Source of the DNA: Yersinia ruckeri ATCC 29473
GTDB taxonomy: Bacteria > Pseudomonadota > Gammaproteobacteria > Enterobacterales > Enterobacteriaceae
Direction of reading: 5' to 3'
DNA length: 64,000 nt
Assembly (NCBI RefSeq): GCF_000754815.1
Contig: NZ_KN150747.1
Coordinates: 1,581,908 to 1,645,907 of the forward strand
Of the stretch, positions 1 through 64,000 are shown piece after piece. The notes under the pieces are model-generated. The model saw only the letters and a program-made list of their open reading frames with translations, made no database searches and was not told the DNA's origin. The position numbers were made by a program, and so were the translations under genes. Positions within the stretch are counted from its first letter, which is position 1. The number at the start of each line of letters is the position of its first letter.

Positions 1-1
1 G

Positions 2-526
<525 letters not shown>

Positions 527-529
527 CTC

Positions 530-1771
530 ATGGGCCTGAAAAGTTTTTTTGAGAAAATCGAGCACCACTTTGAAGCGGGTGGAAAGCTAGAGAAATACTA
601 TCCGCTGTATGAAGCGGCCGCGACGATCTTTTATACCCAAGGTAACGTGACGCCAGGGGCTTCCCATGTGCGTGATGCTATCGATCTGAAACGTATGATG
701 ATCCTGGTTTGGCTGGCGGTATTCCCTGCTATGTTCTGGGGGATGTATAACGTTGGGCAACAGGCTATTCCGGCACTGAATCATTTGTATTCTGGCGCGG
801 AACTGCAACAGGTTATTGCCAGTGATTGGCATTACTGGTTGGCACAAATGTTGGGCGCTTCTCTGGCTCCTGATGCCGGCTGGGTCAGTATGATGACGCT
901 GGGTGCCGTTTACTTTATACCGATTTATGCCGTGGTATTTTTGGTGGGGGGCTTCTGGGAAGTTCTGTTCGCCATTATCCGTCGGCATGAAATCAACGAG
1001 GGTTTCTTCGTTACTTCCATTCTGTTTTCCCTGATCGTTCCGCCAACCTTGCCGTTGTGGCAGGCAGCGCTGGGGATTACTTTTGGTGTGGTCATCGGTA
1101 AAGAGATTTTTGGTGGCACCGGACGCAACTTCCTCAACCCGGCACTTGCCGGTCGTGCATTCCTGTTTTTCGCCTATCCGGCACAGATCTCCGGTGATCT
1201 GGTATGGAATGCCGCTGATGGTTTCTCTGGTGCAACACCATTATCGCAATGGAGTGTTAACGGTAGTCACAGCCTGATGAACGTCGTAACCGGCCAGCCA
1301 ATCAGCTGGATGGATGCCTTTATGGGCAATCTTCCCGGTTCTATTGGCGAGGTTTCTACGCTGATGATTCTGATCGGCGGAGCCATCATCATGTTCGGCC
1401 GCGTGGCTTCCTGGCGCATTGTTGCCGGAGTTATGATCGGCATGATTATCACAGCCTGCTTGTTTAACTGGATAGGTTCCGCGACCAATCCACTGTTTGC
1501 TATGCCGTGGTACTGGCATTTGGTGCTGGGTGGTTTTGCTTTCGGCATGATATTTATGGCGACCGATCCAGTATCAGCATCCTTTACCAATAAAGGAAAG
1601 TGGTGGTACGGCGGCCTGATTGGCGTGATGTGTGTATTGATCCGAGTAGTCAATCCGGCTTATCCGGAGGGAATGATGCTGGCGATTCTGTTCGCCAACC
1701 TGTTTGCACCACTGTTTGACTATGTGGTTGTTCAGGCCAACATCAAACGGAGGAAAGCCCGTGGCGAGTGA
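530..1771 (+). CDS. nqrB: Na+-NQR subunit B (covalent FMN membrane subunit)
   Basis: A 413-residue polytopic membrane protein, the usual NqrB length. It takes part in sodium translocation and in electron transfer to ubiquinone. The flavin attachment motif SGAT is at residues 233-236; by family knowledge T236 carries FMN through a phosphoester bond made by ApbE, whose gene lies downstream. The N-terminal ~50 residues are hydrophilic, followed by repeated hydrophobic segments. The ATG is 3 bases after the nqrA stop. The 3' end overlaps the nqrC start region (GTG at 1761), which suggests translational coupling. Confidence 0.98.
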
Positions 1772-2561
1772 TAAACCAAGAAATAATGACACCATTGGCA
1801 AGACGTTGATGGTGGTGGTCCTACTGTGCCTGGTTTGTTCCGTGGTGGTTTCTGGCGCTGCAGTAGGGTTGAAATCCAAACAACAGGAACAGCGTTTGCT
1901 GGATAAGCAACGCAACATTCTGGATGTGGCCGGTTTGCTGCAACCGAGAATGGAAGCCGAGCAGGTCAAACAGGCGTTCACCGCCCGTATTGAGCCGCGT
2001 TTACTGGATTTACAAAGTGGCACTTTTGTCGATATTGATCCGGCCAGCTTTGACCGTTCACAAGCCTTACGTGATGATAATCAGAGTATTGCTCTGACAG
2101 CAGCGCAGGATCGAGCTGGTATTAAACGTCGAGCTAATCTGGTGGAAATTTATCTGGTACGTGATGAGCAGGGTAGAACCAGCGAGATCGTGTTACCGGT
2201 ATATGGTTCCGGCTTGTGGTCGATGATGTATGCCTTTGTAGCAATAGATACTGATGGTAAAACCGTACGCGGCATCAGCTATTACGATCAAGGTGAAACG
2301 CCGGGGTTGGGTGGGGAAGTTGAAAACCCGATCTGGCGTAATCAATGGATTGGTAAGCGGCTGTTTAATGAGCAAGGCGAACCGGCTATTCGCGTAGTCA
2401 AAGGGCGCGCCGATGCTAATGATCCTTACGCCATCGACGGTTTATCCGGTGCGACGCTGACCTCCAACGGGGTGCAGAACACCTTTGATTTTTGGCTGGG
2501 TGAAAACGGTTTTGGCCCGTTCCTGAAAAAAGTGCGCGAAGGAGCGTTAAAAAATGGCTGA
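1761..2561 (+). CDS. nqrC: Na+-NQR subunit C (covalent FMN subunit)
   Basis: A 266-residue protein with one N-terminal membrane helix (about residues 14-36) and a large periplasmic FMN-binding domain. The second SGAT flavinylation motif is at residues 229-232, with T232 as the expected FMN carrier. I chose the GTG at 1761 because GGAGG at 1749-1753 is well spaced for it and the resulting N-terminus is short and hydrophilic. An in-frame ATG at 1704 would bury much of the start inside nqrB. The gene overlaps nqrB by 11 bases and nqrD by 8 bases. Confidence 0.95.
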
Positions 2562-3183
2562 TAGCAAAGAGATTAAACGGGTTTTACTGGGGCCGCTATT
2601 TGACAATAACCCCATTGCATTGCAAATCCTCGGAGTCTGTTCAGCGCTGGCGGTAACCACTAAATTGGAAACTGCACTGGTAATGACGCTGGCGGTGACG
2701 ATGGTGACTGCCTTTTCCAGTTTCTTTATCTCGCTGATTCGAAACCATATTCCTAACAGTGTTCGTATCATCGTTCAGATGGTTATCATTGCATCACTGG
2801 TTATTGTGGTCGATCAGATTCTGCGGGCTTATGCCTATGAAATATCCAAGCAGCTGTCGGTATTCGTTGGCCTGATTATTACCAACTGTATCGTAATGGG
2901 TCGTGCCGAGGCTTATGCCATGAAATCTCCGCCGATTGAGAGCTTTATGGATGGGATTGGTAACGGTCTGGGTTACGGCGTAGTGCTGGTGCTGGTGGGA
3001 TTTGTACGCGAATTGATTGGGTCCGGTAAACTATTTGGCGTTACCGTACTGGAAACGGTACAAAACGGCGGATGGTATCAACCAAACGGGTTGTTCCTGT
3101 TGGCACCTAGCGCGTTCTTTATCATTGGCATGTTGATTTGGGGCTTACGTACCCTGAAACCTGCGCAGATTGAAAAGGAGTAA
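2554..3183 (+). CDS. nqrD: Na+-NQR subunit D
   Basis: A 209-residue integral membrane protein with about six helices, homologous to RnfE-type subunits. C29 and C112 match the cysteines that, together with the pair in NqrE, hold an intramembrane 2Fe-2S cluster in the Vibrio cholerae enzyme. The start codon lies inside the last codons of nqrC (8-base overlap). The stop at 3181-3183 is directly followed by the nqrE leader. Confidence 0.97.
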
Positions 3184-3189
3184 TTGACG

Positions 3190-3786
3190 ATGGAACATTA
3201 CATCAGTCTGTTTGTCCGCGCGGTGTTTGTCGAAAATATGGCGTTAGCTTTCTTCCTCGGCATGTGTACCTTCCTCGCGGTATCGAAAAAAGTGTCTACT
3301 GCGTTCGGGCTGGGTATTGCCGTCATCGTAGTGCTGGGCATCGCCGTCCCTGCCAATAATCTGGTTTATAACCTGGTGCTGAGAGATGGCGCGTTGGTGG
3401 AAGGGATCGATCTGAGTTTCCTTAACTTTATCACCTTTATTGGCGTGATCGCCGCTATTGTGCAGGTATTGGAGATGATTCTCGATCGCTACTTCCCGGC
3501 ACTTTATAACGCCTTGGGGATCTTCCTGCCGCTGATTACCGTGAACTGCGCTATTTTTGGTGGCGTATCCTTTATGGCACAACGGGATTATAACTTCCCG
3601 GAATCCATAGTGTATGGGATTGGCTCTGGCGTAGGTTGGATGCTGGCTATCGTCGCGCTAGCCGGTATTCGTGAAAAAATGAAATATGCCGATGTACCGG
3701 GGGGCTTGAAGGGGCTAGGGATTACCTTTGTCACCACCGGGCTGATGGCACTGGGCTTTATGTCCTTCTCCGGTGTGCATCTATAA
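3190..3786 (+). CDS. nqrE: Na+-NQR subunit E
   Basis: A 198-residue hydrophobic subunit, the inverted-topology partner of NqrD and homologous to RnfA. C26 and C120 are the expected cluster ligands shared with NqrD. The ATG at 3190 is preferred over the TTG at 3184 because AGGAG at 3176-3180 is better placed and the length then equals that of other NqrE proteins. It lies within the operon, with nqrF 15 bases downstream. Confidence 0.97.
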
Positions 3787-3801
3787 AGGCAGGAAGAACT
3801 C

Positions 3802-5025
3802 ATGGAAATAATTCTGGGCGTAGTTATGTTCACTCTCATCGTGCTGGCATTGACGATGATGATTCTTTTCGCCAAATCGAAGTTGGTTAACACCGGTGAT
3901 ATTCAGGTGGAAATCAATGATGACGCGGAAAAAAGCTTTACCGCACCGGCCGGTGACAAATTACTGAATGTGCTCTCTGGGCACGGTATTTTTGTTTCAT
4001 CTGCCTGTGGCGGCGGTGGTTCTTGCGGGCAGTGTCGCGTCACGATAAAAGAAGGTGGTGGCGATATTTTACCGACTGAGCTTTCCCATATCTCCAAACG
4101 TGAAGCTAAAGAAGGTTGCCGTTTGGCTTGTCAGGTCAGCGTGAAGCAAAACCTGAAAATTGAACTGCCGGAAGAGATCTTTGGTGTCAAAAAGTGGACC
4201 TGCGAAGTCATTTCTAATGATAACAAAGCCACCTTTATCAAAGAATTGAAATTAAAAATTCCTGATGGTGATGTCGTGCCATTCCGTGCTGGGGGCTTTA
4301 TTCAAATTGAAGCCGAGCCTCATCATGTGAAGTATGCCGATTTTGATGTTCCGCAAGAGTACCGTGGCGACTGGGATAAATTTAATCTGTTCCGCTTTGA
4401 GTCTGTGGTGACGGAACCTACCGTTCGCGCTTATTCAATGGCCAACTACCCGGATGAGCACGGTATTATCATGCTGAACGTGCGTATTGCTACTCCGCCG
4501 CCGAATGTACCGGATGCGCCTCCGGGCATTATGTCTTCGTATATCTGGTCATTAAAAGCGGGTGATAAGGTAGTGATTTCAGGGCCATTTGGTGAGTTCT
4601 TCGCCAAAGATACCGATGCCGAAATGATCTTTATCGGTGGCGGTGCTGGTATGGCACCGATGCGCTCGCATATCTTCGACCAGCTCAAGCGCCTACATTC
4701 TAAACGCAAAATCAGCTTCTGGTATGGTGCGCGTTCTAAACGTGAAATGTTTTACGAGCAAGATTTTGACCAGTTGCAGGCAGAGAATGACAACTTTAGC
4801 TGGCATGTCGCATTGTCAGATCCTCAACCCGAGGACAATTGGACTGGCTATACTGGATTTATCCACAATGTGTTGCTGGAAAATTATCTGAAGAACCATC
4901 CTGCTCCGGAGGACTGTGAATTTTATATGTGTGGTCCGCCAATGATGAATGCGGCAGTCATTAAGATGCTGAAGGATCTAGGGGTAGAAGATGACAATAT
5001 TATGCTTGATGACTTTGGTGGTTGA
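3802..5025 (+). CDS. nqrF: Na+-NQR subunit F (NADH dehydrogenase subunit)
   Basis: A 407-residue electron-entry subunit. Visible in order are one N-terminal membrane helix (residues ~3-24), a plant-type 2Fe-2S ferredoxin domain with C69, C75, C78 and C110, an FAD domain with an RAYS motif, and an NAD-binding domain with GGGAG followed by a CGPP motif near the C-terminus. It oxidises NADH and passes electrons to the membrane subunits. The stop TGA shares its final A with the ATG at 5025 of the next gene. Confidence 0.98.
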
Positions 5026-6086
5026 TGTTCTGTCTGACAGCGTTCAACAATAATAGGATTATTGTGTATAAAAAGATAACTCTTTGGCTGGTGTTGCTGA
5101 TGGGCGCATCATTGCTGGCGGGCTGTGGGCCTGAACAGGTGAATCTCAAGGGTAAAACCATGGGCACTTATTACTCAATAAAATATGTGAGTGACTCGTC
5201 CAGCCCATCACCGGAACGCCTTCAGGAGGAAATTGATCGAGCCTTGGAACAAGTCAACGACCAAATGTCGACCTATCGACCAAATTCCGAACTGAGCCGT
5301 TTTAATCAAAGCCGGGAAGTGAATAAACCGTTCCCGGTTTCAGCCGCGACAGCCAAAGTCGTGCAGGAAGCGATTCGTATTAATCGACTGACCGATGGTG
5401 CATTGGATGTTACCGTCGGTCCGTTGGTTAATCTTTGGGGATTTGGTCCAGAAGGACGTCCCGATAAAGTGCCTTCTGCCGAAGAATTGGATAAACGCCG
5501 CAGTTGGGTGGGAATAGAAAAGCTTGCTGTGGAAGGTCATGCGTTAATTAAACGTGTTCCTGAGCTGTATGTTGATCTGTCCTCGATTGCAAAAGGCTAT
5601 GGTGTCGATGTGGTTGCGGAATATCTGCAATCACAAAACATCAAAAACTTTATGGTCGATATTGGCGGCGAAGTACGCACCCGTGGGAACAACGGGGAAA
5701 ACAAACCCTGGCGTATCGCGATCGAAAAGCCGGGAGCTGGTGTTGAGCAAAGTGCGCAGGAGATTATCGAACCTGGCAGAATGTCACTGGCAACCTCGGG
5801 TGATTATCGTAACTATTTCGAAGAGAATGGGGTGCGTTATTCTCACACCATAGACCCGGCGACTGGGCGGCCTATCAATCATCGACTGGTTTCAATTACC
5901 GTGTTGAATACCAGTTGTATGACAGCGGACGGTCTCTCTACCGGGCTGGATGTCCTTGGTCCAGAAAAAGGTATGGCGCTGGCCAATCTGCTCGGTATAC
6001 CGGTGTTTATGATTGTCAAAACAGAGAACGGTTTCGAAGAACGCTATTCGAAAGCCTTTGAACCTTTCCTGATAAATCGATCCTAG
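5025..6086 (+). CDS. apbE: FAD:protein FMN transferase ApbE (lipoprotein)
   Basis: This periplasm-facing lipoprotein transfers FMN from FAD onto threonines of SGAT-type motifs; its substrates NqrB and NqrC are encoded just upstream. It has a lipobox ending in LLAGC and then the family start KGKTMGTYYS. The start is uncertain. ATG 5025 makes a TGATG stop/start overlap with nqrF (353 aa). GTG 5064, with GGA upstream, gives a more typical signal peptide of about 21 residues (340 aa). In-operon position with nqrM is the usual arrangement for organisms that mature Na+-NQR. Confidence 0.93.
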   Translation: MFCLTAFNNNRIIVYKKITLWLVLLMGASLLAGCGPEQVNLKGKTMGTYYSIKYVSDSSSPSPERLQEEIDRALEQVNDQMSTYRPNSELSRFNQSREVNKPFPVSAATAKVVQEAIRINRLTDGALDVTVGPLVNLWGFGPEGRPDKVPSAEELDKRRSWVGIEKLAVEGHALIKRVPELYVDLSSIAKGYGVDVVAEYLQSQNIKNFMVDIGGEVRTRGNNGENKPWRIAIEKPGAGVEQSAQEIIEPGRMSLATSGDYRNYFEENGVRYSHTIDPATGRPINHRLVSITVLNTSCMTADGLSTGLDVLGPEKGMALANLLGIPVFMIVKTENGFEERYSKAFEPFLINRS

Positions 6087-6095
6087 GGGGAGTTT

Positions 6096-6323
6096 ATGTT
6101 GACGGTCTTTATCGCTTCTTTTGTCTTCTTTCTTCTGGTGATGGGTGGCATGTCTATTGGCTATGTCATCAAACGTAAGACTTTGCAGGGAAGCTGTGGT
6201 GGGATCAGCACCTTGGGAATGGATAAAGTGTGTGATTGTCCTGAACCTTGTGATTCCCGCAAAAAACGAATGGAAAAGGAAGCTGCTCGCCAGAAAAAAC
6301 TCGATCAGTTCCGTATTCTTTGA
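6096..6323 (+). CDS. nqrM: Na+-NQR maturation protein NqrM
   Basis: A 75-residue protein with one N-terminal membrane helix (residues ~3-25) and a short cytoplasmic tail rich in cysteine (C34, C46, C48, C52) followed by a basic C-terminus. This is the DUF539/NqrM family, shown in Vibrio to be needed for iron delivery to the NqrD/NqrE cluster. A strong AGGGGGAG ribosome site sits 5-12 bases upstream of the ATG. It is the last gene of the nqr unit and ends just before a perfect stem-loop at 6328-6353. Confidence 0.94.
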   Translation: MLTVFIASFVFFLLVMGGMSIGYVIKRKTLQGSCGGISTLGMDKVCDCPEPCDSRKKRMEKEAARQKKLDQFRIL

Positions 6324-6327
6324 CATG

Positions 6328-6353
6328 ACAGCCCGGCGCTATGGCCGGGCTGT
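6328..6353. terminator. Stem-loop between convergent nqrM and GDPD-like gene
   Basis: A perfect 10-bp GC-rich stem (6328-6337 with 6344-6353) and a 6-base loop stand between two converging genes. There is no T run on either side, so it is either a weak bidirectional terminator or a 3'-end stabiliser. Confidence 0.6.
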
Positions 6354-6359
6354 ACTTAC

Positions 6360-7289
6360 CTAGACTTTCTTGTTCAGTATCTTTTTAAACTTTTTGGGCG
6401 AATCGACCATGACTGCATCTACGCCCAACGCTTTGGCTTGTTTGTAATCCTCTTCTCCATTGATACCAAAGAACACTATGTGGGCTTTCCCCTGTGAGCG
6501 GAAACAGTCCATTGCATTTTTATCCCAAGTCAGTTTGGTTTTAGTCTGTGAGTGTCCTTCACCCAGGGTGAATTTTTCTACCACCACCACTTCAACATCA
6601 CGTTTCATTTCCAGCCCGTACCAGCGGCCATGATTAACCGTCGGCAATTTACATTGGTGACCCATAGTAATGTTGACCAATATATCTCGTGTATCATCTC
6701 GGCTTTCAAATCGCTGAATTCTATTGTTGTCGCTTTCCTCTTTATTAACCTTATCTATTTCATCAAGATAAATTTTTTCTGTTGAGTAAACTCGAGTGCG
6801 TTGAAAACCATTGTTTTCTTGTAATGTATTCTTTAGTGCCCGAATAAATTCAGGCGATATCTTTTCAGCATCAGGAGCTTTTATATCAAGATAGAATGTA
6901 TTTTCAGGATATTTAACCAGTACCTCTTTTAATGTGGGGACATAGGCAGAAAATGCTGTGTTATGGATGTGGTTATAACGTTTTGCTGCATCTGCTTTTG
7001 CCAGTTCGGTGGCAGTAAAGTCGCGCACTTTCCCTGATTTATTAGTCAGTTCTTTGAGATCGGATGGCCGGTAGAGTACCGGAATATTATCTTTGGATAA
7101 CTGCAAGGTAATCCAGATAACATCAGCACCGTTATCAAGCGACTTTTTGATCGCTGGAAGCGTATTTTCTGGTGCATCTGCGGTACCTGCCCGATGAGCG
7201 ATAATTTGAGGGTGATGAATAATTGATGTATTAGCTGCAACTGAAATGGAACAGCATAATAAAGTGACTGCCATAATATAATTCCGCAT
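6360..7289 (-). CDS. Exported glycerophosphodiester phosphodiesterase-like protein
   Basis: A 309-residue protein of the GDPD (TIM-barrel) superfamily with an N-terminal signal sequence (about residues 1-19), so probably periplasmic. The hallmark start HRAG (residues 32-35) and ENT (41-43) are present. However, the usual acidic E-x-D metal site is W-I-T (59-61), and the usual second catalytic HD is Y-R-P (73-75). Classical Ca2+/Mg2+-dependent phosphodiesterase activity is therefore doubtful. Start ATG 7289 is preferred because the signal peptide begins there and an AGG lies upstream; an in-frame upstream start adds 13 residues. Monocistronic, convergent with nqrM. Confidence 0.75.
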   Translation of the reverse strand: MRNYIMAVTLLCCSISVAANTSIIHHPQIIAHRAGTADAPENTLPAIKKSLDNGADVIWITLQLSKDNIPVLYRPSDLKELTNKSGKVRDFTATELAKADAAKRYNHIHNTAFSAYVPTLKEVLVKYPENTFYLDIKAPDAEKISPEFIRALKNTLQENNGFQRTRVYSTEKIYLDEIDKVNKEESDNNRIQRFESRDDTRDILVNITMGHQCKLPTVNHGRWYGLEMKRDVEVVVVEKFTLGEGHSQTKTKLTWDKNAMDCFRSQGKAHIVFFGINGEEDYKQAKALGVDAVMVDSPKKFKKILNKKV

Positions 7290-7487
7290 AATATAAGCCT
7301 CGTATAACTCACTAAAATAAGAAAACAATATGCATACATTAAACTTTACATAAATAGTCAGGAGCGTGTGACTTTATCGAATCTAATGCTTTTTTATTAA
7401 AAATAAATGAAAAAATAACGGAAAGCTTAATAACAGTATTCAATCTGGAAATTGGAAATATTTATTGGTGATTAATTTAGGATAATC

Positions 7488-7515
7488 TTGATAATCGTCT
7501 CTTTGGCTGTATACT
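7488..7515 (+). promoter_or_regulatory. Predicted sigma-70 promoter of dinB
   Basis: TTGATA at 7488-7493 and TATACT at 7510-7515 are separated by 16 bases, a good vegetative promoter upstream of dinB. The -10 hexamer lies inside the LexA box, so repressor binding would block polymerase. Confidence 0.6.
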
Positions 7516-7522
7516 TATACAG
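7507..7522 (+). promoter_or_regulatory. LexA (SOS) box upstream of dinB
   Basis: CTGTATACTTATACAG is a perfect CTGT-N8-ACAG SOS box, 25 bases before the dinB start. It agrees with the known LexA control of dinB in enterobacteria. Confidence 0.9.
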
Positions 7523-7547
7523 TAGTTGGTTGTCGGTGGGAGATGAA

Positions 7548-8606
7548 ATGCGCAAAATTATCCATGTTGATATGGACTGCTTTTTTGCAGCTGTAGAGAT
7601 GCGGGATGACCCGAGCCTGCGCGAAATTCCTCTGGCTATTGGCGGTAGTGCTGACCGTCGTGGCGTGATTAGTACGGCGAATTATCCCGCTCGCCGCTAT
7701 GGCGTTCATAGCGCCATGTCTACTGCAATAGCGCTTAAGCTGTGCCCGCAGTTGAAAGTTATTCCTGGGAGGATGGCGGCCTACAAAGAGGTTTCTTTGC
7801 AAATCCGCGAGATATTCTCACGTTATACTTCGCTGATTGAACCTTTATCTCTGGACGAAGCTTATCTGGATGTGTCTGATTGTCAGCAATTCAGCGGTTC
7901 CGCTACTCTGATCGCTCGTCAGATCCGTCAGTCTATTTCTGATGAGTTGCGGCTGACAGCTTCGGCAGGTATTGCGCCGATCAAGTTTCTTGCCAAGATC
8001 GCATCGGACTTGAATAAACCCAATGGACAATATGTGATTACGCCCAATCAGATCCAGCCATTCTTGCAAAACCTTCCTTTGAGTAAAATCCCTGGCGTTG
8101 GCAAGGTTACTGCGAAGCGTTTACAGGATTTGGGACTCACCTATTGCGTGGATATACAACACTATTCACAGGCCAAGCTACTCAAGCGATTTGGCAAGTT
8201 TGGCCAAGTGCTATGGGAACGTTGTCATGGTATTGACGATCGTGAAATTTCTCCCGAACGTTTGCGTAAATCTGTTGGTGTCGAAAGAACGCTGGCACAG
8301 GATATTCACTGCTGGTCTGATTGTGTTGCGGTCATTGAAAAACTTTATCCTGAGTTGGAAATGCGTTTGCGCAAAGTCAGGCCAGACCTGCAAATTGCCC
8401 GACAGGGAGTGAAACTTAAGTTTCAGGATTTTCAGCAAACGACCCAAGAGCATATTTGGTCGGTGTTGAATAAAGAGGATTTATTGCAAGTTGCAAAACA
8501 GGTTTGGCATGAACGGCGCGCTGAGCGAGGCGTTAGGCTGGTGGGATTACAGGTGACTTTGCTGGATCCACAAATTGAACGGCAGTTGTTATTGAATTGG
8601 GAATAG
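7548..8606 (+). CDS. dinB: DNA polymerase IV (Y-family translesion polymerase)
   Basis: A 352-residue error-prone polymerase acting at blocked replication forks. The catalytic acidic residues are visible: D8 in HVDMDCFF, and D103/E104 in SLDEAYLD. The helix-hairpin-helix region [13 protein letters not shown] follows, and the C-terminus holds a hydrophobic QLLL segment fitting a beta-clamp peptide. The ATG at 7548 gives the standard N-terminus [10 protein letters not shown]; the open frame extends further upstream only across the promoter and LexA box. Length matches E. coli Pol IV (351 aa). Confidence 0.97.
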
Positions 8607-8621
8607 CCAAGAAATCACCAT

Positions 8622-8652
8622 AAAAAAACGGCGTGCCCACAGGCAACGCCGT
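8622..8652 (-). terminator. Rho-independent terminator of pepD
   Basis: On the minus strand a GC-rich hairpin (arms 8628-8637 and 8642-8652, one bulged base) is followed by a run of seven T. It lies 26 bases past the pepD stop, between converging dinB and pepD. Confidence 0.85.
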
Positions 8653-8678
8653 CTATATCACTCAATGACTCACCGCGC

Positions 8679-10139
8679 TTATCGGCGTTCAGGAATCGCT
8701 TTCAGCAATGCAGTCAGTAACTGCCAGTATTGGCCTACGCTTTCGATATGTACTTGTTCATCCGGTGAATGTGGGCCGGTCATGGTTGGGCCGATTGAGA
8801 CCATGTCCATCTCCGGGTAAGGTTTTTTGAACAAACCACACTCCAGACCAGCATGAATCACCATGATGTTTGGCGTTTTATTGAACAGTTTTTCATAAGT
8901 TTCCCGCACCAGATGCATAACCGGTGAATTAGCGTCTGGCTGCCAGCCAGGGTAACCACCTTTTGGTGCAGTCTGTGCGCCAGCCAACTGACCCACGGCT
9001 GTCAGCATGCTGACCACATAATCTTTACCGCTGTCGATCAGGGAACGAATCAGGCACATAATTTCAGCCTTGTCTTCTTCCATGGTGACGACGCCCACGT
9101 TCAATGAAGTTTCAACCACGCCTTTTACTTCATCACTCATGCGAATGACACCGTTTGGTGTCGCATTCAGCAATGCCAGCAAACGATGCTGGGTATCCGC
9201 GGTCAGGGCTTTGGCGTTGCTGCTGGTTGGCTCCAGTAACACGGTCAGGTTTTTTTCTACCGTATACAGTTCATTTTTTAGAGTATCCAGATAATTCTGA
9301 GTCAGTGTTTTCAACTGATCCACTTTATCGGCGGCAATGGCCAGGATGGTAGAACCTTCACGAGGAATGGCATTACGCAGAGTGCCGCCATTCAAATCCA
9401 GAATCCGCAGACCCAGCTCAGCTTCATGTTCGAACAGGAAACGAGCCAGCAGTTTGTTGGCATTGCCCAGACCCAAATGAATATCGGCGCCGGAGTGGCC
9501 GCCTTTCAAACCCTTGATGGTCAGTTTCAGCGTTTGATAGCCAGTTGGTACAGCTTCACGCTGTAATGGCAAGGTACTGATAAAATCGATACCACCGGCG
9601 CAACCCATATAGATTTCGCCTTCTTGCTCAGAGTCGGTATTGATCAGAATATCGGCTTTCAACCAGTTAGGCTGAAGCCCGAATGCACCATCCATGCCCG
9701 CTTCTTCGGTCATGGTCAGTAACACTTCCAGCGGACCGTGTTCTACGTTGTCATCAGACAATACTGCCAGCGCTGAAGCCATGCCGATGCCATTATCAGC
9801 GCCCAGCGTGGTGCCACGAGCTTTTACCCATTCACCGTCAATGTAAGGTTGGATAGGATCTTTGGTAAAGTCATGAACAGTGTCGCTATTCTTCTGTGGA
9901 ACCATATCCAAATGGGCTTGTAGCGCCACCGGTTTACGGTTTTCCATACCTTTGGTCGCGGGTTTGCGTAACAGGATGTTGCCTACTTGATCGCGTTCAG
10001 CATGTAAGCTTTTTTCTTTTGCCCAGGCAACGATGTACTGCGCCAGTTCTTCTTCGTGGTAAGAAGGGTGGGGAATAGAACAAATTTTAGCGAAAATATC
10101 CCACAACGGCTGAGGCGAAAGTTTAGACAGTTCAGACAC
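8679..10139 (-). CDS. pepD: Cytosol nonspecific dipeptidase (aminoacyl-histidine dipeptidase, peptidase D)
   Basis: A 486-residue M20-family zinc dipeptidase that splits dipeptides such as carnosine-type Xaa-His. Metal and catalytic motifs are in order: AHLDM, ADNGIG, TEEAGMDG, NTDSEQEG and a C-terminal GPHSPDEQV. Length is that of E. coli PepD (485 aa). The start codon is GTG with AAAGGAG eight bases upstream. It is convergent with dinB and has its own terminator. Confidence 0.97.
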   Translation of the reverse strand: MSELSKLSPQPLWDIFAKICSIPHPSYHEEELAQYIVAWAKEKSLHAERDQVGNILLRKPATKGMENRKPVALQAHLDMVPQKNSDTVHDFTKDPIQPYIDGEWVKARGTTLGADNGIGMASALAVLSDDNVEHGPLEVLLTMTEEAGMDGAFGLQPNWLKADILINTDSEQEGEIYMGCAGGIDFISTLPLQREAVPTGYQTLKLTIKGLKGGHSGADIHLGLGNANKLLARFLFEHEAELGLRILDLNGGTLRNAIPREGSTILAIAADKVDQLKTLTQNYLDTLKNELYTVEKNLTVLLEPTSSNAKALTADTQHRLLALLNATPNGVIRMSDEVKGVVETSLNVGVVTMEEDKAEIMCLIRSLIDSGKDYVVSMLTAVGQLAGAQTAPKGGYPGWQPDANSPVMHLVRETYEKLFNKTPNIMVIHAGLECGLFKKPYPEMDMVSIGPTMTGPHSPDEQVHIESVGQYWQLLTALLKAIPERR

Positions 10140-10433
10140 TGTAAGTCTCCTTTAACAGCATATTCATATAGGAACCAGATTATTGCCGAGGTACCTGAGA
10201 TACTGTAGGTTTTAGGGTTGATAACTAATCACCATTGCTATGGCGCGATCGGTCGAGAATATCACTTTCATTGGCATCGCGCGCGTTTAGCTGCACAATT
10301 CCCACATTCGATTCACTGAATTACCGGGATAATTGCTGGTTTTTATGTCGTTGTCTCACTATAATCTCGCGCAACCTTTTTCCCCCCTTCTAGACATGAC
10401 AAGCCACCTCAACACTGGCTGGGACTACATTTT

Positions 10434-10892
10434 ATGAGCGAAAAATACGTCGTAACTTGGGATATGTTGCAAATGCAAGCCCGCAAGCTGGCCGCGCGTT
10501 TACTTCCTGCAGAACAATGGAAAGGCATCATCGCGGTGAGCCGTGGCGGTCTGGTTCCTAGTGCAATTCTGGCGCGTGAATTGGGTATCCGTCATGTTGA
10601 TACCGTATGTATTTCCAGCTATGACCACAATAACCAGCGCGAGCTGACGGTATTGAAACGGGCTGAAGGTGATGGCGAAGGTTTTATCGTTATTGACGAT
10701 CTGGTCGATACTGGCGGTACGGCGAAAGCGATTCGTGATATGTATCCGAAAGCGCATTTTGTGACGATTTTCGCTAAACCGGCTGGACGCCCTCTGGTTG
10801 ATGACTATGTTGTTGATATTCCTCAAGATACATGGATCGAGCAGCCGTGGGATATGGCCGTGACCTTCGTGGAACCCCTTGGCGGCAAATAA
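10434..10892 (+). CDS. gpt: Xanthine-guanine phosphoribosyltransferase
   Basis: A 152-residue purine salvage enzyme that joins xanthine, guanine or hypoxanthine to PRPP. The type I PRTase PRPP loop [12 protein letters not shown] is at residues 86-97, and the SRGGL segment is at 36-40. Length equals E. coli Gpt. The gene is followed by its own terminator, so it is probably a single-gene unit; a TATAAT at 10360-10365 is a possible -10 element without a convincing -35. Confidence 0.98.
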
Positions 10893-10905
10893 TTTACATA
10901 GCTTT

Positions 10906-10935
10906 AAACGTCCGACGTCGTCGGGCGTTTCATTT
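10906..10935 (+). terminator. Terminator after gpt
   Basis: A hairpin of 10 pairs (arms 10906-10915 and 10921-10930, one G-T pair) leads into a T-rich tail, 14 bases past the gpt stop. Confidence 0.75.
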
Positions 10936-11018
10936 CTCCTACGGTATTAGTACACTAACCCCATACTCCCCAAGCCTCAACCGAGGCGGGATCGCGGCTT
11001 ATGGAGGCTATCGTAACC

Positions 11019-12266
11019 ATGGCACAAGCCAACCTTTCTGAAATCCTGTTTAAACCAAAATTCAAGCATCCTGAAACCTCGACGCTAGTCAGACACGCAG
11101 GCTGTAATCAGACAGTGAATATCCATTCTGCATTGGATGGTGATACCGCGTGTCATTGGTATCGGATGATTAACCGTTTGATGTGGACCTGGCGCGGTGT
11201 TGATCCTATTGAAATAGAAGATGTGCTGGCGCGGATTGCGATATCCAATGCCGAGCACAGCAATGATGAACTGCTGGACACGGTCATTGGCTATCGCAAC
11301 GGTAACTGGATTTATGAATGGTCTCACCAAGGCATGATGTGGCAGCAAAAAGCCATGGAAGAGACGGACCCACAGAATGCTGGGCAATATTGGTTGAATG
11401 CCGCCAATATGTACAGTATCGCCGGTTATCCTCATCTGCGTGGCGACGAACTGGCTGAGCAGGCCGAAATTTTGTCTAACCGGGCGTATGAAGAAGCGGC
11501 CAAGCATCTGCCTTATACCTTGAAGGCTCTCAGTTTTCCTATTCAGGACGGTGGTACATTAACCGGATTCCTGCATATGCCGACTATCGGTTGTGCACCA
11601 TTCCCGACGGTACTGATGTGTGGTGGTCTGGATATGTTGCAGAGCGATTATTACCGTCTTTTCCGTGATTATCTGGCTCCAGCGGGTATCGCCATGCTGA
11701 CTATCGACATGCCTTCAGTGGGAGCCTCTTCTCGTTGGAAATTGACTCAGGACACCAGTTATCTGCATCAGCAGGTATTGCAGGCTCTACCGACAATCCC
11801 GTGGATTGATGATCGGCGGGTTTCACTGTTTGGTTTCCGCTTCGGTGCCAACGTTGCCGTTCGTCTTGGTTATCTGGAGCCACAGCGTCTGCGCGGTATT
11901 GCCTGTATCGGCCCTATTGTTCACCACTTGCTGTGTGACAGTAAAAGTCAGAATCGAGTACCGGATATGTATATGGACGTACTGGCCAGTCGCCTTGGGA
12001 TGGCAGATGCATCGGATGCATCGCTGAAGGTGGAATTGAACCGCTTTTCACTGAAAACACAGGGGCTACTGGGGCGACGCTGCCATGTTCCCATGTTGGC
12101 CGAATATTGGGAAAATGATCCCTTTAGCCCGAAAGAAGATGCGAAACTTATTGTCTCCTCTTCTATCGACGGTAAGTTGCTCAGCATTCCGTCAAAACCG
12201 GTTTACGACAGTTTTCATAGAGCTCTGTTGCAAACTTGCGATTGGTTGAAAGATAAAATGCGTTAA
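11019..12266 (+). CDS. frsA: Esterase FrsA (fermentation-respiration switch protein)
   Basis: A 415-residue alpha/beta-hydrolase-fold protein close to E. coli FrsA (414 aa). In E. coli it binds dephosphorylated EIIA-Glc of the sugar phosphotransferase system, and esterase activity has been reported. Visible family segments include [11 protein letters not shown] near the N-terminus, [16 protein letters not shown] and GFRFGANVA in the hydrolase core. The ATG at 11019 gives the family N-terminus MAQANLSE with GGAGG at 11003-11007; an in-frame ATG at 11001 would add six residues. It sits between gpt and crl, as in E. coli. Confidence 0.95.
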
Positions 12267-12325
12267 TTAGTTACTTAAATTTAATAGTTTGCTAAAAAGG
12301 TGCGTCTACATAAGGAGATTGCAGC

Positions 12326-12727
12326 ATGACGATATCCAGTGCGCACCCGAAAAGCAAACTGATGAAGCGATTTGCAGCTTTAGGGCCATATCTACGTGAA
12401 GGTCAGTGCCAAACCGACCGCTTTTTCTTTGATTGTTTAGCGGTCTGCGTCAATGTAAAACTTGCTCCAGAAAAACGCGAGTTTTGGGGATGGTGGATAG
12501 AGCTGGAGTCGAAAGACAACTGTTTTACTTATGTTTATCAGCTCGGTCTGTTTAATACAGATGGAAACTGGAAAGAGCAAAAAATTAAAGATCCCGAGGT
12601 GCAGGAAAAACTGGAAACAACATTGCGTGGCTTCCATAAGCGCCTTCATGACATGTTGGCCAGCCTGGAATTAACCCTGGAACCCGCGAAGGATTTCGGC
12701 GAACAGCCAATCAAACTCTCCGCATAA
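12326..12727 (+). CDS. crl: Sigma factor-binding protein Crl
   Basis: A 133-residue protein that binds sigma-S and favours assembly of the sigma-S RNA polymerase. It is the E. coli Crl length, with the conserved FFFDCLAVC and [11 protein letters not shown] segments. An AAGGAG ribosome site lies 8 bases upstream of the ATG. In E. coli phoE separates crl from proB; here the two are adjacent with a stem-loop between them. Confidence 0.95.
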
Positions 12728-12758
12728 CCCCCTTTTAGCTCAATAAACCTGTGATTTC

Positions 12759-12782
12759 GCGTTATGCCTGTTGGCATAACGC
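12759..12782 (+). terminator. Stem-loop between crl and proB
   Basis: A perfect 10-bp stem (12759-12768 with 12773-12782) and a TGTT loop lie 32 bases after crl and 65 bases before proB. No T run follows, so termination is uncertain; it may define the crl transcript end or lie in the proB leader. Confidence 0.45.
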
Positions 12783-12846
12783 CTCTCTCCTGCTACAAAG
12801 TCTGCTGTATCATTCCTTTTTATTTGATCCCAATGGCAGAAAAATT

Positions 12847-13950
12847 ATGAGTGGCAGCCAGACGTTGGTTGTGAAATTGGGCACTAGCGTATTAACCGGC
12901 GGTTCCCGTCGTCTTAATCGTGCCCATATTGTTGAATTGGTGCGCCAGTGCGCCCAGCAACACGCAAAAGGTCATCGTATTGTTATCGTTACATCCGGCG
13001 CTATTGCTGCCGGACGTGAACATCTGGGGTATCCGGAATTACCCGCCACTATTGCATCGAAGCAATTATTGGCAGCCGTGGGGCAAAGCCGCTTAATCCA
13101 ACTGTGGGAACAACTGTTTTCCATCTACGGCATTCATGTCGGCCAGATGTTGCTGACTCGCGCAGATTTGGAAGATCGCGAACGTTTCCTGAATGCCCGT
13201 GACACCATGAATGCCTTGTTGGATAACCGCATTGTCCCTGTGATTAATGAAAATGATGCGGTGGCAACAGCAGAGATAAAAGTGGGCGACAACGATAATC
13301 TTTCGGCGTTGGCGGCTATTTTGGCTGGAGCAGATAAATTACTGCTCTTGACCGATCAGGCTGGATTGTACACGGCCGATCCGCGTAATAATCCTGATGC
13401 AGCGTTGATCCGTGAAGTCCATGGTATTGATGACACACTGCGTGCTATCGCAGGTGATAGTGTTTCGGGCTTGGGTACTGGCGGAATGGCAACCAAGTTA
13501 CAGGCTGCCGATGTGGCTTGTCGTGCAGGTATCGATGTGATTATTGCTGCTGGCTCCCAAGTTGATGTCATCCGCGATGTGATCGATAGCACGCCGGTTG
13601 GCACCCGCTTCCATGCACTGGAGACTCCGCTGGAGAACCGTAAACGCTGGATCTTTGGGGCACCACCTGCCGGTGAAATCACCGTAGACGATGGCGCGGT
13701 TGCTGCTATTTTGGAACGCGGCAGTTCATTACTGCCCAAAGGTATTTGTAGCGTTAAAGGTGATTTTTCTCGTGGCGAAGTGATTCGTATCCGTGATCTG
13801 AGTGGTCGTGATTTGGCGCACGGCGTTTCGCGCTATAACAGCGATGCATTGCGTATGCTGGCGGGGCATCATTCCCAGCAAATCAGTGAGATTCTCGGTT
13901 ATGAGTATGGTCCGGTCGCGGTTCATCGTGACGATATGATTGTCAGCTAA
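12847..13950 (+). CDS. proB: Glutamate 5-kinase
   Basis: A 367-residue enzyme (same as E. coli) that phosphorylates glutamate in the first step of proline synthesis, inhibited by proline in the family. The N-terminal amino-acid kinase domain has VVKLGTSVL and VTSGAIAAG, followed by NENDAV and GTGGMATK. The C-terminal ~100 residues form a PUA domain. ATG 12847 gives the standard N-terminus; the frame is open upstream but crosses the leader hairpin. proA follows after 9 bases, forming the proBA operon. Confidence 0.98.
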
Positions 13951-13959
13951 GGAGCTAGC

Positions 13960-15213
13960 ATGCTGGAGAAAATGGGAAAAGCGGCCAAACAGGCATCCTG
14001 GCAACTGGGTGTGCTGGGGACAACGCAAAAAAACAGTGCCTTACTGCTGATGGCGGATTTGCTGGAGGCAGAAAGCGACGACATTTTACAGGCAAATGAG
14101 CAAGATATGGCTGCGGCTCGGGCAACCGGCATGAGTGAAGCTTTGCTGGATCGTCTGCTACTGACACCTGCACGGCTGACGGCGATAGCCAATGATGTAC
14201 GCCAGGTTTGTCGCTTGAGCGATCCGGTCGGGCAAGTGATCGATGGCCGCTTGTTAGATAGCGGCCTGAAACTGGAGCGCCGCCGCGTGCCGTTGGGGGT
14301 GATTGGCGTGATTTATGAAGCTCGCCCCAATGTGACTATTGATGTGGCCAGCCTGTGCCTGAAAACCGGTAATGCCGTTATTTTACGCGGTGGCAAGGAA
14401 ACGCATCATACCAATCAGGCTACGGTGAAAGTAATTCAGCGGGCACTTGAACAATGTGGTTTACCTGCTGCTGCCGTACAGGCGATTGAAAGCCCGGATC
14501 GTGAGTTGGTCAACGCGTTGCTGAAACTGGATCGCTACGTTGACATGCTGATTCCCCGTGGTGGTGCTGGGCTACATAAGTTATGTCGTGAACAATCGAC
14601 CATTCCGGTGATAACCGGCGGCATTGGTGTGTGTCATACTTTTGTGGATGCTGATGTTGATTTTAATAAAGCGCTGACAGTGATTGAAAATGCTAAGGCT
14701 CAGCGCCCAAGTGCTTGTAACTCACTAGAAACCTTACTGGTTCATCAGGATATCGCCGCGACGTTTTTGTCTGCATTGAGTCGTAAAATGGATAGCGCTG
14801 GTATTAGGTTACATGCCAGTGAGCAGGCGATGCCTTATCTGTTGTCTGGTCCGGCAACCGTGGTTGCGGTTAAAGACGCTGATTATGATGATGAATGGCT
14901 TTCTCTGGATCTGAATGTTCACGTTGTGACGGACATCGATGCGGCAATTGAGCATATTCGCCAGCATGGTACCAGCCACTCAGATGCGATTCTTACCCGT
15001 TCATTATGCAGCGCCGAACATTTTGTGCGTGAAGTTGATTCTTCTGCTGTTTATATTAATGCCAGCACTCGCTTTACCGATGGCGGTCAGTTTGGCTTGG
15101 GGGCGGAAGTGGCGGTCAGTACGCAGAAACTGCATGCGCGTGGCCCTATGGGTCTTGAAGCACTGACAACCTATAAGTGGATAGGCTACGGGGATGATTT
15201 AATTCGTCGCTAA
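13960..15213 (+). CDS. proA: Gamma-glutamyl phosphate reductase
   Basis: A 417-residue NADPH-dependent enzyme of the aldehyde dehydrogenase fold that reduces glutamyl phosphate to the semialdehyde, the second step to proline. The catalytic cysteine is C253 in the [10 protein letters not shown] segment; IYEARPNVT is also typical. GGAG at 13951-13954 precedes the ATG. It is the second gene of proBA and is followed by a terminator. The thrW tRNA that follows proA in E. coli is absent here. Confidence 0.98.
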
Positions 15214-15326
15214 CCGGGCAATAGCCGATAGGTTTTGGTGGCCATTTTTGTGCTTTATGCGGAATGCCAAACTGGCAAAACGCTCGGTTGGCGCTACACT
15301 ACGTTATCTGATATTTAAGCTGTCTA

Positions 15327-15356
15327 ACGGGCATCTATTCAGTTGCCCGCGTTTTT
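15327..15356 (+). terminator. Terminator of the proBA operon
   Basis: A hairpin CGGGCA/TGCCCG (15328-15333 with 15344-15349) is followed by CG and five T. It lies 114 bases after proA. Confidence 0.65.
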
Positions 15357-15369
15357 AGCCAGTTATATA

Positions 15370-15396
15370 TAAATTTTTATCAATCCCTGCCGATAT
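15370..15396 (+). promoter_or_regulatory. FliA (sigma-28) flagellar promoter of ycgR
   Basis: TAAATTTT (15370-15377), an 11-base spacer, then GCCGATAT (15389-15396). This differs by one base in each element from the enterobacterial consensus TAAAGTTT-N11-GCCGATAA. The downstream gene is a flagellar brake, a typical class 3 flagellar gene. Confidence 0.75.
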
Positions 15397-15472
15397 GTCA
15401 ATTGATGGTTATACTCTTTCGCAGGGTGATCTGAGGTGATTAAATCAATAAACTCATGGTGGGGATTGGCGG

Positions 15473-16222
15473 GTGAGCGAAATATCCAAAGAACAATATG
15501 TTAGAAAAAATCGATTAGCTATCTGTACAATTTTAAGGGATTTGAAAAAAAATAATACCGCCATCATGGTGATTCATACCCATGGGCAATTTATTAGCCG
15601 TATTTTAGACGTCAACCCCGAGGCTAATCGGTTTGTTTTTGATTTTGGCAGTGTCGAACAAGAGAATATATTGGCTCAAAGTGCAGAAGAACTGACCTTC
15701 ATCGCTGAACCTACTGGCGCAAAAATTGATTTTTCCTGCACTGCACTCACGACCATTACCTACCTTGGTCAGCCAGCATTCTATAGTCCCATCCCCGAGT
15801 CACTTTATTTTATTCAGCGCCGTGAATATTTCCGCGTGAATATTCCCCAATGGCCACCTTTTTATTGCTACGGTAAATTTCCTGACGGTACCGATTTTAA
15901 ATATACTCTTGCGGATATCTCTTTAGGTGGAGTTGGGCTATTTACCAGTAAGGATAGCGAATTACCGATTAAAGACTGTGATATCATTCATGACATTGCG
16001 TTGGATCTCGGCGAGTTTGGTTCATTCAAATTAGACCTGCAGTTTATTCGTGTGATTGATAAAAAAATTGTTAGTAATAAAGGCGAAACCGTAACTATGC
16101 AACGTCTGAGTTTTAAGTTTCCCAAGTTATCACCGATGCAGGAGAAAAATTTGCAACGGGCAATTTTTGAGTTGGAAAAACATCAGATGGCGAAAAATCG
16201 GAAATTTCAGGAAGAAATATAG
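15473..16222 (+). CDS. ycgR: Flagellar brake protein YcgR (c-di-GMP-binding PilZ protein)
   Basis: A 249-residue protein with an N-terminal YcgR domain (about residues 10-110) and a C-terminal PilZ domain. The c-di-GMP signature RxxxR lies in QRREYFR (115-121), and DISLGG (148-153) supplies the second motif. In E. coli it binds c-di-GMP and slows the flagellar motor. The start is GTG, with no in-frame ATG nearby and only a weak ribosome site. A FliA-type promoter at 15370-15396 places it in the flagellar regulon. Confidence 0.93.
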   Translation: MSEISKEQYVRKNRLAICTILRDLKKNNTAIMVIHTHGQFISRILDVNPEANRFVFDFGSVEQENILAQSAEELTFIAEPTGAKIDFSCTALTTITYLGQPAFYSPIPESLYFIQRREYFRVNIPQWPPFYCYGKFPDGTDFKYTLADISLGGVGLFTSKDSELPIKDCDIIHDIALDLGEFGSFKLDLQFIRVIDKKIVSNKGETVTMQRLSFKFPKLSPMQEKNLQRAIFELEKHQMAKNRKFQEEI

Positions 16223-16380
16223 TGATCGAAGTTGGTACTTAGGACGAGATGCTAGCTTCGATTCTGCTGAATGAGAAAATCAATCGGATTTATCTGTGGC
16301 GCTTAAAATTAAAATAAAAAAATATGTTGTATTATCATACGTCCACCCCAATATTATAAGTTCATTCACCAAGGGGGTTG

Positions 16381-16638
16381 ATGATGGGAATTAGCGAAGA
16401 AGAGAGTATCCGCCGTCTGACGAATGAAAAGAATTCTATTGGTCATACGGCAAAATGGGTCGCAATCATTTCTGTTATTTATTTTATTACTATGTTGTTT
16501 TATCAACCAAAAATGGGTGTTTTAACATTGGCTGGTGGTATTTTTATTGTATCGTTGACAATCTGGTTTAAAAAACGTCAAAAAGTAAAATCCTATCAGA
16601 AACAACTACAGCAATTAGACGGTAAACAACGGCCATAA
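16381..16638 (+). CDS. Small membrane protein, unknown function
   Basis: An 85-residue protein with a hydrophilic N-terminus (~20 residues), two predicted membrane helices (about residues 25-41 and 45-62) joined by a short YQPKMG turn, and a basic glutamine-rich tail. I do not recognise the family. A GGGGG run just upstream supports translation; two adjacent ATG codons (16381, 16384) are both possible starts. It follows ycgR at 158 bases on the same strand. A DUF-type inner-membrane protein is the likely class; the function is unknown. Confidence 0.65.
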   Translation: MMGISEEESIRRLTNEKNSIGHTAKWVAIISVIYFITMLFYQPKMGVLTLAGGIFIVSLTIWFKKRQKVKSYQKQLQQLDGKQRP

Positions 16639-16823
16639 TATTGTTATGTCATTAATCTGGTCAATGTAAAACAATTAAAAATCTGGCTCGATAGAGACAA
16701 TGCTCAAGTTGCATCGAGTCAATAAAGGCGAGCGACCAAACCAATCCGCAGATATTGACATCAATATAGGCTAAGAGGTATTCGTTGTTTCATTGCTCAC
16801 TATGTTTAGATAATCGTTCAGCT

Positions 16824-17291
16824 TTACTCCGATTTTAGCGTTTTTGCCATGTTGTATCCGGTAATGACGAACGCCAATTGTTCATAGAGCTTTTTGGCTC
16901 GAGGGTTATCTGCCGCCACGCGCAATTTGATTTCAAAAATACCCTGTCTGACCAATATCTGCTCTAAAATCTGTAAACTGCGTTTTCCGTATCCCAACTG
17001 TTGAAATTCAGGTAACACGCAAAAGTCTTTGATAAAAGCGCAGGTTCCGCCATCATTTACGCTATACCAAAGATAACCCACCCGTTGATGATCATTTTCG
17101 ATGCAGTAAATCTTATTTTCTGCGGTATTAATGCCGTCAGGTAAGGCTTGTTCAAAGGATAATTGCGCTAGTGATAGTGCTTTATCTTGGGTATATCCAT
17201 AATTGGTAGCCAAATCTTCAGCGTACTCACCAACAAAAAAATGCTTATAGGCATGTAGTTCGCTAGCGGTTAATTCTCGTAATATCATCAT
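16824..17291 (-). CDS. GNAT-family N-acetyltransferase
   Basis: A 155-residue acetyl-CoA-dependent acetyltransferase. The acetyl-CoA motif is seen in the VLPEFQQLGYGKRSL segment (Q/R-x-x-G-x-G/A), preceded by the IKDFCVLP strand. A C-terminal LRVAADNPRAKKLYEQLAF region is typical of the fold. The substrate is unknown. Two tandem ATG codons start the gene; the first is used here. It stands alone on the minus strand between small genes. Confidence 0.85.
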   Translation of the reverse strand: MMILRELTASELHAYKHFFVGEYAEDLATNYGYTQDKALSLAQLSFEQALPDGINTAENKIYCIENDHQRVGYLWYSVNDGGTCAFIKDFCVLPEFQQLGYGKRSLQILEQILVRQGIFEIKLRVAADNPRAKKLYEQLAFVITGYNMAKTLKSE

Positions 17292-17558
17292 TTATTCTCT
17301 TTGTTGATTAGATGTAGTAAAAGTAATCTTATAAAGGCCAGTTATGTCCCATTCAGGCTGATACTAAATGCCATTTAAGCCAAGAATAATATTGACGTTA
17401 TTGGCAGTCTTTTTACTGCCGAAACAACTTAAACCATTTCCTCCTTAATTTCCTCATAATGATTGAGGTTCTTTACTTAGGATTACGTCCGTTTTCAGTA
17501 TCCCGTACATAATTAATGCTACTAAACATCAGGCATAACCTGAAAGACGGAGCTAATC

Positions 17559-17828
17559 ATGAAAGTATTCACCTTTATTGCTGCAGCCATTATTGCTACA
17601 ACTTCATTCTCAAGTCTGGCCGCCCAAGAAATCAACAGTAAACAAGCTAACCAATTCCAGTCTATTGGTATTGTTTCGGTCTCCGGTATCAACGGCTCAC
17701 CGAGTGATGTTGATGCCGCTTTAAATGCCAAAGCCGTTGCTAATGGAGCAAAGCATTATCGAGTCATTGGTATGAGTACTCCCGGTGATTCAAGTGACTA
17801 TATCGCAAGCGCAGAGATTTATAACTAA
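17559..17828 (+). CDS. DUF1471 (BhsA/McbA/YdgH-type) exported small protein
   Basis: An 89-residue protein with a signal peptide (about residues 1-22, ending in LAA) and one DUF1471 domain. Family landmarks are SIGIVSVSGI, the aKAVANGAKHYRVIGM stretch and a final SAEIY. Enterobacterial members are envelope proteins induced by stress and linked to biofilm or copper and acid tolerance; which one this corresponds to cannot be told from sequence. GGAG lies 9 bases upstream of the ATG. Confidence 0.85.
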   Translation: MKVFTFIAAAIIATTSFSSLAAQEINSKQANQFQSIGIVSVSGINGSPSDVDAALNAKAVANGAKHYRVIGMSTPGDSSDYIASAEIYN

Positions 17829-17869
17829 CCAATAAAATCTTAATGTTAGAAATATAGATGCAGTACATT

Positions 17870-17926
17870 GGGTTTCGATTGGAGTCATCAGATTAATCAC
17901 TGACTGATTTCGTTCGGAACCCTTTT
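17870..17926 (+). terminator. Possible terminator after the DUF1471 gene
   Basis: A 9-bp closing stem (17870-17878 with 17914-17922, one G-T pair) encloses a smaller AGTCA/TGACT stem and is followed by TTTT. The large loop makes it a moderate candidate only. Confidence 0.4.
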
Positions 17927-18140
17927 GTTATCCAGATTTTTGGGAGGAAAGTCAGTGTAGTGAGCAATTCCCCCGCTTTAGTCTATCTCTGCCATCCCTG
18001 CTAAATATGATTAACTGACTCGGCGCAGCACATCGCCGATATCGTTTCCCCAAGAGCAAACAGCAGAATCTTTTTAAGGATGTTTTTCGAAACATTGACC
18101 TTTTTACACTTATTACATCGGAAAATAATTGCCAACGCTA

Positions 18141-18157
18141 ATGGTAATGATTACCAT
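18141..18157 (+). promoter_or_regulatory. Fur box upstream of siderophore uptake genes
   Basis: ATGGTAATGATTACCAT is an inverted repeat close to the Fur consensus GATAATGATTATCATT, 30 bases before the binding-protein start. Longer flanking arms (GAAAATAATTG at 18121-18131 and its near complement around 18161-18174) extend the dyad. Iron-dependent repression of the two downstream genes is inferred. Confidence 0.75.
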
Positions 18158-18187
18158 GCGCAATTATTATTTTCGCAGTGAACTATC

Positions 18188-19309
18188 ATGGGTAGAATTT
18201 CAGCATTATTCATAACCTGTATTTTATTAATGTCATTTAGCGCTCAGGCTAAAAACATCAACGATATTATGGGGCGGCAGGTAACGGTTCCCGATAATCC
18301 TCAGCGTATTATTTTGGGTGAAAGCCGCATGCTATACACGCTGGCACTGCTTGAACCGGGTAATCCAGCCCAGAGAATTATTGGCTGGCCCGGCGATATC
18401 GCCTATTACGATGCACAAAGCTGGCAGCAATATCTGCAAAAATTCCCAGAAATGGCCAAAGTACCCATCATCGCTCAGGGAAGTATTCGGCAGATAAATG
18501 TAGAAAAAATCATCGAGTTACAACCTGATCTGGTCATTTTATCTCGCTACGCCAAAAATAATGCCGATGAAGACAGCATGCTTAATGGGCTGACTAAAGC
18601 GGGTATTCCCGTGGTGTATGTGGATTTACGTGTCGATTTACTGAAAAACACGGTTCCCAGTATGCGATTGTTAGGGGAAGTCCTGAATCGACAGGAAAAA
18701 GCGGAATCGTTTATTCATTTCTATCAGCAGCATATGCAGGTTATCCAACAACGATTGGCACACTCTCAGGCCGCGAAACCGAAGGTTATGTTGCACCTGC
18801 ATTTGGGGCGGCGTGAAAGTTGTTGTACTACGGCTTCGCATGGCAGTCTTGGCGATCTGATTGACTTTGCCGGTGGCGATAATATCGCCCGTTCACAGAT
18901 AAAAAGCGTTTATGGTGAACTGAACCCCGAGGCTATTCTGATGGCCAATCCAGATGTTTATATTGCCACGGGTATGGCGGGGCCAACAGGCAAGCGTCTT
19001 TCCAGTTTACAACTCGGACCAATGGTTGATAGCCATCAGGCACGCAGTAGCTTTCAGCAACTGATAACTGAGCATCCAATCCTTTCCCATTTGAACGCCG
19101 TTCAACAACATCGGGCTTACAGCATTTGGCATAACTTTTATCTCAGCCCTTACCACGTAGTGGCCGTTGAGATGTTTGCCAAGGCTTTCTATCCCGATCT
19201 TTTTGCTGATATCGATCCACAAAAAACATTCCAACAACTGTATCAACAATTTTTGCCGTTAACTTTTTCAGGGACTTATTGGAGTAACCTCAACAATGAA
19301 AATCATTAA
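18188..19309 (+). CDS. Periplasmic iron-siderophore-type binding protein (ABC transporter)
   Basis: A 373-residue class III solute-binding protein (FepB/BtuF type) with a signal peptide ending at SAQA (residue ~21). The N-lobe opens with MGRQVTVPDNPQRIILGE, and the central part has IIELQPDLVILSR, typical of the fold. It contains an adjacent cysteine pair (CC) in the middle of the protein. It lies behind a Fur box and overlaps the receptor gene by 14 bases, so ferric-siderophore or haem capture is likely. No permease or ATPase gene is nearby, so it must work with a transporter encoded elsewhere, or serve another role. Confidence 0.85.
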   Translation: MGRISALFITCILLMSFSAQAKNINDIMGRQVTVPDNPQRIILGESRMLYTLALLEPGNPAQRIIGWPGDIAYYDAQSWQQYLQKFPEMAKVPIIAQGSIRQINVEKIIELQPDLVILSRYAKNNADEDSMLNGLTKAGIPVVYVDLRVDLLKNTVPSMRLLGEVLNRQEKAESFIHFYQQHMQVIQQRLAHSQAAKPKVMLHLHLGRRESCCTTASHGSLGDLIDFAGGDNIARSQIKSVYGELNPEAILMANPDVYIATGMAGPTGKRLSSLQLGPMVDSHQARSSFQQLITEHPILSHLNAVQQHRAYSIWHNFYLSPYHVVAVEMFAKAFYPDLFADIDPQKTFQQLYQQFLPLTFSGTYWSNLNNENH

Positions 19310-21422
19310 TATTCGCCGTTTGCATTGGTTCGGTTTGCCTTTGCTATTTGCGATCCCGACCGTTCAGGCTGAAACTGCACCACAGAGTGAAAAAACCAAG
19401 ATGGTGGTGATAGGCCAGACCAATGAGGAAGAATCGCAAAGTTACCAACCGACCAGTTCCGTCACAGGGACTCGCACCTCAACCAACTTGCTGAATGTGC
19501 CTCAGGCCATCAATGTTGTTCCTCCGCAGGTGTTGCGTGATCAGGCGGTCAGAAACATTGATGAAGCTTTGTATAACGTCAGTGGTATTACCCAATCCAA
19601 TACCTTGGGTGGGACGCAAGATGCATTGATGAAGCGTGGTTTTGGCGATAACCGGGATGGTTCCATTTTGCGCGACGGTGTACGTTCGGCGCAGGCTCGT
19701 AATTTTACCCCGACAACGGAACGTATCGAGGTGCTGAAAGGCCCTGCTTCAATGCTGTACGGCATGGGAGAACCGGGGGGCGTCATTAACGTTATTACTA
19801 AGAAACCGCAATTAGTACAGCGTAACCATATCGAAGGCTGGGGTAGCAGTTTTAATGGTGGCGGTGGGCAACTGGATGTGACTGGGCCGATTGGGCAATC
19901 CGGTTTTGCCTATCGCATGATTGTTGATCATGATGAAACCGATTATTGGCGTAATTTTGGCCGTAATCGGCAAACGGTCATTGCGCCATCATTGATGTGG
20001 TTTGGTGATACCACCACGGTTCGTTTGGCTTATGAACATATGGAGTACCTGACGCCTTTTGACCGCGGTACTATTATCGATAGTCGCACAGGTAAACCGG
20101 TGGATACGCCACGAAAACGTCGTTTTGATGAGCCTTTTAATGCGACTCGTGGCGATCAAGATAACATCACGCTACACATTGATCAGGAGCTGAATGACGA
20201 TTGGAAAAGCGCGCTGACTTACGCATATAACCGTAATCGCTATAGTGATAATCAGGCGCGAGCCTTGACTCTGAACCCAGAGAGCGGCGTGCTGACTCGC
20301 AAGGCTGATGCAACCGCCAGCGCTGTAAGTCGCGCTCAGGCGGTGCAAGCAACATTACAGGGTGATTTGACATGGGGCAGCATCGGGCATCAAGTGTTGG
20401 TTGGTTTTGACTATGAAGACAACCGCACATATCGCGGTGATATGATTCGCGGAAAGAAAAATTCAGATTTTAATATCTATGATCCTGTTTATGATTTGAT
20501 GCCACCTTCAACTTTGGTCAGTGCCAAAGACAGTGACCAGCGGGAAAATCTCAAAAGCTACGGCTGGTTTGTTCAGGATGCTATTGAGTTAGGTGATCAT
20601 TGGGTGTTCCTGGCGGGATTGCGATACGACAGTTTTGATGTTTTTGCCGGCAAAGGTCGTCCTTTTGTCACCAATACCAACAGTTCTGATAGCAAATTGA
20701 TTCCACGAACGGGTGTGGTATACAAATTGACACCCGAAGTATCACTGTATGGTAGCTATAGTGAATCCTTTAAACCTAATTCCTCCATTGCGACACAAAT
20801 CAGCGAATTGCCACCGGAACAGGGGCAATCTTGGGAACTGGGCAGCAAAGTTGAAATCAGTAATGGCGTCACTGGGACGTTGGCACTGTTTGATATCACC
20901 AAACGTAATGTGATGGTGAGTGAGCTGGTGGGAACTGAAACGGTTACCCGAACTGCCGGGCGTGTGCGTTCACAGGGCGTTGAACTGGATGTTGCCGGGC
21001 AACTGACTGACAGCGTTAGCGCCATTACCTCTTATGCTTATATTGATGCGCGGGTGACGGAAGATCCAGTGAATACGGGGAATCGGATGGCTAACGTTGC
21101 GCGTAACAGTGCATCTTTATTTTTAACCAAAGCAATGGGTTCTACCGGATGGCATGGTGGAGATGATTTACGCTTTGGCGGCGGCATGCGCTATGTCGGA
21201 AAACGAGCTGGAGATGCGGCAAACAGTTTTACGCTGGATGATTACACCGTTGCCGATGCTTTTATTGCCTATACTTTGCCCATTCAGAATTATCGGGTGA
21301 AATGGCAACTTAACGTCAAGAATTTGTTTGATAAGACTTATTATCCTTCTAGCGGCAATAGTTATCGGGTCGCGATTGGTGAACCTCGACAATTTGTACT
21401 GAGGGCTAACGTCGACTTCTGA
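19296..21422 (+). CDS. TonB-dependent siderophore receptor
   Basis: A 708-residue outer-membrane receptor. It has a signal peptide (to about residue 25, VQA), a candidate TonB box MVVIGQT, a plug domain with IDEALYNVSGI and a LKGPASMLYG-type segment, then a beta-barrel ending in an aromatic residue (F708). It belongs to the FhuA/FoxA-like ferric-hydroxamate-type receptors; the exact siderophore cannot be read from sequence. It overlaps the upstream binding protein by 14 bases and shares its Fur-controlled promoter. Confidence 0.93.
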   Translation: MKIINIRRLHWFGLPLLFAIPTVQAETAPQSEKTKMVVIGQTNEEESQSYQPTSSVTGTRTSTNLLNVPQAINVVPPQVLRDQAVRNIDEALYNVSGITQSNTLGGTQDALMKRGFGDNRDGSILRDGVRSAQARNFTPTTERIEVLKGPASMLYGMGEPGGVINVITKKPQLVQRNHIEGWGSSFNGGGGQLDVTGPIGQSGFAYRMIVDHDETDYWRNFGRNRQTVIAPSLMWFGDTTTVRLAYEHMEYLTPFDRGTIIDSRTGKPVDTPRKRRFDEPFNATRGDQDNITLHIDQELNDDWKSALTYAYNRNRYSDNQARALTLNPESGVLTRKADATASAVSRAQAVQATLQGDLTWGSIGHQVLVGFDYEDNRTYRGDMIRGKKNSDFNIYDPVYDLMPPSTLVSAKDSDQRENLKSYGWFVQDAIELGDHWVFLAGLRYDSFDVFAGKGRPFVTNTNSSDSKLIPRTGVVYKLTPEVSLYGSYSESFKPNSSIATQISELPPEQGQSWELGSKVEISNGVTGTLALFDITKRNVMVSELVGTETVTRTAGRVRSQGVELDVAGQLTDSVSAITSYAYIDARVTEDPVNTGNRMANVARNSASLFLTKAMGSTGWHGGDDLRFGGGMRYVGKRAGDAANSFTLDDYTVADAFIAYTLPIQNYRVKWQLNVKNLFDKTYYPSSGNSYRVAIGEPRQFVLRANVDF

Positions 21423-21465
21423 TGCCGGATATTCCTGAATTGTCACTGAGGGCAATCATAGGTTG

Positions 21466-21483
21466 TGTGTCATATATTTTACA
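21466..21483 (+). promoter_or_regulatory. Candidate TyrR box upstream of aroL
   Basis: TGTGTC-N6-TTTACA has one perfect and one weak half of the TyrR consensus TGTAAA-N6-TTTACA. It lies 163 bases before aroL, which is TyrR-controlled in E. coli. One site only, so tentative. Confidence 0.3.
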
Positions 21484-21645
21484 ATCCCGTAAAGTTTGCA
21501 CTACTCCCAATTACAGGTATGATTCGCATTGGCTGACCGATGGTCAGCAATGATGACTTTTACAGGACCGGTCAACGCAATAATGATCGGTTTTTTAATG
21601 CAAGAATCTTATCCAGAGAATTTGATGCAAAAGGACGCTCAGGCA

Positions 21646-22170
21646 ATGACTCAAACTATCTTTATGGTAGGTGCGCGTGGTGCAGGTAAAACAACGATAG
21701 GGAATGCGTTGGCACAGGCGTTGGGATATCGATTTATCGACACAGATTCATTTATGCAGCAAACCAGTTTACTTACCGTTGCTGAAATAGTAGCCAGAGA
21801 AGGCTGGAGTGGTTTTCGCCGCAGAGAAAGCCTTGCGCTGCAAACGGTTACATCGCCTGAAACGGTGGTAGCAACGGGGGGTGGAGCGGTGTTGTCAGCC
21901 GATAACCGAGCTTTTATGCGCCGTCACGGTCTTGTGATCTATCTGCGTGCATCGGCTGATATATTGGCCGAGCGGCTGGCGGAAGAGCCGGAGGATGCGC
22001 AACGTCCAAGTTTGACTGGTAAACCTATTGTCGAAGAAATGCAGGATGTATTGGCCGTTCGGGAAACGATGTACCAAGACGTCGCCCATTATGTTATTGA
22101 TGCCAGCCGTGATCCGCAGTGGGTGGTTGAACAAATTCAGTCATTATTGCTTGATGCCATCGTGAAATAA
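21646..22170 (+). CDS. aroL: Shikimate kinase II
   Basis: A 174-residue enzyme, the same length as E. coli AroL, which phosphorylates shikimate in the aromatic amino acid pathway. The Walker A motif GARGAGKT is at residues 9-16, TDS follows the second strand, and VATGGGAVL and RPSLTGKP are family motifs. ATG 21646 gives the standard N-terminus MTQTIFMVG; the frame is open upstream but that extension is not conserved in the family. AAGGA lies 11 bases before the start. aroL is separated from aroM here by four genes. Confidence 0.95.
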
Positions 22171-22384
22171 TCGGCTATGCACTTGGTAGGACAAAGTATT
22201 TTTGCTGCGGATGAAAAAATAGTACGACGCATGGGGTTGGGTTTGAAAGGGGCCGGATCCTTTGCGTCATTTTATCGGGAATTCGTTGCTGATACGATAT
22301 AGTAAGCGTAAAGTTATCACCTACGTAATAATTTCGGCGCAAACCTTTTGTTTGCGTACATCGGATGCCATTAAGGCGAGGCTG

Positions 22385-22501
22385 ATGAAACATCTCAAGT
22401 GGTACCTCCATCGACACCGCAATTTTATGCCAGCGTTCTGGTCAATATTGATTGTGCTATTCGAAACATCACTGGCATTGTATATTCTACGGAATCTCTA
22501 A
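22385..22501 (+). CDS. Candidate 38-residue membrane peptide
   Basis: A short frame encodes a basic N-terminus (lysine, histidine and arginine rich, residues 2-13) followed by one hydrophobic helix (about residues 17-36). AAGG sits 8 bases before the ATG, and a hairpin (22515-22533) follows the stop by 13 bases, the layout expected of a real small gene. I do not recognise a homologue. A longer in-frame extension to 22262 lacks these features. It could be a small regulatory membrane protein or a chance frame. Confidence 0.4.
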   Translation: MKHLKWYLHRHRNFMPAFWSILIVLFETSLALYILRNL

Positions 22502-22809
22502 ACCTGAGTTTATGCCTTCAGCTTATCTGAAGGTATTATTGATGGTCTCTCACTTTGTTGCTGCATAAAATTGATTACTCTTTTATATTTCACATGAGGA
22601 ATATATTTTATTTCTTTTATTTTCTTTTCTTTATTTTGGTATGCATTGATTGGTTCTCTTTTGTTATTATCTTTGTGTTTTTTTATGGGAGTTGATATTT
22701 AATCTGTCATGTGAATCTTAAAATAAAAACTTGACGCTAAAAGCAAAGGGAATTATTTTTAATTTATCCCTTGGCAGAAACCTGGTTCCATATAGTGAAA
22801 CTAATAACA
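22502..22809 (+). other. AT-rich intergenic region before the IclR gene
   Basis: A very AT-rich stretch of about 300 bases with a hairpin at 22515-22533 (7-bp stem) and no credible coding sequence. It probably carries the promoter of the IclR-family regulator. Confidence 0.5.
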
Positions 22810-23580
22810 ATGAGCACATTAGGAAATGCCTCCTCAGTATTAAAGTTATTTGCTAAACAAAATATTATGCATTCCCATCCTGGAATTTCATTCAGTGATG
22901 TTATTAATCAGTTATGTTTGGCGAAAAGCACTACGTCACGTTTATTAATGGCGATGGAGTCAGAGGGATTATTAGAGCGAGATCCTGATACCAAGTTATA
23001 TCATATTGGTCGATTATTATTGTCGATTTCAATTCAGTATCTCTCCACGCCGTTGGTTGATATGGCTGCATCAATGATGATTCGATTAAGTCAGACGACT
23101 CGTTGTACAGGCTATATTTCTGCTCTGGATGGGCGGGAAATTATGGTGCTGAGAATGTTTTACGGGCAGCAGTTTTTACCCGTGGTAACACCTGTAGGAA
23201 CTCGTTCTCCAGCCAACGAAACAGCAGTTGGCCGCGCTATTCTGTCACGCCAAAATGATAGTGAGGTGCGTGAATGTTTTAGCGGTCATTATCGAGCGGG
23301 TTCACCAAACTCACCACAGAGTTTAGATGCATTATTGGCGGCGCTGGCACTCGCTCGCCAGTCGGGCTGGACATTCGCACGTAATGAAACCTTGCAAGGT
23401 GTTAGCTCCATTGCCACCAGTGTGACAAACAAACATTGCAGCGAAACCATTGGGCTATGCCTATCTTTTTCCAGTCGCGATGAAAAACCATTTTATCAAG
23501 ATGAACATGTCGAAGCATTAATATCAATGACAAGGTTGTTAGCCGAAAAGTTGGACGATGATTATTGGTTGGGGAAATAA
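22810..23580 (+). CDS. IclR-family transcriptional regulator
   Basis: A 256-residue regulator with an N-terminal winged helix-turn-helix (about residues 4-65, including LAKSTTSRLLMAMESEGLL) and a C-terminal IclR effector domain with YISALDGREIMVLR and ANETAVGRAIL segments. IclR proteins usually sense a small catabolic ligand and control an adjacent operon. It lies directly upstream of the OPT transporter, DUF1177 and aroM genes on the same strand, so it is their likely local regulator. ATG 22810 gives the normal domain start; a weak TTG upstream is less likely. Confidence 0.88.
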   Translation: MSTLGNASSVLKLFAKQNIMHSHPGISFSDVINQLCLAKSTTSRLLMAMESEGLLERDPDTKLYHIGRLLLSISIQYLSTPLVDMAASMMIRLSQTTRCTGYISALDGREIMVLRMFYGQQFLPVVTPVGTRSPANETAVGRAILSRQNDSEVRECFSGHYRAGSPNSPQSLDALLAALALARQSGWTFARNETLQGVSSIATSVTNKHCSETIGLCLSFSSRDEKPFYQDEHVEALISMTRLLAEKLDDDYWLGK

Positions 23581-23715
23581 TATCCATTAATTTATCGCTT
23601 TAATTTTTATTGATTACTTTTATTAAGATTATATATTTTATTCTACTGTGATGGTTGCTGCCAAGTGAAGGTTTAAACACGAAAACGATAATAACTTTGG
23701 CATTTTAAAATACAT

Positions 23716-23766
23716 GCTTAATTTAAGTATCAGGAGGGAGTTTTATTTTTTTATTTCAAATTAAGC
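23716..23766 (+). promoter_or_regulatory. Inverted repeat upstream of the OPT transporter, candidate operator
   Basis: GCTTAATTT (23716-23724) recurs as its exact complement AAATTAAGC (23758-23766), and the first arm is part of a local dyad CTTAA-T-TTAAG. It lies 31 bases before the transporter start. An operator for the adjacent IclR protein is a guess from position. Confidence 0.3.
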
Positions 23767-23796
23767 GCCGACACCAGCGGAACTTAGGGAGAGAAA

Positions 23797-25365
23797 ATGC
23801 AGAAGAAATTAGGAAGTCAATGGAGTGATATTAGCACGATTGTCGTGATGATATTTCTCTCCATTGTGGGGGCTATTATTGGCCTTCAATTGATAACAAC
23901 TTTAGGTGTAACGCCAAACACGTCAATAATCGGTGCGTTATTTGCCATATTATTGGCCAGAATTCCAATCCGTTTTTTCCAACATTATCGTTCCATCCAT
24001 ACACAAAATTTGGCACAAACCGTGATTTCATCGGCTACTTTTGGGGCGGCCAATAGCATTCTATTACCGATTGCTGTTCCTTACGCAATGGGGCAACCAC
24101 AGCTCATTCTGCCGATGTTTATCGGTGTTTCTGCCGCAATGTTGCTTGATGCTTACCTACTTTATCGTTTATTCGATACCAAAATATTCCCCGCACAAAA
24201 TGCTTGGCCACCGGGGGTCGCTACAGCAGAGGCGATAACCGCTGGCGATAAAGGAGGACGACAGGCTTGGCTACTGGCGGCTGGGGTGACTATCGGCACC
24301 GTTGGTGCCGTGTTGAAAATCCCGATGGCGGCTTTGGGCGCAGCGCTTATTGGTAATATCTGGGCGCTAAGCATGTTTGGCATAGGGCTATTGCTGCGTG
24401 GTTATTCCGAACCGGTTGTTGGTATTGATATTAATGCCCATTTTATTCCCCACGGCATGATGGTTGGTGCGGGATTAGTAGCATTGATTCAGGTTGTTCA
24501 GGTGATTCGTACCAAGACAGCCGTTGATAAACAGCAACGATACACTCAACCGACCACCGAAGTCAGTAAAGCTCTTGGATTGGGTTCCGTTGGCTATGTG
24601 GTGATTGCCACTTTATTGGCATTGGCTGGGGGGCTATACAGCGAGATGTCTATCAGCATGTTGATAGCGTTTGTTTTTTATGCCGCATTTGCCGCATTCA
24701 TTCATGAATTAATCGTCGGTATTGCAGCCATGCACTCGGGGTGGTTTCCGGCTTTTGCTGTCGCGCTGATTACTCTAATGATTGGCATCTTTATCGGTTT
24801 CCCGCCGCTGGCACTGTGTATTTTGACAGGTTTCACTGCGGCGACTGGACCTGCTTTTGCCGATCTGGGTTTTGATTTGAAAGCCGGATTTATTCTGCGT
24901 GGTTACGGTGAAGATTTGAAACAAGAGTTACTAGGGCGGCGGATTCAATTATTTACCGCGTTGGTGGCTTTTGCCGTGGCTATTCCCATTGTGTGGTTCG
25001 CCCATACCAGTTACTTCGCTCAGAATTTACTCCCGCCGGTTGCCTGGGTTTATGCCAAAACTATCGAGGCAGGCTCACAGACCAGTATTGCCCTTAGTCT
25101 ACTGATATGGGCGATTCCTGGTGCCATTATCCAATGGGTCGGTGGCCCGCAACGGCAGATTGGCGTGCTGTTATCTACCGGGCTATTAATCAACAATCCG
25201 ATCGCCGGGTGGGTGGTTTTGACGGGGATTGCCCTGCGCATATTGATTACCCGATGTTGGGGGGAAAAGGCTCGTTCACCCATGTTGATTGGTGCCGCAG
25301 GATTTATTGCGGGTGATGCGTTATACAGCTTTTTTACCTCCATCTTATCCGGCAAAGGAAAGTAG
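23797..25365 (+). CDS. OPT-family (oligopeptide/metal-chelate) transporter
   Basis: A 522-residue membrane protein with about 14 hydrophobic segments. The segment PPGVATAEAITAGDKGG resembles the FPEGxAxAExLxAGxxGG signature of bacterial OPT/YSL proteins, and PHGMMVGAGL fits the family's later conserved part. OPT carriers import small peptides or metal-ligand complexes by proton symport; the substrate here is unknown. A strong AGGGAGA precedes the ATG. It heads an apparent operon with DUF1177 (46 bases downstream) and aroM. Confidence 0.8.
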   Translation: MQKKLGSQWSDISTIVVMIFLSIVGAIIGLQLITTLGVTPNTSIIGALFAILLARIPIRFFQHYRSIHTQNLAQTVISSATFGAANSILLPIAVPYAMGQPQLILPMFIGVSAAMLLDAYLLYRLFDTKIFPAQNAWPPGVATAEAITAGDKGGRQAWLLAAGVTIGTVGAVLKIPMAALGAALIGNIWALSMFGIGLLLRGYSEPVVGIDINAHFIPHGMMVGAGLVALIQVVQVIRTKTAVDKQQRYTQPTTEVSKALGLGSVGYVVIATLLALAGGLYSEMSISMLIAFVFYAAFAAFIHELIVGIAAMHSGWFPAFAVALITLMIGIFIGFPPLALCILTGFTAATGPAFADLGFDLKAGFILRGYGEDLKQELLGRRIQLFTALVAFAVAIPIVWFAHTSYFAQNLLPPVAWVYAKTIEAGSQTSIALSLLIWAIPGAIIQWVGGPQRQIGVLLSTGLLINNPIAGWVVLTGIALRILITRCWGEKARSPMLIGAAGFIAGDALYSFFTSILSGKGK

Positions 25366-25411
25366 TAATAACCCAAGATTGGTTAAATCTTAATAATAAA
25401 AGGTGTCCCTG

Positions 25412-26365
25412 ATGAGCTTACAACAAACCTTACGTGTTTTTGAATTGATCGATAGTGGCCATGTTTGTGGCCAGGATGTGGTGGATTTGTTTGTTGATTT
25501 TCCGGGGGTTACAGCCAGCACGATCAGGGCTGAAGGACCAAATGGTGTTGCAGATTTGGTTCGGATAGACATAACGGGAAGTTCGGGAAAAATACAGGGG
25601 GGGCAAGCACCGACATTAGGCATTATCGGTCGCCTGGGAGGTATCGGTGCGCGGCCTGTGCGCATTGGTATGGTGTCTGATGCTGATGGCGCGATAACCG
25701 CCATTGCCAGCGCATTGAAACTGGCAGAAATGCGTTCTAAAGGAGATATTCTGCCCGGTGATGTGGCGATAACCACGCATATTTGCCCCCATGCTCCCAT
25801 TCGGGCACATGATCCCGTTGATTTTATGAGTTCCCCGATAGATCACATCACCATGAATAGTCACGAGGTGATGGTCGAAGCCGACGCGATTTTATCGATT
25901 GATACAACCAAAGGTAATCGCATCATTAATCATAACGGTTATGCACTATCACCGACGGTTAAACAAGGGTATATCCTGCGGGTATCGGAGGATTTACTGC
26001 GGATTATGGAGATTACCTGTGGGCATTATGCGGTGACTTTCCCGATTACCATACCGGATATCACTCCCTGCGGTAATGGTATCCACCATTTGAATAGTAT
26101 ATTACAACCCTCGACGGTAACGCATGCTCCAGTCGTTGGTGTGGCTATCTGCACCCAAAGCATGATTCCTGGTTGCGCTACAGGTGCCAGCCACGAGACG
26201 GATATCGCCAAGGCGGTTAAATTTACTGTTGAAGTTGCGAAAGAATTTGTCAGCGGAACCTGTCGATTTTATGACGAATCAGAATTTTCCCGCCTTCTCT
26301 CACTGTATGGTTCATTGGCGCATCTGCAGCAGCATAAACATGACCATACGGCAACGAGATTATGA
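25412..26365 (+). CDS. DUF1177 family protein
   Basis: A 317-residue soluble protein of the DUF1177 family, function not established. It is rich in conserved-looking polar stretches such as TTHICPHAPIRAHDP and SHEVMVEADAIL, and a glycine-rich IGRLGGIGARPVRIG segment. These His/Asp/Glu groups could bind a metal, which is inference only. The start is ATG 25412 with AAAAGG 8 bases before it; a GTG at 25403 falls inside that site. It overlaps aroM by 4 bases (ATGA), so the two are translationally coupled. Confidence 0.82.
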   Translation: MSLQQTLRVFELIDSGHVCGQDVVDLFVDFPGVTASTIRAEGPNGVADLVRIDITGSSGKIQGGQAPTLGIIGRLGGIGARPVRIGMVSDADGAITAIASALKLAEMRSKGDILPGDVAITTHICPHAPIRAHDPVDFMSSPIDHITMNSHEVMVEADAILSIDTTKGNRIINHNGYALSPTVKQGYILRVSEDLLRIMEITCGHYAVTFPITIPDITPCGNGIHHLNSILQPSTVTHAPVVGVAICTQSMIPGCATGASHETDIAKAVKFTVEVAKEFVSGTCRFYDESEFSRLLSLYGSLAHLQQHKHDHTATRL

Positions 26366-27039
26366 AGCCCTCTTTGGTTACATTGACCATTGGGCAGGCT
26401 CCGCGCCATGACATTATGCCGTTGATATCCCGCTATCTTCCGCTAGATAAAGTCAGCCACGTTGGGTTATTGGATGGATTAAATGCATTGCAGGTGACTG
26501 AACAGTATGGTGCCACGGACACTGATTCAGTGCTGGCTTCACGTTTAGCCGATGGGACTCCGGTTTTTCTGGCTGTATCGAAAGTCGAATGGGGATTACA
26601 GCATAAAATAGAGCAGCTTGAAGCCAAAGATTATCGATATATTCTGCTGCTTTGTACGGGTATTTTCCATCATTTGCAGACCCAGAAAGCATTATTGCTG
26701 ACACCGGACCGGATCATTCCTCCATTGATCGCAGCAATGGCTGGCGATCGCCGAGTTGGCATTGTTCTCCCGGTATCAACACAGCGTCAGCATCAGGTGA
26801 CCAAATGGACCATGCTTGCCAACCCACCTTGCATTGTCATAGTTAACCCTTATCAAGAGAATGTTCAATCGCTCGGAGTTGTTGCCAGCACTTTGCAAAA
26901 GCAAGGAGTGGAGATCGTCGTGTTGGATTGCATTGGTTATCGCTATCAGCATCGTGACTTTTTACAGGAAAAATTGATAAAACCCGTATTGCTATCAAAT
27001 GTGCTGATAGCAAAACTGGCTGCCGAACTGATTATGTAA
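26362..27039 (+). CDS. aroM: AroM family protein
   Basis: A 225-residue protein homologous along its length to E. coli AroM (same length): LTIGQAPRHDIMPL at the N-terminus, PPLIAAMAGDRRVGIVLPV in the middle, and VVLDCIGYRYQHRD then VLLSNVLIAKLAAEL at the end. AroM has no established biochemical role; the overall pattern resembles Asp/Glu racemase-like folds. In E. coli it lies near aroL and is TyrR-controlled; here it is the last gene of the OPT-DUF1177-AroM unit and ends before a strong terminator. Confidence 0.9.
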   Translation: MKPSLVTLTIGQAPRHDIMPLISRYLPLDKVSHVGLLDGLNALQVTEQYGATDTDSVLASRLADGTPVFLAVSKVEWGLQHKIEQLEAKDYRYILLLCTGIFHHLQTQKALLLTPDRIIPPLIAAMAGDRRVGIVLPVSTQRQHQVTKWTMLANPPCIVIVNPYQENVQSLGVVASTLQKQGVEIVVLDCIGYRYQHRDFLQEKLIKPVLLSNVLIAKLAAELIM

Positions 27040-27074
27040 TGCTGTGTTTAGATAATTATTCTGTTGTTATCGTC

Positions 27075-27101
27075 ACCGGGGCATTTGGCTCCGGTTTTTT
27101 T
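27075..27101 (+). terminator. Terminator after aroM
   Basis: An 8-bp GC-rich stem (27075-27082 with 27088-27095, one G-T pair) and a 5-base loop lead into seven T, closing the OPT-DUF1177-aroM unit. Confidence 0.85.
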
Positions 27102-27240
27102 GCATTATTTGTACGCTTTATCAACAACTGTTCCAGTGAATTAGCCAGTGATCTCATTTCGTCGTAATAATCAGTGACAGAATGATTGTTGTGACCCTAA
27201 TATAAAAACTCATCAATGATTAGGATGCGGGTGCCAAACT

Positions 27241-27528
27241 ATGCTGAAATTTAATGAGTATTTTACCGGAAAAGTGAAGTCCATCGGTTATGACAGTAGC
27301 AGCATTGGGCGCGCTAGCGTTGGGGTAATGGAGGAAGGGGAGTACACTTTCAGTACCGCTCAGCCAGAAGAAATGACCGTTATTACTGGCGCATTGAAAG
27401 TATTGATTCCGGGTTCACCTGACTGGCAGGTGTTTATGCCAGGAGAGACATTTTATATTCCCGCACAGAGCGAATTTAATCTGCAAGTTGCAGAAGCCTC
27501 GGCTTACTTGTGTAAATACCTCAGCTAA
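27241..27528 (+). CDS. ppnP: Pyrimidine/purine nucleoside phosphorylase PpnP
   Basis: A 95-residue single-domain cupin (formerly YaiE/DUF1255) that phosphorolyses several nucleosides to the base and ribose 1-phosphate. The N-terminal [19 protein letters not shown] and central [18 protein letters not shown] segments match E. coli PpnP nearly residue for residue. It lies between aroM and rdgC, as in E. coli, and is set apart by terminators or stem-loops on both sides. Confidence 0.95.
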
Positions 27529-27536
27529 TCAAGATA

Positions 27537-27563
27537 TTGCCCTCTCCATGCCAGAGGGGGCAA
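27537..27563. terminator. Stem-loop between convergent ppnP and rdgC
   Basis: TTGCC-CTCT pairs with AGAG-GGCAA across an 8-base loop, with two extra G on one side. There is no T run on either strand; possibly a weak bidirectional terminator. Confidence 0.4.
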
Positions 27564-27581
27564 CATTATCCATGAGCCAAC

Positions 27582-28493
27582 TTAACGTTGAGCTTCGCCA
27601 CCCAGCGCCTCGATCAAATTTTTGATCAACGCGGCTAACTCACTGGTCATCAGAATAAAATCGGCATCAAAACGCTGTGCGAAATCGTCCCGATCAATAT
27701 CATCATTCTGTTCACGTAATGTGTCTGAGAATTTCAACCGTTTCAGCGAACCATCATCAGCCAATATCAATTGCACGCGTTCTTGCCAATCCAGCGCCAG
27801 TTTAGTCACCAGTTTGCCCGCCTCAATATGAACAGCAATTTCATCGCTAACTAATGCCTGTTTCTTACAGCGAATAACGCCGCCGTCTTCAAGAATGGCT
27901 TTCAGTTCAGCTTCGTCCATTAAGGTAAAACCTGCGGGTAAATCACCGGAGCGAACCCATTCGGTTAGCGTTAGCTCAATCGGATTTTCCAGCGTCAGTG
28001 GAACAACCGGTAATGAACCCAAACTCTTACGCAATAATGCCAGCGTATCTTCAGCACGTTTGGCGCTGGCGGCATCGACCATAATCAGGCCATTAACCGT
28101 ATCAATCCATAAATAGGTTTGGTTAAAACGGCTGAATGCCCGTGGCAGCAGGCTGTGCAGCACTTCGTCTTTCAGAGAGTCTTTTTCGGTTTTTTTTAGT
28201 TTACGGTGTTGCTCACCTTCCAGCCGCTCGATCTTGGCCTGTAATTCTTGCTTAATGACGGGTGAAGGCAGGATTTTTTCTTCTTTACGCGCACAGATAA
28301 CAATCTGACCATTAACGGTATGGGTTAATGCGTCGCTGTGTGAGCCCATCGGCGGTACCCAACCGGTTTTCGCCATATCCTGACTACCGCACGGGGTAAA
28401 AGAGAGGGCGCTTAACTGTTTTTCCATTTCATCCGCAGACAGTGAAACTTCCCGGCTCAAACGGTAAACCATTAAATTTTTAAACCACAGCAT
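27582..28493 (-). CDS. rdgC: Recombination-associated protein RdgC
   Basis: A 303-residue nucleoid-associated protein, the E. coli length. By family knowledge it forms a dimeric ring around DNA and limits RecA filament formation. The N-terminus [12 protein letters not shown] and the [13 protein letters not shown] segment are family hallmarks. It is transcribed away from mak across a ~340-base spacer, as in E. coli. Confidence 0.97.
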
Positions 28494-28835
28494 AGTGTTA
28501 TCCCAAACTCTGGCGCGCTCAAAGCACGCGTGTTAATCAAACGCAAGGCGGCATAATAACGAATTGAAGCCACAGTCCATAGCAAAATAGCGCAATGAAT
28601 TTGGCTTTGAATCGAAATATTGGATGAAAAAGCGCTGCAACTGCATCAGTTCTTCAGACTGAAGGGTTCAAATTGTCAGGTGATATCAAATAGGAGAATT
28701 CAAAGATTGTGAGAGGCTTGAGGATTGTCCAAACTAGTATACAAAGGCTAATGATTTAGTGGTTTAGTGCTGAGGGCACAGATCAAGTTGAGTTTAGTCA
28801 AAAAAATACAGCCGGTTGCAAAGAGGTGAAGCACA
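28494..28835. other. Divergent promoter region rdgC / mak
   Basis: No credible coding sequence. The region must hold the two divergent promoters; no operator is recognised. AGAGG lies just before the mak start. Confidence 0.5.
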
Positions 28836-29744
28836 ATGCGCATTGGTATAGATTTGGGTGGCACCAAAATAGAAGTCATTGCATTAGCCAATGATGGGCG
28901 AGAGCTTTTCCGCAAGCGGGTGGAAACGCAACGGCATGACTATCATCAAACAATATTAGCAATTGCCAGTTTGGTTGCCGATGCAGAAAAAGCAACGGAT
29001 GAACAGGGCAGTGTCGGTGTAGGAATTCCTGGAACCTTGTCTCCTTTTAGCGGAAAAGTGAAAAATGCTAACTCAGTGTGGCTAAATGGGCAGGCTCTGG
29101 ATCGGGATCTGTCTGAAAAGTTGGCTCGCCCGGTCAGAATGGCAAATGATGCGAACTGCCTTGCTGTTTCGGAAGCCATCGATGGAGCCGGTGCTGGACG
29201 GCATTTGGTATTTGCGGCAATTATAGGAACCGGTTGTGGCTCAGGTATTGCCATTGATGGGCGGGTACATTCGGGTGGTAATGGTATTGCCGGTGAGTGG
29301 GGACATAATCCTTTGCCGTGGCAAAATGAAGATGAGCTGCACTATCAATCAGAGGTTCCCTGCTATTGTGGCAAAAAAGGATGTATTGAAACCTTTGTTT
29401 CCGGTACCGGATTTGCCACAGACTATTTTCGCCTAAGTGGTAATTCATTGAAAGGAAAAGAAATAATCACACTAATGGAACAAGGTGATGCCATTGCAGA
29501 ACTGACTATGCAGCGTTATGAGCAACGGTTCGCTAAATCATTGGCTCATGTGATTAACTTATTTGATCCCGATGTTGTCGTATTGGGCGGAGGAATGAGT
29601 AACGTTGATCGTTTATATCAAACTCTCCCGGATTTGATCCGCCCTTGGGTATTTGGTGGCGAATGTGAAACACCCATTCGCAAGGCTATACATGGTGACT
29701 CTAGCGGTGTGCGTGGTGCCGCTTGGCTGTGGCCACAAGAGTAA
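28836..29744 (+). CDS. mak: Fructokinase (manno(fructo)kinase, ROK family)
   Basis: A 302-residue sugar kinase. It has the ROK ATP-binding motif DLGGT (6-10), catalytic D105 in ANDAN, and the zinc-binding group of H157 plus C176, C178 and C183 in [10 protein letters not shown]. It phosphorylates fructose and mannose in E. coli, where the gene also sits beside rdgC and sbcC. The AGAGG ribosome site is well placed. Confidence 0.95.
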
Positions 29745-29776
29745 CTTAACCCGGCGTGCCGTAAACCTCGGCCTTC

Positions 29777-29880
29777 TGAACTGCACTCTAAAAGTTGAAC
29801 ACCCAACGGAGTAAGGCGCGTTTTCTTATCTAACTTGTTGTTTTTGTTTATAAATATATCGCTGGAGGATAGGTGTTGGC
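29777..29880 (-). mobile_element. Possible degenerate end of an IS3-family element
   Basis: The bases at 29777-29800 resemble the terminal repeats of IS3-family elements, which commonly begin TGAACTGCACC and continue AAAAGTT. The minus-strand translation just inside (an NNK...KK-RLTPL stretch) recalls the C-terminus of IS3 OrfB transposases, which ends close to the right repeat. No second end or intact transposase is present. Recognition is by memory only. Confidence 0.3.
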
Positions 29881-29969
29881 GCACCGCCATAGCTAAGTCT
29901 ATACCGGTTTCCCGTTGTGTCACTATTGCTCTATAACCAACCACAAATGGATGGGTAAGATATCTCGGG

Positions 29970-29993
29970 TGCGCCACACTCAAGTGTGGCGCA
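29970..29993. repeat. Perfect 24-base palindrome
   Basis: TGCGCCACACT (29970-29980) and its exact complement (29983-29993) are separated by two bases. It could be a bidirectional transcription end between converging mak and sbcC; no T run follows. Confidence 0.5.
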
Positions 29994-30082
29994 TGAATGC
30001 ACTTACTGTTAACTATATGAATTAAATGTTTTTTTAACAGGTACTCCCTTGAGGGAATCTTAAAGATAAGATCCGTGTTGCT

Positions 30083-33000
30083 TTAATTTACAGCAAAAAT
30101 ACTGTCCAGCCGGCTAATGCCCAATCCGTTAATTTTCTTCACTTTAATTTGTACTGGTATTCGTTCTTTCATTGCCTCCACATGACTGATCACACCAATA
30201 GTTTTCCCGGTAGCGTTCAGACTGTCCAGCGCATCCAGAGCCGTATCCAGTGTTTCCGCATCAAGCGTCCCAAAACCTTCATCAAGGAACAATGAGTCAA
30301 TACTGGTTTTATGACTAACCAGATCCGACAGTGCTAGTGCCAGCGATAGACTGACCAGGAAACTTTCTCCTCCTGAAAGCGTTCGGGTATCCCGAATGGC
30401 ATCAGCCTGCCAGGTATCAACCACCAAGAGTTCCAGTGCATCATTGGTCTTGCGTTGCAGTAGATAGCGTCCGTGTAGCCGTGTTAACTGGTTATTGGCC
30501 AGATAAACCAGGTGATCGAGCGTTAGACCTTGTGCAAATTTGCGGAATTTATCGCCTTCCTTTGAACCGATTAAGTGATTGAGATAACTCCAATCATCGT
30601 ATTGTTGCTGACTATTTTCTATTTTATCAAACAATGCTGACTGGGTTACCCGACGAATGGCGTCGCTCTCTAATTGATTACGCAATTCTCCCTGTCGTAG
30701 CGTACTGGTCTTTCTTTGGGTCGATAGCTGATCTGATCGTTGTTGCAGATCGGCTAAATCGGTATGCTGATCAATCCCCGATGGGCAAGCCTGTATATGT
30801 CGTGCCAGCGCTTCACTCGCTTGTTGTTGACGGATATCTGCTTGTTGCCGACGTTGGCTCAATTGTTGTTGCCACTGCTGTAAGTGCTGTCTTTCATCGT
30901 CACTTAATAATGCCGCTGTCAGTGTCTGTTCGTCACTAAATTCACTGTTTGCCAATGCTTGTTGCAATGCTGTTTGAGAGGCAGATGCCCGCAACTGATA
31001 TTGCTGTAACTGTTGCTCCAGCGTCGCCAGTTCACCGGATAGACGGCTTAGCTGCGATTGCCATTGTTGTAACTCATCAGCGGCCTTCTGCTGCGCCAGT
31101 TCCAGTTGCTGTTGTTGTTGACGCAAAGTCTGGCGCACTTCGGCAACCATTCGGTCACCAAATAGAGACAGGCGGTGTTTAATCTGTTGCTTTAAGTCAT
31201 CGCCAATCTGCTGATGTTGTCGAGTCAGTTCGGCTAGCTGCTCGTTAGCTTCCTGTAAATGGCTACGTTGACTTTCAAGGCGGGTCTCCAGCATTTTTTG
31301 TCGTAGAACCAAATCCTGTTGTTCCTGTTGGTGCTGTTGCCAACGCTGCCATTCACTTTCCCGTTGATTCAACCAATTTTGTTGCTGCTCTGGAGCCGGT
31401 AACTGGAGTCCCAGTTTGGCTAATGCATCAATGAAAGCCTGTTGTCGTGCTTTGAATTCATCCTGCTGGCGTTGATAGGACTGTTGCAACTCTTTGTGGG
31501 CTTGCTGAGTATCCGATAGTCGCTGTTGCAGTAGGGTGATGTCCTGTCGGTTCTTCTGTTGGCTTTGCTCTGCCAGGGCTAATGTATTTTTAGCCTGTTG
31601 GCTCTGTTGCTGCAGGTGCTCATACTCTGCCAGTTTCCGCTGACAATCCTGCTCTTGTTGTTCTTGTTGTTCCAGCCAGGTAGTCAGCAAGGTCGGCTCA
31701 TTGAGCTGGAATGTTAGCGCTAGCGGCTGTGTCAGTGCTTGCCAGGTCTGCTGATAATCAGCAAGTAACTGACTACTTTGCTGTAGTTCCTGATCCAGAC
31801 GCGCCTGATTTTGCCGCAAGCTTTCTGACTGGGCGCGTAACTCGCTACCAGCAGTGTACAGAGCTTCAACTTGCTTACGCAGGGCAGCAACGCGTAGCGC
31901 TGTTTCGGACGGCTTGAGTGCCTGATATTCCGCAATCGCGGGGTGTTCCAGTGCGCCACACAGTGGGCAGGCTTGGCCTGCCTGTAATCGGGTTCTTTCG
32001 GCTTCCAGCGTCACGATCTGCTTCTCACGCTCGTACAATGCTTCTAGATCCGTAAGATGCTGTTTCTGCTGTTGGTACTGCTGCCGTTTTTCTTCAAGCT
32101 GCTGTTTAAGAACATCAAGTTGCTGTTGTTGAGTAGAGAACTGTTGTCGCTGTTGATCATGCCTAGCCTGTATTTGTTGAGCCAGCGGCGATAATTTGGC
32201 AAGTTCTAGTCGACTTCTTCGCTGTTCATTCAGCTCGCCAAGTCGTTGGCGCAATGGGGCTTGTGGAGACTGTTGCTCAAGTAGTAATAGTTGTTGTTGA
32301 ATATTGCCTGCCAGTTTTTCCGCTTCGACCAAGGTTGTTTGTTGCTGTTTTTCTTGCTGGTTAAGTACGGTGATTTGCTGTTGTTGAGTGTCAATTAGTG
32401 TGATTTTTTGCTGCAACTGTTGCGTGCCATCGGCGAGTAATTGCCTTTGCAGATGCAGTTGGTGGAATTGCTCCCGCCACAGCGGCAGGTTCTTTTCCCA
32501 TTGCTGATGATGAGTGTGACTGATGGCATAGTCAGTCAACTGCCGTAACCGCTGATGTATTGTTTGTAACCGCTGTTCGTCTTGCTCGAACTGCTGGGTA
32601 TCTTGCTGTGTTTTGGTCTGCAATTGCTGCAACTGTAGATCCAGTTGAGCCAACAGTTTTTTCTGGTTATCTATCTGATTATCCAGAGGAGCAATCTGTT
32701 GTTCTATGAGTTTTTCTTGTTCGTCTTGCACTGCAGTATGTTGTTGGCGAGCCTTGGTCGCTTGTTCAAAAGCCAGCGTCAGCGGCGTAAGTCGGAATTG
32801 GTATTGCTGCTGTTGTTGCGTTATTTCTGCTATGCGTTGTTGCGTTTGTTGCAGGTCTTGCAAGCACTGATTCCGCGCGATTTGCAAAGGGCGCAGTTTT
32901 TCAGCGGGTTCACTGCGCGCTAGCCGTAGCAGGTCAGGTTCTGCTTGCTGATATTCCAGTTCAACTTGCTGTCGTTGCTGGTTACATTGCTGTATATGTT

Positions 33001-33766
33001 GCTGTTGTTGCTGCAAGGACGTGATCCAGGCGATCTGATGTTGTAAAGCGAGTAGTTCAGCGCCGAACTGCTGTTCTTGTTGGTGCAGTGCGTCGAGTTC
33101 TGACTGTAATGTTTGTCGCTGATCTTCATTGAGCAATTCGATGCCGTTGGCGCGAAGATACAGTGTATCCAATTCGGCTTTAGCCTGTTTGTGCTGCTCA
33201 AAAACCTGTTCTGATAGCCGCCCGTATATTTCAGTTCCGGTTAACTCTTCCAATAACTCGGCGCGATCGTTGGCATCAGCGTTCAGGAAGGCGGCGAACT
33301 GACCTTGGGATAGCATCATCGATTTGGTAAATCGACCAAAATCCAATCCGGTGATAGCGGCTATCTGCGAGAGTTTGTCTCCCACTTTATCAGCCAGAAT
33401 AGTGCCGTCCTGGCACAAGGCCAGTTCGACTTTAGGTGCCTGCAAGTTGCCCTCAGGCGAGTTTTTGGCTCGCCGCTGGCTCCAGAATGCGCGATAGCTA
33501 ACACCCTTTACTTCAAATTCGACTTCAGCCAGTGATTCTGCGGTGTGACGGGTCATCAATTCATTCTGGCTGGGTGAAACTTTTATCCGCGGAGTCTGGT
33601 GATATAACGCCAAACAGATAGCATCCAGCAGCGTTGTTTTTCCTGCGCCAGTCGAGCCAGTAATGGCAAACAGACCATTGCTGGCGAAGGGCTCGGCGGT
33701 AAAATCAATCTTCCATTCGCCTTGTAGCGAGTTAATGTTTTTTAGGCGTAAACTTAAAATTTTCAT
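30083..33766 (-). CDS. sbcC: Exonuclease subunit SbcC (SMC-like ATPase)
   Basis: A 1227-residue Rad50-type ATPase that, with SbcD, cuts DNA hairpins and double-strand ends. Walker A GSTGAGKT is at 37-44, the zinc hook CPLC at 600-603 in the middle of two long coiled coils, the ABC signature LSGGES at ~1130 and Walker B FLDEGFG at ~1160. It is longer than E. coli SbcC (1048 aa), and the coiled coils are extremely rich in glutamine, with many runs of two to five Q. It overlaps sbcD by 4 bases. Confidence 0.97.
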
Positions 33767-34998
33767 GGATTCGTTTCTCCGGCCGCGTTATCCAGAGTGA
33801 CGGAGTCGACAATCTGACTGAACATGTCCCGCATTTTTTGTTGGCGTGGTCCGGAGAGCTCCGCCTCAAGGGCCAGCCTACGTTCAAACACATCGCTGAC
33901 GCTCAGTTCATTGAGGGTTTCTTTTTCTTGCCGCTGAATATGGCCTGGCTTCTGTTCTTTACAGCGCCGTAATAACACCACTTCTACCGGTAAATTTTCT
34001 GTCAATGCCTGAATTCGTCGTTGAATGTCGCTGAGATAGTCTGGTGTTGCGACTTCAATATCCAACCATACGGGCAGTCCGACATGATCGGAAAAGGTTG
34101 CAAGCTGTTGTTCTATTTGCTGAAGATTTCCTTTAATCAATTGCATTGGTTGGTGTTGCGGGATAATCAAAGATTCAATGCTGGTGAGTTGCTGCCCGGT
34201 AAAGGTTACTAGAAATACGCTCTTTTCTTTATTCAACTCGTCAAAACTAAGAGGAATGGGGGAACCGCTGTAGCGAATATGTTCAGATTTGGCGACCTGT
34301 TGAGCACGGTGAATATGGCCTAGTGCAATATAGTCGGCAGGGGGAAAAGCCTGAGCCGGAAAGGCATCAAGCGTACCGATATAAATATCCCTCACAGAGT
34401 CGGAGGCGCTGACGCCAACGGTAGTAAGGTGGCCAGTGGCAATAATCGGCAACGGCAGGCCGCATTGTTCACGCAAGCTCACCGCCGTAAGATAAAGCTG
34501 ATGGTAGTGCGCCGCGATCGCTTCTTGCAATGCCAGTTGTTTCTGCGATCCCGATTCACCGGATTGGCTGATGATCAGATCGCGTGGACGTAGAAATGGA
34601 ATGGCACAAAGTATCGCTCCAGGCTGATCTTGATGATCCTTGAGAATGAAAACCTGCTGTTCCTGATCGGCACTGGCGTGGGCAATAACTTGAGTATTCA
34701 GGCACGCCAAAAGTTCTCGTGACTCATTCAGGGTGGCGACAGAGTCATGATTACCGCCGAGCACCACTAACTGACAACCGGTGCGCTGAAGTGCAACGAT
34801 GAAACGGTTATATAATTCTCTGGCATAGCTGGGAGGGGAGCCAGTATCAAAGATATCACCAGCAACGATCAACGCATCAACCTGATGTTCTTCAATCTGT
34901 TGGATAAGCCAGTGCAAAAAAGCCTGATGTTCTGGAGCGCGGCTTTTTGTGAAGAAATACTGACCTAAATGCCAGTCAGATGTGTGGATGATGCGCAT
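33763..34998 (-). CDS. sbcD: Exonuclease subunit SbcD
   Basis: A 411-residue Mre11-type nuclease subunit. The calcineurin-like phosphoesterase motifs are complete: DWH (8-10), GDIFD (47-51), GGNHDS (81-86), then GH in IATGHL and GHIH. The Mn2+-dependent enzyme works with SbcC, whose start overlaps its stop by 4 bases. It is divergent from phoB. Confidence 0.97.
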
Positions 34999-35187
34999 AA
35001 AAACTCCCGCTATGGCAGGTTAACAATGGCGCTGATTATAAACGTTGGTGGAATGATGTCGCGGTGAAAAAGGTGCAATTGCGTCATTTCTGGAAGCGCT
35101 TCGCAAAGTTGGTTATATCACCTTGCAACGTACTACCGGTTAACCGCTATGCTTATTGGCGGCATAGAAGTGGTTTTTTTCATAAAA

Positions 35188-35210
35188 CTGTCATAAAACT
35201 GACGCATAAT
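35188..35210 (+). promoter_or_regulatory. Pho box and -10 of phoBR
   Basis: CTGTCATAAAACTGACGC (35188-35205) matches the PhoB-binding repeat CTGTCAT-A/T-rich-CTGTCA. The partly overlapping CATAAT (35205-35210) is the likely -10. The same arrangement precedes phoB in E. coli, giving autoactivation under phosphate limitation. Confidence 0.88.
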
Positions 35211-35257
35211 GGCGCGGAAATCAAATAGCGATCGCTAACATATTGGCAGGATTGACG

Positions 35258-35947
35258 ATGGCAAGACGCATACTGGTGGTGGAAGATGAAGCGCCGATTC
35301 GCGAGATGGTATGTTTTGTGTTGGAGCAAAATGGCTACCAACCGTTAGAAGCCGAAGATTACGACAGTGCTGTCGCGCGGCTGTCAGAGCCTTTCCCTGA
35401 TTTGGTGCTGTTAGACTGGATGTTACCTGGTGGTTCCGGGATTCAGTTTATTAAACATATGAAACGTGAAGCGATGACCCGGGATATACCGGTGATGATG
35501 TTGACTGCCCGTGGTGAAGAAGAAGATCGGGTACGTGGGCTGGAAGTGGGAGCCGACGATTACATAACCAAACCATTTTCACCGAAAGAGCTGGTTGCCA
35601 GAATAAAGGCGGTCATGCGGCGGATTTCGCCAATGGCTGTTGAAGAAGTGATCGAAATGCAAGGCCTGAGTCTGGATCCTTCTTCACACCGGGTGATGGC
35701 GAAGGAAAAAGCGCTGGATATGGGACCGACCGAGTTCAAATTACTGCATTTCTTTATGACTCACCCTGAGCGGGTTTACAGCCGCGAACAGTTGCTAAAT
35801 TATGTCTGGGGCACTAACGTTTATGTGGAAGACCGCACTGTTGATGTCCATATCCGCCGCTTGCGAAAAGCGCTTGAGCCTGAAGGGCATGACAAAATGG
35901 TGCAAACTGTCCGGGGAACCGGATACCGTTTCTCAACGCGCTATTAA
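35258..35947 (+). CDS. phoB: Phosphate regulon response regulator PhoB
   Basis: A 229-residue OmpR-type regulator, same length as E. coli. The receiver domain has D10/E11, phosphoacceptor D53, T83 and K105. The C-terminal winged helix has PTEFKLL and [11 protein letters not shown]. It activates genes with Pho boxes when phosphate is scarce. ATG 35258 gives the standard N-terminus [10 protein letters not shown]. phoR follows after 24 bases. Confidence 0.98.
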
Positions 35948-35971
35948 GTGGTTAGTGCTGGAGAATTTGTC

Positions 35972-37288
35972 GTGCTAGAACGCTTATCATGGAAAAGGCT
36001 GGCTTTAGAGCTGGTTCTTTTTTGTTTGCCTGCATTACTGCTCGGGATTTTTATCGGTTATCTTCCCTGGCTATTGCTGATTTCAGTGCTGATGGCTCTC
36101 GCTTGGAATTTTTATAACCAGCTAAAGCTGTCCCATTGGCTGTGGCTGGATCGTAGTATGACGCCGCCTGCTGGCCGCTGGAGCTGGGAACCGCTATTTT
36201 ATGGTCTTTATCAGATGCAGTTGCGTAATCGGCGGCGGCGGCGTGAGTTGGCATTATTGATCAAACGTTTTCGCAGTGGTGCCGAATCTTTACCTGATGC
36301 GGTGGTGATGACGACTGTCGAGGGGAATATTTTTTGGTGTAATGGATTAGCGCAGAATCTGCTGGGTTTTCGCTGGCCGGAAGATAATGGACAGCATATT
36401 CTCAATTTGCTGCGTTATCCTGAGTTTGCCCAGTACCTGCAACTGCAAGAATTTAGCCGCCCGTTAACGCTGCCATTGAATAATGGCCACCATGTTGAAT
36501 TTCGCGTGATGCCTTATTCGGAAGGACAATTGTTGATGGTTGCTCGCGATGTTACTCAGATGCGCCAGTTGGAAGGGGCTCGCCGTAACTTCTTTGCCAA
36601 TGTCAGCCATGAATTACGCACGCCGTTAACCGTGCTGCAAGGCTATCTGGAAATGATGCACGATCAGGATCTGGAACCAGCCTTGCGTAGTAAAGCCTTA
36701 AATACCATGCAAGAACAAACCAAGCGAATGGACGGTTTGGTTAAGCAATTGTTGACGTTATCGCGTATTGAAGCCGCACCGAATATTGATATGAGTGAAC
36801 GGGTTGATATCCCGTTGATGCTAAAAGTGTTGCAGCATGAGGTACAGGCGCTGAGTGCGGGTCGCCATGAAATCACCTTCAGAGTTAATGAACAGCTTAA
36901 AGTCTTTGGTAATGAAGATCAGTTGCGCAGCGCAGTATCCAATCTGGTGTATAACGCGGTAAATCATACGCCAACGGGAACCAAAATTGAGGTGTGCTGG
37001 CAGTTAACGCCACAAGGTGCGCAATTCCAGGTTAGTGACAATGGCCCTGGTATTGGGTCGGAACATGTTCCACGCTTGACTGAACGTTTTTATCGGGTGG
37101 ACAAAGCACGTTCGCGACAAACCGGCGGTAGCGGTCTGGGTCTGGCTATTGTGAAACATGCATTAAGCCATCACGATACGCGTTTGGACGTGATGAGTGA
37201 AATAGGCCTCGGGACACGTTTTGTCTTTACCTTGCCGAAGCGATTGATTGTTCAGCCAGTTTTAACCGAGAATGTGGCGAAAACCTAA
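35972..37288 (+). CDS. phoR: Phosphate regulon sensor kinase PhoR
   Basis: A 438-residue histidine kinase. Two N-terminal membrane helices (about 10-50), a linker, a PAS domain (~100-190), the phosphoacceptor H213 in NVSHELRTP, and ATPase motifs N, DNGPGIG and GGSGLGL. I chose GTG 35972 because it yields the E. coli-like start LERLSWKRL and has GGAG 8 bases upstream. An earlier in-frame GTG at 35948 directly after the phoB stop would add eight residues. Confidence 0.96.
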
Positions 37289-37309
37289 GGCCTACGGACA
37301 ATTTATCTG

Positions 37310-38254
37310 ATGATTAAATGGATTAGGACAACGTTACTTGGCACCCTATTATTGGTGAGTATCCCCGCTTTTGCCATGACATCAGAAGGGATGCTTTCCG
37401 GTAATCTTTCCAGCGTAGGGTCTGACACCCTGGCCAACCTGATGTCGTTGTGGGCAGAAGACTTTAATCATCATTATCCGAGTATCAACTTACAGATTCA
37501 GGCTGCGGGCTCTTCCACCGCGCCGACGGCGTTGGCGGCTGGTGCTGCTCAACTAGGCCCCATGAGTCGGCCGATGAAGTCGGCTGAAATTGCGGCCTTT
37601 GTGCAACGCTATGGTTATGCCCCTCTCGCGGTTCCGGTAGCGGTAGATGCTTTGGTCGTATTGGTACATCAGGACAATCCGTTACCGGGTCTGAGTTTAT
37701 CGCAGCTTGATGCTATCTATTCGCAAAATCATTTATGCAGTGCATCAAACCCGGTTAATTCTTGGGCCGATCTTGGATTAACTGGTCCTTGGGCAGCACG
37801 TTCAATCGAACGTTACAGCCGTAACTCAGCTTCGGGAACCTACGGCTATTTCAAACTACGCGCGTTGTGTGGTGGTGATTTTTGCAGTCAGGTGAATGAG
37901 TTACCCGGCTCTGCTTCGGTGGTACAAGCGGTGGCTGCCTCCCTGAACAGTATTGGCTATGCCAGTATTGGTTTTCGCGCTAGTGGTGTGCGCTTACTTC
38001 CACTGGCTGAATCCGGTCACGATTATGTTTTGCCAACGGCTGAAAATGTCCGTAATGGCCGCTATCCCTTATCCCGCTATCTTTATATCTATGTTAACAA
38101 AGCACCAGACCAACCGCTGGAGCCGCTGACTGCTGTATTTCTCAGCCGGGTATTATCCGCAGAAGGGCAGGACGTGGTCAGCAGAGACGGTTATTTACCG
38201 TTGTCGCCTGAAAGCTTGAGAAAAGCACGGGCGATACTCGGTCTGGCCAACTAA
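37310..38254 (+). CDS. PstS-like phosphate-binding periplasmic protein
   Basis: A 314-residue exported protein with a signal peptide ending near AFA (residue 22) and a PBP_like_2 (PstS) domain. The opening segment SSVGSDTLANLM followed by AAGSSTAPTAL and GPMSRPM matches the phosphate-contact loops of PstS-type proteins. Cysteines occur in HLCSAS, ALCGG and FCSQ. It lies 21 bases after phoR and so probably belongs to the pho operon, yet no pstCAB genes are near. It may be a high-affinity accessory phosphate binder or a phosphate sensor; E. coli lacks it at this place. Confidence 0.85.
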   Translation: MIKWIRTTLLGTLLLVSIPAFAMTSEGMLSGNLSSVGSDTLANLMSLWAEDFNHHYPSINLQIQAAGSSTAPTALAAGAAQLGPMSRPMKSAEIAAFVQRYGYAPLAVPVAVDALVVLVHQDNPLPGLSLSQLDAIYSQNHLCSASNPVNSWADLGLTGPWAARSIERYSRNSASGTYGYFKLRALCGGDFCSQVNELPGSASVVQAVAASLNSIGYASIGFRASGVRLLPLAESGHDYVLPTAENVRNGRYPLSRYLYIYVNKAPDQPLEPLTAVFLSRVLSAEGQDVVSRDGYLPLSPESLRKARAILGLAN

Positions 38255-38761
38255 ACGCCCAAAAGCACATTGATTTTTCGTACAATAAAAATGTCTCTAT
38301 TGAATTCAAATCAACGAGATGACAATCTCCAACCGATATGACTTGGAGGCTCAGATGTATGGGGTTCTACTTTTAACTCAAAGAAACTCTCCCCGTGGTA
38401 AATCACTTATGTTGTAACGGCGTTGACTACCCAAGGTTAATTATTGGCTAAAAATGATACAAATCATATGGCGTGTATTTCTTAATAACCCACAGGTTCA
38501 ACTGGTATTGACGAATTATCTGGTTGATGACTCTGCTTTTCCGATCCAGACTTGCCTTTCTCCGCTATAAACGTTCTACTTATCCTCCGTTGTTGGTTTA
38601 TTCCATCTGCATATAACTTCAAAAACACTGCAAACTGTCGAAATTGATTAATCGCATTAGCCCATTTTCGGGGGGCATTAAATCGTTCTCGACTGATCTG
38701 GAAAGGCAACGACCCAGGGTTTTCCTTATTGGTCATTTAACTAGGCAACACGACAACCACT
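38255..38761 (+). other. Intergenic region before brnQ
   Basis: About 500 bases with no convincing gene. A minus-strand frame (38482-38736) has no ribosome site or recognisable domain. No terminator after the PstS-like gene is evident. The stretch presumably contains the brnQ promoter and leader. Confidence 0.5.
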
Positions 38762-40081
38762 ATGAGTCATCGTTTATCATCTAAAGATATCTTGGCATTA
38801 GGTTTTATGACCTTTGCCTTATTTGTTGGTGCCGGAAACATTATTTTCCCACCAATGGTTGGCCTGCAATCAGGCGAGCATGTTTGGATTGCCGCCATTG
38901 GCTTTCTGATTACAGCCGTGGGTTTACCGGTTATGACCGTCATCGCGCTGGCGCGTGTCGGTGGCGGTATTGATGCCCTGAGTAAACCGATTGGTCGCAG
39001 CGCAGGTCTGGTACTGGCAACGGTCTGTTATTTGGCCGTTGGGCCACTTTTTGCTACGCCGCGCACCGCCACAGTTTCTTTCGAAGTTGGGATTGCGCCG
39101 CTAACGGGTGATGGCCCATTGCCGCTGTTTATCTATAGCGTGGTCTATTTTGCATTGGTCATCGGAGTCTCTCTGTATCCTGGCCGCCTGCTGGATACGG
39201 TTGGGCATATTCTGGCTCCGTTGAAAATTGCCGCACTGGCGATTCTGGGGATTGCCGCGCTGCTTTGGCCTGCAGGTCCGTTGATTACGGCTACCGAAGC
39301 CTATCAGCAAGTACCGTTCTCTTCCGGTTTCGTCAACGGCTATCTGACGATGGACACCTTGGGCGCTCTGGTCTTCGGGATTGTGATCGTAAATGCTGCT
39401 CGCTCCCGTGGCGTGGTTTCTCCCGGTCTGTTGACTCGTTACACCATTTGGGCTGGCCTGATTGCAGGTATCGGCCTGACGCTGGTTTACCTGAGCCTGT
39501 TCAAACTGGGCGCCGGTAGCGGTGCTTTGGTGCCAGAGGCACAAAATGGTGCAGTTATTCTGCATGCTTATGTTCAGCATACCTTTGGTGGTCTCGGTAG
39601 CTTGTTCCTGGCGGCATTGATATTTATCGCCTGTATGGTTACCGCCGTTGGCCTAACCTGCGCTTGCGCCGAGTTCTTTAGCCAGTATCTGCCGTTGTCA
39701 TACCGCGCACTGGTATTTATTCTTGGCATTTTCTCTATGCTGGTATCAAATCTGGGTCTGAGCCACTTGATTCAGATTTCGATTCCGGTTCTGACCGCAA
39801 TTTATCCGCCATGTATTGTGTTGGTGGTGTTGAGTTTTACCCTACGTTGGTGGAACAATTCGTCACGAATTATGGCACCGGTCATGTTGGTTAGCTTGTT
39901 GTTCGGTATTCTGGATGCGATTAAAGCTTCGAGTTTTGAGCACTTCCTGCCAGCCTGGACTCAACATTTGCCACTGGCTGAACAAGGGTTAGCTTGGCTA
40001 CCACCTTCCTTGTTGATCTTGGTTATTGCCGGTTTTTACGACAGAGTTTTCTGCCGTCATCAGGTTACTGCCAAGCAATAG
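38762..40081 (+). CDS. brnQ: Branched-chain amino acid transporter BrnQ
   Basis: A 439-residue cation-coupled carrier (LIVCS family) for leucine, isoleucine and valine, with about 12 membrane helices. [14 protein letters not shown] near the N-terminus is the family hallmark. Length equals E. coli BrnQ. The ribosome site is weak. It follows phoBR and precedes proY, as in E. coli, and ends at a strong terminator. Confidence 0.97.
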
Positions 40082-40103
40082 TAGGCATGAAATAAGTATG
40101 TTG

Positions 40104-40131
40104 AGCCACGAGCTTTTGCTCGTGGCTTTTT
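40104..40131 (+). terminator. Terminator after brnQ
   Basis: A perfect 10-bp stem (40104-40113 with 40118-40127), a TTTT loop and a T run; 22 bases past the brnQ stop and before the proY leader. Confidence 0.9.
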
Positions 40132-40155
40132 GCTGAAAGAAGACGGGATACTGTT

Positions 40156-41547
40156 ATGGAATTACCAGTCAAAAATAAGCTAAAACGCGGGCTGACAACG
40201 CGGCATATCCGTTTTATGGCGCTAGGCTCGGCGATCGGTACTGGGCTGTTTTATGGCTCCGCAGATGCAATTAAAATGGCTGGGCCAAGCGTATTGTTGG
40301 CTTACCTAATCGGTGGCATTGTTGCTTTTATTATTATGCGCGCCCTTGGCGAAATGTCGGTCAATAATCCGCAAGCCAGTTCTTTCTCGCGCTATGCCCA
40401 GGATTATCTTGGGCCGATGGCTGGCTATATTACTGGCTGGACTTATTGTTTTGAAATCCTGATCGTGGCTATTGCTGATGTGACCGCCTTTGGTATTTAT
40501 ATGGGCGTCTGGTTCCCTGATGTGCCCCATTGGGTTTGGGTACTGAGTGTGGTACTGATTATCGGCGCGATCAACATGATGAGCGTGAAGGTGTTTGGCG
40601 AACTGGAGTTTTGGTTCTCCTTCTTCAAAGTCGCGACCATTATCATCATGATTTTGGCCGGTGTTGGAATCATCATTTGGGGGATTGGCAACGGTGGGCA
40701 ACCGACGGGAATCCATAATTTATGGACTAACGGTGGTTTCTTCAGTCATGGTTTTGTCGGCATGATGTTGTCATTGCAACTAGTGATGTTTGCCTACGGT
40801 GGGATAGAAATTATCGGGATTACTGCTGGTGAAGCCGAAGATCCGAAGAAATCTATACCTAAAGCCATTAACTCTGTGCCTTGGCGCATTCTGGTATTTT
40901 ATGTCGGTACGCTGTTCGTCATTATGTCTATTTATCCGTGGAATCAGGTTGGCACCAATGGCAGCCCGTTTGTCCTGACCTTCCAGCATTTGGGCATTAC
41001 TATAGCCGCAGGTATCCTGAACTTTGTGGTCATTACTGCCTCGTTGTCAGCAATTAATAGCGATGTATTCGGCGTGGGTCGTATGCTGAACGGTATGGCA
41101 GAACAGGGTCATGCACCGAAGATTTTTGGGGCTATTTCCAAACGCGGTGTGCCTTGGGTGACAGTGTTGGTCATGATGGGGGCGATGTTGACTGCGGTAT
41201 ATCTGAACTACATCATGCCGGAAAATGTGTTCTTGGTCATTGCTTCTCTAGCGACATTTGCCACCGTTTGGGTATGGATCATGATCCTATTATCCCAAAT
41301 CGGTTTCCGTCGTTCATTGAGTCGAGAGCAGATTAAAACGTTAGATTTCCCATTACGCGGAGGGGTATTTACCTCAGTGCTAGCGATTATCTTCCTGTTA
41401 TTCATTATTGGGTTGATTGGTTATTTCCCTACCACTCGAGTTTCTCTGTATGTCGGGTTGGCGTGGGTCGCCTTACTGCTGGCTGGCTATTATCTGAAAG
41501 TTCGCCATCAGAAAAAACAGGCTGCACTAACAGTATTATCTGAATAA
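40156..41547 (+). CDS. proY: Proline-specific permease ProY (APC family)
   Basis: A 463-residue amino acid permease with 12 predicted helices. The first helix region carries [15 protein letters not shown], and MRALGEMSV and [16 protein letters not shown] are typical of the amino-acid-transporter subfamily. E. coli ProY (457 aa) lies in the same position; its proline specificity is inferred from that. Terminators bound the gene on both sides, so it is its own unit. Confidence 0.92.
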
Positions 41548-41578
41548 TCGTTGCGATCTGTACAGAAATAGACAAGAA

Positions 41579-41604
41579 GAACCGGGCTAAGCGCCCGGTT
41601 TTTT
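41579..41604 (+). terminator. Terminator after proY
   Basis: ACCGGGC/GCCCGGT hairpin (41581-41587 with 41593-41599) with a 5-base loop followed by a run of T. Confidence 0.9.
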
Positions 41605-41696
41605 ATCCAGCAATACCGGATGACTCTCCCTGTTTTTCCCACCCTTTATCCTGTCATCAAATAGTGATATAGGTGATGGTTAGCCTATTTTTGCCG

Positions 41697-41719
41697 TCTC
41701 CTCCCCCCGACTCCTCCCT
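41697..41719 (-). promoter_or_regulatory. Candidate MalT boxes upstream of malZ
   Basis: On the minus strand GGGGAGGAGA (41697-41706) and AGGGAGGAGT (41710-41719) resemble the MalT consensus GGGGA(T/G)GAGG, spaced as two tandem sites. They lie about 130-150 bases before malZ, a MalT-activated gene in E. coli. Confidence 0.5.
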
Positions 41720-41851
41720 GAAATTTACGCTAATAGATGAGTGGGTTCCTATCGCAACGTGGCATGGTTGATGTATCGATACAATTAGATCATGTTATTG
41801 CCGCAGCATTGAGTTGTCGCGCGGTAATTTTGCTTAGAGCAGGAGAGTTAT

Positions 41852-43681
41852 ATGTTGAGTGGTTGGCATCTGCCGGTCTCCCCTTACATACATCTGCGTG
41901 ATGATGCGTTGCATATCAGTTTATGGCTGCGGGGCGCTGACTTACCGGAACAGGTTTTTCTTCGCTGTGAACCGGATAATGAAGAGTGGTTATTGAGGAT
42001 GAAAGGTCGGCAGCACGATGGATTCTGGCGTTATCGTGCGGTTCTGCCTTTGCGCGAAGGCCAGCCAAGTCGGCGCTATTGTTTTAAATTGCTTTGGGCT
42101 GATCGTCAGCAGTGGTTTAGCCCGCAGGGCTTCTCGGTTATTCCTCCAGCTCAATTGGGGCAGTTTGCCATTGATATCCCAGATAACGGACCTGATTGGG
42201 TTGCCGATCAACTATTTTATCAAATTTTCCCCGATCGTTTTGCCAGTAGTCAGGGAGATCATGGCGTACAAGATGGCAGTTATTTCCACCATGCAGCCGG
42301 TTGTCCGGTTGTCCGGCGAGAGTGGAACGAACCTCTGGACGATGTGAATGCTTCCTCCACCTTTTATGGCGGCGATTTAGCGGGTATCTGTGAAAAACTG
42401 CCTTATTTACAACAGTTGGGTGTCACTGCCTTGTACCTGAATCCGATTTTCACCGCTCCCAGTGTACATAAATATGATACCCAAGATTATTATCAGGTTG
42501 ATCCTTATTTAGGCGGTAACGAAGCATTCCTGCAACTGCGGGAAAAAACCAGAGATGCTGGGATCAAACTGCTGCTGGATGGCGTATTTAACCATACTGG
42601 CGATTCTCATTGCTGGTTTGACCGTCATCAGCAAGGAACCGGCGGTGCTTGCCACGATGAAACTTCGCCTTACCGCAGTTGGTTCAACTTTTCTCCTGAT
42701 GGCCAAGTGCTAGATTGGAAAGGCAATTCCAGTCTGCCTAAACTGAATTTTGCCTCAGAGGGGGTGGTCAATCAAATCTATCGTGATGACGACAGTGTTG
42801 TCCGTCACTGGCTACGTCCGCCATACAGCATCGATGGCTGGCGTTTAGACGTAGTACATATGCTTGGTGAACAGAGTGGAGCAAAAGGGAATTTGCAGCA
42901 TTTAGCTGGAATTTATCAGGCAGCCAAACAGGAAAATTCGCAGGCTTATATTTTGGGCGAACATTTCGGCGATGCCCGTAATTGGCTACATGCCGGAGTG
43001 GAAGATTCGGCGATGAATTATATGGGGTTTGCTTTGCCGGTGCGAGCCTTTCTAGCGGGGGTTGATGTGGCCGCTCATCCGATAAAATTGGATGCGGCTG
43101 AATGCGCGCAATGGATGGATGAATATCGTGCCGGCTTATCCCACAATTGCCAACTTCGTTTGTTTAATCAACTGGATAGCCATGATACAGCGCGGTTTAT
43201 TACCTTGCTGAACGGCAATAAGTCACGGATGAAAATGGCTTTGGGTTGGCTATATAGTTGGATTGGTGTGCCTTGCTTATATTATGGCGACGAAATCGGG
43301 TTGGATGGTGAAAACGATCCCTTCTGTCGTAAAACCTTTCCCTGGGACGAAAGTCGCTGGGATCATGCACTGCTCGGTTTGTGTCGACGGATGATCACTC
43401 TGCGTCATAGCAGTATGGCGCTGCGGAGAGGGGGTTGTCAGGTGCTGTATGCAGCAGGTGATTCGCTGGTATTTATTCGTGCTCATCAGCATGAGCGAGT
43501 ATTGGTCGCCTTGCAGCGTGGTTTGCCTACCCGGTTAAACCTGCCGGTATCACCTTTACTCAACGTTGAAACATGGCAGCGTGAAGAGGGAGAAAGCGAG
43601 TTGATGCAGCTAAACAGCGGCGTCAGTTTGCAGTTGGGCGCGGAGAGTTTTACTGTTTGGAAGGGCGTTGGTAAGTACTAA
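41852..43681 (+). CDS. malZ: Maltodextrin glucosidase
   Basis: A 609-residue GH13 enzyme that releases glucose from the reducing end of maltodextrins in the cytoplasm. It has an N-terminal beta-sandwich (~1-115) and then the TIM barrel with DGVFNHTG (243-250), nucleophile D333 in DGWRLDVVH, acid/base E370 in GEHFGD, and D445 in SHD. E. coli MalZ has 604 residues and the same neighbours. AGGAG lies 7 bases before the ATG. Confidence 0.97.
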   Translation: MLSGWHLPVSPYIHLRDDALHISLWLRGADLPEQVFLRCEPDNEEWLLRMKGRQHDGFWRYRAVLPLREGQPSRRYCFKLLWADRQQWFSPQGFSVIPPAQLGQFAIDIPDNGPDWVADQLFYQIFPDRFASSQGDHGVQDGSYFHHAAGCPVVRREWNEPLDDVNASSTFYGGDLAGICEKLPYLQQLGVTALYLNPIFTAPSVHKYDTQDYYQVDPYLGGNEAFLQLREKTRDAGIKLLLDGVFNHTGDSHCWFDRHQQGTGGACHDETSPYRSWFNFSPDGQVLDWKGNSSLPKLNFASEGVVNQIYRDDDSVVRHWLRPPYSIDGWRLDVVHMLGEQSGAKGNLQHLAGIYQAAKQENSQAYILGEHFGDARNWLHAGVEDSAMNYMGFALPVRAFLAGVDVAAHPIKLDAAECAQWMDEYRAGLSHNCQLRLFNQLDSHDTARFITLLNGNKSRMKMALGWLYSWIGVPCLYYGDEIGLDGENDPFCRKTFPWDESRWDHALLGLCRRMITLRHSSMALRRGGCQVLYAAGDSLVFIRAHQHERVLVALQRGLPTRLNLPVSPLLNVETWQREEGESELMQLNSGVSLQLGAESFTVWKGVGKY

Positions 43682-43893
43682 CTTTCTTTTGGGCGCGGCG
43701 GAACTTGTGGCTGGCGGCTTCTCTGCAAAAGCAAAACCCACTGTGGTAACAACATGCGCCGTGGGTTCAAAATAATTGAAACTCAGAGACTGATTTCTTC
43801 CCTTTTTTGATTGCTATTTTTGCCTTATGGTAATCACTCCCGCCGCTGAAATCTGAAAAACTGTGCGGCAATGCAAGTTGAAGAGGATGAAGA

Positions 43894-44574
43894 ATGAGCG
43901 CAACTAAAAAGACGGCATTAATCATTGGAGCATCCCGTGGTTTGGGTTTGGGGCTGGTAGATGAATTGAATCGACGCGGTTGGTCAGTGACGGCAACCAC
44001 GCGTAACCATGCTAAAGAAACCGGTGCCAATTCCACTCGTTGGTTAATGTTGGATATTAATCAGCCAGACAGTATTGATGCTTTTTTACCTCAAATAATT
44101 GGTCAAAATTTTGACCTGATCTTTGTGAATGCTGGAGTATCCGGAGCTGATCACCAGTCAGCGTTGAAGGCTACGCCGGAAGAGATTTTAGCTCTATTCC
44201 AGACCAATACCCTTTCACCCATTAGAATTGCCGAATATTTACTGCCGTATCGTAACCCTCGCGCTAGCGTATTGGCCTTTATGTCATCACAACTAGGCAG
44301 TATTACCAACAATGAAACCGGTCATAAACCGATGTATTCTGCCAGTAAAGCGGCATTGAATATGATGACGCGTCATTTGGTCGCTGAAGTAGCGGATAAC
44401 ACGTTAACGGTATTATCGTTCCATCCTGGTTGGGTGAAAACGGATATGGGCGGAGATGCTGCACCGTTAACCATCAGTACTAGCGTGCAGGGAGTCGTGG
44501 ATCAAATCGAGAAGCGTTCGGGGAAAGGTGGACATGCTTTTATCGATTATCAGGGTAAGTCGTTACCTTGGTAA
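43894..44574 (+). CDS. Short-chain dehydrogenase/reductase (SDR)
   Basis: A 226-residue classical SDR. The NAD(P) motif GASRGLG is at 12-18, NAG at 79-81, the catalytic Ser near 131-132, and Y148/K152 in YSASK. An HPGWVKTDMGG segment near the C-terminus is typical of carbonyl reductase-like members. The arginine after GAS suggests NADP(H). Substrate unknown. An AGAGGATGA site precedes the ATG; it stands alone between malZ and the peroxiredoxin. Confidence 0.9.
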   Translation: MSATKKTALIIGASRGLGLGLVDELNRRGWSVTATTRNHAKETGANSTRWLMLDINQPDSIDAFLPQIIGQNFDLIFVNAGVSGADHQSALKATPEEILALFQTNTLSPIRIAEYLLPYRNPRASVLAFMSSQLGSITNNETGHKPMYSASKAALNMMTRHLVAEVADNTLTVLSFHPGWVKTDMGGDAAPLTISTSVQGVVDQIEKRSGKGGHAFIDYQGKSLPW

Positions 44575-44665
44575 TAATATCAGGGTATTCAGTGTGGTTT
44601 GCCACGTAATGATAGTGCGAAGAACGTAACTTGATGTTGCCAAGGGATATGCGGAGCAGACGAAG

Positions 44666-44700
44666 CAAAAAAGACCAGTCAGCATGAACTGACTGGTCTT
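44666..44700 (-). terminator. Terminator of the peroxiredoxin gene
   Basis: A perfect 12-bp stem (44671-44682 with 44689-44700) with a 6-base loop; on the minus strand it runs into six T. Located 38 bases past the peroxiredoxin stop. Confidence 0.9.
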
Positions 44701-44737
44701 GTCTTATTCGGTTAAACCGAACGAATTCTCAACTGAA

Positions 44738-45340
44738 TTACAGTTTGGAGGCGTTTTTAGACAGGTATTTTGCTACGCCGTCTGGAGATGCACCCATACC
44801 TTCCTGGCCTTTTTCCCACTGAGCAGGGCATACATCACCGTGTTCTTCGTGGAATTGTAGCGCGTCAACCATACGCAGCATTTCATCAATATTACGGCCT
44901 AATGGCAGGTCGTTAACTACCTGATGGCGCACAACTCCGTTTTTGTCGATCAGGAATGAACCACGCAGCGCCACGCCCGCTTCTGGATGTTCGATGCCGT
45001 AGGCTTTCTGAATATCGCGTTTGATATCAGCAACCATAGCGTATTTTACTTCGCCGATGCCGCCGTTTTCGATTGGGGTTTTACGCCATGCGTTGTGAAC
45101 GAATTCTGAGTCAAAAGATACGCCAACAACTTCAACACCGCGTTTCTGGAATTCTTCGTAACGGTGATCGAAAGCAATCAGTTCTGAAGGGCAAACAAAA
45201 GTGAAGTCCATTGGCCAGAAGAACAGGACAGCAGGTTTGCCGTTCAGGTGATTTTTCAGGTTGAAGTTTTCAACGATTTCGCCGTTACCAAGTACAGCAG
45301 CCGCAGTAAAATCAGGGGCTTGACGAGTTACCAGAACCAT
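44738..45340 (-). CDS. 2-Cys peroxiredoxin (AhpC/TSA type, peroxiredoxin C)
   Basis: A 200-residue thiol peroxidase that reduces hydrogen peroxide and organic peroxides. The peroxidatic C50 is in FTFVCPSEL, and the resolving C171 is in HGDVCPAQW. The GVALRGSFLID and long C-terminal arm place it in the typical 2-Cys Prx1/AhpC class. GGAG lies 6 bases before the ATG. No ahpF-type reductase is adjacent, so thioredoxin or a remote AhpF would recycle it. No OxyR site could be named. Confidence 0.93.
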   Translation of the reverse strand: MVLVTRQAPDFTAAAVLGNGEIVENFNLKNHLNGKPAVLFFWPMDFTFVCPSELIAFDHRYEEFQKRGVEVVGVSFDSEFVHNAWRKTPIENGGIGEVKYAMVADIKRDIQKAYGIEHPEAGVALRGSFLIDKNGVVRHQVVNDLPLGRNIDEMLRMVDALQFHEEHGDVCPAQWEKGQEGMGASPDGVAKYLSKNASKL

Positions 45341-45563
45341 AAATTACTCCTGTTAATAGGGATGGATTAACGAGTTGGGATAAAACTATTGTCACAGCAT
45401 AGGCAGTTAGGCTTAATCAATAAAGGCTTAAATACCAATCGCTGAGATAGTTTGCGCCTATCAATATAGTGATTTTGTATCTTTTGTCTTTTTAAGATAC
45501 TGGCTTTAATACAAAGAGCAAGTGGCTTGAGTCAAATAATCGTTATCTGACTTGAGTGAACCA

Positions 45564-46145
45564 TTAAATCTGTTTATGTTGCGCTTTATGCATCATTTGC
45601 GGGTAGAACTGCCAGAATACCTGTTCCAGCGGCTTATAATGTTGCTCAATATCGTAAAAAGAGCCAGCTAATGCGACCAGTTTAGGTCTGCGGCTGGCCA
45701 TGCCTTGTAACACATTAGCGATAAAGGGCAGTTCGGCATAGCGCTCCAGCCAGCGCTCTGGCCACAGATAGGCGTTCAGATTCTGAAAACGATCGGGTGT
45801 TTGCGGCAAAAATGGCACGATCTGACTTTGTGCCTGATGAATAAACACTGGCAAGCTCATGTCGGGAACCAGTTCATTCCAATGACGCGCCAAAAAATGA
45901 TCCCACAATACGTCCAGAGTTATCGGGGCAACGCGTCGTGAGTCAGGACCAAAATAGCCGCGAGCCTCTTTAACCAGCGGTAAAGTATCGGTCATAACAT
46001 CAACGCGGCGATGCATCATGATGCCAGCTGCAACCTCCTGATTGTAGTCATTCTGCGGGTTGCCGCGAACGAAATCGGCCATCAGGTTGCCTAGCAGGGA
46101 GCTGTCGGCCAGCTTGGCCAAATGGAGGTGTGCGAGAAAATTCAT
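45564..46145 (-). CDS. acpH: ACP phosphodiesterase
   Basis: A 193-residue HD-superfamily-related enzyme that removes the 4'-phosphopantetheine arm from acyl carrier protein, same length as E. coli AcpH. N-terminus [10 protein letters not shown], then [22 protein letters not shown] and MASRRPKL are conserved. ATG 46145 is chosen by that N-terminus; an upstream in-frame ATG at 46163 would add six residues. It is divergent from queA. Confidence 0.95.
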
Positions 46146-46257
46146 TTGCTCAGTATAATGCAAATAACCGGTTATCTTGCTTAATTCTTGCAGCTAACTC
46201 TTGTCGGCTCTAGACTAGGCCGCCTGTTTTTGTCGTCTAAGTCTAAAGTGGAAAGCC

Positions 46258-48524
<2,267 letters not shown>

Positions 48525-48635
48525 TTTAGAATTTATTGTTTTGTAATTATAGATTGAACGGTTAGGATTTTGCGGTTACTTATTTTAACACACTGATGTC
48601 ACACTACTGATATTGATAACAATGAGGGAATTTTA

Positions 48636-48968
48636 ATGAGTCTTTTCATTTCCGATGCTGTCGCATCTGCTGGGGCTCCGGCTCAAGGAAGCCCGTACTC
48701 CCTGGTAATTATGCTGGTGGTATTTGGTCTGATTTTCTATTTCATGATCCTGCGTCCACAGCAAAAACGTTCTAAAGAACATAAAAAACTGATGGATTCT
48801 ATCGGTAAAGGTGACGAAGTTCTGACCACTGGCGGTTTGATCGGTCGTGTGATTAAAGTTGCGGAAACGGGTTACATCGTTATCGCACTGAATGACACCA
48901 CTGAAGTGATGATCAAGCGTGACTTCGTGGCTGCCGTTTTGCCGAAAGGTACAATGAAGGCTCTGTAA
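48636..48968 (+). CDS. yajC: Sec translocon accessory subunit YajC
   Basis: A 110-residue inner-membrane protein with one helix (about residues 21-39) followed by LRPQQKRSKEHK and a cytoplasmic domain. It forms a complex with SecDF and SecYEG. Length equals E. coli YajC. GAGGGA precedes the ATG; secD starts 27 bases after the stop. Confidence 0.97.
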   Translation: MSLFISDAVASAGAPAQGSPYSLVIMLVVFGLIFYFMILRPQQKRSKEHKKLMDSIGKGDEVLTTGGLIGRVIKVAETGYIVIALNDTTEVMIKRDFVAAVLPKGTMKAL

Positions 48969-48995
48969 TTTTCGATTTTCCCTAAGGGAACTACC

Positions 48996-50843
48996 GTGTT
49001 GAACCGTTATCCTTTGTGGAAGTATGTAATGCTGATCGCCGTGATTCTCGTCGGTCTGCTCTATGCGCTTCCCAACCTTTATGGTGAGGATCCGGCTGTT
49101 CAAATCACTGGCGCGCGTGGTATCGCCGCCAGTGAAACAACGCTGGACCAAGTCCGTACTGTCTTGGAAAAAGACAACATAGCGAGCAAGTCTATTGCGC
49201 TGGAAAACGGTGCAATTCTGGCTCGCTTTAAAGATCCTGATGTTCAACTGCGTGCCCGTGAAATCTTAATGGCAGCGTTGGGCGACAAATACGTTATCGC
49301 GCTAAACCTGGCTCCGGCAACACCGACCTGGCTTGCCAGATTGGGTGCTGAACCGATGAAGCTTGGCCTTGATCTACGTGGCGGTGTGCACTTCCTGATG
49401 GAGGTGGATATGGACACGGCGTTAGGCAAGCTGCAAGAACAGACGATGGATACCATGCGCAGTGATCTGCGTGAAAAAGGGATTCCTTATGCTGCGGTGC
49501 GTAAACTCGACAACTACGGTGTTGAAGTGCGTTTTCGCGATGATAAAGCGCGGGATGAAGCCATTAGCTACCTTTCTTCTCGTCACCGTGATTTAGTCAT
49601 TAACTCCAACGGCAGCAATACATTGAAAGCCGTAATGAGTGATGATCGTCTACGTGAAGCAAGGGAATATGCTGTTCAACAAAACATTACTATTCTACGT
49701 AACCGGGTTAACCAATTAGGTGTTGCTGAACCATTAGTTCAGCGCCAAGGTGCTGATCGTATTGTGGTTGAGCTGCCTGGTATTCAGGATACTGCCCGCG
49801 CCAAAGAGATTCTTGGTGCGACCGCAACGCTTGAGTTCCGCTTGGTTAATACCAATGTCGATGGTTCTGTTGCTGCATCTGGTCGTGTGCCGGGTGACTC
49901 CGAAGTGAAGAATACCCGAGAAGGACGTCCGGTTGTACTATACAAACGTGTCATTCTGACCGGCGACCATATTACTGATTCAACCTCCAGCACCGATGAA
50001 TATAATCAGGCTCAAGTGAATATTTCACTCGATAGCGCTGGTGGCTCGACCATGTCTAATTTCACAAAGGACAATATCGGCAAGCCGATGGCGACTTTGT
50101 TTGTGGAATATAAAGACAGTGGTAAGAAAGATGCCAATGGTCGTGCCATTCTGGTTAAACAGGAAGAAGTCATCAACGTTGCGACTATTCAGTCTCGCTT
50201 AGGTAACAGTTTCCGTATTACCGGTATTGATAACCCGAATGAAGCGCGTCAACTGTCTCTGCTGCTGCGTGCCGGTGCGCTGATTGCGCCAATCCAGATT
50301 GTGGAAGAACGCACCATTGGGCCAACTCTGGGTTCACAAAACATTACCCAGGGATTGGAAGCCTGCTTGTGGGGGCTGGCTGTATCCATCCTGTTTATGG
50401 TGGTTTACTACCGTAAGTTTGGTGTGATTGCCAGTACGGCACTGTTAGCCAACCTGGTGTTGATCGTCGGCGTGATGTCCCTGTTACCGGGGGCGACATT
50501 AACCATGCCGGGTATTGCCGGGATCGTGTTGACACTAGCGGTTGCGGTTGATGCCAACGTACTGATTAACGAACGAATAAAAGAAGAGTTTAAAAACGGG
50601 CGGTCGATTCAGCAGGCGATACATGAAGGGTACAAAGGTGCCTTCTCCAGTATCATCGATGCGAACGTCACGACGTTGATCACAGCGATTATTCTGTACG
50701 CTGTGGGTACCGGTTCGATTAAAGGCTTTGCTATTACGACAGCGATCGGCGTGATTACGTCCATGTTCACTGCAATAGTAGGTACTCGTGCCATCGTCAA
50801 CCTGCTTTACGGCGGCAAGCGCATTAACAAGCTGTCTATTTAA
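48996..50843 (+). CDS. secD: Protein translocase subunit SecD
   Basis: A 615-residue RND-fold membrane protein that, with SecF, uses the proton gradient to aid late protein export. It has an N-terminal helix, a large periplasmic P1 region with [15 protein letters not shown], and a C-terminal five-helix bundle with [17 protein letters not shown]. Length equals E. coli SecD. The start is GTG 48996, giving the conserved [10 protein letters not shown]-terminus. Confidence 0.98.
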
Positions 50844-50853
50844 GGAGTACGTT

Positions 50854-51822
50854 GTGGCACAGGATTATACTGTTGAGCAACTGAACTATGGTCGTAAAGT
50901 CTATGACTTTATGCGCTGGGACAACGTTGCTTTTGGCATCTCGTTGCTGTTGTTGGTGGCATCCATTGCAATTATCTCGGTCAAAGGCTTTAACTGGGGG
51001 TTGGATTTCACCGGCGGTACGGTGATTGAAATCAACCTGGAAAATCCGGCAGATCTTGATCAGATGCGTGACACCTTGGAAAAGGCCGGTTTTGAATCGC
51101 CAATTCTACAAAATTTTGGTAGCACCCGTGATGTGATGGTGCGCATGCCACCAGCTACTGGCGCAGCAGGCCAGGAATTGGGCAATCGCGTTATCTCGGT
51201 TATCAATGAGTCTGTTGATAAGAATGCTACGGTAAAACGTATTGAATTCGTCGGGCCAAGTGTGGGTAGTGATTTAGCCCAAGCTGGTGGTATGGCGCTT
51301 TTAGTCGCATTGCTTTGTATTCTGGTGTACGTCGGTTTTCGTTTTGAATGGCGTCTGGCTCTGGGGGCGGTAATCGCTCTGGCTCATGACGTGATCATTA
51401 CTATGGGTATTCTATCGCTGTTCCAGGTGGAGGTTGACCTGACCATCATTGCATCATTGATGTCGGTTATTGGTTACTCACTGAACGATAGTATTGTGGT
51501 CTCGGATCGTATTCGTGAGAATTTCCGCAAGATTCGTCGTGGAACGCCTTACGAAATAATGAACGTATCCCTGACACAAACCCTAAGCCGTACCATTATG
51601 ACGTCTGCAACAACCTTGATGGTTGTTTTGATGCTGTTCATTTTTGGTGGTGCGATGCTGCAAGGCTTCTCACTGACCATGTTGATCGGCGTGTCTATCG
51701 GTACTGTTTCATCCATTTATGTTGCTTCTGCACTGGCACTGAAACTGGGTATGAAACGTGAGCATATGCTACAACAGAAAGTTGAGAAAGAGGGGGCTGA
51801 CCAGCCTTCCATTCTTCCTTAA
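50854..51822 (+). CDS. secF: Protein translocase subunit SecF
   Basis: A 322-residue partner of Sec[16 protein letters not shown] marks the periplasmic region, and [18 protein letters not shown] the membrane bundle. GTG 50854 is chosen because TAAGGAG lies 7 bases upstream and E. coli SecF has the same [11 protein letters not shown]-terminus and length. It begins 10 bases after secD and ends at a strong terminator that closes the queA-secF block. Confidence 0.97.
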
Positions 51823-51874
51823 CCTACAGAACATATAGCATCATTATTGCTCTGCGGATTGCGAGTAACTTAAT

Positions 51875-51900
51875 AAAAAGCCTCATTTTTGAGGCTTTTT
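51875..51900 (+). terminator. Terminator of the queA-tgt-yajC-secDF block
   Basis: AAAAAGCCTCA pairs with TGAGGCTTTTT across a TTTT loop, a canonical bidirectional-looking terminator 52 bases past secF. Confidence 0.9.
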
Positions 51901-52147
51901 GCTATTATTAACGTCGGTCTGGTTATCAGGCCTAATGACCCATTCAATATTGTTTTGGTGCTTATGATGGCCTAAAGGCTGCGTATATGCAGGGCTACCG
52001 TACTGCCATCAGCTGCGCTGACATAGGCTCGCCAACAATTCACTAATAATTGCGTCACGCTACGCAACAAATAGGCTTCAGCCTTTGTTGTCGCCGTACT
52101 TCGCGGTAAACTATAGGCAATTTTGGGAACAATTATCAGGAAGTGCT

Positions 52148-52597
52148 ATGCATTGCCCATTTTGTGCCGCTGTTGATACCAAAGTGATTGACTCCCGCCT
52201 GGTAGGTGATGGTTCACAAGTCCGTCGTCGTCGCCAGTGCCTGGATTGTAATGAGCGTTTCACTACTTTTGAAATAGCTGAACTGGTGCTACCCCGCGTC
52301 ATTAAAAGTGATGATGTTCGTGAGCCTTTCAATGAAGAAAAGCTGCGGCGTGGGATGTTGAAAGCGTTGGAAAAACGGCCGGTTAGCTCCGACGATGTCG
52401 AAATGGCGATTAGCCATATAAAATCTCAATTACGCGCCACTGGCGAACGTGAAGTGCCGACTAAAATGGTCGGTAATCTGGTTATGGAAGCGTTGAAAAA
52501 GTTGGATAAAGTTGCCTACATTCGCTTTGCATCGGTTTACCGTAGTTTTGAGGATATTCGCGAGTTCGGTGAAGAAATTGCCAGATTGCAGGACTAG
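52148..52597 (+). CDS. nrdR: Transcriptional repressor NrdR
   Basis: A 149-residue zinc-ribbon and ATP-cone repressor of ribonucleotide reductase genes. Zinc ligands are C3 and C6 in HCPFC and C31 and C34 in CLDC; the ATP-cone follows from about residue 48. ATG 52148 gives the standard start MHCPFC; the upstream in-frame codons lack family support. Length equals E. coli NrdR. It leads nrdR-ribD, a common arrangement. Confidence 0.97.
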
Positions 52598-52628
52598 CTC
52601 TGCCCACAGAATTTAAGGAATAGCATGC

Positions 52629-53738
52629 ATGCATCCCGATGAAATTTATATGGCGCGCGCTTTTGAACTCGCGCGACTAGGGCGTTTTACCACCTCACCT
52701 AACCCCAATGTCGGTTGTGTCATTGTTCGGGATGGGAAGATCGTCGGTGAAGGTTATCATTTGCGTGCTGGAGAGCCTCACGCTGAGGTTCACGCTTTGC
52801 GCATGGCGGGTGATGCTGCCAGAGGGGCAACAGCTTACGTCACGCTGGAACCTTGCAGTCACCACGGTCGCACACCACCTTGTGCTGATGCATTGGTTGC
52901 TGCGGGCATTCGCCGTGTAGTTACAGCTATGCAAGATCCCAATCCACAGGTTGCTGGTCGTGGTTTGTATCAGCTTAAGCAGGCGGGCATTACAGTCGAG
53001 CATGGCCTGATGCTGGCGGAAGCTGAGGCGGTGAATCTTGGTTTTCTGAAACGTATGCGTACTGGTTTTCCTTATCTGCAACTAAAAATGGCAACGTCCC
53101 TCGATGGTCGGACTGCAATGGCCTCAGGCGAGAGTAAGTGGATTACGTCTCCACAGGCTCGTCAGGATGTGCAACGCTTTCGCGCCCAGAGCTCGGCAAT
53201 TCTTAGTACTAGCGCCACGGTGCTGGCCGATGACCCTTCGCTCATTGTACGCTGGACAGAATTGGATGCGGATACCCAGCGAATCTACCCAGAGTTGGCG
53301 CTGCGTCAACCGACGCGCATTATCCTGGATAGCCAAAATAGGGTGACACCTGCCCATCAGGTCATTCGGCAACCGGGTGACTGCTGGTTGGCTCGAGTCG
53401 ATGCTGACCAGCAGCACTGGCCGGACAACGTAGATCAACTGTTGCTACCACGCTACGGTAATGGGGTCGATTTAGTGCTGCTACTGATGCAGTTGGGCAA
53501 ACGACAAATTAATTCAGTGTGGGTTGAAGCCGGGCCGCAACTGGCGGGCGCGCTGTTGCAAGCGGGGGTCGTGGATGAGTTAATTCTTTATGTCGCGCCA
53601 AAGCTGCTTGGAGATAACGCCCGAGGTTTATGCGGTTTACCAGGGATTGATCGGCTTTCTCAGGTACCAGAGTTCAGTTTCAGTGATGTCACTCAGGTTG
53701 GCCCTGATTTACGTTTGCGACTGAAACCAAAGTATTAA
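52629..53738 (+). CDS. ribD: Riboflavin biosynthesis protein RibD (deaminase/reductase)
   Basis: A 369-residue bifunctional enzyme for the second and third steps of riboflavin synthesis. The N-terminal cytidine deaminase-like half has HAE (51-53) and the zinc cysteines C76 and C85 in [11 protein letters not shown]. The C-terminal half is the NADPH reductase domain. AAGGAA precedes; ATG at 52625 is out of frame. Length matches E. coli RibD (367 aa). Confidence 0.97.
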
Positions 53739-53875
53739 TTTTTTGGCTTCAGGCCAATATTTTCTCCGCTTATTGCCGTCTTGTCAGGCGTTTTACAAAT
53801 GCGCAGGCGCAGGCAGCGAAAGAATATGATAGAATCCGCCCCCCTGCGGGGTATGAACCGATATTGAGGAAAGCT

Positions 53876-54346
53876 ATGAACGTTATCGAAGGTGTTGTTG
53901 CTACTCCTACTGCTCGTGTGGCGATTGCGATTGCGCGTTTTAACAACTTTATCAATGACAGTCTGCTGGAAGGTGCAATTGATGCCCTGAAGCGCATTGG
54001 CCAGGTTTCTGATGACAACATTACCGTAGTCTGGGTTCCTGGAGCCTATGAGTTGCCGTTGACTGCTAATGTGTTGGCAAAAACCAATCGTTATGATGCG
54101 GTTATCGCGCTGGGTACTGTCATCCGTGGGGGCACAGCGCACTTTGAGTTTGTTGCTGGTGAAGCAAGTTCTGGCTTGGCAAACGTCGCCATGAACAGCG
54201 ATATTCCTGTTGCTTTCGGTGTATTGACTACCGAAAGTATTGAGCAGGCTATTGAGCGCGCTGGTACTAAAGCGGGTAATAAAGGTGCAGAAGCTGCCCT
54301 TACCGCACTTGAAATGATTAATGTAATCAAAGCTATTAAAGGCTGA
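53876..54346 (+). CDS. ribE: 6,7-dimethyl-8-ribityllumazine synthase
   Basis: A 156-residue enzyme (also called RibH) that condenses the ribityl pyrimidine with dihydroxybutanone phosphate; it forms large capsids in the family. [24 protein letters not shown] and [13 protein letters not shown] are conserved. ATG 53876 is preferred over an upstream in-frame codon because GAGGA sits 7 bases before it. It follows ribD by 137 bases, with nusB 26 bases after. Confidence 0.97.
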
Positions 54347-54371
54347 ATTTAGTTAAGTTAAGGGGAATTCC

Positions 54372-54788
54372 GTGAAACCTGCAGCTCGTCGCCGCGCTCG
54401 TGAGTGCGCTGTTCAAGCGATCTACTCTTGGCAGTTGTCTAAAAACGACATCGCTGATGTTGAATTACAGTTCCTGTCGGAGCAGGATGTCAAAGATGTA
54501 GACATCACCTATTTTCGCGAGCTGCTGTCTGGGGTTGCGGTTAATGTGACCGCTCTGGATGCATCGATGGCACCGTATCTTTCCCGCCAGCTCGAAGAAC
54601 TAGGTCAGGTTGAAAAAGCGATTCTGCGTCTTGCGATTTTTGAACTGAGCAAACGTGATGATGTCCCTTACAAAGTGGCAATCAATGAAGCGATCGAACT
54701 GGCCAAAATTTTCGGCGCAGAAGATAGCCATAAATTCGTGAACGGCGTACTGGATAAAGTTGCTCCAGTCGTACGCAAACGAAAGTAA
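54372..54788 (+). CDS. nusB: Transcription antitermination factor NusB
   Basis: A 138-residue all-helical RNA-binding protein that, with NusE, acts in rRNA antitermination. [22 protein letters not shown] and [15 protein letters not shown] are conserved. The start is GTG 54372, preceded by AAGGGGAA. One residue shorter than E. coli NusB. Confidence 0.97.
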
Positions 54789-54802
54789 TCGCATTACATC
54801 AA

Positions 54803-54843
54803 CGATATAAATTAAGGTTGTATCTTGGTCTTGATTTATATCG
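54803..54843 (+). other. AT-rich inverted repeat between nusB and thiL
   Basis: CGATATAAAT (54803-54812) and its exact complement (54834-54843) with a 21-base loop fall in the nusB-thiL spacer. Function unknown; it might be an mRNA processing or attenuation hairpin within the operon. Confidence 0.4.
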
Positions 54844-54866
54844 GCTAACCTTTCTGGAATTGTATT

Positions 54867-55859
54867 ATGGCATGTGGCGAATTTGACCTCATTGCTCGCT
54901 ACTTTGACCGGTTCAGGAGCAACCGCCGGGACGTGGAGTTGGGCATTGGTGACGATTGTGCGTTGCTGACAGTGGGTGAAAAACAACTGTTGGCTATCAG
55001 CACCGACACTTTGGTATCCGGCATTCATTTCTTACCGGATATTGATCCGGCAGACTTGGGCTACAAAGCCTTAGCCGTAAACCTCAGCGATTTGGCTGCG
55101 ATGGGTGCAGACCCTGCTTGGCTCTCCTTGGCACTAACCCTCCCTGAAGTGAATGAACCTTGGCTACAAGCGTTCAGCGACAGTCTGTTCGACCAACTCA
55201 ATTACTATGGAATGCAGCTGATAGGTGGTGATACTACGAGCGGCCCGTTGAGTCTGACGCTGACGATTCAAGGACTGATCCCCGTTGGCCGCGCATTAAC
55301 CCGTGCTGGTGCGAGAATTGGTGACTGGATTTATGTCAGTGGAACTTTGGGTGATAGCGCGGCAGGTCTGGCTATTTTGCAAAACCAATTGCGAGTAGAA
55401 GATACCAAAGAGCGGGCTGAATTAATCAATCGTCATTTACGACCTCAACCGCGAGTGCTTCAAGGCCAGGCGCTACGAGACTTAGCCAATTCAGCCATTG
55501 ATATTTCTGATGGGTTGATTTCCGATCTGCAACATATTCTGAAAGCCAGTCACTGCGGAGCTCGCATTGAACTGGATGCTTTACCTTATTCAGATGCGCT
55601 AAAGAATAATGTTGAACCTGAACAGGCTCTAGCCTGGGCTTTAAGTGGCGGTGAAGACTATGAGTTGTGCTTTACCGTTCCTGAAATCAATCGTGGTGCG
55701 CTTGATGTGGCACTTAGCCACGCCGGAGCAGGCTATACATGTATCGGTCAGATTGCTCCTGTATCGGAAGGAATAAAATTCATCCGTAACCGCAAATCAG
55801 TAGATATTGATTTACGTGGCTTTGATCATTTCGCCCCTGCCGGGGCTACCTATGGATGA
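54867..55859 (+). CDS. thiL: Thiamine-monophosphate kinase
   Basis: A 330-residue AIR synthase-fold kinase making thiamine pyrophosphate from thiamine phosphate. GIGDDCALL (about 26-34), [24 protein letters not shown] and IGGDTTSG are the family metal and ATP motifs. E. coli ThiL is 325 aa and also follows nusB. The C-terminus overlaps pgpA by 8 bases. Confidence 0.97.
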
Positions 55860-56349
55860 AGCCAAAAAACGTCTACGCCTGAGTAATCCCTGGCATCTGC
55901 TGGCAACTGGCTTTGGCAGTGGATTATCACCCTGGGCACCGGGAACCATGGGATCAATCGCCGCCATTCCATTATGGTTACTCTTGATCCAACTGCCCTG
56001 GCAGCTTTACTCCCTGTCTGTGATGTTTAGCATCTGTATCGGTGTCTATATTTGCCACCGAACAGCTAAGGATATGCAAGTCCACGATCACGGCAGTATT
56101 GTCTGGGATGAATTCGTTGGCATGTGGATAACTCTAATGGCCTTGCCAGTAAATGATTGGCAATGGGTATTAGCCGGGTTTGTTATTTTCCGCATACTCG
56201 ATATCTGGAAACCTTGGCCTATTCGCTGGTTTGACCGAAATGTCCACGGCGGCATGGGGATTATGGTCGATGATATTATTGCTGGCGTGGTTGCTGCGGC
56301 GGTGATTTATGGGGTGGGGCATCACTGGCCTTTGGCACTCTTCGGTTAA
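55852..56349 (+). CDS. pgpA: Phosphatidylglycerophosphatase A
   Basis: A 165-residue inner-membrane phosphatase that makes phosphatidylglycerol from its phosphate. [41 protein letters not shown] and [14 protein letters not shown] are family hallmarks. ATG 55852 overlaps the thiL stop by 8 bases, the usual coupling. It is slightly shorter at the N-terminus than E. coli PgpA. The palindromic repeat A starts 91 bases past its stop. Confidence 0.96.
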
Positions 56350-56440
56350 CCCTTCATCTTTCACGCCACACCTGCGTTGGCTGCCTTCACGCCCACGGTC
56401 ACGGTTATTCAGTTGCCGACGCAGAATTAACTCAGACTCA

Positions 56441-56603
56441 GACTGCTAACAAACCTCGAATCAGTGATCCTGGGTGGAGAAGACAGGCAGAGAGTCAAGT
56501 GTCCGCGCCAGGAATGGCGCGGAACGAGCCGACAAGGACGTATTCACGGCGTCTTGACGATCTGCCTGTTTTCGCCGCTGCGAGCACTTTGTCATTAACC
56601 TCA
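56441..56603 (+). repeat. Palindromic intergenic repeat, copy A (YPAL-like)
   Basis: About 163 bases that recur in inverted orientation at 61644-61807. Exact shared runs include 56540-56566 and 56580-56603. It is internally palindromic: TCCGCGCC (56502-56509) pairs with GGCGCGGA (56516-56523), and an outer arm around 56481-56499 pairs with 56552-56570. Size, palindromy and host resemble the YPAL miniature elements of yersiniae. It ends one base before the dxs stop codon. Confidence 0.75.
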
Positions 56604-56604
56604 A

Positions 56605-58464
56605 TCAACGTAATCGTTCTTCTATTTCTTTCTGGATTCCTGCGGCACTTAAACCAAACTCGGCACGCATCTCGTCTTGTTCGCCCTGCGGAATAAATTG
56701 ATCAGGCAAACCGATGTTTAACACATCAACCCGCAGGCATTTCGCTGCCAGTAATTCGTTCACGCCACTACCTGCACCGCCCATAATTGCATTTTCTTCC
56801 AGAGTAACCAGAAGACGGTGACTGGCAGCCATAGATAATACCAGCGCTTCATCTAATGGTTTGATAAAGCGCATATCTACCAGTGTGGCATTTAGATTTT
56901 CGGCAACCTGACGTGCTTCGGATAGCAGTGTACCAAAACACAGAATCGCGATTTTTTCGCCCTGACGACGGACAATACCTCGACCAATAGTCAGTTGCTG
57001 TAACGGTTCCAACGTGGTGCCAGTACCATTACCGCGAGGATAGCGAACTGCCGCCGGACCATGATAGTGATAACCGGTGAACAACATTTGGCGACATTCG
57101 TTTTCGTCACTTGGAGCCATTATTACCATGTTAGGGATGCAGCGCATAAATGATAAATCGAAGGCTCCCTGATGAGTCTGACCATCGGCACCGACAATAC
57201 CACCACGATCGATGGCGAATAAAACCGATAAGTTTGGAATGGCAACGTCATGAATGAGCTGATCATAAGCTCGTTGCAGGAAGGTTGAATAGATCGCTAC
57301 CACCGGTTTGTAACCACCGATAGCTAAACCGGCGGCGAAGGTCACTGCGTGTTGCTCGGCAATAGCGACATCGAAATATTGCCGTGGATATTCTCGTGAG
57401 AAGCGTACCATGCCAGAACCTTCGCGCATTGCAGGTGTAACGGCCATGAGTTGGCTATCTTTTGCTGCAGTTTCACACAGCCAATCACCGAAGATTTTGG
57501 AGTATGTCGGCAGATCGCTTTTACTTTTTGGCAATGTGCCTAGCGCGGGATCAAATTTGGGAACGGCATGCCAGCCGATGGGATCTTTTTCAGCCGGAGC
57601 ATAGCCTTTGCCCTTTTTGGTCATGATATGCAGTAACTGCGGGCCTTTCAGGCTACGCATATTCTTCAGCGTTTGGGTCAGCGCCTGTACGTCATGTCCA
57701 TCAACCGGGCCGATATAATTAAAGCCCAGCTCTTCAAATAGTGTACCTGGTACTACCATGCCTTTCAGATGTTCTTCGGTACGTTTGAGCAACTCTTTGA
57801 TTGGTGGCAGGCCAGAGAAGGCTTTTTTTCCACCTTCGCGCAGTGTGGAATACAGTTTTCCAGATAACAATTGCGCCAGATGGTTATTTAACGCACCCAC
57901 GTTTTCAGAGATCGACATCTCATTATCATTGAGTACCACCAACATATCCGGATTGATATCACCAGCGTGGTTCATGGCTTCAAATGCCATCCCTGCGGTG
58001 ATTGCACCGTCGCCAATGACACACACGGTGCGACGCCCCTTACCTTCGCGTTCGGCGGCTACTGCCATGCCCAGACCGGCGCTGATAGAGGTAGAAGAGT
58101 GGCCGACTGACAGCACATCAAATTCACTTTCATCACGCCAAGGGAAAGGGTGCAACCCCCCTTTTTGGCGGATAGTGGCAATCTTATCTCGTCGCCCGGT
58201 AAGAATTTTATGTGGATATGCCTGATGGCCGACGTCCCACACCAGATGATCGAAGGGGGTGTTATAGACGTAATGCAAGGCTACGGTCAGTTCTACCGTT
58301 CCAAGTCCTGACGCAAAGTGACCGCTGGAACGACTAACCGAGTCGAGTAAGTATTGTCGGAGTTCATCGCACAACTTTGGTAGGCTTTCTTTTGGCAATA
58401 AACGCAGTTCCTCGGGGTTCTCCGCAAGTGCCAGTGTCGGGTATTTGGCTATATCAAGACTCAT
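56605..58464 (-). CDS. dxs: 1-deoxy-D-xylulose-5-phosphate synthase
   Basis: A 619-residue thiamine pyrophosphate enzyme that joins pyruvate and glyceraldehyde 3-phosphate, the first step of the MEP isoprenoid route. The TPP motif starts at [19 protein letters not shown] and ends with [21 protein letters not shown] and the catalytic [11 protein letters not shown] are conserved. Length is close to E. coli Dxs (620 aa). It follows ispA by 146 bases on the same strand, as in E. coli. Confidence 0.98.
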
Positions 58465-58610
58465 TCGATGCTCATATCAGAGGTGTTTACGTAGGCTACT
58501 GTATTTGCCATGTTGGGCAGGCAGTGCCGGTTTCAGGAATCACCTGAGCACCGGTGCGCTGGTTGCAGATAAACATTCTGCATGGGTAATGCCTACTGGA
58601 TTAATTGTTT

Positions 58611-59549
58611 CTAATTATCGCGTTCAATTATAAAACTGGCTAGCGCTCGCAATGATGTGGTGTCATAGGATTGTTCGGCCAGAGTATCCAGCGCAGCCAA
58701 GGCTTCCTGATATAAATCCCAGGCTTTGGTTTGAGCGGCCTCAAGGCCCAGCAGTGCCGGATAAGTACTTTTACCCAATTGCTGATCGGCTCCCTGACGT
58801 TTACCTATTTTGGCGGTATCCCCAATCACATCTAAAATATCGTCCTGTACCTGGAAGGCCAGACCAATGGCATTGGCATAGCGATCCAGTTGTGGCATAG
58901 CCAGATGGCCAGCAGTACCGGCGGTCAATGCAGCCATACGTACTGCGGTGCGGATCAGCGCACCGGTTTTATGACGATGAATTTTCTCAAGTTCTGTCAG
59001 TGAAATCTGGCGCTCTTCTGCTGCCAAATCCAGCGCCTGACCGCCACACATCCCAGCAACGCCGCTGGCGGTGGCCAATTCAGACAACATACTTATCCGA
59101 TCTTGCAGGGTAACATCAGGCATGGGCGCGTCGGCCAGAATGCTAAACGCCAGTGTTTGCAAGGCGTCACCGGCCAGAATGGCATTGGCTTCACCAAACT
59201 TGATATGGCAGGTTGGTTGGCCGCGCCGCAGATCATCGTTGTCCATTGCCGGTAAATCATCATGCATTAACGAATAGGCATGAATACATTCTACCGCCGC
59301 TGCTGGTGCATCCAATGTGGCTAACGGAACGCCAAACATCTGGCCGGTTGCGTAGACCAGGTACGGGCGCAGTCGTTTGCCACCCAACAAGGTGCCATAA
59401 CGCATGGCCTGCACCAGATCGCTATGGTTAAACGGCAGCGGGGCGATAAAACTTAGCAACGCGTTATTGGCGCGTTGTTGATAGACAGCAAGCTGTTGAT
59501 TGAATAAAACCGGTTCGCCCATATTCATCTGTGTATTTGGTGTAGACAT
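58611..59549 (-). CDS. ispA: Farnesyl diphosphate synthase
   Basis: A 312-residue prenyltransferase that makes farnesyl diphosphate from IPP and DMAPP. The first aspartate-rich motif is DDLPAMDNDD (97-106), the second QVQDDILD in the C-terminal half; LLGGKRLRP (54-62) is also present. The ATG is one base after the xseB stop, so they are coupled. It is about 13 residues longer at the N-terminus than E. coli IspA; internal ATGs at residues 8 and 10 are possible starts. Confidence 0.96.
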   Translation of the reverse strand: MSTPNTQMNMGEPVLFNQQLAVYQQRANNALLSFIAPLPFNHSDLVQAMRYGTLLGGKRLRPYLVYATGQMFGVPLATLDAPAAAVECIHAYSLMHDDLPAMDNDDLRRGQPTCHIKFGEANAILAGDALQTLAFSILADAPMPDVTLQDRISMLSELATASGVAGMCGGQALDLAAEERQISLTELEKIHRHKTGALIRTAVRMAALTAGTAGHLAMPQLDRYANAIGLAFQVQDDILDVIGDTAKIGKRQGADQQLGKSTYPALLGLEAAQTKAWDLYQEALAALDTLAEQSYDTTSLRALASFIIERDN

Positions 59550-59550
59550 A

Positions 59551-59832
59551 CTATTCGTTATCCGACGTGAAAGTCGTCAGCGGCGCATCGGCGTCATCGC
59601 TGAGTAAAATTTGAACTCGTTGTTCCGCCTGCAACAGGGTTTGCTGGCCTTGCCGGGCTAATTGTATACCGCGTTCGAATTCGGTTAATGCTTCTTCCAG
59701 CGGTAATTCACCTGACTCCAGGCGGGTAACAATCTGCTCCAGTTCACTGAGTGAAGATTCGAAACTGGAGCTGTTATTTTCGGTTATGTCTTGCTTGACC
59801 GTCGTTTTTTCTGATGCGGATTTTCTAGGCAT
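59551..59832 (-). CDS. xseB: Exodeoxyribonuclease VII small subunit
   Basis: A 93-residue helical protein with [33 protein letters not shown]-type heptads, the family signature, and an unusually polar, lysine/threonine-rich N-terminal tail. It forms exonuclease VII with XseA (not in the window). It is the first gene of xseB-ispA-dxs and is divergent from thiI. Confidence 0.95.
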
Positions 59833-60153
59833 ATTTTATTTTCAACGTTAAGTTGGCGTCAGTGGCCTATCTGGCCGCATTCGGTTTCTGGCTATTGTAA
59901 CGAATAATGCCGAGCAAATCGTGACGTTTGCGTCGGGTTTTCTTAAGGCAGAGATCATCGATATGGTGATATACTCCGCTCCTTGAATATTATGGGTAAA
60001 GCAGACCGCCCGGAGTTGGCCTTACCGATAACATCGTCCATTTACTCAGTGACTGGCTATTTACCGCTGCGTCGTCCGGTCATTCCGACTCCACAGCATT
60101 GTTCCATCAATAGCTATCTAATCACTCATCATACTAGACAACTAAAGACCGCC

Positions 60154-61602
60154 ATGAAGTTTATCATTAAATTGTTCCCAGAAATCACCATCAAGAGTCA
60201 AACTGTGCGTTTGCGCTTCATTAAGATTCTTACGACTAACATTCGCAACGTGCTAAAACACCTTGATGACTCATTGGCCGTCGTTCGGCATTGGGATCAT
60301 ATTGAAGTTCGCACCAAAGATGAGAATCTTGGCCCTGCTATTTGTGATGCTCTGAGCCGGATCCCTGGGATCCATCATATTCTTGAAGTGGAAGATCGTA
60401 GCTATACTGATTTGCATGATATTTTCGAGCAAACGTTGGACACCTATCGCGATACTTTAGTCGGAAAAACTTTCTGTGTACGTGTAAAACGTCGTGGGAA
60501 ACATGAGTTCAGTTCCGGCGAAGCAGAACGTTATGTCGGTGGTGGCCTGAACCAACACATTGAAACGGCTAAAGTCAAATTGACTGCGCCGCAGGTGACG
60601 GTGAATCTGGAGATCGATCAGGACAAGCTGGTGCTGGTTAAAGCGCGTTATGAAGGTTTGGGCGGTTTCCCTATTGGCACGCAAGAAGATGTATTATCAC
60701 TGATTTCTGGTGGTTTTGATTCCGGTGTTTCCAGTTATATGCTGATGCGTCGTGGTTGTCGGGTACATTATTGTTTCTTCAATCTGGGCGGTTCTGCCCA
60801 TGAAATTGGCGTTAAGCAGGTCGCTCATTATCTGTGGAACCGTTTTGGTCGCTCCCACAAGGTACGTTTTGTCGCGATTGATTTTGAGCCAGTGGTCGGC
60901 GAAATTCTGGAAAAAGTCGAAGATGGCCAGATGGGCGTGGTATTGAAGCGCATGATGGTGCGAGCGGCCTCTCAGATTGCAGAACGCTATGGCGTGCAGG
61001 CATTGGTCACCGGTGAAGCGCTGGGGCAGGTTTCCAGCCAGACATTGACCAACTTGCGTTTGATCGATAATGCCTCTGATACTCTGATTCTGCGTCCGCT
61101 GATTTCTCACGATAAAGAGCACATCATCAATCTGGCCCGTGAGATTGGCACTGAAGATTTTGCTAAAACCATGCCGGAATATTGTGGTGTGATTTCAAAA
61201 AGCCCAACGGTTAAAGCGATAAAAGCCAAAATTGAGGAAGAAGAGTCCCACTTTGACTTCTCGATTCTGGATCGCGTAGTCAGTGAAGCAACCAATGTGG
61301 ATATTCGCCAAATTGCCGAACAAAGCCGCGAACAATTGGTGGAAGTTGAAACCGTTGCCGAACTGGCTGACAGCGATATCGTGCTGGATATTCGCGCGCC
61401 GGACGAGCAGGAAGAAAAGCCACTGAATCTGGAGCGGGTTGAAGTCCGCGCATTGCCGTTCTATAAGCTGAGTACTCAGTTTGGCGATTTGGATCAGAGC
61501 AAAACCTATTTGCTGTATTGCGAGCGTGGTGTAATGAGCCGTCTTCAGGCGTTATATCTACGCGAGCAGGGCTATCACAATGTGAAAGTTTACCGACCAT
61601 AA
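60154..61602 (+). CDS. thiI: tRNA 4-thiouridine synthetase / sulfur carrier ThiI
   Basis: A 482-residue enzyme, E. coli length. N-terminal THUMP region, PP-loop SGGFDSG for adenylation, C344 in the MPEYCG segment, and a C-terminal rhodanese domain with persulfide C456 in YCERGVMS. It makes s4U in tRNA and supplies sulfur for thiazole. ATG 60154 gives the standard [15 protein letters not shown] start; the frame is open 171 bases further upstream but not conserved. Confidence 0.97.
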
Positions 61603-61621
61603 TTTTGGCGGTATTCAGAGG

Positions 61622-61647
61622 CTCAAGGGCGCTTATGCGCTCTTGAG
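61622..61647 (+). terminator. Stem-loop after thiI
   Basis: An 11-bp stem (61622-61632 with 61637-61647, one G-T pair) and a TTAT loop 20 bases past thiI. No T run; its 3' arm merges into repeat copy B. Confidence 0.5.
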
Positions 61648-61807
61648 GTTAATGACAAAGTGCTCGCCGCGATGAAAACCGGCAGATCGTCAAGACGCCG
61701 TGAATACCTCCTTGTCGGCTCGCCCCACGCCATTCCTGGCGCGGACGCTTCACTCTTCACCCTGTTTTCCCCACCAGAGATCGCTGGATCGAGGTTTGTC
61801 AGCAGCC
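61644..61807 (-). repeat. Palindromic intergenic repeat, copy B (YPAL-like, inverted)
   Basis: The reverse complement of this 164-base stretch matches copy A (56441-56603) across its length, with identical runs of 24-27 bases. It lies between converging thiI and the PgtA-like gene and ends 23 bases before that gene's stop. Together with copy A it brackets dxs, ispA, xseB and thiI as inverted repeats. Confidence 0.75.
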
Positions 61808-61829
61808 TGCCTTTGGTGTTTTCATATAA

Positions 61830-63077
61830 CTAATAACGATAATCTTTTTTATCGATACCGTATTTTTTCATCCGCAAATAGAGTTTCTTGCGTGGTACCT
61901 GCAGATATTCCGCGACATCGTTAATTCGACCCTGATGAATATTCAGTGCTTCGTTAATAATCTTTAGCTCATATTGATCAATTCGTTCATCCAATGGGCC
62001 ACCATCCGATTCAGTAGTGAATGCCATGGTATTTTCTGTGAGCGGCATGACGCCGACGGCAAATAACTCAGCAGCATTTAATAATTCACGAATATTGCCT
62101 GGCCACGGGCGGCGACATAGGCTTTTGACAAAGGCTTCAGTCAATTGCGGCTGTTGGCGATTCAGGCGGTTACAGGCATTTTCCAGATAATGACGGAATA
62201 ATACTTCAATGTCGCCGGGGCGTTTGGCCAGCGGCAGACACTCGATCTGGCTCAAGGAAAAGCGGTAATACAGTTCAGGAACCAGTAATTGTTGCGCGGC
62301 CAGCTGTGTTGGTAGTGATTGGCTGAGAGCAATCAACCGGAACTGGCACTCTTCTGGGTTTTGCCGGTGTGCCAGCGTGCGCTGCTGTTGGCTATTAAGT
62401 TGTTCGATATTTTTAATGACCAGCGTGCCGCACTGAACCTGGTTTATTCCGCGATCCAGATCAAAATTTTTGTCACTACTGGGATCGAGGATCACCAACG
62501 GCTTATCCCGGCGTGGACTCAGTTGGTGCAAATAACGAGCAGCCAGAGAGCGACCCGTTCCCAGCTCGCCATAGAAAAATACCGGCACATTGACATCTGC
62601 CAGCATCTGTAACCGTTCACGTAGCTGCCGCACCCAACCGCTGTTTCCCAGTAAATGTTCGCTAAGTTGTTCCCGCTGCCAATGACGCCGGATAATCAGG
62701 GCTTTTCTGTCGGCCAATGCTTGTTGAACACATTGCAGCAATTTTTCTGGATTAACCGGTTTTTCCAGAAAATCGTAGGCGCCTTTTTTCACGGCTTCAA
62801 CCGCCATCGGCACATCGCCGTGGCCGGAGATCAGTAAGACAGGTAAATGACGATCCCTGGCTAGCAAGATTTCCAGCAAGGCCATACCCGACAGATTCGG
62901 CATGCAAACATCGCTGATAACCATGCCTTGCCAATCGGTGGTTATCAATTCAGCAGCGGCTTGTGGTGAGTTGTAGGGAACCACCTGATAGCCTTCCTGC
63001 GTGAGAATTTGGCAATAGGCTTCCAGCACATCGATATCATCATCGATCAATAAAATTTGCTGCTCATTGGTTAGCAT
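61830..63077 (-). CDS. pgtA: PgtA-like response regulator with atypical AAA+ domain
   Basis: A 415-residue protein, the length of Salmonella PgtA. Receiver domain with D12-D14 cluster, phosphoacceptor D56, S84 and K106; then an NtrC-like AAA+ domain with Walker A GELGTGRS (170-177); then a FIS-type helix-turn-helix at the C-terminus. The GAFTGA loop is missing and the Walker B region reads GTLVIKNIEQ without the acidic pair, so a sigma-54 activator role is unlikely. ATG 63077 has GGAG 8 bases upstream. It overlaps the kinase gene by 14 bases. Confidence 0.8.
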   Translation of the reverse strand: MLTNEQQILLIDDDIDVLEAYCQILTQEGYQVVPYNSPQAAAELITTDWQGMVISDVCMPNLSGMALLEILLARDRHLPVLLISGHGDVPMAVEAVKKGAYDFLEKPVNPEKLLQCVQQALADRKALIIRRHWQREQLSEHLLGNSGWVRQLRERLQMLADVNVPVFFYGELGTGRSLAARYLHQLSPRRDKPLVILDPSSDKNFDLDRGINQVQCGTLVIKNIEQLNSQQQRTLAHRQNPEECQFRLIALSQSLPTQLAAQQLLVPELYYRFSLSQIECLPLAKRPGDIEVLFRHYLENACNRLNRQQPQLTEAFVKSLCRRPWPGNIRELLNAAELFAVGVMPLTENTMAFTTESDGGPLDERIDQYELKIINEALNIHQGRINDVAEYLQVPRKKLYLRMKKYGIDKKDYRY

Positions 63078-64000
63078 GGTTAACACTCCTGAATTGCAAT
63101 ATCACCATTCCGTGGCGGTTTAATGTAGATGCGATCCGCAATTCTCCTCCGCACTGTTCCATAATTGACTGACTTATAGAGAGACCGATTCCCAAACCGA
63201 CACTTTTACTCGTGGTAAAGGGTTTCAGCAGGCGATCGGCCAACGCCAACGGCCAACCTTGCCCGTTATCACTCAGAATAAGTGAAAAGTTGTTGGTTTG
63301 TTGTTCGGTGGTAATTTCAATCACCGGCGGCTTTAGTGTGCAGGCTTCCAACGCATTAGTCAGCAGATTGACCAATACCTGCTGGATGCGGATATCATCG
63401 CCATATACCAACGGCAGATTTTCTGGTTTCCGGATCTGGGCATGCAGTGGGCGATGGCGTAGAGCCAGTAAATCCCAGGCGGCATCCAGGCTGGCGTTCA
63501 GGTCGATAGGTTGTCGCTGCTGGTCGGCATCGCTACGGCGGGAGAATTGACGTAGTTGTTTGATAATATTCACAATACGTAGAATCAAACCGCGCATTTT
63601 ATCCAGGTTGGTTTCCAATTGATGGTGATCACCATTTTTCAGCGCCTTTTCGCTGCTGAATAAATACAGCGACATCGCGTTGAGCGGCTGATTCACCTCG
63701 TGGGCAAGGGTGGTCATGGTTTGCCCCACCACGGCCAATTTAGCCGCCTGAATCAGCTCATCCTGCGCCGTGCGTAAATCATTTTCGATCGAGCGCCTTT
63801 CGTCAATCTCCTGTTTAAGCTGGTTCTTTTGTTGATTAATCTGGCTGATGGTACGGCGCAACAGCTCGGCAATACGGCCTAACTCGTCACCGCCATACAC
63901 GGGAATAGTGGTATTCAATTCGCCACAGCCTAGGCGAGCCACCGATTGATTGAGCAGAGTAAAGCGTTTAATCAGGCGTGAGCGAATGTAAAAATGGTTG
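63064..64000 (-). CDS. pgtB: PgtB-like sensor histidine kinase, 3' part
   Basis: The last ~312 residues of a kinase whose frame stays open to the window edge, so the N-terminal sensor lies outside. Visible are a HAMP-like linker, a coiled coil, the H-box TLAHEVNQPLNAM, an N-box NLLTNALEAC, a G-box DNGQGW and GLGIGLSIS. It would phosphorylate the adjacent PgtA-like regulator. In Salmonella PgtABC controls phosphoglycerate uptake by PgtP; whether pgtC and pgtP follow cannot be seen. Confidence 0.82.
   Translation of the reverse strand, partial: NHFYIRSRLIKRFTLLNQSVARLGCGELNTTIPVYGGDELGRIAELLRRTISQINQQKNQLKQEIDERRSIENDLRTAQDELIQAAKLAVVGQTMTTLAHEVNQPLNAMSLYLFSSEKALKNGDHHQLETNLDKMRGLILRIVNIIKQLRQFSRRSDADQQRQPIDLNASLDAAWDLLALRHRPLHAQIRKPENLPLVYGDDIRIQQVLVNLLTNALEACTLKPPVIEITTEQQTNNFSLILSDNGQGWPLALADRLLKPFTTSKSVGLGIGLSISQSIMEQCGGELRIASTLNRHGMVILQFRSVNHANQ

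Follow-up and report, generated by a model that had tools for sequence, protein, structure and literature searches.

The window analysed here, a 64,000-nucleotide stretch of Yersinia ruckeri ATCC 29473 DNA, contains the locus that in E. coli reads aroL-yaiA-aroM-ppnP, and the enteric version found in it carries three more genes. This raises the question of what an IclR-family regulator, an OPT-family transporter, a DUF1177 protein and AroM do side by side, and what their arrangement says about the AroM of E. coli. The explanation that on balance fits best as a whole is that the four genes form a conserved uptake-and-catabolism operon, of which E. coli AroM would be a relic.

Gene content of the locus

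The four genes lie on the forward strand. The IclR gene (22810-23580, ATG start at 22810) was identified from its open frame and from matches to IclR_C (E 3.1e-21, 76.2 bits) and HTH_IclR (31.4 bits), both over the Pfam cut-offs. It is followed by open frames for a 522 aa OPT transporter (23797-25365; PF03169, E 8.1e-24, 84.7 bits against a cut-off of 25.8), for DUF1177 (25412-26365; PF06675, E 1.7e-127, 424.4 bits against 25) and for AroM (26362-27039; PF07302, E 3.6e-63, 213.4 bits against 23.8; NF007788, 265.7 bits against 198). The DUF1177 frame could start at GTG 25403 or at ATG 25412, the ATG being better positioned for the ribosome site, and it shares the four bases ATGA with the frame of AroM. 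An intrinsic terminator-like stem of 8 pairs at 27075-27095 on the same strand is followed directly by TTTTTT. The terminator scan of the region gave an ordinary count (8 sites against 5.6, sd 2.7, in shuffles), and this stem is the longest of the eight and the sole one with six consecutive T behind it. The open frames, the Pfam matches and the scan thus bear out the sequence-only reading as far as the layout is concerned, namely four same-strand genes, a 4-base overlap of the last two and a terminator-like stem after AroM.

The gap between the IclR and OPT genes is 216 bases and that between the OPT and DUF1177 genes 46 bases, so that IclR may form a transcript of its own. The short motif GCGCCGACACCAGCG at 23765-23779 (forward strand), copies of which occur upstream of OPT in related enteric loci, is a weak candidate operator. 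Outside the system, aroL (shikimate kinase; 21646-22170, forward strand; NF002988, E 6.9e-81) lies on the left and ppnP (27241-27522, forward strand; assigned by locus comparison) on the right, and the neighbours of the locus also include rdgC, mak and sbcC. A search of the window for yaiA gave no match at E 1e-4.

Conservation of the gene set

The loci surveyed were those of the best 80 of 485 confirmed relatives, that is, the closest ones, and distant contexts are under-sampled. On the same strand within 6 kb of DUF1177, AroM is present in 71 of these 80 loci and absent from 9, OPT is present in 65 and absent from 15, and IclR is present in 53 and absent from 27. In 68 of the 72 loci of this set with AroM found, the spacing from DUF1177 to AroM is -11 to +110 bases. 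AroM also adjoins DUF1177 in five of seven plasmid records that carry the latter. The nine loci with DUF1177 and no same-strand AroM imply that the two proteins are not obligate partners.

Across the phylum-wide sample of 398 genomes, DUF1177 is present in 3 and AroM in 14, and all three DUF1177 genomes have both (Fisher p 3.5e-5, ignoring kinship). In G380, which is among these, there is a further DUF1177 copy without an adjoining AroM. Among 60 genomes of the window's family, DUF1177 is present in 10, AroM in 25 and both in 9 (p 0.001), and AroM without DUF1177 is common there (16 of the 25 AroM-bearing genomes). In the tenth DUF1177 carrier IclR adjoins DUF1177 and the genome has no AroM, while the only other member of the same genus in this sample has neither DUF1177 nor AroM. 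The presence of the gene set is patchy even within the genus. DUF1177 occurs in Bacillota, Pseudomonadota, one Acidobacteriota MAG and archaea, and conservation so far beyond the species argues that the link between DUF1177, AroM, OPT and IclR is not due to chance.

The proposal that the four genes are one system had been staked on conserved co-occurrence outside the species. Such co-occurrence was found, and because the association is widely conserved the proposal is supported in part; the link is not absolute, as the loci without AroM, OPT or IclR demonstrate. When E. coli genomes were searched at the DNA level with the DUF1177-AroM stretch, no match appeared, as expected at such divergence. 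A phage origin of DUF1177 and AroM was dropped, since scans revealed no AroM relatives in viral contigs and no DUF1177 in phage records.

Predicted folds of DUF1177 and AroM

The predicted model of DUF1177 (pLDDT 86.5, pTM 0.90) resembles metallo-aminopeptidases of two families: the best 50 Foldseek matches in the PDB are all M17 and M28 aminopeptidases (E 6.0e-9 to 8.6e-8, probability 1.00, TM(query) 0.48-0.56). Alignment with small M17, M28 and M20 sets by hhalign showed no profile similarity (probability 0.1-0.6%), and PDB sequence searches, single and profile, gave weak unrelated matches only. In the comparison with the two-metal ligand set and catalytic Glu or Lys of M17/M28 metallo-aminopeptidases, the conserved residues D90, D92, H123, C125, D164, E262 and D264 are at plausible strand and helix ends of the model. 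M28 enzymes carry a Glu pair; DUF1177 has no Glu pair, and His-x-Cys takes its place. The prediction for DUF1177 is thus a fold like that of M17/M28 aminopeptidases, in which the putative active site is non-standard; given the lack of profile similarity and the replaced Glu pair, its possible role as a hydrolase is drawn from the fold.

The model of AroM (pLDDT 92.4) has the hydantoin racemase 2eq5 as its top Foldseek match (E 4.9e-7, probability 1.00, TM 0.56); a PDB sequence search with AroM alone gave no match. Residues C98 and C190 are invariant in 57 aligned rows, the window's AroM among those that keep both, and they align with the cysteines of 2eq5, the stretch around the first one weakly (3.7 bits). 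All 77 cluster-type rows of the residue alignment keep the first cysteine; they include L026 from genome G035, a genome without DUF1177; the AroM rows exclude fragments of less than 200 aa (L075 and L101). The comparison with Asp/Glu racemases that had been proposed from the sequence therefore yields a likeness to the Asp/Glu/hydantoin racemase superfamily in fold and in both cysteines, although AroM is a separate Pfam family. The fold and the two catalytic-type cysteines suggest that AroM is Asp/Glu/hydantoin-racemase-like, with a putative racemase activity.

The literature searched reports no enzyme activity for either DUF1177 or AroM. The passages returned by a full-text search for DUF1177 use the name just for a domain of plant E3 ligases, the one recent paper found to discuss the AroM family, PMC11055893, calls it uncharacterised, and the excerpts found on aroM with aroL in E. 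coli hold strain names and a gene list and no function.

Accessory genes and the possible substrate

Yellow-stripe-like chelate carriers belong to the OPT family, and the four genes might accordingly take up a metal chelate, with DUF1177 and AroM degrading the chelator. In several Bacillota, however, genes for a dipeptide-type (Dpp-type) ABC transporter replace OPT beside the DUF1177-AroM pair, and the recurrent accessory genes encode peptidases and racemases, which makes metal-chelate uptake highly improbable.

These accessory genes distinguish the fuller clusters, which add PepE (S51) or an M29 peptidase, an Asp/Glu racemase and a thiohydantoin-desulfurase homologue. Among the best 80 of 485 relatives, PepE is present in 22 loci, the Asp/Glu racemase in 25 and the M29 aminopeptidase in 19. 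The PepE of these clusters is dipeptidase PepE by NCBIfam, and PepE prefers Asp-X. The pairing of two racemase-superfamily proteins with peptidases and peptide transporters is consistent with a salvage of aged, racemised linear peptides, in which AroM and the racemase would convert D-Asp while DUF1177 and PepE or M29 would cleave D- or iso-aspartyl bonds. Such salvage would leave unexplained the hydantoinases, PucR, DUF917 (thiohydantoin-desulfurase-like) and PF19585 genes of some Bacillota and haloarchaeal clusters, and it is considered unlikely.

The same genes bring in hydantoin or thiohydantoin catabolism. AroM would here serve as a hydantoin-type racemase, and the amidohydrolase step after ring opening would fall to DUF1177. 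Hydantoin utilisation (hyu) pathways combine a transporter, a racemase and an amide hydrolase of peptidase-like fold, as the present gene set may do; the nearest fold to AroM is that of hydantoin racemase, and HyuA/HyuB or a PucR regulator is near some clusters. The Salinigranum DUF917 homologue matches thiohydantoin desulfurase at 261.9 bits, which is under the curated cut-off of 440. DUF917, however, is on the same strand within 6 kb in just 15 of the 80 loci surveyed, none of them from Pseudomonadota, and the transporters are of the peptide type. The gene set differs from the hyu pathways in that DUF1177 lacks profile similarity to the small M20 set and no hydantoinase is among the window's four genes. 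A literature search for thiohydantoin desulfurase gave no match. Hydantoin catabolism appears decidedly unlikely.

Aspartyl diketopiperazines (DKPs) are the boldest candidate substrate. The OPT transporter would import cyclo(Asp-X), DUF1177 would open the ring, epimers would fall to AroM and the second racemase, and PepE or M29 would cleave the resulting dipeptide. Besides the frequency of PepE, this is favoured by a nitroreductase and PF19585 (CDOB), a cyclodipeptide-oxidase-like pair that adjoins the cluster in three Bacillota. These three are among 26 genomes or records searched outside the window's genome and the Pseudomonadota loci of the survey, and PF19585 is absent from the other 23. 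The non-CDPS cyclodipeptide-oxidase clusters described in PMC11055893 likewise contain AroM, DUF917, PF01177 racemases, OPT or dipeptide transporters and peptidases, although that paper was not matched by the full-text search for DUF1177. In PMC3852281, Paenibacillus chibensis DSM 329 cleaved just cyclo(Asp-Phe) and cyclo(Asp-Asp) among 11 DKPs. In the genus group to which the Paenibacillus locus L088 belongs, 23 of 61 genomes have a DUF1177 match over the cut-off, an association at the level of the genus that does not imply DSM 329 itself. Against this reading, no known DKP hydrolase is linked to DUF1177, growth with DKPs did not raise the activity of DSM 329, the window's cluster lacks PepE, and its genome has no S51 peptidase. 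Catabolism of aspartyl DKPs is given the same low likelihood as the salvage of linear aspartyl peptides.

Origin of E. coli AroM

Among the best 80 of 485 relatives, 26 loci have the cluster between ppnP and rdgC on their flanks, and aroL is there too in 24 of them. The aroL-locus clusters are from Yersinia, Serratia, Rouxiella, Rahnella, Hafnia, Pantoea and Erwinia. The E. coli locus has the same flanks and order, and its AroM is related and falls in one clade with theirs; IclR, OPT and DUF1177, in contrast, are missing from it. In the AroM tree the AroM-only rows are a single group (93/87) within a 42-row aroL-locus clade (100/100), and this group joins Pantoea rows at 99/95. Its nesting inside the operon copies is weakly forced, with long branches and a p-AU of 0.145, then 0.047 with rows added in a second test that was run after the first result had been seen. 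Six near-copy Pantoea and Erwinia rows were in the first AroM tree and were left out of the larger one, and L026 (G035) was grouped as 'with DUF1177' or 'with cluster' in the AroM comparisons and trees despite having no DUF1177. The OPT tree was restricted to rows of 450-620 aa with L055 left out, keeping 67 of 74 rows and the window.

The first of the two racemase-type cysteines is lost in all 21 AroM-only enteric rows of the larger AroM tree, E. coli included, and in none of its other 36 rows (0 of 21 aroL-locus cluster-type rows and 0 of 15 others). The loss requires one change on the tree and would thus be a single event. E. coli AroM has also lost other residues that are kept in the clusters. 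The dN/dS of AroM-only pairs is 0.05-0.11 (5 computable of 7 pairs). Genome G035 is intermediate: its locus reads aroL-IclR-AroM-ppnP, OPT was not detected at this place, the genome lacks DUF1177, and its AroM keeps the first cysteine. AroMs outside DUF1177 clusters also occur in alphaproteobacteria and elsewhere, adjoining DUF917 and hydantoinase genes. Six of eight such distant rows, one of which (G380) does adjoin DUF1177, keep the first cysteine and two have Ser; the absence of DUF1177 is thus not strictly coupled to that of the cysteine.

Both the shared flanks and the AroM trees speak for E. coli aroM being a remnant of this context. E. coli aroM probably derives from this operon context, to judge from sequence comparison, and its product is probably a repurposed relic whose first catalytic-type cysteine is gone.

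A possible course of uptake and breakdown

By combining these observations, it is possible to outline how the preferred uptake-and-catabolism operon might work. The OPT transporter would import a small peptide-like compound, most likely a di- or oligopeptide (aspartyl?) that has been racemised, isomerised or cyclised. DUF1177, with its divergent M17/M28 aminopeptidase-like fold, would then hydrolyse an amide bond in the imported compound, and AroM, as a two-cysteine racemase or isomerase, would invert or isomerise a stereocentre. In the fuller clusters PepE or the M29 aminopeptidase, together with the second racemase, would complete the breakdown. A point against this outline is that the window's own cluster contains neither PepE nor a second racemase and its genome no S51 peptidase. 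Control of the operon probably lies with IclR.

Enterobacterales would have inherited the operon vertically at their aroL-ppnP locus. In the E. coli lineage IclR, OPT and DUF1177 would then have been lost, and AroM, minus its first catalytic-type cysteine, retained under purifying selection.

It is even conceivable, though rather doubtful, that DUF1177 founds a new class of ring-opening aspartyl-diketopiperazine hydrolases, in which a scaffold of M17/M28-like type, its active site rebuilt, works with an AroM epimerase in a dedicated uptake operon. E. coli AroM would then be the last remnant of this operon, a one-cysteine enzyme or a non-enzymatic protein with a new role beside aromatic biosynthesis.

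Implications

The gene set is conserved but unstudied, and it probably takes in and breaks down a small peptide-like compound. If this compound is an aspartyl diketopiperazine, the set would supply genes for the cleavage seen in cells and crude extracts, for which the part of PMC3852281 consulted names no gene. DUF1177 gains a predicted fold and a testable role. AroM has been read in E. coli through its neighbour aroL, a neighbourhood that is probably an accident of gene loss, and on present evidence its place is beside OPT and DUF1177. The E. coli protein, having lost the first catalytic-type cysteine, is the odd one out, and tests of function would be better aimed at operon-type AroMs, such as those of Pantoea and Bacillota.

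The operon and its conservation

The open reading frames and their family assignments place all four genes on the forward strand where the sequence-only reading had put them: IclR (22810-23580), OPT (23797-25365), DUF1177 (25412-26365) and AroM (26362-27039). The ATG at 25412 is a likelier start of DUF1177 than the GTG at 25403, the AroM start sits within the DUF1177 stop (ATGA, 26362-26365), and a terminator-like stem of 8 pairs with a T tail (27075-27095) lies 3' of AroM. As the gap between IclR and OPT measures 216 bases, a single four-gene transcript is only a possibility. In this genome (3.77 Mb, 2 contigs) the left neighbour is aroL, and the right-hand flank consists of ppnP, rdgC, mak and sbcC. 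Further left of aroL (18188-21422), translated frames judged by eye to resemble a periplasmic binding protein and a TonB-dependent receptor seem to form a chelate-uptake gene set of their own.

A DUF1177 profile search of the genome collection gave at least 485 confirmed relatives. The best 80 were kept for reading; being the closest relatives, they yield figures that are not those of the whole DUF1177 family. These 80 loci span 33 genus and 20 family labels (any blank label counted as one). On the same strand and within 6 kb of DUF1177 they carry AroM in 71 cases, OPT in 65 and IclR in 53, followed by an Asp/Glu racemase (25), PepE (22), M29 aminopeptidase (19) and DUF917 (15). The DUF1177-AroM spacing is -11 to +110 bases in 68 of the 72 loci among them where AroM was found. 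AroM also adjoins DUF1177 in five of seven plasmid records (Sodalis, Klebsiella, Niallia, Paenibacillus and the archaeon Salinigranum); a family search of the other two, from Planococcus, gave no AroM match, the gene layout being inspected in one. Both families are rare phylum-wide: in 398 sampled genomes DUF1177 occurs in 3 and AroM in 14, and all 3 carry both. The four genes are a real, conserved and uncharacterised operon. The clusters of two sampled genomes, G054 and G028 (the latter rated 49% complete), are split into pieces, as in genome decay or poor assemblies.

A short motif like GCGCCAACACCAGGG lies upstream of OPT in enteric clusters at the aroL locus (window 23765-23779; loci L056, L058, L061, L062, L065, L066 and L073), with two tandem copies in L061, L062 and L066. 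In 71 upstream windows it matches 14 times, as compared with 1.15 in shuffles, the motif having been derived from those very windows; it is a candidate operator or leader element.

Yersinia nurmii is the closest named relative of the cluster among the matches listed (80% identity in DUF1177, 63% in AroM). All three proteins encoded at 23797-27039 have longer end branches in the window than in Y. nurmii: 0.62 against 0.13 for AroM in a 57-row tree, and, on the path to Y. nurmii, 0.44 of 0.48 for DUF1177 and 0.31 of 0.43 for OPT. The window copy of DUF1177 deviates in 7 of 125 otherwise conserved columns, and its Q215P and Y220C fall in the QDITPYGN motif. These branches and deviations perhaps reflect relaxed constraint.

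Predicted structures of DUF1177 and AroM

The DUF1177 model, built from 60 aligned sequences (pLDDT 86.5, pTM 0.90), was compared with the PDB by Foldseek. The best 50 rows are M17 and M28 aminopeptidases (top E 6.0e-9, probability 1.00, TM about 0.5), a likeness that sequence profiles did not detect in a weak test with small sets. Conserved residues include D90 (start of helix 89-109), H123 and C125 (after strand 118-124), D164 (end of strand 159-165), and E262 and D264 (start of helix 262-280). By their place along these helices and strands, they would correspond to the positions at which M28 enzymes hold their metal ligands. Where M28 enzymes have their usual Glu pair, DUF1177 has His-x-Cys instead. 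Taken together, the M17/M28-like fold and this replacement give DUF1177, as modelled, a fold like that of peptidases and a putative active site of unusual make-up; we infer its activity from the model.

The predicted AroM model (57 sequences, pLDDT 92.4) has hydantoin racemase 2eq5 as its top structural match. The invariant C98 and C190 align with cysteines of 2eq5, the C98 stretch scoring just 3.7 bits. A Shinella AroM (L055, 7965-8912) carries a fused LuxR-type DNA-binding domain, which suggests that AroM folds are able to act as ligand sensors.

Origin of aroM in E. coli

Of the best 80 of at least 485 loci, 26 have ppnP and rdgC behind the cluster, and aroL was found on its other side in 24 of the 26. 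They belong to Yersinia, Serratia, Rouxiella, Rahnella, Hafnia, Pantoea, Erwinia and one further Enterobacterales. What stands at the same site in E. coli, Enterobacter and others is either yaiA-aroM or a lone aroM. In a family sample, 16 of 25 AroM-bearing genomes lack DUF1177. The first cysteine (C98) is lost in 15 of these 16 AroMs. The exception, G035, represents a half-way state, aroL-IclR-AroM-ppnP; the converse, IclR-OPT-DUF1177-ppnP with no AroM, is seen in Serratia sp. Ag1.

The 57-row tree contains 21 AroM-only rows: the 15 without the first cysteine, another four taken from the phylum sample, and one each from Enterobacter and E. coli. They form one group (support 93/87) within a 42-row aroL-locus clade (100/100) and join Pantoea rows at 99/95. 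A single clade of cluster rows is weakly rejected with this set (p-AU 0.047) and was not rejected with an earlier, narrower one (p-AU 0.145). The aroL-locus copies also stay together in the DUF1177 and OPT trees, with five and three outside rows among them, respectively. The first cysteine is replaced by Ser, Asn, Gly, Thr or Ala in all 21 AroM-only rows (Ser in E. coli), and is kept in all 21 cluster-type rows of the aroL locus, the IclR-AroM intermediate included, and in all 15 others. Because the tree requires one change only, this loss is a single event and not repeated evidence. In a separate set with 16 AroM-only rows, the cluster-conserved Q12, R15, G35, D38, R61 and Q141 are missing in 15 or 16 of them. 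AroM-only genes are under purifying selection, with dN/dS of 0.05-0.11 (5 pairs with computable dS of 7 tried) and 0.05-0.21 in cluster pairs. The descent of E. coli aroM from the operon is reasonably supported.

Among distant AroM rows outside the enterics, the cysteine is kept in six of eight and is Ser in two. Distant plasmid-borne AroMs that were inspected lie in DUF917/hydantoinase neighbourhoods with no annotated DUF1177, so AroM has other partners too.

Fuller clusters and a possible substrate

Sodalis and Klebsiella plasmids carry the order IclR-OPT-DUF1177-AroM-PepE-racemase, and the same six genes occur in 10 of the best 80 of at least 485 loci. The Klebsiella cluster (L047, 505-14453) lies between transposase genes on a plasmid typed as conjugative; the system may thus be mobile. 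A common Bacillota form, racemase-OPT-DUF917-DUF1177-AroM-M29, accounts for 8 of 23 loci, and a PucR-type regulator precedes it in L114, the sole locus scanned for PucR. The Salinigranum DUF917 protein resembles thiohydantoin desulfurase at 261.9 bits, under the cut-off of 440.

These fuller clusters point to a racemised, isomerised or cyclised peptide as the substrate. OPT would import it, DUF1177 would hydrolyse an amide, AroM would racemise or isomerise, PepE, M29 or housekeeping peptidases would make the final cleavage, and IclR would exert control; gene content is the only observed part of this scheme.

An aspartyl-diketopiperazine is a candidate version of the substrate, with which the PepE of the fuller clusters is consistent. 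It is also favoured by PF19585 genes next to some clusters, a family named CDOB in PMC11055893. PF19585 was found in 3 of 26 genomes or records searched (the genomes of 19 of the 23 Bacillota loci and 7 plasmid records). In L114 (14063-14377), L129 (14050-14367) and L130 (4361-4669) alike, the gene adjoins the cluster and directly follows a short nitroreductase-like gene, the latter checked by Pfam only in L114. PF19585 lies downstream of the cluster in L114 and L129; in L130 (Planomicrobium) it stands upstream, together with nitroreductase-like genes and a frame resembling PucR (2948-6578 in all). PMC11055893 also describes cyclodipeptide-oxidase clusters without cyclodipeptide synthase that contain AroM, DUF917, PF01177 racemases, OPT transporters and peptidases, and calls AroM proteins not characterised; that paper was not among the hits of a full-text search for DUF1177. 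According to PMC3852281, Paenibacillus chibensis DSM 329 cleaved just cyclo(Asp-Phe) and cyclo(Asp-Asp) among 11 compounds tested. For one Paenibacillus locus, 23 of the 61 genomes in its genus group carry DUF1177 above the cut-off. Two points count against an aspartyl-diketopiperazine: a search of the window's genome found no S51 peptidase, and a second racemase is absent from the window's cluster. Elsewhere in the genome, though, a single PF01177 protein above the cut-off is encoded.

The families of the components were known; what is new is their combination and the relic of it in E. coli.
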